Notes: a model not told the origin generated them from the sequence alone. A DNA stretch of 34,809 nucleotides from Candidatus Altarchaeales archaeon WOR_SM1_SCG (GCA_001723845.1 MCBE01000022.1:1-34809); one strand, 5' to 3'. Shown: positions 1 through 34,809, numbered from the stretch's first letter. Program-made: numbers and translations.

Positions 1-194
1 CAGAAATGATTAGGACAAAGGTTGTGGGAGGGTGATAAACAGGTAAGGGTTCGCCGTGAAACGAATTAAAAAGTTAGGAAGTTGGGAGATATTTAATTGG
101 GGTTGATTTTAATGGTTAAATGTGGGGAGTGTTTGATGTCTGTGATATTTTGAGAGGATACAAAAATAAGATGTTTTAAATTTTTTACAAATTT

Positions 195-545
195 TCACCC
201 CTTGATTTTCATAATCGCTTCCGCAATATCCCCACCTGTTTCTTCAAGTGCTGCTCTTGCCTCATCTTCGCTTGTGCCTGCTTGCTCTGCGACCATCTTC
301 ACATCATCATCGTCAATTTCAATTGAAACTTCCTCCTCTTCAATTTCTCGTGTGTGTTCCTGTCCCGTTATCTGGAAAGATGCCTGACCCTGCATAACAA
401 CCTTTGCAACACCCGGGTTTGTAATGACAATTTCCCTGTCGCTGCACCTGATTATAACCTCTTCTGCGTCAATCTCCTCCATTTTTATACCCATACGCTT
501 CATCATTGTCTGCATCTGCTTCGGGTTAATTGCTCCTGGAAACAT
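195..545 (-). CDS. nac: Archaeal nascent polypeptide-associated complex (NAC) protein
   Basis: 116 aa; N-terminal NAC domain (MFPGAINPKQMQTMMKRMGIK..., VIIRCSDREIVITNPGVAKVVMQGQASFQITG) and C-terminal UBA-like (EQAGTSEDEARAALEETGGDIAEAIMKIKG). Confidence 0.95.
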   Translation of the reverse strand: MFPGAINPKQMQTMMKRMGIKMEEIDAEEVIIRCSDREIVITNPGVAKVVMQGQASFQITGQEHTREIEEEEVSIEIDDDDVKMVAEQAGTSEDEARAALEETGGDIAEAIMKIKG

Positions 546-646
546 TTTTATTTTTTTATGTTTATTTTTTATATTTAAATGTTATCTTTAATTTTCTTTA
601 ATTTTGATTTATTAATTTTTAAATTTGATTTAAATTATTATAAAAC

Positions 647-1411
647 ATGGAGCAAACACAGTTTTTAAAAACAGCATTAATTGCAGCAAAAAAAGCAGAA
701 GAAGTGATTATGAAATATTACTCCGGAGAAATCAGATCAGAACTTAAAGGAGACGAGACACCTGTAACCGCTGCGGACAGGGAAGCTGAAAAAGTAATCG
801 CAGAAACAATTAAATCAAAATTCCCGAAGCATTCAATCCTGGGCGAGGAATCCGGTAAAAGCGGAAGTTCCGAATACACCTGGATAATAGACCCGATTGA
901 CGGCACAAAGAATTACATCCGCAAGATACCGATGTTTGCAACACAGATTGCTCTTGCGAAAAATAATGAATTAATTCTTGGAGTTTCAAATGCGCCGGCG
1001 CTTTGTGAACTGCTTTATGCAGAGCGCGGAAAAGGTACCTACTGTAATGGTAAAAAAATCAGCGTGAGTACGATGAAAAAATTAAAGGATTCGTTTATGA
1101 GTTTCGGCGGCATAAATTATTTTGAAAAAATAAATTTACTCGGGAATTTACTAAAACTCATCGGCATGATGCAGGGAAGAAGGGGTTTTGGTGACTTCTG
1201 GGGATACCACCTGCTTGCACAGGGAAAAATAGAAATCATGGTTGAGGCGGATATCAAGATATGGGATATCGCAGCCCTAACGGTGATTGTTGAAGAAGCG
1301 GGGGGGAAAGTTACCGACATTACAGGAAAAAAGGTTTCAACGGATACGAAAACGGTGCTTGCAACCAATGGTTTGCTGCATGATGAGGTTTTAAGGATTT
1401 TTAAGGAATGA
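647..1411 (+). CDS. Inositol monophosphatase family protein (archaeal IMPase/FBPase-like)
   Basis: IMPase motifs GEESG, WIIDPIDGTKNY, WDIAALTVIVEEAGGKVTDI. Confidence 0.95.
   Translation: MEQTQFLKTALIAAKKAEEVIMKYYSGEIRSELKGDETPVTAADREAEKVIAETIKSKFPKHSILGEESGKSGSSEYTWIIDPIDGTKNYIRKIPMFATQIALAKNNELILGVSNAPALCELLYAERGKGTYCNGKKISVSTMKKLKDSFMSFGGINYFEKINLLGNLLKLIGMMQGRRGFGDFWGYHLLAQGKIEIMVEADIKIWDIAALTVIVEEAGGKVTDITGKKVSTDTKTVLATNGLLHDEVLRIFKE
1262..1411 (+). repeat. Direct repeat copy A: 3' end of IMPase gene (partner at 3520-3669)
   Basis: ~150 bp matching 3520-3669 at roughly 90% identity by eye. Confidence 0.9.
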
Positions 1412-1429
1412 AAAATCTATTGTTTATTT

Positions 1430-1455
1430 TATCATTAACCAAATAATTAATGATA
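1430..1455. promoter_or_regulatory. Perfect 9-bp inverted repeat TATCATTAA-N8-TTAATGATA upstream of the 1467 ORF (operator or hairpin/terminator)
   Basis: Direct reading of sequence; lies between IMPase stop and ATG at 1467. Confidence 0.5.
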
Positions 1456-1466
1456 GAGAAGTTAAG

Positions 1467-2402
1467 ATGGGAAAATCAAAGAAAAATAATGGATGTGATG
1501 AATATCACAAATTTCAAAAAGCAAGAAGTATTTGCATACATTCTTTTGATAAACAATATAAAAAATCAAAAGATTCGGAAGAAGCACTTCAAAAAGCACT
1601 TAACACGGCAAAAATAACTCAAAAAAAACTAAATCTAACTCAAAGGCACTTTGCTGGTTTGGAAGGCGAAGTTATTTTTTATGGAAAATATGATGAAACA
1701 CTTGATTTTGATCTGCTACCGGATACTAAAAAAACACATGCTGATTTTCATTCCCCAATAACTCAAAAGTACTATGATGTTACAACAAATATAGATTATA
1801 AAGACCTTGGTAAGTACATCAGAGATGAGAATAGAGAATATTTATTATCTTGTGTTGACCGAAAATCAAGAGAAGTTGAGTTAATTCCAACTTCTTTCCC
1901 TAAATGCCCTAATTGCAGTTCCCCTGCCCATTATGTTGTATATTTAGACGATACAAAAATGACAACTTTTGACTCTTTTTGTGATTATCCCTATCAAGTT
2001 TTGAAATTGTATTGTTGTAATTGTCAATATTCAGAAGAATTAAAAACATTGGAGTGTGGTTTAAATGACCCATATAGAATGGCGTATGAGGAGTTAGAAT
2101 GTGAATATTATTTAAACATATCATATCCAAACAATAAAGAAAAATTAAGAACATTAGATAAAAGAATGGATGATTTAATAAAAGGATACTGGTTTGATAT
2201 TTTGAAGTTCTGTAAAAAAGAGTTTGATGTCTTCATTTCTGCCATTAGTCGTATGGAATCAGAAATGTTCCCACCAAGTAAGAATGATTTTTATGAGTAT
2301 GAATTGCCTGTATGGAGACATCCAATTTTAGATTTTGATAAATACAAGGGTAAAGATAGTAGGGAATTTTATTTCCCCGATTATGAAATGGGTTTAATTT
2401 AA
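1467..2402 (+). CDS. Hypothetical protein with CxxC...CxxC zinc-ribbon-like segment and possible PD-(D/E)XK-like core
   Basis: 311 aa; CPNCSSPAHYVVYLD...LYCCNCQYSEE; E..HADFHSPITQKYYDVTTN resembles a degenerate nuclease core. Confidence 0.6.
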   Translation: MGKSKKNNGCDEYHKFQKARSICIHSFDKQYKKSKDSEEALQKALNTAKITQKKLNLTQRHFAGLEGEVIFYGKYDETLDFDLLPDTKKTHADFHSPITQKYYDVTTNIDYKDLGKYIRDENREYLLSCVDRKSREVELIPTSFPKCPNCSSPAHYVVYLDDTKMTTFDSFCDYPYQVLKLYCCNCQYSEELKTLECGLNDPYRMAYEELECEYYLNISYPNNKEKLRTLDKRMDDLIKGYWFDILKFCKKEFDVFISAISRMESEMFPPSKNDFYEYELPVWRHPILDFDKYKGKDSREFYFPDYEMGLI

Positions 2403-2449
2403 AATCTAATTAATAGTGGTACAAGCTAATACAACAGGGAGTAAATAAT

Positions 2450-2869
2450 ATGGCAAGAGATAAAACACAAAATTCAAATTTGGCATCAGAGTTTTATGTA
2501 GCATCCCAACTTTTTAGAGTGGGGTATGTGGTTACTATCACACTTGGTCACACAAAGGAAATAGATCTTATTGTTGTCCATCCTGATGGTAGAACAATTA
2601 CAATAGATGTAAAAGGGCTAAAAAACACTACGAATTGGCCATTAAGCCCGAAACTTGAGAAAGAAGATCATTTTTTTGTGCTTGTGTCATATCTAAATAA
2701 ATTTGCTGATTTAAATATCCATCCAGATGTGTTTGTGGTTCCATCACTTGAAATTAAGAGTTTGCTCACGCCTTGGAGTGGTAAAGCACAGGTTAAACAA
2801 AAAGGTGTAAGATATAGGGATGCGAAAAATAGTAAATACAAGGATGCATGGGAATTGCTGTTCAAATAA
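2450..2869 (+). CDS. PD-(D/E)XK nuclease-like protein
   Basis: 139 aa; N-terminal Glu helix (ASEFYVASQLFRVGY) then KEIDLIVVHPDGRTITIDVKG. Confidence 0.75.
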   Translation: MARDKTQNSNLASEFYVASQLFRVGYVVTITLGHTKEIDLIVVHPDGRTITIDVKGLKNTTNWPLSPKLEKEDHFFVLVSYLNKFADLNIHPDVFVVPSLEIKSLLTPWSGKAQVKQKGVRYRDAKNSKYKDAWELLFK

Positions 2870-2932
2870 AACTTGGATTTATTTATTTTATTCACAAAAC
2901 TAAATACTTAACATAAACAAACCAATAATAAA

Positions 2933-3145
2933 ATGAACACAGTAAAAATACCTGCTAAATTAGAGGCAATTCATCTTATTGAAAAACTGCCGGATGATTA
3001 TTCCATGGATGAAATCATGGGCGAGTTGTATTTTAAGCAGCAGGTAAAACAAGGATTGCAAGATGTGGAGGGAGGCAGGGTGTATTCTCACGAGCAAATT
3101 AAAAATATGGTGGTAAAATGGCGAAAATCATCTGGTCGGATTTAG
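2933..3145 (+). CDS. Putative antitoxin of a RelE/ParE-type TA pair
   Basis: 70 aa, overlaps the downstream RelE/ParE-like ORF; ...YSHEQIKNMVVKWRK tail typical of such antitoxins. Confidence 0.7.
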   Translation: MNTVKIPAKLEAIHLIEKLPDDYSMDEIMGELYFKQQVKQGLQDVEGGRVYSHEQIKNMVVKWRKSSGRI

Positions 3146-3432
3146 CAAAGGAACATTTAAGAAAGATTGACTCTTATATTTCAGAGGGATCTCCTTTCTA
3201 CTCTATTATTTTTATTGACAGGTTAATCGCTTCTGTTGAGAAGATTGGAGTATTCCCGAAATGTGGAAGGAGGGTACCTGAATTTGGTAAAGATAACCTG
3301 AGGGAAATTTTCTTTCATAAATACAGAATCGTGTACCTGATTGATGATGATACCGTAAAGGTATTGGCTATTGTTCATGGAGCAATGGATATTATAAAAA
3401 AACGAAAGCGAGAACGATGGGAATTCAAATAA
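3118..3432 (+). CDS. RelE/ParE superfamily toxin
   Basis: 104 aa; WSDLAKEHLRKIDSYI...GRRVPEFGKDNLREIFFHKYRIVYLIDDDTVKVLAIVHGA. Confidence 0.85.
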   Translation: MAKIIWSDLAKEHLRKIDSYISEGSPFYSIIFIDRLIASVEKIGVFPKCGRRVPEFGKDNLREIFFHKYRIVYLIDDDTVKVLAIVHGAMDIIKKRKRERWEFK

Positions 3433-3470
3433 TGGAGTCAATTTCAAAAATAATTTAATCAAAATTCTAA

Positions 3471-3519
3471 GTGTATTCCTAAAAAGGAATACGCTGGCTC
3501 TCGTCGGGAGCCGCCCGAC
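3471..3519. repeat. Two adjacent hairpins (GTATTCCT-AAAA-AGGAATAC; GTCGGG-AGCCG-CCCGAC, with alternative GGCTC/GAGCC stem) abutting copy B
   Basis: Direct reading; perfect stems at 3473-3480/3485-3492 and 3503-3508/3514-3519. Confidence 0.75.
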
Positions 3520-3669
3520 TGGGATATTGCAGCACTTGCGGTGATTGTTGAAGAAGCGGGGGGGGAAAGTTACCGACATTAGAGGAAAGCCGGTTTCAAC
3601 GGATACGAAAACGGTGCTTGCAACTAATGGTTTGCTGCATGATGAGGTTTTAGGGGTTTTTAGAGGAGA
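3520..3669 (+). pseudogene. Duplicated 3' fragment of IMPase gene (copy B), frameshifted
   Basis: Matches 1262-1411; G8 instead of G7 at the GCGGGGGGG run shifts frame to ...EEAGGESYRH*. Confidence 0.9.
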
Positions 3670-4024
3670 GATTGTACTATAACAAGCGTGTTTTTTTAAT
3701 ATAAAATCGTTAAAAAATTATTTGAGAAGAAAGGGCAGGTGATTGGTCTTGAGGATATTTACGCGGCGGCGTTTGAATGAATTTAGATAAAATTTGAATT
3801 GAATTTGCCGGGCACAAAATTAATGAAATTATTGATTTTTTCCCGGAGGAACGGTCTTGAGTTACACATCCGGCTTTTTCCGGTTAAAAACGGAAGACCC
3901 GATATTGGAACATGGCAGAGCGTTTTTCTCATGGAACCTGGCGGTGTGAGAACAAGAAGTGTTGTTGCCAGGAGATTTTAGTTAATTTTTGTAAAATTTT
4001 GCACAAATTCTTCCGTGATTTAGT

Positions 4025-5749
4025 TTATTGTTTTAACTTAAGTATCGCCATTTGATTGCCTTTAAGCGGGACGCGTACATACGTTCGCCCGGATGATTCT
4101 TCAACCGTTACCTGCGAAATTCCGTTTAAAAGATCAATCATCTTACTGCCCGGCGGTGTAAGGTTCTTTTCAACAATTATGCAGTCCTGTCTTTCGGAAA
4201 CATCAAGGTTTATTGCAACAAGAACCTCATCCGTATCAAGAACTCTGGAAAAAGCAAGAGTGCTTTTGCCGTCAACAGGGTGTCCGAAAGTACTGCCATC
4301 CGCTGATATTTCCCGGAAATACTGCCTGCCGTATCTCAGAGCAGGCTCATGGTTTCTTACTCTTGCAACAGAATTAATACCTTTGTATATCTCATGCTTT
4401 TCATTAAAGAAGTGAACTCCTGTTGTTTCAAAGGCACCCCATTTACCGCCGAACATACATTCCCTTACATGACAGTCATTATCGGTTCCGCCGCCGTCAA
4501 ACCCCTGCTCGGTACCGTAATAAATGCACGGTATTCCCTGGCTTGTGAGAAGATACCCTATTGCAAGGACTGCCTGCCGGGGGTGGAAATTGTTGTGCAA
4601 AAAACGCCTGTAAGGTCTTGACATCTGGTCGTGGTTGTCCAGAAATGTGACAAAGTAGCGTCCTGCCTCGCCGTGATCTGCGTACTGGGTTTTAAATCGC
4701 TCGTAACGCTCTCGCAGCACGGATGGATTACGAAAGCCCTTGATAACTTCCTCCAGATCAAAATATAATGGAAAATCCAGGCAGGCATCAAGTGAAGGGA
4801 ACCGCTCATTCGTTCCTTCTATTCTGCTGTTACGACCGATATACTTGTGTATATCCTCATCACTTCCCACCACCTCACCAAAGATGAAAAAGTTTTGCTT
4901 ACCGATGCGCTTCGCATATTCGCGCACCGCATTACAAAATATTGCGGTTGCACTATCTTCCATGTGCTTTACCGTATCCACCCGAAAACCGTCAATATCG
5001 GCAGTTCCAATCCAGTATTTGTATGCCTTTATAAGAGTGCTTAACACATCATTGTTGGTGACATCCAGTTCTTTTAAGGTGAGAAAGTCGCCGTTGACTG
5101 CCTGATCGGTATCCTCCCAATTTGTTATTTGCCCTCTTCTTTTATAGTACTCAGGATTCTGGAGTTCTTCAGGCCATACGGCATCATCTTCCTGGAATCC
5201 CGGTGCATGATCAACCTCGCGCCAAAAATCAAGGTCAAAGGGACCCGGTGCATCTTTCCAGTAATAATAGGGATAATCACCGGGATACGCCCAGTTGTCG
5301 CCCGTGTGGTTGATTATTATATCCTGTATAACATACATGTTCCTGTTGTGGGCTTGCTTTACAAGTTCCTGAAGATCCTCAATTGTTCCAAACCTTTCAT
5401 CAACATCCAGGAAATCCTGGATTCCATATCCGTGATAGGTGTCATTTTTCTCCTGCCGGTTTTTAAATATAGGGCTCAGCCAGATGGCATTACATCCAAG
5501 GTTCTTAATATAATCCAGCCTGCGCGTGATGCCCCTGATATTTCCTCCCTGGAATAATTTACCCTGCTTTGGATCCCTGTTCTTTGGAGCAGATTTTGGA
5601 TCATAAGGTGGTATGTTTTCTTGATTATTGTCAAAACGATCGACTAAAAGAAAATACATGACTTGATCTCTCCAGTCACCTGGCGACGGAAATGGTTTCC
5701 TCCCTGGTTTAAAGTCCAGTTCCTTTACGGATTTAATTTTGCCTTGCAT
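4025..5749 (-). CDS. Alpha-amylase family glycosyl hydrolase (GH13), no obvious signal peptide
   Basis: 574 aa; DIIINHTG, DIDGFRVDTVKHM, IFGEVVG, VTFLDNHD motifs. Confidence 0.95.
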   Translation of the reverse strand: MQGKIKSVKELDFKPGRKPFPSPGDWRDQVMYFLLVDRFDNNQENIPPYDPKSAPKNRDPKQGKLFQGGNIRGITRRLDYIKNLGCNAIWLSPIFKNRQEKNDTYHGYGIQDFLDVDERFGTIEDLQELVKQAHNRNMYVIQDIIINHTGDNWAYPGDYPYYYWKDAPGPFDLDFWREVDHAPGFQEDDAVWPEELQNPEYYKRRGQITNWEDTDQAVNGDFLTLKELDVTNNDVLSTLIKAYKYWIGTADIDGFRVDTVKHMEDSATAIFCNAVREYAKRIGKQNFFIFGEVVGSDEDIHKYIGRNSRIEGTNERFPSLDACLDFPLYFDLEEVIKGFRNPSVLRERYERFKTQYADHGEAGRYFVTFLDNHDQMSRPYRRFLHNNFHPRQAVLAIGYLLTSQGIPCIYYGTEQGFDGGGTDNDCHVRECMFGGKWGAFETTGVHFFNEKHEIYKGINSVARVRNHEPALRYGRQYFREISADGSTFGHPVDGKSTLAFSRVLDTDEVLVAINLDVSERQDCIIVEKNLTPPGSKMIDLLNGISQVTVEESSGRTYVRVPLKGNQMAILKLKQ

Positions 5750-5828
5750 TTTTAGACCTCTTTTAATTTATTTTTTAATTTTATAATTGATTTAATTTAT
5801 AATTGATTTTATTAATTATAACTTAATT

Positions 5829-5838
5829 CTTTATATAG
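5829..5838 (-). promoter_or_regulatory. TATA-box-like element for amylase (minus strand CTATATAAAG)
   Basis: Archaeal TATA consensus ~80-90 bp upstream of amylase ATG; flanked upstream by dyad CACAT-N6-ATGTG (5840-5855). Confidence 0.55.
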
Positions 5839-5859
5839 TCACATACAGTAATGTGTTTT

Positions 5860-5940
5860 CAGCGACAATTTTTTGTCCCGGCATACCTTCAGCGACAATT
5901 TTTTGTCCCGATTACCTCTCCAGAGACAATTTTTTGTCGC
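5860..5940. repeat. Three near-identical ~20-bp palindrome-containing repeats (AGCGACAATTTTTTGTCCC) at ~30-bp spacing
   Basis: Copies start at 5861, 5891 and 5922; each contains GACAA-TTTT-TTGTC. Confidence 0.9.
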
Positions 5941-6063
5941 ACAGACAAGAAATAATAATTATATTTCCTCAACTTTTTTCAAAAATTCCTTACCTTTAAT
6001 TTCTTCAACATTTTTATTAGATATAATTTAATTTAAATACTAAATTTAAATACATAAATAAAC

Positions 6064-6852
6064 ATGGATAAAACAATAAGATTAGGTAAAACCTCGGAAA
6101 TAATACTAAAACAAAAAGTAAATAAAAACCCGACGGTAATTGACGGCTTTCCAAGTATCGGCTTTGTCGGAACAATTGCTGCAAGATACCTTGTTGAAGA
6201 ATTGAATATGAAACTTATAGGATACATAGAGTCAGATAAAATTCCAAGCGTTGCGATAGTTCATAAATCAAAACCGTGTCCACCGATACGAATTTACAAA
6301 AAAGGCGATTTGATAATAGTTCTTTCCGAATTAATTATACCATTACAGTTTACGCATGATTTCTCTAAAATTTTAATAAAATGGTTCAATGAAATAAAGC
6401 CGAGGGAAGTGATATCCCTGGTTGGTATAAGTTCTGACCCCCTGCCTTTAAAAATTATAAACCCCCCGAGCATCCAGCAGGATTACGAAGAGCATCATGT
6501 TTATGGAATTGCAACAAATGAAAAATTAAATAAAAAATTAGAAAAATTAAAGGTTAATATTATACGCGAGGGCACACTTACCGGCGCATCAAGTACTATT
6601 TTGCTTGGATGCATTGAAAATGATATTCCAGCAGTCACATTGATGTCGGAGGCACATTTCGTTCCGGACCCCATGGCGTCTGCTGCGGTGCTGAATGTTC
6701 TAAATGAATATCTGAATTTAAATGTTGATGTAAAAAAACTTGTTGAACAGGGCAAAAAGGTTGAATCGCAGTTTAAAGTATTATTTAAAGAATTAAAGAA
6801 CGGGAAAAGCAGTTATACGAAAATGGAGAAGTTTTCGCCGATGTACGGGTGA
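6064..6852 (+). CDS. PAC2 family protein (proteasome assembly chaperone-like)
   Basis: 262 aa; PTVIDGFPSIGFVGTIAARYLVEELN..., LTGASSTILLGC, ALMSEAH-like region. Confidence 0.9.
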   Translation: MDKTIRLGKTSEIILKQKVNKNPTVIDGFPSIGFVGTIAARYLVEELNMKLIGYIESDKIPSVAIVHKSKPCPPIRIYKKGDLIIVLSELIIPLQFTHDFSKILIKWFNEIKPREVISLVGISSDPLPLKIINPPSIQQDYEEHHVYGIATNEKLNKKLEKLKVNIIREGTLTGASSTILLGCIENDIPAVTLMSEAHFVPDPMASAAVLNVLNEYLNLNVDVKKLVEQGKKVESQFKVLFKELKNGKSSYTKMEKFSPMYG

Positions 6853-6869
6853 ATTTAAAAATTAATTTA

Positions 6870-7388
6870 TCAGTACCCCATCTCATTTAAAACAGATATA
6901 ACGGTCATCGGAGGCATTCCGGTATCCTTGCAGATTTTCAAAATATCTTCCTCTGTTTTTATATCCTGCGCGAGTTTACCCATAACTGAAAGTGTATGGG
7001 ACACGGCATCCTCCGGGAGCATGAAGTAAATAACTCCTTCAATTTTTGATTTGCCTAAAAAGCCCTTTTTCACAAGGGAATTCAATGTAATTGACGCATG
7101 GGTTTCATACTGTAAACTCCTATGTGTTTTACCGAATTTTTCAATAAGACCATCCCTTGTAATCGGTTTTTTCTCTTCCGTAATAAATTCCAGCACCATT
7201 TTCTCAACCTTTGCAAGTTTTGGCGGCTGCTTTAGTTTTGAAGTTTCTCTTTTAAATTCCGCCAACCGCAGCAAGAACAGGGACTTTGTCTGCCGGTCTA
7301 TTAAAATACCGCTGATTTCCTTTGCAATGTCTTTTCCTTCCTTACCCATGCTTTTCAGCATGGCTGCAAGCATTTCAGTTTCATCCAT
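6870..7388 (-). CDS. Conserved hypothetical protein, probable winged-helix DNA-binding
   Basis: 172 aa, helical; ITRDGLIEKFGKTHRSLQYETHASITLNSLVKKGFLGKSKIEGVIYFML looks like wHTH. Confidence 0.5.
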   Translation of the reverse strand: MDETEMLAAMLKSMGKEGKDIAKEISGILIDRQTKSLFLLRLAEFKRETSKLKQPPKLAKVEKMVLEFITEEKKPITRDGLIEKFGKTHRSLQYETHASITLNSLVKKGFLGKSKIEGVIYFMLPEDAVSHTLSVMGKLAQDIKTEEDILKICKDTGMPPMTVISVLNEMGY

Positions 7389-7434
7389 TTTTTGTTTGAT
7401 TCTTTATTTATATTTTCGTAAATTCTATTTTTAT

Positions 7435-9432
7435 TCATTTCCGCTTAAACGCAATAATTGTTATAATTATTATGATGACAACCAGAACACCAATAATGAT
7501 GTATAAATATTTGCCGTTATCACCGGTCGGTTGCTCGGGAGGAATCTCTTTAGAATCATCCGGTTCTCCCGGTTCTTCAACAACAGGTAGTTCTTTTACA
7601 TATATCTTCCCTGATTTTTCGCCCGTGAATGATTCACCAACTTTTGAATTCTCCGCAGTCATCTGCAATGTGTAACCCAGGTGTTCAATATTCGGATCGG
7701 TTAGTTCAATATTGCAGTCCAGGAGTATTTTATCGTATCTCTTAAGAACAGGTTTGTCTCTCATGGCAATTCCAATATTTGAGTCCTCTATGCCCCGGCA
7801 GTTAGCAATCGCACCGCCGTTTGTTATCCTGAGTGAGACATGAACATTTTTTATTTCATCACCCAGGTTTGTTACGGCAGCAGAGCAGTGAGCAATTTTC
7901 CTGTTTTTATCAAAATACGCCCTATCGCACTGTAAATTTGTATCAATATTCGGAACCTCAACCTCAACCGGTTTCTCAACACCATTGATATTTAAAATCC
8001 CGTGATAAGACCTGTACGCTGAAATATCTGACGGAACTTCAAGATAAAGATATTTATTTAATTCCGATGTTGAAACCCCAAACGGCTCTACTTCCTGGAA
8101 CCAATCTGCGACTTCTCCTGTAACATGAATTTCAACATTATTTAATTCGCCTTTATCTGTGCTGAGTGTGAGTTTCTTGTAGCCGCTGTAACCGGGGGGA
8201 ATGAACATTCGTATCTTTTCAATATCTTCTATTTTATTTTCGTCAACTTTTACCAGAAGTGTGATTCTCTGGCATTTATTGTCTTTGCAGTAATTGGTTG
8301 AGCATTCATTGTCAGAGGAGCAGGATTCGTCAAGTTGTTTTTTAGCCAGGCATTTATGGTCTGAGCAGTATTTAGAGGGGTCGCAAGATTCATCGCTTGT
8401 GCAGTAGCCCCGCGGTCTGCAAATTTCATCAACACAGTTGCTGCTTAAACACTCTTCATTTTCCGAGCAGGAATTGTCTTCTTTCTTTTTATCGCGGCAG
8501 ATTTTATCAGAGCCGCAGAAGCCGTCGGAATCGCAATCTGAATGTACAAAGCATGATCTTGATGGAGTTGGCGGGTGTTCGCCGAAGTCGTTGATTGATT
8601 TTGATGGTGAACTATCTATCCAAATGTTGGGGTCTGTTTCGCTGTAAAGAGTCATTGGTTTTTTGGTTGGGGTGGTATAAGCTTCAATATAGAGCGTGAT
8701 ATCTGGGTGTCCAAAATAGACATCTATATATAAATTATGTGTTCCGGGTGTCAAATGTCTGGTGATATATTTTACACCTCTACTACTTTCTTCTTTATCA
8801 AACACCTCAACACCATCAATATAAAGTGGTGCGAAGATACATGAAGGGCATTCAAAATTTATTCTCCCATCGCGTACAGAACAATCAGGGAGAACCAACT
8901 TTAGTTTTATATACTCGCATCCTTTATTATATTTTTCAAATCTGATCTTCTTGAACATCCCTGCCTGCTGCATGTAGTACACAGCAGAATCTTTCACCTG
9001 CTCCTCTCTCAACGCAGAAATACTATTCTCATCAAGTTTGGCAATCTGAATCAATTCTCTCTCCAGAACATCTTTCTGTGCTAAACTGAACACTTTCATA
9101 CTCCCAACCTTAACAACACCATTACTGTAAACATATCCCCAGTCCCCTGTCGAGAACTGAAACGCAATTCTTTCATCACTCTGCTCTTTAAGTTCATAAT
9201 TCAGTTTCGTGCAGAAGTCATTTAACTCAATCGTTTTTTCAATGTTTACAGAAACGCCTGAATTAAATTCCGAGGCATTCGCTGTTCCTATGCAGAAACT
9301 AAAAATTAATAAAATAATTAATCCTTTTGCTGCGGTTTTGTTTAAATTTTTAATTAATTTTTTTGATTCATTGCTTTCCTTTTGATTTATGTTTCCCTTT
9401 TTGTTTTTAATTTTCGTTTTCATTTTTTGCAT
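7435..9432 (-). CDS. Membrane-anchored Cys-rich surface protein (paralog 1)
   Basis: Signal-like LIILLIFSFCIGTANA, Cys-rich CxSDCDSDGFCGS... module, C-terminal TM YLYIIIGVLVVIIIIITIIAFKRK. Confidence 0.85.
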   Translation of the reverse strand: MQKMKTKIKNKKGNINQKESNESKKLIKNLNKTAAKGLIILLIFSFCIGTANASEFNSGVSVNIEKTIELNDFCTKLNYELKEQSDERIAFQFSTGDWGYVYSNGVVKVGSMKVFSLAQKDVLERELIQIAKLDENSISALREEQVKDSAVYYMQQAGMFKKIRFEKYNKGCEYIKLKLVLPDCSVRDGRINFECPSCIFAPLYIDGVEVFDKEESSRGVKYITRHLTPGTHNLYIDVYFGHPDITLYIEAYTTPTKKPMTLYSETDPNIWIDSSPSKSINDFGEHPPTPSRSCFVHSDCDSDGFCGSDKICRDKKKEDNSCSENEECLSSNCVDEICRPRGYCTSDESCDPSKYCSDHKCLAKKQLDESCSSDNECSTNYCKDNKCQRITLLVKVDENKIEDIEKIRMFIPPGYSGYKKLTLSTDKGELNNVEIHVTGEVADWFQEVEPFGVSTSELNKYLYLEVPSDISAYRSYHGILNINGVEKPVEVEVPNIDTNLQCDRAYFDKNRKIAHCSAAVTNLGDEIKNVHVSLRITNGGAIANCRGIEDSNIGIAMRDKPVLKRYDKILLDCNIELTDPNIEHLGYTLQMTAENSKVGESFTGEKSGKIYVKELPVVEEPGEPDDSKEIPPEQPTGDNGKYLYIIIGVLVVIIIIITIIAFKRK

Positions 9433-9585
9433 CTCTTTTTTGTTTTAAATTTTGATTTATTTTACATTACTATCTACATTGCCATTTCTCTTTTAAATTC
9501 TTTTAAACATAGTAAAAATCAACTATTGTTGTTCACTTATTCATTTGTATTCTCCAAAAAAAGGATAATTATAATGTGTTTTTAT

Positions 9586-11571
9586 TCATTTCCCTATAAA
9601 TAATAAAATTATTATGATAACCAATAGGACGCCAATAATGATATACAGAAGGTACCCTCTACTTCCCTTTGGTTGTTTGGAAGGACTTTCTCTGGAATCC
9701 TGTGACTCCTCTGGTTCTTCAACTACAGGAATGTCTTTTATATATATCTTCCCTGATTTTTCACCGGTGAATGATTCACCAACCTTTGAATTTTCCGCAG
9801 TCATCTGTAAACTGTAATCCAGTTGCTGAATATTGGGGTCGGTTAATTCAATATTGCATTTCAAGAGGATTTTATCATACTGCTTTAATTCTCCTTTGTT
9901 CAGCATCGCAATCCCGATGTTTGAGTCCTCTATTCCATCGCATTGGGCAATCACCCCGCCGCTTGTTATTCTCATGGAAATATGTAAATTATTCAATGTA
10001 TCAGCACCAAGATTCACAACACCAGCAGAACACCGAGCTAATTTTTTATTTTTATCAAAATATGCCCTGTCACATTGTAAATTTGTGTCAATATTCGGGA
10101 CTTCAACTTCAATTGGTTTCTCAACACCATTAATCTTTAAAATCCCATGATAAGACCTGTACGATGAAATCTTCGTTGGGACCTCAAGATAAAGATATTT
10201 ATCCATTTCTGCCGTTGAAATTCTGAACGGCTCTACTTCCTGAAACCAATCTGCGACCTCTCCTGAAACATGGATCTCAACATTATTTACTTCGCCTTTA
10301 TCTGTGATGAGTGTAAGTTTCTTGTAGCCGCTGTATCCGGGAGGAATGAACATCCGTATCTTTTCAATATCTTCAATTTTATTTCCGTCAACTTTTACAA
10401 TGAGGGTGATTCTCTGGCATTTACTGTCTTTGCAGTAGTTGGTTAAACATTCATTATCAGTGGAGCAGGATTCGTCATTTTGTTTTTTAGGAAGGCATTT
10501 GTGGTCTGAACAGTATCTGGGGGAGTCGCAATCTGTGTCGGTTTTGCAGTAGCCCGGCGGTCTGCAAACTCCATCAACACAGTTGCTGCTTAAACATTCT
10601 TCATTTCCCAAACAGGGATTGTCTTCTTTCTTTTTGTCGCGGCAGATTTTATCTGAACCGCAGAAGCCGTCGGAATCACAGTTGGAATGTACAAAGCAGG
10701 ATTTTGGAGGGGTTGGTGGATGTTCATTAAAGTCGTAAATTGATTTGCTTGCATCAGTGCCATCTGTCCAGAAATTAGAATCTGTCTCGCTGTAAAGTGT
10801 CATTGATTTTTCACATGGGTTAGTGTAAGCTTCTATGTAGATGGTAAACCCATGGTTTCCCTGTACACACCCCGTTGCAAAATATATGTCGTGTACTCCT
10901 TGTGTCAAACATTTAGTGATATATTCTACTCCATTAATGCCCCTAAACTCACAATTTCCCTGATCAATACTAATTAGTCCTCGGATGGACTCATGGACTT
11001 TAAATTTTGCTTTCCCTTCCTTTATAGAACAGTCAGGAACCATTAACTTTAGATTTAGATAAGAACAGTCCTTAATACTCCCTTTAAATTTAATCCTCTT
11101 AAACACATTCGCTTGTTGTGTATAATACACAGCAGAATCTCTCACCTGCTCCTCTCTCCATTCTGAAATGCCTCTTTCATTAATATTCGCAATCTGCATA
11201 ACTTCCCTCTCCAGTACATCTTTCTGTGCCAAACTGAACCCTTTCGTACTCCCAACCTTAACAACTCCATTCCTGTAAACATACCCCCAGTCCCCTGTCG
11301 GGAATTGAAACGCAATTCTCTCATCGCTCTGCTCTTTAAGTTCATAATTCAGTTTCGTGCAGAAATCATTCAACTCAATGGTTTTTTCAAGGTTTACGGA
11401 AACGCCTGAATTGAAACTTGCGGCATCCGCTGCTCCGATGCAGGAACTAAAAATTAATAAAATAATTAATGCTTTCGCTGCGGCTTCGTTTAAATTTTCA
11501 ATTAATTTTTTTGCTTCATTGCTTTTGTTCCGGTTTTCGTTTCCTTTTTGGTTTTTAATTTTGGTTTTCAT
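9586..11571 (-). CDS. Membrane-anchored Cys-rich surface protein (paralog 2, tandem duplicate)
   Basis: Same architecture and extensive identity to the 7435-9432 product. Confidence 0.85.
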   Translation of the reverse strand: MKTKIKNQKGNENRNKSNEAKKLIENLNEAAAKALIILLIFSSCIGAADAASFNSGVSVNLEKTIELNDFCTKLNYELKEQSDERIAFQFPTGDWGYVYRNGVVKVGSTKGFSLAQKDVLEREVMQIANINERGISEWREEQVRDSAVYYTQQANVFKRIKFKGSIKDCSYLNLKLMVPDCSIKEGKAKFKVHESIRGLISIDQGNCEFRGINGVEYITKCLTQGVHDIYFATGCVQGNHGFTIYIEAYTNPCEKSMTLYSETDSNFWTDGTDASKSIYDFNEHPPTPPKSCFVHSNCDSDGFCGSDKICRDKKKEDNPCLGNEECLSSNCVDGVCRPPGYCKTDTDCDSPRYCSDHKCLPKKQNDESCSTDNECLTNYCKDSKCQRITLIVKVDGNKIEDIEKIRMFIPPGYSGYKKLTLITDKGEVNNVEIHVSGEVADWFQEVEPFRISTAEMDKYLYLEVPTKISSYRSYHGILKINGVEKPIEVEVPNIDTNLQCDRAYFDKNKKLARCSAGVVNLGADTLNNLHISMRITSGGVIAQCDGIEDSNIGIAMLNKGELKQYDKILLKCNIELTDPNIQQLDYSLQMTAENSKVGESFTGEKSGKIYIKDIPVVEEPEESQDSRESPSKQPKGSRGYLLYIIIGVLLVIIIILLFIGK

Positions 11572-11744
11572 TTTTTGTGCCTCTTTTTGTTTTGAATTTT
11601 TATTTTATTTACTAATCGTGTCGTTAATCATGTAATTTTTTCATCAATCATGTAAATACCTCTTGATATACGCCATTTTATGCGCCATTTTCTCTTGATT
11701 TACGCTACACCTCATTCACACCAAGGTTAAATTGTTTTAATTTG

Positions 11745-11996
11745 ACCTTCATTAAGAGCAAGTTCATTAAGATCAATATTGCATTCTTCAGGTTTTTCGG
11801 ACATTTAATCTTGCGTTTCATTTTGCGTTTTACTTTTCCATTTTGCGTTTCACTGTATCGGCACATAGGGACTTTTCTATGTTTTCATGACATTTTTCAT
11901 GACATTTTCCCGGTTTTCATGACATGTTTCAATTATTTTTTAGGGACATTTTTAGGGACATTATTTATTTTTTAGGGACATTATTTACGCCCCATT
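11745..11996 (-). pseudogene. Decayed C-terminal fragment of an AlbA_2-type regulator paralog, with short degenerate tandem repeats
   Basis: Minus strand KPEECNIDLNELALNE.QI matches PEEGKVDLKELGLNERQI of the adjacent gene, followed by stops/frameshifts; repeated ATGTCCCTAAAA / ATGTCATGAAAA / AAACGCAAAATG units upstream. Confidence 0.65.
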
Positions 11997-13403
11997 TTAC
12001 GCCCCATTTTGTCTGGATATGACCCACAAATATCGTTTGTCCTTAAAAGACCCAACCTCATGGATTTGATTTTTCTTGACCAAATCAGTTAAATCCCTGG
12101 TTGCGGTTTGTCTGGACACATTAAATTTCTCTCTATATTTTTTGTTTGTGACCACTTCCCCTTCATTAACCATCAATCTCAAAGCTTCAATCTGCCTTTC
12201 ATTCAATCCAAGTTCCTTGAGATCAACCTTGCCTTCTTCAGGTATTAGCGAAAATAAATCGTCAGGCGCATGAAATTTAACCATGAATCCCCCGCAGATC
12301 TCCTCAAAATCCGGCTCTTTGAGTCCGTGTTCAACACACCATTTCACTATCTTGTTTGTTCCCTTCCCCCACTGTTCAATATTCTTTATGAGAAAGAATG
12401 CATCTGCAATAAGCCGGTTTCTTGGCACTGAATCATGTTTTTGTTTAAGCATTTCAGGTGTTAATGGTTCAGGTAATGCTCCGGGGTCGGTGATTTCAAC
12501 CCTGTCATCAAACACCGCAAGTTTGATATTGCCCGGACATTCATAATCCCTATGACAGACTGCGTTTGCAATCGCTTCTCGCAATGCGTCAGGAGGATAC
12601 TCCCACATTTCCTCTCTTTTGAACATTACAACCTTTGCAGCTTTTTTGATATGAGAAAGAATAAACTTTTCAGCATCATCAACCTGATCAATAATATTAC
12701 CTTCAATTAGTTTCATATCCAGGAAATCAACCGCTGCGATGCCCTTGAAGCGCGCACACCTTATTCTTGCCTGCAGGAAGAAGTTTTGCGGATTCCTTCC
12801 AAATAATAAAACAGCAGCGTTTGTCAATTTTCCTTCTTTGAATAATTTTAGCCGCTCAAGAGCTTCTTTTAAAGGTGTTTCCATATCAACATCAAAATTT
12901 CTCTCGTGTTTTGCCTTTCTCAAAAACCATTTCACTTTTTCTTCATCAATATCATCCAATATTGCGCCATCACAAATCAGCCCATCCCAGTAAATTTTTT
13001 TACTCTCAATTACAAGTTTCCTTATCTCAGAAGATGAAATCCTGTGTCTTGATCTCCCAACTCTTTTATAAGCCCGTCCCTTGAAAAGCACAGGTTTTTC
13101 CTGTGACTCGGGAATTTCAATTTCAATTATTTTTTTATCCTCTAAACTATCAATTCCTATAGAAGGAAATACCTGTGGGTCAGTATGCTGTTTTATGTAA
13201 TTTGCTAATTCCTCTATTGTATTTTTACCGATTTCAACCCCGGTAATTTTGTTTTTATCTTCATCAAAACCAACAACAATTGTGCCCCCTTTGGTGTTTG
13301 ATAATGCTGATGCAGCTTCTCCGATTTGATCTTTTAATCGCAGGGATTTCTTGAATTCCACATTCTCTGATTCTCCTTTTTTTAGTAATTCTTTAAGATT
13401 CAT
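11997..13403 (-). CDS. AlbA_2 domain / HATPase_c_4-like ATP-binding transcriptional regulator with C-terminal wHTH
   Basis: 468 aa; ESENVEFKKSL...GGTIVVGFDE, YPPDALREAIANAVCHRDY, EQWGKGTNKIVKWC, wHTH NKKYREKFNVSRQTATRDLTDLVKK. Confidence 0.9.
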   Translation of the reverse strand: MNLKELLKKGESENVEFKKSLRLKDQIGEAASALSNTKGGTIVVGFDEDKNKITGVEIGKNTIEELANYIKQHTDPQVFPSIGIDSLEDKKIIEIEIPESQEKPVLFKGRAYKRVGRSRHRISSSEIRKLVIESKKIYWDGLICDGAILDDIDEEKVKWFLRKAKHERNFDVDMETPLKEALERLKLFKEGKLTNAAVLLFGRNPQNFFLQARIRCARFKGIAAVDFLDMKLIEGNIIDQVDDAEKFILSHIKKAAKVVMFKREEMWEYPPDALREAIANAVCHRDYECPGNIKLAVFDDRVEITDPGALPEPLTPEMLKQKHDSVPRNRLIADAFFLIKNIEQWGKGTNKIVKWCVEHGLKEPDFEEICGGFMVKFHAPDDLFSLIPEEGKVDLKELGLNERQIEALRLMVNEGEVVTNKKYREKFNVSRQTATRDLTDLVKKNQIHEVGSFKDKRYLWVISRQNGA

Positions 13404-13441
13404 TTTCTTAAAAATATTAAATTAAAAACATAATTACAATT

Positions 13442-14074
13442 TCACCCGTTTATACCCACTTCCACCGGCTTTGATTCTTTCGTGTAAAAAGCAACCTCGT
13501 GATCGTGGGTTATGCTGCTCCATTTTATTGTGTTTTCATTTACTTTTTTGTAGTCCTTTTTTGCACGAACCGAACCGCCGCTTATCGCATGAATGCCGTA
13601 AAACACCTCTGTTCCCGGGGAGTGTTGTTTTATCGTTTGTGCCGTTGTTCTGAAAAATAACTTGTCCTGCGGACTCGGAAAAGGCGTTCCTTCGGGATGC
13701 GTGTGGACAATTACAAGCAATTCGGGCAGTTCTCCGATTTCCGCTTTAATGTGTGCAATCATATTTTCTATATTTACATTCGCTTCAATTGAACTTGAAT
13801 CGTAGAGGACATCTTCGGTTGAAAATTGGTGTAGCATATCTGTTTTATAACCGTCTCCGGATAGGGCATATACAATTTCAATATCTTTCTGTCCCGGTCT
13901 GAATATTGACTGCGCCCTTATTTCCATGCTTTTTAAAACAGGGGGCTGGAGGAGAAGCCCCCCGGATTGTTTTTCAGTTTTTTCGGCTTTACCTTTTTTC
14001 TTTTGATTTTCTCCTGATTTTTCAAATTCAACTACAAGGTCGCCGTCCTCAACAATTATTTCCCATTCACCCAT
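13442..14074 (-). CDS. JAMM/MPN+ (JAB) metalloprotease-like protein
   Basis: 210 aa; EIVYALSG (catalytic Glu context) and HTHPEGTPFPSPQD = HxH-x7-SxxD. Confidence 0.85.
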   Translation of the reverse strand: MGEWEIIVEDGDLVVEFEKSGENQKKKGKAEKTEKQSGGLLLQPPVLKSMEIRAQSIFRPGQKDIEIVYALSGDGYKTDMLHQFSTEDVLYDSSSIEANVNIENMIAHIKAEIGELPELLVIVHTHPEGTPFPSPQDKLFFRTTAQTIKQHSPGTEVFYGIHAISGGSVRAKKDYKKVNENTIKWSSITHDHEVAFYTKESKPVEVGING

Positions 14075-14114
14075 TTCATTGATAATTAAAAATATTATTA
14101 ATTAATTAAAAGTA

Positions 14115-15926
14115 TTATTCTTTATGCCTGAAGATGAATTTCGGTTTTTTCCAGACCGCGATGATTACTGCAAGACCCAGAAATACAATAGTAATCAAGA
14201 GTAAATGGGTGGGTGTTGGGAATTCGCCCTGTTTGCCATTCCCTGCATTATCCGGTTCTTTTTGCTCTTCTGTTATCTCACCCTGCTTTTTATCTACATA
14301 AACTGTGTGATCAAAACCAACCTGGCGCAGCGGTTCCTCGCTGCCCTCCCATTTCCAGTAAATCAACATACTTATCCTGTAATTCCCGGGGTTTTTTGCT
14401 GTAAATGGTATTTCTATCCATCTTGTTCCGGTGCCTTTAATTGTCGTGCTGTAACTTGATTTTCCTTCCAGGACATTGGTGCTTCCAGAGACCTCAACAT
14501 TATCAGGAACATCCATGATTATCTGCATATCCAGGTTTGGGTTGCCCATTATATTTGTAACCTGAACAGCAATCCTTCCAGGGTTTTTATCGTCTGCATC
14601 CAGTGCTTTGGAACTGAAATGCGGAGGTGGTGGTGTCCTTTCTTCGCCACATGAGCCATCCGGGTTCTTTTTGAGAGTTGTGGTGCAGTCGCTCCATTTT
14701 CCATCAATACATTTTTCTTTTCCGTAGCATTCGTTTGGTGCTGTGCAGCCGCGGGTTTCTCCTTCTTTGCATGTGCAGGTTTCACTTTCTGGAATACATG
14801 AACCATCATCGCATTTCTGTAAATTTGTTTCGCAGTCGCTCCACTGCTCATTGGTGCAGGTTTGGGAGCCGGAACAGCCGTTTGATGCTGTGCAGGAGCG
14901 GGTCTGACCTTCATATTCACACACGCAAGTAATTTTACAGGTGCTGTTCGGGCATTTCTTTAAGTTGGTTGTGCATTCGCTCCATTTTTCATTTACGCAG
15001 GTTTGAGTTCCCTGGCAGGTGTTTTGTGCCGTGCAGGGTTTGGTTTCGCTGCTTGTGCAGGGTTTTAAGTTTTCCCAGTTAGCTTTAATTTCGTCTTCAG
15101 TTAATGCTCTGTTGTAGATTTTTACTTCGTCTATTGTGCCGTCGAAAAATTCAATCAACTTTGAATTATGCCTACCAATGTAAGCCACTCCGGGTTGAAT
15201 ATTGAGAACTCCCACATCAGCCGCTGGAGAAACTTCGTTTCCACCCACATAAACTCTTTCGGTGTCAATCCCATCATAAGTGGCTACAATATAATACCAT
15301 TGTCCAATAGTCGTTACACCTGCTGCATCCCAATTAGGATTGTTAGAATAATGGGCGTCAGTTATTCTCCCAATTAAGCCGTAGTGAAATTCAATATTTA
15401 TCATTTGATTCGTCTCGGTGTTTCCATATACAAAAAAACGTTGCTCTTTAGTTACATCATTAAATTTAACCCACCCCTCTACTGTCCATGGATCACTTCC
15501 TTGAAATAAACCTGTGGTAGGTAATCCCATATAATCCTCCTTTCCATCAAACTTCAACGCCTTTCCCGAAATTTCACTATCAACAACTTTGGCACCGTAA
15601 ATTGTCCCATCGTTATTTCCTGCTTCATCTTTTGCAGTTCCATCATCAAAACTCCAGTACGCCACAAGCCCCTCATCCCCTGCACTAACCGTTCCAATTC
15701 CCACCATAACCAACAGTCCAATAATCCCGATCACCCCTAATTTTCCAGAAATTAAATTCCCAATTCCTTCACTTATTTGCCCAACCCTTTCAACCGCTCT
15801 CTCATGGACGCCGGCGGTACTTTTTGTTTCTGTTTTCATCTTTTGTTTATTATTATTTACATTTTGCCCGAAAACAGGGGCTGCTCTTTCATCAGGCACG
15901 GCAGCACTTTTTGTTTTTGTTTTCAT
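14115..15926 (-). CDS. LamG/concanavalin-like surface protein with three Cys-rich repeats and C-terminal TM
   Basis: LamG: GLVAYWSFDDGTAKDEAGNNDGTIYGA...GTIDEVKIYNRALTEDEI; repeats TRxCTAxNxCxGxQTCxNxxWSxC; TM LLLITIVFLGLAVIIAVW. Start may be the second ATG at 15839. Confidence 0.85.
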   Translation of the reverse strand: MKTKTKSAAVPDERAAPVFGQNVNNNKQKMKTETKSTAGVHERAVERVGQISEGIGNLISGKLGVIGIIGLLVMVGIGTVSAGDEGLVAYWSFDDGTAKDEAGNNDGTIYGAKVVDSEISGKALKFDGKEDYMGLPTTGLFQGSDPWTVEGWVKFNDVTKEQRFFVYGNTETNQMINIEFHYGLIGRITDAHYSNNPNWDAAGVTTIGQWYYIVATYDGIDTERVYVGGNEVSPAADVGVLNIQPGVAYIGRHNSKLIEFFDGTIDEVKIYNRALTEDEIKANWENLKPCTSSETKPCTAQNTCQGTQTCVNEKWSECTTNLKKCPNSTCKITCVCEYEGQTRSCTASNGCSGSQTCTNEQWSDCETNLQKCDDGSCIPESETCTCKEGETRGCTAPNECYGKEKCIDGKWSDCTTTLKKNPDGSCGEERTPPPPHFSSKALDADDKNPGRIAVQVTNIMGNPNLDMQIIMDVPDNVEVSGSTNVLEGKSSYSTTIKGTGTRWIEIPFTAKNPGNYRISMLIYWKWEGSEEPLRQVGFDHTVYVDKKQGEITEEQKEPDNAGNGKQGEFPTPTHLLLITIVFLGLAVIIAVWKKPKFIFRHKE

Positions 15927-15978
15927 TTTTAATTTGTTTATATATTTTTAATTTAAATCATAATTATTATTTATTCGA

Positions 15979-16260
15979 TTGAAAATGGCTGAACTAATTA
16001 TTGAAGTTCCAAATGAATTAGAAGAACGAATAAAATCCTTTCCCAGTGTAAATTGGATGGATGTGGAAAGAAAGGCGATAGAATCCAAATTGTTTGAATT
16101 GGAATTAAAACAATCAGCAGATATGAGGCGCATTCTCGTTGAGGCGATCTCTTCAAAGAGTGAATTATCAGAAGAGGAAGCCGATAAGTTTGCAATTGAA
16201 CTCGGCAGGAAGATTAAAAAGGGCAGGTACAAGCAGCTTAAATCAATGGGGGTGGTTTGA
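15979..16260 (+). CDS. Putative VapB-like antitoxin (ATG probably at 15985)
   Basis: 93 aa, directly abuts PIN-domain ORF. Confidence 0.75.
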   Translation: MKMAELIIEVPNELEERIKSFPSVNWMDVERKAIESKLFELELKQSADMRRILVEAISSKSELSEEEADKFAIELGRKIKKGRYKQLKSMGVV

Positions 16261-16677
16261 GTGAAAGTTGTAGTTGATGCTAACATTATCATATCGCTTT
16301 TGATAGCAAAGGGTTCCAAACACAAACTGTTTTTCTCCGGTGAGCTGGATATAATATCTCCTGACATAATCTTATTTGAGATAGGCAAACACTGGGATGA
16401 GATATCTGAAAAAAGCAGGTTATCCAAATGGGAATTAAACCTTGAATTTTCCGCTGTTAGAGAACAGATGATGGTGTTTTCTGTTGAGAAATCTAAATGG
16501 ATCAAGGAAGGCGTAAAGATTTCCCCGGACCCTGATGATGCCGAATACTTCGCACTGGCACTGAAATTCAATTGCCCTATCTGGTCAGAGGACAAACCGT
16601 TGAAACAGCAGCAATCCAAGGTGGAAGTAATGGATACAAGGAAACTGCTGGAAAAACTTGGTTTAATCCCTGTGTGA
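16261..16677 (+). CDS. PIN-domain toxin (VapC-like)
   Basis: 138 aa; VVVDANIIISLLIA, DPDDAEYFALALKFNCPIWSEDKPL acidic motifs. Confidence 0.85.
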   Translation: MKVVVDANIIISLLIAKGSKHKLFFSGELDIISPDIILFEIGKHWDEISEKSRLSKWELNLEFSAVREQMMVFSVEKSKWIKEGVKISPDPDDAEYFALALKFNCPIWSEDKPLKQQQSKVEVMDTRKLLEKLGLIPV

Positions 16678-17037
16678 AATTCTTTATTTTCCGCAGGGAG
16701 ATTTATGTTGGTGTTTTTCATTTTTATCTATTATTTAGTTTTTACATAAAATATATATTTTTTGTTATAACAGAAATTTATATAGTTATATTATATATTA
16801 CGAATTTATTCTTTAAAAAAGAAAAGCGAAAATATTTTCTTCGTTCAGTGTGCGAAAATCTGATAAGTAAATTATATATAATTCAGTTTATATAAAATCC
16901 GGTGATTTTTGCGGTAAAATTTTTGAAAAATCAGGTAAAATCAGCAAAAATGTCAAAATTTTATTTAAATTTTAGAATCTTAGAATGTTTGAACAATTTA
17001 AAAATTAATTCTTAATTCTAATTCTTAATTACAAAAA

Positions 17038-18906
17038 ATGAGAACTCTAATTATCCACTCGGATTACATTAAATTTAAACTAAAGAAAAAAGCAATCGGT
17101 GATGCAGAAGAGGTTTCTGAAAAAGAAGGTGCGGCAGTTGATGCACTTGTCGCATTTATCGCGGTTGAAAAGGTTGACGAGACAGACCCCGGTTCCGTAA
17201 TTGAGCAAACTATTTCCGAAATTAAAGAACTTTATGAAAAAGTCGGTGCGAAATCTGTTGCGGTCTATCCTTACGCACATCTTTCGGATAACCTGTCAAG
17301 CCCGAAAACCGCAAAGGTTATTCTTGACGGCGTGTATGAAAAATTGAAATCAGAGGGCTACGAGGTTATAAAAGCACCTTTCGGCTGGTATAAAAGTTTT
17401 GAGATAAAATGCAAGGGTCATCCGCTGTCGGAACTTTCAAGAACAATTGTTCCGGGGACTGCTAAAGTAAAGGATGAAAAAGAGAAGGAATCAGATGCAC
17501 TTAAATCAGAGGAAAAATTAAAGTCATACTGGTATATCCTTGATGTTTGCGGCACACTGACGCCTGCTGATAAGTTCAATTATTCGGAGCATGATAATTT
17601 AAAGAAATTTTCCGACTATGAAATTTCAGGAACAAGGGCTGTTGATAAAATACCTCCTCATGTGAAGTTTATGCGCCTGCATGAAATTGCCGACTACGAG
17701 CCAGGCTCTGATCCCGGAAACATGAGATGGTACCCTAAAGGGAGTTTGATTAAGCGACTGCTTGAAGAAAAGGTCTCTGCAATGGTTGCAAAAATGGGCG
17801 GCATGCAGGTTGAAACGCCGATAATGTATGATTATTTGCACGATAATCTTTCAAAATATTTAAACAGGTTTCCTGCAAGACAGTATGTTGTGAAATCAGG
17901 AGAAAAAGAATATTTTTTAAGATTTGCCGCATGCTTCGGGCAGTATTTAATGAAACACGATATGACAATTTCCTATAAAAATTTACCTTTAAAATTATAT
18001 GAATTATCACATTATTCGTTCAGGCGGGAGCAGAAGGGTGAACTTGTCGGGCTTCGCCGGCTAAGAGCATTTACGATGCCTGATATGCACACGCTCGCAT
18101 CTGATCTAACGAGTGCAAAAAATGAATTTCTTGAGCAGTATAAGGCATCAATGCGGTGGATGCAGGGTTTGGGGATTGACTATGAAGTCGGGATAAGGTT
18201 TGTTAAGGATTTCTACTACGAGAATGAGGAATTTGCAAAAAAACTCGTACAGTTAATGGGTCGCCCGGTGTTGATTGAAATGTGGGATGAGCGTCCTTTT
18301 TATTTTGTAATGAAATTTGAATTTAATTTTGTTGATGCCCTGAACAAGGCATCTGCCTTATCAACCGTGCAAATTGATATTGAAAACACAAAAAGATTTG
18401 ACATATCATATACCGATGATTCCGGTAACAAGAAATACCCGCTGATGCTTCATGCATCAATTTCAGGAAGCATTGACAGGAATATTTACGCAATTCTTGA
18501 AAAGTGCGAGCTTGACATGCGGCGCGGGAAAAAGCCAACTTTTCCGCTGTGGCTTTCACCGACACAGGTAAGATTGATTCCTGTTTCTGAAAATTTTGTT
18601 TCTTTTTCAGAAGAAATTTTAAATAAAATTAATGATTCAAACATTCGCGCGGATTTAGATGATCGTGTTCTTTCCATGGGTAAAAAAATAAGAGAGGCGG
18701 AAAAGGAATGGATTCCTTATATTGTTGTAATCGGTGAAAAAGAGAAGGAGACGGGTGAATTGTCCGTAAGGGTAAGAGAAACCGGAAAACAGGAGAATAT
18801 GACTGTTGATAATTTAGTTAATGATATTAAAGAGAAAACCGAAGGGCTTCCGTTTAAACCATTACCTGTGCCAAAATTGTTGAGCAAGAGAGCAAAGTTT
18901 GTTTAA
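17038..18906 (+). CDS. thrS: Threonyl-tRNA synthetase, archaeal type with N-terminal DTD-like editing domain
   Basis: 622 aa; MRTLIIHSDYIKFKLKKKAI..., class II core MRWYPKGSLIKRLLEEKV...PIMYD, anticodon-binding C-terminus. Confidence 0.93.
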   Translation: MRTLIIHSDYIKFKLKKKAIGDAEEVSEKEGAAVDALVAFIAVEKVDETDPGSVIEQTISEIKELYEKVGAKSVAVYPYAHLSDNLSSPKTAKVILDGVYEKLKSEGYEVIKAPFGWYKSFEIKCKGHPLSELSRTIVPGTAKVKDEKEKESDALKSEEKLKSYWYILDVCGTLTPADKFNYSEHDNLKKFSDYEISGTRAVDKIPPHVKFMRLHEIADYEPGSDPGNMRWYPKGSLIKRLLEEKVSAMVAKMGGMQVETPIMYDYLHDNLSKYLNRFPARQYVVKSGEKEYFLRFAACFGQYLMKHDMTISYKNLPLKLYELSHYSFRREQKGELVGLRRLRAFTMPDMHTLASDLTSAKNEFLEQYKASMRWMQGLGIDYEVGIRFVKDFYYENEEFAKKLVQLMGRPVLIEMWDERPFYFVMKFEFNFVDALNKASALSTVQIDIENTKRFDISYTDDSGNKKYPLMLHASISGSIDRNIYAILEKCELDMRRGKKPTFPLWLSPTQVRLIPVSENFVSFSEEILNKINDSNIRADLDDRVLSMGKKIREAEKEWIPYIVVIGEKEKETGELSVRVRETGKQENMTVDNLVNDIKEKTEGLPFKPLPVPKLLSKRAKFV

Positions 18907-19150
18907 ATTCCTCCTCACTATCGGGCTCGGTATTCCGGGCGATGACGAAGACATCATAGAGAACCTGACTAAAAATAAGATTTTGAGCCGAGAAACCAAA
19001 GAAAAATTGAAAGCAATGAAGGGCTTTAGAAACATACCGGTTCACAGGTACGGCAGGATAGACGACAACATTATATATGAAATATTAGAGGAGAACCTGC
19101 CGGATTTTTATGCATTTATAGAAGAAATAGAAAATTTTTTAGATAATTGA
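18899..19150 (+). pseudogene. N-terminally truncated HepT-like (DUF86) toxin remnant
   Basis: GLGIPGDDEDIIENLTKNKILSRETKEKLKAMKGFRNIPVHRYGRIDD has the HepT R-x4-H core; only TTG start, inside thrS; N-terminal helices absent. Confidence 0.7.
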
Positions 19151-21868
19151 TGTTGTACCGTGAGTATTTCTCATCAGCCCGCGAGCCCTCTCAACACTAT
19201 CCGCATCCTCCGCCCCCTTATCCTCTCTCACCCTCACAAGCCGCGGGAACCTCAAAGCGTACCCGGATTCATAAGTCGGCGACTTCTGGATTTCCTCGTA
19301 AGCCACTTCAACAACAACCTTCGGCTTTAGTTTTACTTCCTTCCCGATTTCTTCTGTAATCAGCGGCTTGAGGTTTTTGGTCATTTCCTTGAACTGGTCA
19401 TCCGTTAGTCCGGTTGCCATTCTCCCGATTTTCAGGATTTTACCGGTATCCTCATCCCTTGCCCCCAGCAGGAACGATGCGAGCCAGTGCGCCCGTCTTC
19501 CCTCACCCCATGTCGCACCGACTATCACAAGGTCAAGTGTTTCCATCACCGGCTTTATTTTATACATATATCCCACTCTTGAGCCGGGCTGGTATGGTGC
19601 GTCAAGATTTTTAACCATGACACCTTCATGTCCCATGGATAAAGAATATTTATAAAATTTATTTGCATCACCCGGGTTGTCCGTAATCATCTGCTCCGCT
19701 ATCCTGAATTTCCCCGTGGGATTTATAATTTCCTCTAAAATTTTTCTCCTGTTTTTGAATTTCTCATTAATTAACGATTTCCCGTTTAGATAAACAATAT
19801 CAAATAAATTAATTTCAACAGGTATTTTTTCAACCATCTCACGAATGTCGTATTTGCGCTTTATCCGCCTGGAGAGATCCTGAAACGGGCGCGGCAATCT
19901 TCCCTCATCACCGCCGCGTATTGCAACCGCTTCCCCTTCAACAATCGCCGAATCTGCCTTTATATTTTCTCTTGCCGATTTTACAATTTCAGGGAACTGG
20001 TTTGTGACATTCTCAAGCCGCCTTGTGAATAATTTAATTTCATCATTGTTCTTGTGTATCTGGCAGTTATGTAAACAAGCCAATGTTGTGCAATAACTCT
20101 CATCACCCTCTACTTGCAAATTATAAACTTTTGATCTCGGATCAATACCTCGTGGATGTTTCCTTCTAATCTCTTCTTTTTTAAATATTTTTACAATCAA
20201 TTTATTATCTTCAATCCTTGATGCGCCTGGTTTACCTTTTGTCAATATCAATTTAAAATATGTCTTATTATTTATTCTCAACTTTTTAAGAGCCATTATA
20301 ATTCCAAACTTTAATCCGAGTAATTGCACAAAAGCCGCCAGATTGCCCTCTTTTGTTGTAATAGAAGTTCTTTTAAAACTGTCCACGCATCCATCTGCAT
20401 CTACCCATCCATTTAGAAACTCAGTAAAGTCATTTTTTGAAATATTCCAGAACCACCGGGGAAGATTCTTTCCCTTCCAACCTCTTTTTTCATGTCTGAA
20501 ATTTTTGGAAAGCCACTTTAAAAATGGCTTATCTGTCCAATACATATAAATTGCTCCGTTATGTGGTGATTTACTGATTTTGGTTATTCCAAAAGTTTTT
20601 TTAATTATGTTTCCATAAAAATTACACATATCTTCTCCTGTTTTTTCGTTAAACATAATTCCCACTCTCCATGTTTTATTATGTGTGTTAGAATAACCAT
20701 CTCCAATCCAATATCCTAAAAACCTAAAGAATTTTTTATTTAATTTAAATGTTTTCACATAATTGGCGTGTGTTTTTAATACAACCTCTTTTGGAATTTT
20801 CTCTTTTATTTTGAAATCAGGAATTGGAAATGCAAGTTCATCCTTTTTGTCTATGTCTTCTATGTTCTTCCATTTAAATTTTTCAGAAGAATAAACTAAT
20901 ACGGGATGTTTTTCTGTAATTTTAAATTCGTTTCCAAGCCAGGTTTGAACTTTAAAAACACATTCGTTTTTATCAATCGTTCTTTTATTTTTAGCAACTA
21001 CTTTTTTAAAATTTCCTTTATGTGTCAATACATAGTCCCCGACTTTGACATCTTTTATGGGCATTGTCCCTTTGTTTTTTATATATATTGGCGTAAGCCC
21101 CGAAACACAGCGAAATCCATCGTATTTTATTTCAAAAGCACACTCTTCAAAGTCCTCAACCGCTTCTTCAACCGAGTCAACTTTCTGTGAAAGCATGACC
21201 CTCATGGGAGTTCCTGTCTCAAGATTAATATTTTTAATCCCCTCGCTTCCATGTAATTTCGCAATTTTTGCAACCTTCCCGAAATCCGAAATCAACGAAT
21301 ACCCGCGCTCAATTAGTTTTGCATCAACCCCGTAAGCAGAAGCAATCGCATCCCTGATAATTCCCTCGCCCACTCCGAGCCGCAGTTCCTCAAGAATCAA
21401 ACGAATGATATATTTCGCTTCGGAGGGTGTTGCAAACGACAATAACTCTTCAATGTATTTCAGTTTCTTTTTCGTGGATTCTTTACCTGAAAATTCCGAA
21501 ATTTTATTTAAATTATCATAGACCTTATCAAGTGTTAGTTCCTGCGTGAAAAGGGCGCTCTGGGTTTTATTTTTCAATAATTTTTCCGCTGCAAGCCCGG
21601 TATCACCGGTCTCGCGGATTGTATCTGAAATTTTCTTTTCGCTGGCTCCCGAAACATCCGCGATGGCTTTAATCATTAATTTATTTGCAATTCCCAGTTC
21701 TTTATCGCTCCACTGCGGGAATGCCTTTCCCTGGAGGAATAGAACAACTGCCGCAAGATAATCTCCTGGAACATCTTTCAGGAATTCGGAAACGATGTCT
21801 GTCATTTCAAGGCGTTTTGTTGTCTTCTCAAGTTCGCAATAGACGGAAACTAATTTGCTGTATTTCAT
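19139..21868 (-). CDS. lig: ATP-dependent DNA ligase containing an intein
   Basis: Exteins: FEIKYDGFR / CQIHKNNDEIKLFTRRLENVT..., EGVMVKNLDAPYQPGSR; 909 aa precursor. Confidence 0.95.
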   Translation of the reverse strand: MKYSKLVSVYCELEKTTKRLEMTDIVSEFLKDVPGDYLAAVVLFLQGKAFPQWSDKELGIANKLMIKAIADVSGASEKKISDTIRETGDTGLAAEKLLKNKTQSALFTQELTLDKVYDNLNKISEFSGKESTKKKLKYIEELLSFATPSEAKYIIRLILEELRLGVGEGIIRDAIASAYGVDAKLIERGYSLISDFGKVAKIAKLHGSEGIKNINLETGTPMRVMLSQKVDSVEEAVEDFEECAFEIKYDGFRCVSGLTPIYIKNKGTMPIKDVKVGDYVLTHKGNFKKVVAKNKRTIDKNECVFKVQTWLGNEFKITEKHPVLVYSSEKFKWKNIEDIDKKDELAFPIPDFKIKEKIPKEVVLKTHANYVKTFKLNKKFFRFLGYWIGDGYSNTHNKTWRVGIMFNEKTGEDMCNFYGNIIKKTFGITKISKSPHNGAIYMYWTDKPFLKWLSKNFRHEKRGWKGKNLPRWFWNISKNDFTEFLNGWVDADGCVDSFKRTSITTKEGNLAAFVQLLGLKFGIIMALKKLRINNKTYFKLILTKGKPGASRIEDNKLIVKIFKKEEIRRKHPRGIDPRSKVYNLQVEGDESYCTTLACLHNCQIHKNNDEIKLFTRRLENVTNQFPEIVKSARENIKADSAIVEGEAVAIRGGDEGRLPRPFQDLSRRIKRKYDIREMVEKIPVEINLFDIVYLNGKSLINEKFKNRRKILEEIINPTGKFRIAEQMITDNPGDANKFYKYSLSMGHEGVMVKNLDAPYQPGSRVGYMYKIKPVMETLDLVIVGATWGEGRRAHWLASFLLGARDEDTGKILKIGRMATGLTDDQFKEMTKNLKPLITEEIGKEVKLKPKVVVEVAYEEIQKSPTYESGYALRFPRLVRVREDKGAEDADSVERARGLMRNTHGTTSII
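20066..21109 (-). mobile_element. Intein (348 aa) with LAGLIDADG homing endonuclease, inserted after KYDGFR of DNA ligase motif I
   Basis: Starts CVSGLTPIYI, TEKHP block, endonuclease motifs FLGYWIGDGY and LNGWVDADG, ends LACLHN|C; in-frame boundaries verified at codon level. Confidence 0.93.
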
Positions 21869-22015
21869 GTTGTTATTTCTTTAAAAATTACATTAGAGGT
21901 ATATTAAATCTATATTTTTTGATTTAATAACTATTTTTATTAAATAATATTTAATAATTATTCAATTAATATTAAAAAGTTTTTAATAATTATTGAGTAA
22001 ACTAAATCAAATAAA

Positions 22016-23323
22016 ATGGAATATCTTGACAGAGAGATAACAACAAAACTCAAGAAATGGATTGACAGAAGAGAGATTTATGCAATAAAAGGTCCGAGGC
22101 AGTGCGGGAAAACAACACTGCTATATATCTTGAAGGATTATCTGGTACACGAAAAAGGTGTTGATGAAGACAGGATTATATTCCTTAACTGCGAGGATTA
22201 CGAGGTTCTGGAAAAGTTCAATAAAAACTCAAAGGAATTTATTTCAAGTTACATCACCGGTAGGGACATAAATTATTTTTTTCTTGACGAGTTTCAATAT
22301 GTTGAAGACGGCGGCAGGAAACTGAAAATTCTTTACGATACATACGAAAATGCAAAATTTATAATTACCGGTTCATCCTCGCTTGAACTTACCGGCAAAA
22401 CCTCTAAATTCCTCGTGGGCAGGGTTTTTGAATTTAATCTTTACCCGTTTTCTTTTAAAGAATTTTTAAATGCAAAAGATAAGCGGCTTGCAAGAATTCA
22501 CAACGAGAGAAATGAAAAATTTAAAAATTTAATTTTCAATTCAATAAACCCGGGAATTGACGAGGAAATATTTACAGGTGATTTTAAAAATTTATTCGCG
22601 GAATATGTAACCTACGGCGGATACCCGGAGGTAATAAAAACAGATGACAAAGAAACAAAAAAAGAAATTTTAAAAAACATTTATAACACTTATGTAACAA
22701 GAGATGTAATTGAACTTTTAAAAATCCGTGATGTTTTCAAGTTCAGGAAAATTGTTTCTGTTTTAAGTTCCCAATCAGGAGGTATAGCGAACTATAATGA
22801 ATTGTCCTCTGTATGCGAGAGTTATTATAAAGAACTTATGGAAATTCTTGATGTCCTTGAAGAGACGTTTATCATAAAAAGAGTAACGCCGTTTTACAGG
22901 AATCTGAAAACAGAACTAAAAAAGAACCCGAAAGTTTATTTTGTTGATTCGGGATTAAGGAATTACACGATAAATAATTTTGCCCCGGTTGATGAAAGAA
23001 CCGACAAAGGAGAAATTATTGAAAATTTTGTTTTAAATCAATTAAATCAATTATTATCTTTATCGCACGAATACGAATTTCGCATAAATTACTGGCGGAC
23101 TCTCGGAAAAGCAGAAGTTGATTTTATTTTAAATTTCCAGAAAAAGATAATTCCTGTTGAAGTGAAATATAAAAAATTTCAAAAACCGGAAGTCACGAGG
23201 AGTTTCAGGAGTTTCTTAACAGCATATCAGCCGGATAACGCTGTTTTATTAACAAAAAATTATTCCGGGAAAATGAATGTTAATGGAATAAATATTTCGT
23301 TTATTCCCGTGTGGTATGTTTAA
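22016..23323 (+). CDS. AAA family ATPase with DUF4143
   Basis: 435 aa; GPRQCGKTTLLY Walker A, YFFLDEFQYVEDG Walker B, C-terminal ELKKNPKVYFVDSGLRNY and nuclease-like EVDFIL..IPVEVKYKK. Confidence 0.93.
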   Translation: MEYLDREITTKLKKWIDRREIYAIKGPRQCGKTTLLYILKDYLVHEKGVDEDRIIFLNCEDYEVLEKFNKNSKEFISSYITGRDINYFFLDEFQYVEDGGRKLKILYDTYENAKFIITGSSSLELTGKTSKFLVGRVFEFNLYPFSFKEFLNAKDKRLARIHNERNEKFKNLIFNSINPGIDEEIFTGDFKNLFAEYVTYGGYPEVIKTDDKETKKEILKNIYNTYVTRDVIELLKIRDVFKFRKIVSVLSSQSGGIANYNELSSVCESYYKELMEILDVLEETFIIKRVTPFYRNLKTELKKNPKVYFVDSGLRNYTINNFAPVDERTDKGEIIENFVLNQLNQLLSLSHEYEFRINYWRTLGKAEVDFILNFQKKIIPVEVKYKKFQKPEVTRSFRSFLTAYQPDNAVLLTKNYSGKMNVNGINISFIPVWYV

Positions 23324-23361
23324 TTAATGCTTTTTAATTTATATTGTTGTATTGCTCGCAA

Positions 23362-23832
23362 TCAAATATTTTTCAAAACAAATTTCGTTACAAACGGCAA
23401 ACGAAACGCTTTTCCCTGGTATGCTAAATACGCCAGGTAAATTTTAAGCAATAACCACAGGAAACCTGCGAGCATAAATATTATCATAATTAAGAAAAAT
23501 ATAATAAATATTACAAAAAACAGCAAACCAAATACTGCACCGTCACCGGGCATCGTTGATGCGCCGATCGGGAACATGAAAAACATAAGCATCCACGCAA
23601 TCCATCCCACCATGAACACAACCATACACACAGTCAACAGGATAATCTCCGTTAAAAGCATCTGGAGCCCGTGAAATCTTGCGAATTTATCGTCTTTTGC
23701 AAGCAGGTAAATTAACAGGGGTGCAAAAACGCCGATAATTATTGCTCCCGCGTAAGCCAATGCGCCCAGCATCCTGCTGTCATTCTTCTCCGGTTTTATA
23801 TCGTTAATTGTTTCAAACATTCTTGGTTTCAA
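23362..23832 (-). CDS. DUF4870/Tic20-like small membrane protein
   Basis: 156 aa; LGALAYAGAIIIGVFAPLLIYLLAKDDKFARFHGLQ, several TM segments. Confidence 0.75.
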   Translation of the reverse strand: MKPRMFETINDIKPEKNDSRMLGALAYAGAIIIGVFAPLLIYLLAKDDKFARFHGLQMLLTEIILLTVCMVVFMVGWIAWMLMFFMFPIGASTMPGDGAVFGLLFFVIFIIFFLIMIIFMLAGFLWLLLKIYLAYLAYQGKAFRLPFVTKFVLKNI

Positions 23833-24434
23833 TCACTAAATTTCTTCTCAATCACTTCCCCATAAGGTTCAACTTCGCCGAAAACCTGTCCCGTGAAACT
23901 GTAAACTTTAACTCTTTTACCAAACCACGCATCAGGCGAGAGTCCTGCTTTTACGCAGGTCTGCGATAAAAATTCCGGCTCGTTCCATTTCCATTCAACA
24001 GGAACCTGCGGGAGTAAAAGTCCTTTAAAAAAGCCGCTTTCAACAATCAAGCCGTCTCTTCCGACCTTGATTTTTTCAAGATATTTAACCGGGTCATCCA
24101 CTTCAACAAGTTCCGGTTTTGTAAGCACCGAGACCTCAACAATTAAATTTTTTAATTCATTTTTTTCTACGGGGGAAAAGCGAGGGTCTTTTAGTGCCGC
24201 AGAAATTGCAGCGCCCCTGACTGCATCAATTAAAGGCATCACCGGCTCCGTATATCCGATGCACCCCCTGAGATTATGGTCCGGGAATGTATGCAAACTC
24301 ACGAAGACGCCTCTCTTTTTACTTAAAATATCTCTTAAATTTTCAGGCGGCACTGCTCCCGTTTCACTAAAATACGACTCAATTACCTCTCTTGTAAATT
24401 TAACCAGTGATTTTCCCTGTTGTAGCGACAGCAT
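23829..24434 (-). CDS. AMMECR1 domain protein
   Basis: 201 aa; LRGCIGYTEPVMPLIDAVRGAAISAALKDPRFSPV. Confidence 0.95.
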   Translation of the reverse strand: MLSLQQGKSLVKFTREVIESYFSETGAVPPENLRDILSKKRGVFVSLHTFPDHNLRGCIGYTEPVMPLIDAVRGAAISAALKDPRFSPVEKNELKNLIVEVSVLTKPELVEVDDPVKYLEKIKVGRDGLIVESGFFKGLLLPQVPVEWKWNEPEFLSQTCVKAGLSPDAWFGKRVKVYSFTGQVFGEVEPYGEVIEKKFSD

Positions 24435-24596
24435 TTTTTATTTTTAATAATTGGTATTCTATAAATAAATTTTAAATCAAAATTACGATTTATACTGCTT
24501 TCAATTCAATTCTTTTATTAATTTTTAATTATAATTTTATGAATAACGATTTTATTAATTTTATTAATTTTAAAATTTAGAATTTAAGGTGATAAC

Positions 24597-26693
24597 ATGA
24601 AAACACTGATAGTTACGGAGAAACCAAAGGTCGCGGAAAGGATTGCAAAATCGCTGGGAAAAAGCGTAAAAAAACAATTTAGAAATAAAGTACCGTATTA
24701 TGAAGTCGGGGAAAATATTGTAGCACCTGCTGTCGGGCACATCTACGGCTTAAAGGAAAAGAACGCAAAATGGACTTATCCTGTTTTTGACATTGAGTGG
24801 GTTCCTGCTTATGAGGTGAACGAGGGTTCTTCCTTTACAAAGGGCTACCTGAATAATTTAAAATTTCTCGCGAAAAAATGCGGTAAATTCATTAACGCGT
24901 GCGACTTTGATATTGAGGGAAGCGTAATCGGGTTTAATGCAATAAAATACGCATGCAATGTAGATCCTTTCGGTGAGAATGTTTACCGGATGAAATTTTC
25001 AACAATTACAAAGGATGCGATTATCAGGGCTTATGAAAATCTTGACCCGATTCAAAGGGAAATGGTTAATGCGGGACTTGCAAGACATACGCTTGACTGG
25101 TACTGGGGTATAAATCTTTCAAGGGCATTAACAACATCAATCAAAAAAGCAGGGAGGTATGTGACATTAAGTATAGGGAGAGTACAGGGTCCGGCGTTAA
25201 AAATTCTTGCCGGGCGCGAGAAGGAAATAAGGGCATTTGTTACGGAACCCTACTGGGAGATTGAGCAGATTGCAAAAGAAAATAAAAATAATAAAAAAAT
25301 TTCTTCACTTCACGAAAAAGGTAAATTCAAAGATGAAAAGGAAGCAAAAGAGGTTAAAGAAAAATGCGGTGATAAGACAACTGTTTCAAAAGTCGTGAAG
25401 AAAAAATTCAAACATGCCCCACCGCATCCGTTTGACCTCACAACCCTCCAGACAGAGGCGTACAAACAGCTGAAGGTTGACCCGAGAAAAACGCTGGAAA
25501 TTGCACAGGACCTCTATACCTCGGGATTTATAAGTTACCCCCGGACTTCATCACAGCAGCTTCCCGATGACATCAATTTCAGGGAAATTTTAACAAAATT
25601 AAGTAAAAACGAAAATTACGAACACTTATGCGAAATGCTGCTTTCAAAGGAAAAACTGGCTCCGAATAACGGGAAAAAGACGGATCCTGCGCATCCTGCA
25701 ATTCACCCGACGGGCGAGAAGGCAAAAGGACTTTCCGCCGAGAATAAAAAAATTTATGACCTTATTGTTCACAGGTTTCTTGCGGCATTCGGCGACTTTG
25801 CAACAAGAGAGACGGTAAAAATCCTGTTTGATAATAATTCGGAAATTTTTGTTGCGAAAGGCACAAGAACAACTGATCCGGGATGGCACATACTCTACGG
25901 GAAATACGCGAAATTTGAAGAAGAGGAACTTCCGAAATTAGAGGAAGGCGAGGTTCTTGATGTAATTGAAATTAAAATTCATGCAAAAGAAACAAAGCCT
26001 CCGAAGCGATACACCCCCGCCTCAATAATTCGCGAAATGGAGAAAAACAACCTCGGGACAAAAGCCACAAGATCGCAGATAATTGATATTTTATTTAAGA
26101 GAAATTATGTTGACGGCAGGAGTTTAGAAGTCACGCAGCTCGGGCTTGATGTTGTTGAAACCATGGATAAATTCTGCCCCGAGGTGATGAGCATTGATTT
26201 AACAAGGAAATTTGAAGACGAGATGAAAAAAATCAGCGTAAAGGACTACACATCCGAAAAGGTACTCGTGGAAGGCAGGGAAATGGTTACTAAAATTTCT
26301 GCCGAATTCAAAGAAAACGAATTAAAAATCGGCAAGGCGCTTGCAGAATCGGTCTCGGAAACATCTAAAAAACAGAATGTTGTCGGGAAATGCAAGGACT
26401 GCGGCGGCGACCTGATGCTCAGGCAGGGCAAATACGGGAATTTCATCGGGTGCGGCAGTTACCCTAAATGTAAATTTACAATGTCTCTCCCGCAGGGGAT
26501 GATAAAAAAAGAAGGGGAATGCGAAGAATGCGGTAATGCAATGGTCGTAAGGATTATTAAAGGAAAGCGTCCCTGGAAATTCTGTATAAATCCCAATTGC
26601 GGGACAAGAAAGGAAGCAGAGGAGAAGAGAAAAGCCTTTAAGGAAAAGTATTACAAGGGGGATGAGAAAGAAAAAAATAAAAAAGATATGTAA
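24597..26693 (+). CDS. topA: DNA topoisomerase I (archaeal type IA) with C-terminal zinc fingers
   Basis: 698 aa; MKTLIVTEKPKVAERIA, DFDIEGS, YTSGFISYPRTSSQ, CKDCGGDLMLRQGKYGNFIGC. Confidence 0.95.
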   Translation: MKTLIVTEKPKVAERIAKSLGKSVKKQFRNKVPYYEVGENIVAPAVGHIYGLKEKNAKWTYPVFDIEWVPAYEVNEGSSFTKGYLNNLKFLAKKCGKFINACDFDIEGSVIGFNAIKYACNVDPFGENVYRMKFSTITKDAIIRAYENLDPIQREMVNAGLARHTLDWYWGINLSRALTTSIKKAGRYVTLSIGRVQGPALKILAGREKEIRAFVTEPYWEIEQIAKENKNNKKISSLHEKGKFKDEKEAKEVKEKCGDKTTVSKVVKKKFKHAPPHPFDLTTLQTEAYKQLKVDPRKTLEIAQDLYTSGFISYPRTSSQQLPDDINFREILTKLSKNENYEHLCEMLLSKEKLAPNNGKKTDPAHPAIHPTGEKAKGLSAENKKIYDLIVHRFLAAFGDFATRETVKILFDNNSEIFVAKGTRTTDPGWHILYGKYAKFEEEELPKLEEGEVLDVIEIKIHAKETKPPKRYTPASIIREMEKNNLGTKATRSQIIDILFKRNYVDGRSLEVTQLGLDVVETMDKFCPEVMSIDLTRKFEDEMKKISVKDYTSEKVLVEGREMVTKISAEFKENELKIGKALAESVSETSKKQNVVGKCKDCGGDLMLRQGKYGNFIGCGSYPKCKFTMSLPQGMIKKEGECEECGNAMVVRIIKGKRPWKFCINPNCGTRKEAEEKRKAFKEKYYKGDEKEKNKKDM

Positions 26694-26731
26694 CAACCGG
26701 GGAGAAAAAATAATTAAAAATTTTGATTGAA

Positions 26732-26893
26732 TTAAAATTTAAATACATAATCATCTATGATTGCAACATGCTCTCCGGAATGCTCTTTTGCCAGTTCCCC
26801 AATATGCTCGCCAAACCAGCGGTCATCCTTCAATGTTTGCCTGTCAAGTTCCTTCAATTCCCTGTCTGAAATTTTTGTTTTTTCAGGTTTCAT
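26732..26893 (-). pseudogene. Truncated DUF5678-like small ORF (53 aa), below the ORF-track length cutoff
   Basis: Minus-strand translation MKPEKTKISDRELKELDRQTLKDDRWFGEHIGELAKEHSGEHVAIIDDYVFKF* matches the N-terminal half of the 29923-30189 product. Confidence 0.8.
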
Positions 26894-26941
26894 CTCTTTA
26901 TTATTTTTGTTTTAATAAATTTAATTTTTAATAAATATATT

Positions 26942-28171
26942 ATGAAAGCAGAGAATCTATTAGGGGTGTTTGAATTTTTTGAAATAAAGCCGCTTGAAGA
27001 GGAAGATGAAATTAAGAACTATTATGAAAAAAGAGAAAGCCCGATAAAGAGTCTTTCTAAAGCCATTCTTTTAAGCAAAAAGCCCGCCAAGTTTTTATTC
27101 AGCGGGCATAGAGGGTCAGGGAAATCAACTGAATTAAACATTCTTTCAGGGAAGGTCAAGGATAAGTATTTTGTGGTTAACTTCTCGGTTTTTGACTTAC
27201 TGAGCATACACGACATCAAAGACATCGACCTTTTACTCACCATCGGTTCCGAGATATATAAAAAAGCATACGATGAGGGTATTAAACTGGATAAGAAAAT
27301 TGTTAACGACCTCTCCGCGTGGATGGAGGATGTGACAAAAATTAGTATAAAAGAACAGAAGGTTTCTTTGGGAGGGGAAGCCGCCCTTAACTGGCTTTTA
27401 ATAAAACTCGGCTCGGAGATGCAGACCGGGACAACAAAAAAAGAGGAATTAAGGGGGACGATAAAGCAGAGACTTGGGGATTTAATGGAAAAAATAAACT
27501 CATTGATATACGAGGTTGAGAATAAGCTGGCAAAAAAAGAGGGAAAGAAAATTCTTGTTATAATTGACGACCTTGATAAAATAGACCTTGATGAGGCGGA
27601 GGAGTTGTTTTATAAGCACAGCAATTCGCTGACGCTTCCTGCATGCAGTATTGTTTACACGATACCCATCTCTTTAGTTCACTCAAGCAAGTACACGCAG
27701 GTGAAGTTGAGTTTCGCTAATTCGTATGTGCTTCCAAACATAAGGTTGAACAAAAAAGACGGCGGAAAGGACGAAGCCGGGAGAGAAATATTAAGGAAAG
27801 TTGCAGGGAAAAGAATGGATTTAAACCTTATCTCAGGAGAAGCGCTGGAAAAAGCAATTGACGGGTGCGGCGGGGACATGTTCCAGTTTATCTACATAAT
27901 AAGGTTCGCAAGCATCGAAGCCGACAACAAAAACAGGAGCCGGATAGAGAAAGATGATGTTTCAGCAATACTTGTGAACCTGAGAAATGACTTTGACAGA
28001 ATTCTAAAGAAAGATGATTATCCAATCCTTAAAGAAATCCACAAGACAAAGGATGCCGTTGACGGGGAGCGGCTTCTGGAATTATTTCACAGTTTAAGTG
28101 TTTTGGAGTATTTAAATGCAGAAAGATGGTGCGATATTCATCCCTTGATTATTCCATTACTGGACAAATAG
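26942..28171 (+). CDS. P-loop (AAA/STAND-like) ATPase
   Basis: 409 aa; FLFSGHRGSGKSTELNIL Walker A, ILVIIDDLDKIDL Walker B. Confidence 0.85.
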   Translation: MKAENLLGVFEFFEIKPLEEEDEIKNYYEKRESPIKSLSKAILLSKKPAKFLFSGHRGSGKSTELNILSGKVKDKYFVVNFSVFDLLSIHDIKDIDLLLTIGSEIYKKAYDEGIKLDKKIVNDLSAWMEDVTKISIKEQKVSLGGEAALNWLLIKLGSEMQTGTTKKEELRGTIKQRLGDLMEKINSLIYEVENKLAKKEGKKILVIIDDLDKIDLDEAEELFYKHSNSLTLPACSIVYTIPISLVHSSKYTQVKLSFANSYVLPNIRLNKKDGGKDEAGREILRKVAGKRMDLNLISGEALEKAIDGCGGDMFQFIYIIRFASIEADNKNRSRIEKDDVSAILVNLRNDFDRILKKDDYPILKEIHKTKDAVDGERLLELFHSLSVLEYLNAERWCDIHPLIIPLLDK

Positions 28172-29475
28172 ACAGGTTGAACCTGGTGCTCAGGAGAGCA
28201 GAAAACGGAGTGATAGTTCTTTTAGAATGCAACAGTTTGCCCTTGAGAGAGGAAGTGATTAACCGGCTAAAGGAGGAACTGGATGAAAATTTCAAATTCC
28301 TTTCAATAAACATTGACGAAAAGAATAAAAATCTTCCGGGTATAGTTCAGGATTATTCCGGTTCAGGGAGAATTGATAAAAAAACGGTTGTTTTCGTGCA
28401 TAACATTGATGATGCGATGCCTGAAGTCATAGGATACTTAAACTGGGGAAGAGAGGTCTTTCTTGATTTAAAAGTAAAAATCATTATCCTCTGCCCGACA
28501 TTTGTCGCAGATGAAATAATAAAAAACGCACCTGATTTCTACAGGTTCTCCCACAGGATAACAATCAAGGAAAAAACACAGACCAGAGGAGAGGTTATTC
28601 CCTCGTTTATCTCGGATGTGAAATACAAGGATTTAAATGAATTAAACGAGAGAATCAATATACAGGAGCATCTGCTGAAGAAAGCAACAGAGGATTATAA
28701 AATCGCTGATTTATCGTTCAATTTAGGCAGGTTATATTTTAAAAAAAATGAATATAAAAATTCTTTAAAATTCTTTAATGATTGTTTAAAAATTTACGAG
28801 AAAATCGGTGGTAAAAAGCAAATTGCAGCAACATACAACGAAATGGGTATAATCCATTATTCACAGGGCAACTACAGTGAAGCCCTGAAATGGTACAAAA
28901 AAAGCATGGAAATTTCAGAAAAGATTGGCAATATCACAATTCTTACAACAACATATAACAACATTGGTGAGGTTCGTAGAGTTCAGGGCAACTACAGTGA
29001 AGCCCTGGAGTGGTACAACAAAAGCATGGAAATTAAAGAAAAAATCGGCGACACAGCAGGACTTGTCGCAACATATAACAATATTGGTTTAATTCATAAT
29101 TCGCAGGGCAATTATCCTGAAGCTCTGGAATGGTACAACAAAGGCATGGAAATCATGGAAAAAATCGGCGACACAGCAGGACTTGCCGCAACATACAACA
29201 ACATCGGTTCAATTCATGACGCTCAGGGCAACTACACTGGAGCCCTAAAATGGTACAATAAAAGCATAGAAATTTCTGATAAATTAGGAATGCTTCATTA
29301 CTCTGCAATGGGATATTCAAACATGGGCATTGCTTGTCTTGAGAATAAAGATATTAATTCCGCTCTTAATTATTTCACTAAAAGCCGCGACCTCTTCAGG
29401 AAGTTAGGTCTGGATAAAGATGCAGACAAAGCCGAAAAGACAATCTCGGATTTAACAACCGGAAACAAAACATGA
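28126..29475 (+). CDS. TPR protein with N-terminal ATPase-like (YLNWGRE) domain; overlaps the upstream ATPase gene by 46 bp
   Basis: VVFVHNIDDAMPEVIGYLNWGREVFLDL...NAPDFYRFSHRI followed by ~40-aa TPRs (AATYNNIGxIHxxQGNYxEALEWYNKSMEI). Confidence 0.85.
   Translation: MVRYSSLDYSITGQIDRLNLVLRRAENGVIVLLECNSLPLREEVINRLKEELDENFKFLSINIDEKNKNLPGIVQDYSGSGRIDKKTVVFVHNIDDAMPEVIGYLNWGREVFLDLKVKIIILCPTFVADEIIKNAPDFYRFSHRITIKEKTQTRGEVIPSFISDVKYKDLNELNERINIQEHLLKKATEDYKIADLSFNLGRLYFKKNEYKNSLKFFNDCLKIYEKIGGKKQIAATYNEMGIIHYSQGNYSEALKWYKKSMEISEKIGNITILTTTYNNIGEVRRVQGNYSEALEWYNKSMEIKEKIGDTAGLVATYNNIGLIHNSQGNYPEALEWYNKGMEIMEKIGDTAGLAATYNNIGSIHDAQGNYTGALKWYNKSIEISDKLGMLHYSAMGYSNMGIACLENKDINSALNYFTKSRDLFRKLGLDKDADKAEKTISDLTTGNKT
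28801..29280 (+). repeat. Four 120-bp TPR-encoding tandem repeats in the 28126 gene, related to the 32281-33240 array
   Basis: Repeated CAGGGCAACTACAGTGAAGCCCTGRARTGGTACAA... with 120-bp period. Confidence 0.85.
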
Positions 29476-29528
29476 TTGGAAATTCAAACAAAAATTTTAA
29501 TGGAATGAAAACTTTAAAATATGCGTAA

Positions 29529-29921
29529 TCAGCATACCGGGTTGAATCTCATTAATTTCTTTTTGTCGTTAAAGCAGATTTCAAATTTATCAAAGATTGT
29601 TTCCCTGCCCAGCAGGTTGAATGCCGTCCCGAGTTCGTCGGAGAATCCTATTTTCGCATCTCTTATGATCTTGCCCGCGATTATGGTTTCCACTTCATGA
29701 ATGTAAATTGTTATTTTATTCCCGTCGCCGATGGTAGGTGTTCTTTTTTCACCGGAAGTTATGTTAATCCCCAATTCTTCCCCTATACTTGATTTAAAAA
29801 CAGAGTAACTTGCACCGGTGTCAATAAGAGCAGCCACCGGAACAAGATTTGCATTTTCTCTCAAGATCACAGGGACTACGGAAAAATACTTGTCCCCGAT
29901 TTTTTTATACTTGAACTTCAT
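29529..29921 (-). CDS. Retropepsin-like aspartic protease
   Basis: 130 aa from MKFKYKKIGDKYF; PVAALIDTGASYSVF catalytic motif and FNLLGRETIFDKFEI. Confidence 0.85.
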   Translation of the reverse strand: MKFKYKKIGDKYFSVVPVILRENANLVPVAALIDTGASYSVFKSSIGEELGINITSGEKRTPTIGDGNKITIYIHEVETIIAGKIIRDAKIGFSDELGTAFNLLGRETIFDKFEICFNDKKKLMRFNPVC

Positions 29922-29922
29922 T

Positions 29923-30189
29923 TTAAACAAGCAGCATCTCATCTCCTTTTTTAGGTATATATGCAACCAGGGGTATTTTGCCGGGAAATGCTTCTTTTGC
30001 ATGATCATACGCTTCACCAAAATCCATTCCATAAGCCACCGCTTTTTCATCTATGATTGCAACATGCTCTCCTGCATGCTCTTTAGCCAATTCTTCAATA
30101 TGCTCGCCAAACCAGCGGTCATCCTTCAATGTTTGCCCATAAAGTTCCTTCAATTCCCTGTCTGAAATTTTTGTTTTCTTTGACTCCAT
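29923..30189 (-). CDS. DUF5678-like small protein
   Basis: 88 aa; HVAIIDEKAVAYGMDFGEAYDHAKEAFPGKIPLVAYIPKKGDEMLLV; immediately upstream of retropepsin gene on same strand. Confidence 0.75.
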   Translation of the reverse strand: MESKKTKISDRELKELYGQTLKDDRWFGEHIEELAKEHAGEHVAIIDEKAVAYGMDFGEAYDHAKEAFPGKIPLVAYIPKKGDEMLLV

Positions 30190-30267
30190 GTTATTAATTA
30201 ATTTTTAAATTAATAAATTATCAAAATTAATAATAAATTTTATCAAAATTAACCATGAAATAATATT

Positions 30268-33200
30268 GTGTATCTAGTAAATAACAAGATGGAAAATTCC
30301 GATGCTTTAAGGGTGCTTGTGGTTTCATCATCACCGCTTGTAGGTACTAAACCCCTTGATTTGGAAGAAGAGAGGAAACGACTGAGGGAAGCGTTTGGAA
30401 AAACAAAAGGAAATATTGAGGTTCATTACCTGCCGCATGCAACGGTTAAAAGTATCCAGGAAGCGCTGCTTGATGATTATGATGTTTTTCATTTCGTCGG
30501 ACTCAGCACGGAAAAAGGGGAACTTGTACTTGAACAGGAGGATGGAAACGACTACTGCCTTCCCGGTGATGATCTTGCAGGAATGCTGAAAGACAGCGGG
30601 ATAAAACTTGCCGTGCTTATCGCCTGTTATTCTTATTCTGATGCTGTTTCAGAGAAACTTGAAGGTAAAATCCCTTCAATTATCGGAGTTCGTAAAGACA
30701 AGCCACTGCCGGTTGTTGCAGGGTCTGCTTTTACTTCCATGTTTTACACTGCACTTGCTAAAGGTAAAAGCGTTAATCGTTCATTTGAGGATGGTAAAAC
30801 AGCAATTGATCTTATGAAAGGATTGAAAAAATATTCTCTTTCAAAGTTGTTTGTCTTAACTCAAAAAGAAGACAATACTTTGATCACAGGCGGCTCCGTT
30901 GGAAATTACACAGAAATTGAACCCGTTAAAACTCCCTGCAATTTACCCAAGGCGGATCGTTTTTTGGGCAGGATAGGTGAGATGGTGGCAATAAACAAAA
31001 ATCTTAAAGGTAAAGACAATCATATAATAAATCTGCACGGTGTTGCAGGAATAGGAAAAACAGCACTTGCTCTTGAGGCTGCACGCTGGCAGAAGGAAAG
31101 GGGATATTTCAAGGGGGGTGTTTTCTGGCATTCCGTGGAATTAAACCCGACACTTTCCGGCTTGCTTGAAAGCATAAGCAATGCATTTGAAATGGAGTCA
31201 ACACTAACAGAGAAAGAGGTTCTCGGCTATCTGAATAAGAATGATTGCCTTCTTGTTATTGATAATTTTCAAACCGTGCTTGATCTGGATGATAACGGAA
31301 ATGAACAGGCAGAGAAGGTTATTCAATTTTTACAGAATATTATTGATTCAACCCATGTTCTAATAACAAGCAGAAGAAACCATATAGGTTTACGAAACGA
31401 GAGGGATATTTATTTAGGAGAACTTCCAATTGAAATCGCAAAAAAACTTTTTATTGAAATTGTGGGAGAAAGGGGCTGGAAGCCCGGAAAGGAAGTGCCG
31501 GATTATAGAACAAACAATGACATAACAAACATCTGCGAACTTCTTGGATGCGTGCCTCTTGCTATTGTTCTTTCCGCGCCGCTTCTTCATACGGAACGCA
31601 TATCAGTGGGAGAACTTTATGAAAGATTGAAAAAAGAAGGTGAGATGCACAACTTACTTGACGAGGATAAGAGAGCTGTCCCAAGATTAAAGGATTACAA
31701 GGCATCGCTTCTTTTATCCTATTCAACTTTAAAAGATGATGCAAAATATGCTTTTGCTGTGATGTCAATCTTTTCGGGCTGGACAGGTGAGGAGGCGGTA
31801 AAAGATATTATTCCAAATATCACTGAAATTTTCGAAAAGGGAATGCACGATCTGGAAAGGAAAAATCTAATAAGATGCATAGGTGAAGGTAAAAGCAGGA
31901 GATGGCAGCATCTTCCTATAATCAAAAGTTTCGCTTTTGAAAAACTGAAGGAATATGATATTGATATTGAAACGCTGAAACTAAACCACGCAAACTACTA
32001 CCTGAAAATCGCCGAAAAATACGAACAAGGTAAGGAACACCTATGGAAATTCCTTGACCCCGAATGGGACAACATCACATCCGCTGCCGACTTCATCTCG
32101 GATAAATTCAACGAAAATTTCAATAATTTTAAAAATTTAAACGAATCTCAAATCAAGGAAAATAAAATCGTAAATTTAACCGGGGAATATGCACTGGCTC
32201 TCAAGCATGTTGCTTATTTCAGGCACCTTGGAAAACAGGGGGAGAGATGGCTTAAAACAGGGCTTGAAGCATTCAATTTAAAGGGAGATGAAAAAAGAAA
32301 GAGTTTAATGTGTAACCAGATTGGTTTAATTCATGATGCTCAAGGAGATTATCCTGAAGCCATTAAATGGTATAATAAAAGCATGGAAACTTCAGAAAAA
32401 ATTAGCGACACAGCAGGTATTGGAGCAATATATAATAATATTGCTTCAATTCATTATGCTCAAGGTAATTATCCTGAAGCACTGAAATGGTACAACAAGA
32501 GTTTAGAAATTAAAGAGAAAATCGGCGACACCGCGGGTCTTGCCACAACATACAACAATATTGGTTTAATTCATGATGCTCAAGGTAATTATCCTGAAGC
32601 ACTGAAATGGTACAACAAGAGTTTAGAAATTAAAGAGAAAATCGGCGACATAGCAGGGTTTGCCGCAACATACAACAACATCGCTGCAATTCATTATGCG
32701 CAGGGTAATTATTCTCTCGCCCTGAAATGGTACAATAAAAGCAGGGAAATCATGGAAAAAATCGGCAACACCGCAGGGCTTGCCGCAACATACAACAACA
32801 TAGGTGAAGTTCATAGAGTGCAGGGTAATTATCCTGATGCACTGAAATGGTTCAATAAAAGCGGGGAAATTTCAGAAAAAATCGGCAACACCGCGGGTCT
32901 TGCCGCAACATACAACAACATCGCTGCAATTCATTATGCACAAGGAGATTATCCCGAAGCCCTTAAATGGTACAATAAAAGCTGGGAAATCACAGAAAAA
33001 ATCGGCGACACCGCAGGGCTTGCCGCAACATACAACAACATAGGTGAAGTTCATAGAGTGCAGGGCAATTATCCTGAAGCCCTGAGATGGTACAAAAAAA
33101 GTGCAGAAATTAAAGAAAAGATAGAGGATTCCATAACCCTTTCAGATACTTATATTGATATAGGTAACATTCATTATGCCCAAGGTAATTATTCTGATGC

Positions 33201-33672
33201 GGAAAAATATTATTATAAAGGTTTTAGGATTTCAAAAGATATTGGTATCAAATTAAAGCAGGCAGAAATTGGTTATGTGCTTGGCAAAATTTTATTAAAA
33301 AGAAAGAATACCTACGATGCTTTAGAAGTTCTAAAAGAAGTGAAGGAGGCATTTAAAGAGATTCATAATAAAAAAGGGTTGGCAGATACTTGTCTTGAAT
33401 TGGGCAATATTTATCAGATGTTAAATGATTATGAAATGTCCCGGTGGTTATATAAAGATGCGTTACGATTTTATAAAGATCTTGGTGATTTGTCCGGAGA
33501 AGCTGTAACAGAAACAAATCTTGGAAGGTTGGAAATTAGAACAAACTTATTTTCTGATGCAGAAAAACATCTTAAAGATGCTTATAAATATTTTGTTAAT
33601 GCAAATGATTATAAAAAGCAGGACGCAATTCATCAATTATTACAGATAACACAACAAATATCAAAAGGTTAA
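30268..33672 (+). CDS. CHAT-like / NB-ARC (STAND NTPase) / TPR protein
   Basis: N-term DYDVFHFVGLST...LAVLIACYS (CHAT-like), GVAGIGKTALALEAA Walker A, DCLLVIDNFQ Walker B, GCVPLAI, then TPR array. ATG at 30289 is a likely alternative start to GTG 30268. Confidence 0.88.
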   Translation: MYLVNNKMENSDALRVLVVSSSPLVGTKPLDLEEERKRLREAFGKTKGNIEVHYLPHATVKSIQEALLDDYDVFHFVGLSTEKGELVLEQEDGNDYCLPGDDLAGMLKDSGIKLAVLIACYSYSDAVSEKLEGKIPSIIGVRKDKPLPVVAGSAFTSMFYTALAKGKSVNRSFEDGKTAIDLMKGLKKYSLSKLFVLTQKEDNTLITGGSVGNYTEIEPVKTPCNLPKADRFLGRIGEMVAINKNLKGKDNHIINLHGVAGIGKTALALEAARWQKERGYFKGGVFWHSVELNPTLSGLLESISNAFEMESTLTEKEVLGYLNKNDCLLVIDNFQTVLDLDDNGNEQAEKVIQFLQNIIDSTHVLITSRRNHIGLRNERDIYLGELPIEIAKKLFIEIVGERGWKPGKEVPDYRTNNDITNICELLGCVPLAIVLSAPLLHTERISVGELYERLKKEGEMHNLLDEDKRAVPRLKDYKASLLLSYSTLKDDAKYAFAVMSIFSGWTGEEAVKDIIPNITEIFEKGMHDLERKNLIRCIGEGKSRRWQHLPIIKSFAFEKLKEYDIDIETLKLNHANYYLKIAEKYEQGKEHLWKFLDPEWDNITSAADFISDKFNENFNNFKNLNESQIKENKIVNLTGEYALALKHVAYFRHLGKQGERWLKTGLEAFNLKGDEKRKSLMCNQIGLIHDAQGDYPEAIKWYNKSMETSEKISDTAGIGAIYNNIASIHYAQGNYPEALKWYNKSLEIKEKIGDTAGLATTYNNIGLIHDAQGNYPEALKWYNKSLEIKEKIGDIAGFAATYNNIAAIHYAQGNYSLALKWYNKSREIMEKIGNTAGLAATYNNIGEVHRVQGNYPDALKWFNKSGEISEKIGNTAGLAATYNNIAAIHYAQGDYPEALKWYNKSWEITEKIGDTAGLAATYNNIGEVHRVQGNYPEALRWYKKSAEIKEKIEDSITLSDTYIDIGNIHYAQGNYSDAEKYYYKGFRISKDIGIKLKQAEIGYVLGKILLKRKNTYDALEVLKEVKEAFKEIHNKKGLADTCLELGNIYQMLNDYEMSRWLYKDALRFYKDLGDLSGEAVTETNLGRLEIRTNLFSDAEKHLKDAYKYFVNANDYKKQDAIHQLLQITQQISKG
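32281..33240 (+). repeat. Eight 120-bp (40-aa) TPR-encoding tandem repeats in exact register
   Basis: Exact 120-bp period without indels; 75-bp identical stretch between 32456-32530 and 32576-32650. Confidence 0.92.
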
Positions 33673-33685
33673 TATCTCAATAAAA

Positions 33686-34809
33686 ATGAAAAACATAAGA
33701 AAATATGAAACAGGATTTGATAAATGGGAACTTAAAAGAAATCCCTTTGAAGTACTTCCTCCAAAAGATGAAGAAACGCGAAAGTGTGTATTCACCGGTA
33801 GAGAGAGGGAAATAAATGATATTTGCCGACTTGTAAAAACACCAAAAGGTATTTTTATCTGCGGGATGTTTGGTACGGGTAAAACAATGCTGGTTATGGA
33901 AGCTTTAAGTAGATTGGAAGAAGCAAACTTTACGAAAGTTTATGCAAGTTATGATGCACACGACGGATTCCGAAAAACAGTATTAAAAAATTTAGCAAAA
34001 ACTATATCACAAAGAGGTAATACATATGCAAAAAAAGTTTATGATGTCCTGACGATGGGTAATAAAATAGAGGAAACAGAAAAGGAAAGAGGTATGAATT
34101 TTGGAATAGCTGATGGTAAGATGAAATGGATAGAAAGAGCAACATTAAAAATTGAAAATCCCCGGGATTATATAGAAAAATTAATAGAAAGCGAAATAGA
34201 AGAAGGAAGAACAGTGGTTATTGCTGTGGATGATCTGGAAAGAAGAGCTGACATTGCAAGTATTCAGGAGATTATAGATGACACACGAGATATACTTCGA
34301 TTTGGTAGTTCATTAATACTTATGGGGCAACCGATTGGGGTTACGAGGGATATTCGTACATCCAGTGGATGTATTATGCATGAAATCCTGCTGGATACAC
34401 TTTCAGAAAAGGAATTAATAGAAATGATGATAAAATACCTTAATACAGCCCGCTCAGAAGATAAAGGAACTTATCCTTTTAGTAAGAATGTAGCTGAAAA
34501 GATCGCTAATAATATTGTTGAATGGAAATTAACACCAAGACTTTTTAATTTTGCTTGTTTTAATTTACTTGAAATTGCATCACACGATCTCTTGGATGAG
34601 ATTGATGATGGTGTGCTGGAAAAATACTGGCAAAAGATGGCAGATAAAATATTGGGTCAGATTGAAGAATTAGATAAAAAATATCTGGAGATTATTTATA
34701 AGGAAGGAGGATTTTCCGAGGATTCTGATAATGTAATCAAAATGATTGGAGGCGAATTTGCAGGATATGCTGAGGTTCGTGGAATACTTGCAAAATTGGC
34801 TCATGTAGA
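33686..34809 (+). CDS. AAA/P-loop ATPase (partial, runs off window edge; absent from ORF track)
   Basis: ATG at 33686, open to end: MKNIRKYETGFDKWELKRNPFEVLPPKDEETRKCVFTGREREINDICRLVKTPKGIFICGMFGTGKTMLVMEAL...EGRTVVIAVDDLERR. Confidence 0.88.
   Translation, partial: MKNIRKYETGFDKWELKRNPFEVLPPKDEETRKCVFTGREREINDICRLVKTPKGIFICGMFGTGKTMLVMEALSRLEEANFTKVYASYDAHDGFRKTVLKNLAKTISQRGNTYAKKVYDVLTMGNKIEETEKERGMNFGIADGKMKWIERATLKIENPRDYIEKLIESEIEEGRTVVIAVDDLERRADIASIQEIIDDTRDILRFGSSLILMGQPIGVTRDIRTSSGCIMHEILLDTLSEKELIEMMIKYLNTARSEDKGTYPFSKNVAEKIANNIVEWKLTPRLFNFACFNLLEIASHDLLDEIDDGVLEKYWQKMADKILGQIEELDKKYLEIIYKEGGFSEDSDNVIKMIGGEFAGYAEVRGILAKLAHV

Follow-up and report, generated by a model that had tools for sequence, protein, structure and literature searches.

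The gene of a small DUF5678-family protein and the gene of a retropepsin-like aspartic protease directly downstream of it form a real unit, which recurs in archaea, Chloroflexota, cyanobacteria, Omnitrophota, CPR and others. As judged from the sequences, the two genes are inherited together, are closely coupled and keep the active-site motif of the protease. We put at about 0.5 the probability that this pair is a toxin-antitoxin-like cassette, in which a retropepsin effector would be restrained by DUF5678. This reading is based on the order of the coupled genes, with the partner first, on fusions of DUF5678 to antitoxin-type domains, and on the dispersal of the pair as a diverged, multi-copy cassette.

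The pair was encountered in a window of 34,809 nucleotides (the whole stretch of DNA that was analysed), which is contig 22 of a 2.55-Mb archaeal genome in 300 contigs. The features of the region are as follows:

26732-26893, minus strand: DUF5678 remnant of 53 aa (match limited to profile positions 1-17 of 49, under the Pfam cut-off)
26751-26936: direct repeat, copy 1 (5' end of DUF5678 and divergent promoter region)
26942-28171, plus strand: KAP/STAND-like P-loop NTPase (KAP_NTPase, E = 3.6e-9), divergent from the DUF5678 remnant
28126-29475, plus strand: TPR protein gene (TPR_12, E = 3.7e-48), overlapping the NTPase gene by 46 bp
29529-29921, minus strand: retropepsin-like aspartic protease of 130 aa (PF13650/PF13975), gene 2 of the cassette
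29923-30189 (stop codon included), minus strand: DUF5678 gene, 88 aa (PF18929, E = 3.6e-19, full domain), gene 1 of the cassette
30047-30238: direct repeat, copy 2 (5' end of DUF5678 and divergent promoter region)
30268-33672, plus strand: CHAT-NB-ARC-TPR (STAND) gene (Pfam CHAT 25.8 bits, NB-ARC 40.1, TPR_12), divergent from the cassette

In the last of these genes, the CHAT, NB-ARC and TPR matches each exceeded the curated Pfam cut-offs, as did the matches of the intact DUF5678 gene and of the protease. Its start is more likely the ATG at 30289 than position 30268, because the former is aligned with the start of a paralog on contig C234; another paralog lies on contig C39. No Rfam RNA family was found within positions 24000-34809, and matches to sigma-70-type promoters were at chance level only. 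Elsewhere in the window, translation revealed an archaeal DNA ligase gene with an in-frame interruption (19139-21868, minus strand), apparently an intein with homing-endonuclease-like sequence, and a probable VapBC-type toxin-antitoxin pair (15979-16677, plus strand), composed of a 93-aa partner and a 138-aa PIN-like protein. Two tandem, similar secreted cysteine-rich proteins of about 660 aa are encoded at 7435-11571 (minus strand), with 79% DNA identity in part.

The initial annotation had described a retropepsin with DTGA and LLGRE motifs, co-directional with DUF5678 after a 1-bp gap. Both motifs and the gap were found, and the Pfam match (Asp_protease_2, E = 2.3e-7) and the AF2 model agreed with this description. 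Residues D34, G36 and G105 were invariant in 54 relatives, the catalytic Asp and Gly included. A Foldseek search with the AF2 model (pLDDT 97) matched retropepsins, with Rickettsia APRc as the best hit, followed by retroviral proteases, while the sequence profile placed Ddi1 closest among solved structures. With its D-[ST]-G active site and modelled single-domain fold, the protease belongs to the retropepsins (clan AA, family A2). The AF2 model of DUF5678 (pLDDT 90) consists of a long helix followed by a beta-beta-alpha-beta arrangement, for which no significant match was found in the PDB.

The genome to which the window belongs holds 13 DUF5678 matches above the Pfam cut-off and nine retropepsin matches. 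When the neighbourhoods were read, ten same-strand pairs were recognised, including two whose partners Pfam no longer detects because of their divergence; one more protease is cut by a contig edge. These copies mostly share about 15-40% identity among themselves. A scan of 84,980 species genomes with the protease alone, using as queries four proteases of the window subfamily, yielded 39 loci, a set biased to that subfamily; DUF5678 lay immediately upstream on the same strand in 32 of them, according to profiles built in this analysis. Altogether, 74 of 92 protease matches were paired with DUF5678, whereas two protease loci (L115 and L116) had no recognisable DUF5678 gene upstream, and some more distant proteases lacked it as well. 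The median gap between the two genes was -4 nt, with a 4-bp stop/start overlap in 23 of 70 measurable pairs, and the whole cassette measures about 0.64-0.82 kb. DUF5678 and protease distances were correlated (Mantel r = 0.64, P = 2e-4, n = 56 pairs), as expected for genes that diverge together. A fused DUF5678-protease protein was not seen at the cassette loci examined. In Chloroflexota, where 21 of 151 genomes carry DUF5678, several DUF5678 genes again precede a protease, here divergent to the point where E-values fall to about 1e-4; at one of these loci (L179, 227-1779, minus strand), two consecutive pairs with very divergent proteases were observed.

The presence of DUF5678 head-to-head with STAND/TPR genes twice in the window had been taken for a duplicated module. 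The layout is real. The first copy, however, is the 53-aa remnant, which has no protease beside it. It falls in the direct repeat, whose two copies are 84% identical over 192 columns and span the divergent promoter region and the first ~49 codons of DUF5678, and the similarity ends abruptly. A second full module inside the window is ruled out by this truncation, and we read positions 26732-26893 as the scar of a partial duplication.

Traces of a related kind surround many cassettes. Some pairs separate genes that are direct neighbours in relatives, so that the empty site can be recognised: ntpA and ntpB are 995 bp apart in the window genome, with the pair between them, compared to -11 to 69 bp in most relatives, and an Era-like GTPase gene is separated from DUF2073/OapB by 636 bp, compared to -4 to 119 bp in 27 relatives. 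The insert at ntpB is bordered by a duplicated stretch that comprises the leader of this gene and its first ~40 codons. More generally, 16 of 52 cassettes had direct repeats 40 bp or more in length on their two sides, compared to 24 of 492 positions chosen at random (P = 6e-8). When the repeats had to lie within 300 bp of both ends, 11 of 52 cassettes had them, but only 2 of 333 ordinary single genes or gene pairs with a comparable span (P = 6e-9). Where the repeats are closest to each other, they enclose 640-820 bp, barely more than the two genes, and no recombinase was found within them. The repeats are differing local sequences at each locus, 43-560 bp long (ntpB, mevalonate kinase, ComM-like and others). 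Such a pattern could arise if a chromosomal gene met a DNA molecule carrying the pair together with a fragment of that gene, and one crossover took place. Since recombination between the repeats could delete the pair, their persistence suggests that the insertion is recent or that loss is selected against. In another genome (G007), the same ntpA-ntpB slot is occupied by a 1041-bp insert holding what appears, as read from the sequence, to be an MNT-HEPN toxin-antitoxin pair (L199, 3338-4043), without flank duplication.

The divergent arrangement of pair and STAND gene, proposed as a recurring one in the initial annotation, does recur within the window genome. Three of the ten pairs are divergent from a STAND gene, namely in the window, on contig C234 (CHAT-STAND) and on contig C55 (SIR2-STAND), and on contig C256 a DUF4062-STAND gene lies 1.4 kb from the pair. 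This did not extend to other genomes: at 59 cassette loci (723 kb), no relative of the window-genome STAND genes was found beside the pair, and the sole matches, to TPR repeats alone, lay 1.3 and 3.7 kb away at two loci, in a search by single-sequence queries that strongly diverged STAND families may escape. The survey of neighbourhoods thus turned out largely against the proposal of a protease that as a rule goes together with NLR-like sensors, and a general STAND association is rejected outside the window genome; as far as neighbouring genes indicate, the link is a local feature of this genome. Neighbours of the pair elsewhere include carA, glmS, prefoldin and mevalonate kinase (names read from sequences, partly profile-tested), and in the window genome also rps15, TBP, metK and ATPase genes (names read from sequences). 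A third close CHAT-STAND paralog was seen on contig C39 (L142, 2-2728), with 77% identity to the window gene; its 5' end is at the contig edge, so that a cassette there would be invisible. On contig C234, a block made of a protease remnant, the CHAT-STAND gene and the DUF5678-protease pair sits between a pdxS-like gene and carB, and a duplicated carB start borders it. Duplicated cassette pieces therefore adjoin the STAND gene at both CHAT loci, which is explained more readily by insertion events that they have in common than by an obligatory functional link. A common insertion history may account for the cassette lying beside STAND genes in the window.

The alternative is that the pair belongs to a STAND (CHAT-NB-ARC-TPR) system for immunity or signalling, in which it might, for instance, be released or activated when the sensor fires. 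Pairs that diverge from a STAND gene (two CHAT-STAND paralogs, one SIR2-STAND gene) are significantly concentrated in the window genome (3 of 11 as tested, 10 of the 11 being full pairs, compared to 0 of 59 loci elsewhere, P = 0.003), and the parts diverged roughly in step between the window and C234 (59% identity for DUF5678, 52% for the protease, 47% for the CHAT-STAND protein over its length). We nevertheless regard this as the least probable of the explanations considered: it does not recur in other genomes, two of the three STAND-adjacent cases are sister copies, seven of the ten pairs in the window genome are not directly beside a STAND gene, and the cassette is absent both at a CHAT relative on contig C61 and at the paralog of the NTPase 26942-28171 on contig C11. 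Moreover, CHAT is itself a protease-type domain, so that a STAND system would not need an extra effector.

Two further explanations concern the pair alone. It might be a protease-repressor switch of the ImmA/ImmR type, in which DUF5678, sometimes with RHH, regulates its operon or the divergent gene and is cleaved by the retropepsin on a signal. The association of a protease with a small partner gene, the RHH-DUF5678 fusions and the promoter region that the divergent genes share, both in the window and on C234, would all be consistent with this, but 59 of 61 DUF5678 proteins matched DUF5678 alone in Pfam, that is, most have no DNA-binding domain, and the inconsistency of the neighbours means that there is no fixed regulated target. 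We consider such a switch unlikely. A housekeeping protease with an adaptor or activator, where DUF5678 presents substrates to the retropepsin or activates it, has analogies in the RimK-RimB interaction of Pseudomonas and in Ddi1, which handles ubiquitinated proteins. The proximity of the protease profile to Ddi1 points the same way, as does the observation (PMC11957791) that partner proteins tend to be involved where bacterial proteases of family A2 have been characterised. However, a housekeeping enzyme would not be expected to be distributed so patchily, to occur in many diverged copies per genome or to be accompanied by insertion scars, and the insertion of intact pairs into core operons would be left unexplained, so that this explanation seems to us more doubtful still than a switch.

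The toxin-antitoxin-like reading accommodates a small partner gene directly upstream of a coupled effector, as in type II toxin-antitoxin modules, and a patchy, mobile-like distribution: the pair occurs in 16 of 61 relatives, a few of which carry many copies, and empty sites and flank duplications are found. Under this reading, DUF5678 would bind the protease and hold it inactive by blocking dimerisation or the active site. Upon loss or titration of DUF5678, the protease would dimerise and cleave host proteins, and the resulting growth arrest would favour retention of the cassette. A conflict-type role, as suggested in the initial annotation, is plausible. Fusions to antitoxin-type domains (RHH, DUF433) are few, the great majority of DUF5678 proteins being devoid of them: RHH_1 is joined to DUF5678 at locus L183; DUF433 is joined to it at L105 (13271-14133), followed by DUF5615, a PIN-like toxin family; and at L164 an RHH-like region, without Pfam confirmation, accompanies DUF5678, with the protease next.

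Known toxin-antitoxin genes (HicBA, HigBA, DUF433/DUF5615, PIN) had looked strikingly frequent around the pairs by eye. When 101 small ORFs near the pairs were compared by Pfam with 101 far from them, no such enrichment was seen among the top 25 families listed (PIN, 3 near and 4 far; nucleotidyltransferase, 2 and 2). Solo DUF5678 genes are common, and a fusion of DUF5678 with a nucleotidyltransferase is kept in about ten Chloroflexota genomes (profile-confirmed in L166). In these proteins (L165-L167, L170, L172, L173, L175, L178, L180, L182), DUF5678 is N-terminal on a polyA-polymerase/CCA-type nucleotidyltransferase of ~550-590 aa. Together, solo genes and fusions imply that DUF5678 need not be an antitoxin.

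Searches of the open-access literature returned no relevant description of DUF5678 and nothing relevant on retropepsin toxin-antitoxin systems. The novelty of the pair as an undescribed cassette of putative toxin-antitoxin type is thus provisional. Although no description turned up in the literature searched, DUF5678 occurs widely and is coupled to a protease whose active-site motif is kept; if the pair proves to be a toxin-antitoxin system, it would represent a new effector class. Flank duplications and empty sites provide a testable record of its insertions. We advance only tentatively the wider proposal that toxin-antitoxin systems with a retropepsin form a class which needs no recombinase of its own to spread and whose scar is a direct duplication of 43-560 bp of adjoining DNA, as if the pair had been integrated through a crossover involving a fragment of the neighbouring gene. 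If this reading of the scars is true, the unexplained question of how small toxin-antitoxin modules enter chromosomes would become directly testable. The case also calls for caution, in that the neighbours of STAND genes in a single genome should not be read as one immune system.

Several known systems resemble the pair in part. CHAT-STAND and SIR2-STAND defence genes have their domains in the genes adjoining the cassette in the window genome, but no such association was seen at the cassette loci searched in other genomes. RimB (of RimABK in Pseudomonas), Rickettsia APRc and Ddi1 share the fold and the D-[ST]-G active site; they are, however, single genes in other contexts and do not form dispersed cassettes, and to our knowledge none has a DUF5678 partner. 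ImmA/IrrE-type protease-repressor pairs follow the same two-gene logic of a protease with a small partner, but ImmA is a zinc metalloprotease, unlike the retropepsin of the cassette, and DUF5678 is rarely joined to a DNA-binding domain. Among the candidate defence systems of PADLOC, the retropepsin-like component B models of PDC-M08 and PDC-M52 weakly matched 25 and 22 of the 54 proteases. DUF5678 had no convincing match to PADLOC models and matched none of the other components of these two systems, including component A; the two-component (A + B) combination was thus not found, and the partner differs.

Compared with type II toxin-antitoxin modules, the pair differs in its putative effector, a retropepsin, which was not found for any toxin-antitoxin family in the open-access literature searched. 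Nor did the queries used recover it from plasmids, phages or viral contigs. In a few proteins, the partner domain is fused to RHH or DUF433, as known from the RHH antitoxins and the DUF433/DUF5615 systems. What the pair has in common with these modules is the order of the genes, with a small partner first and a putative effector second that overlap or abut, and its dispersal in multiple copies between conserved genes.
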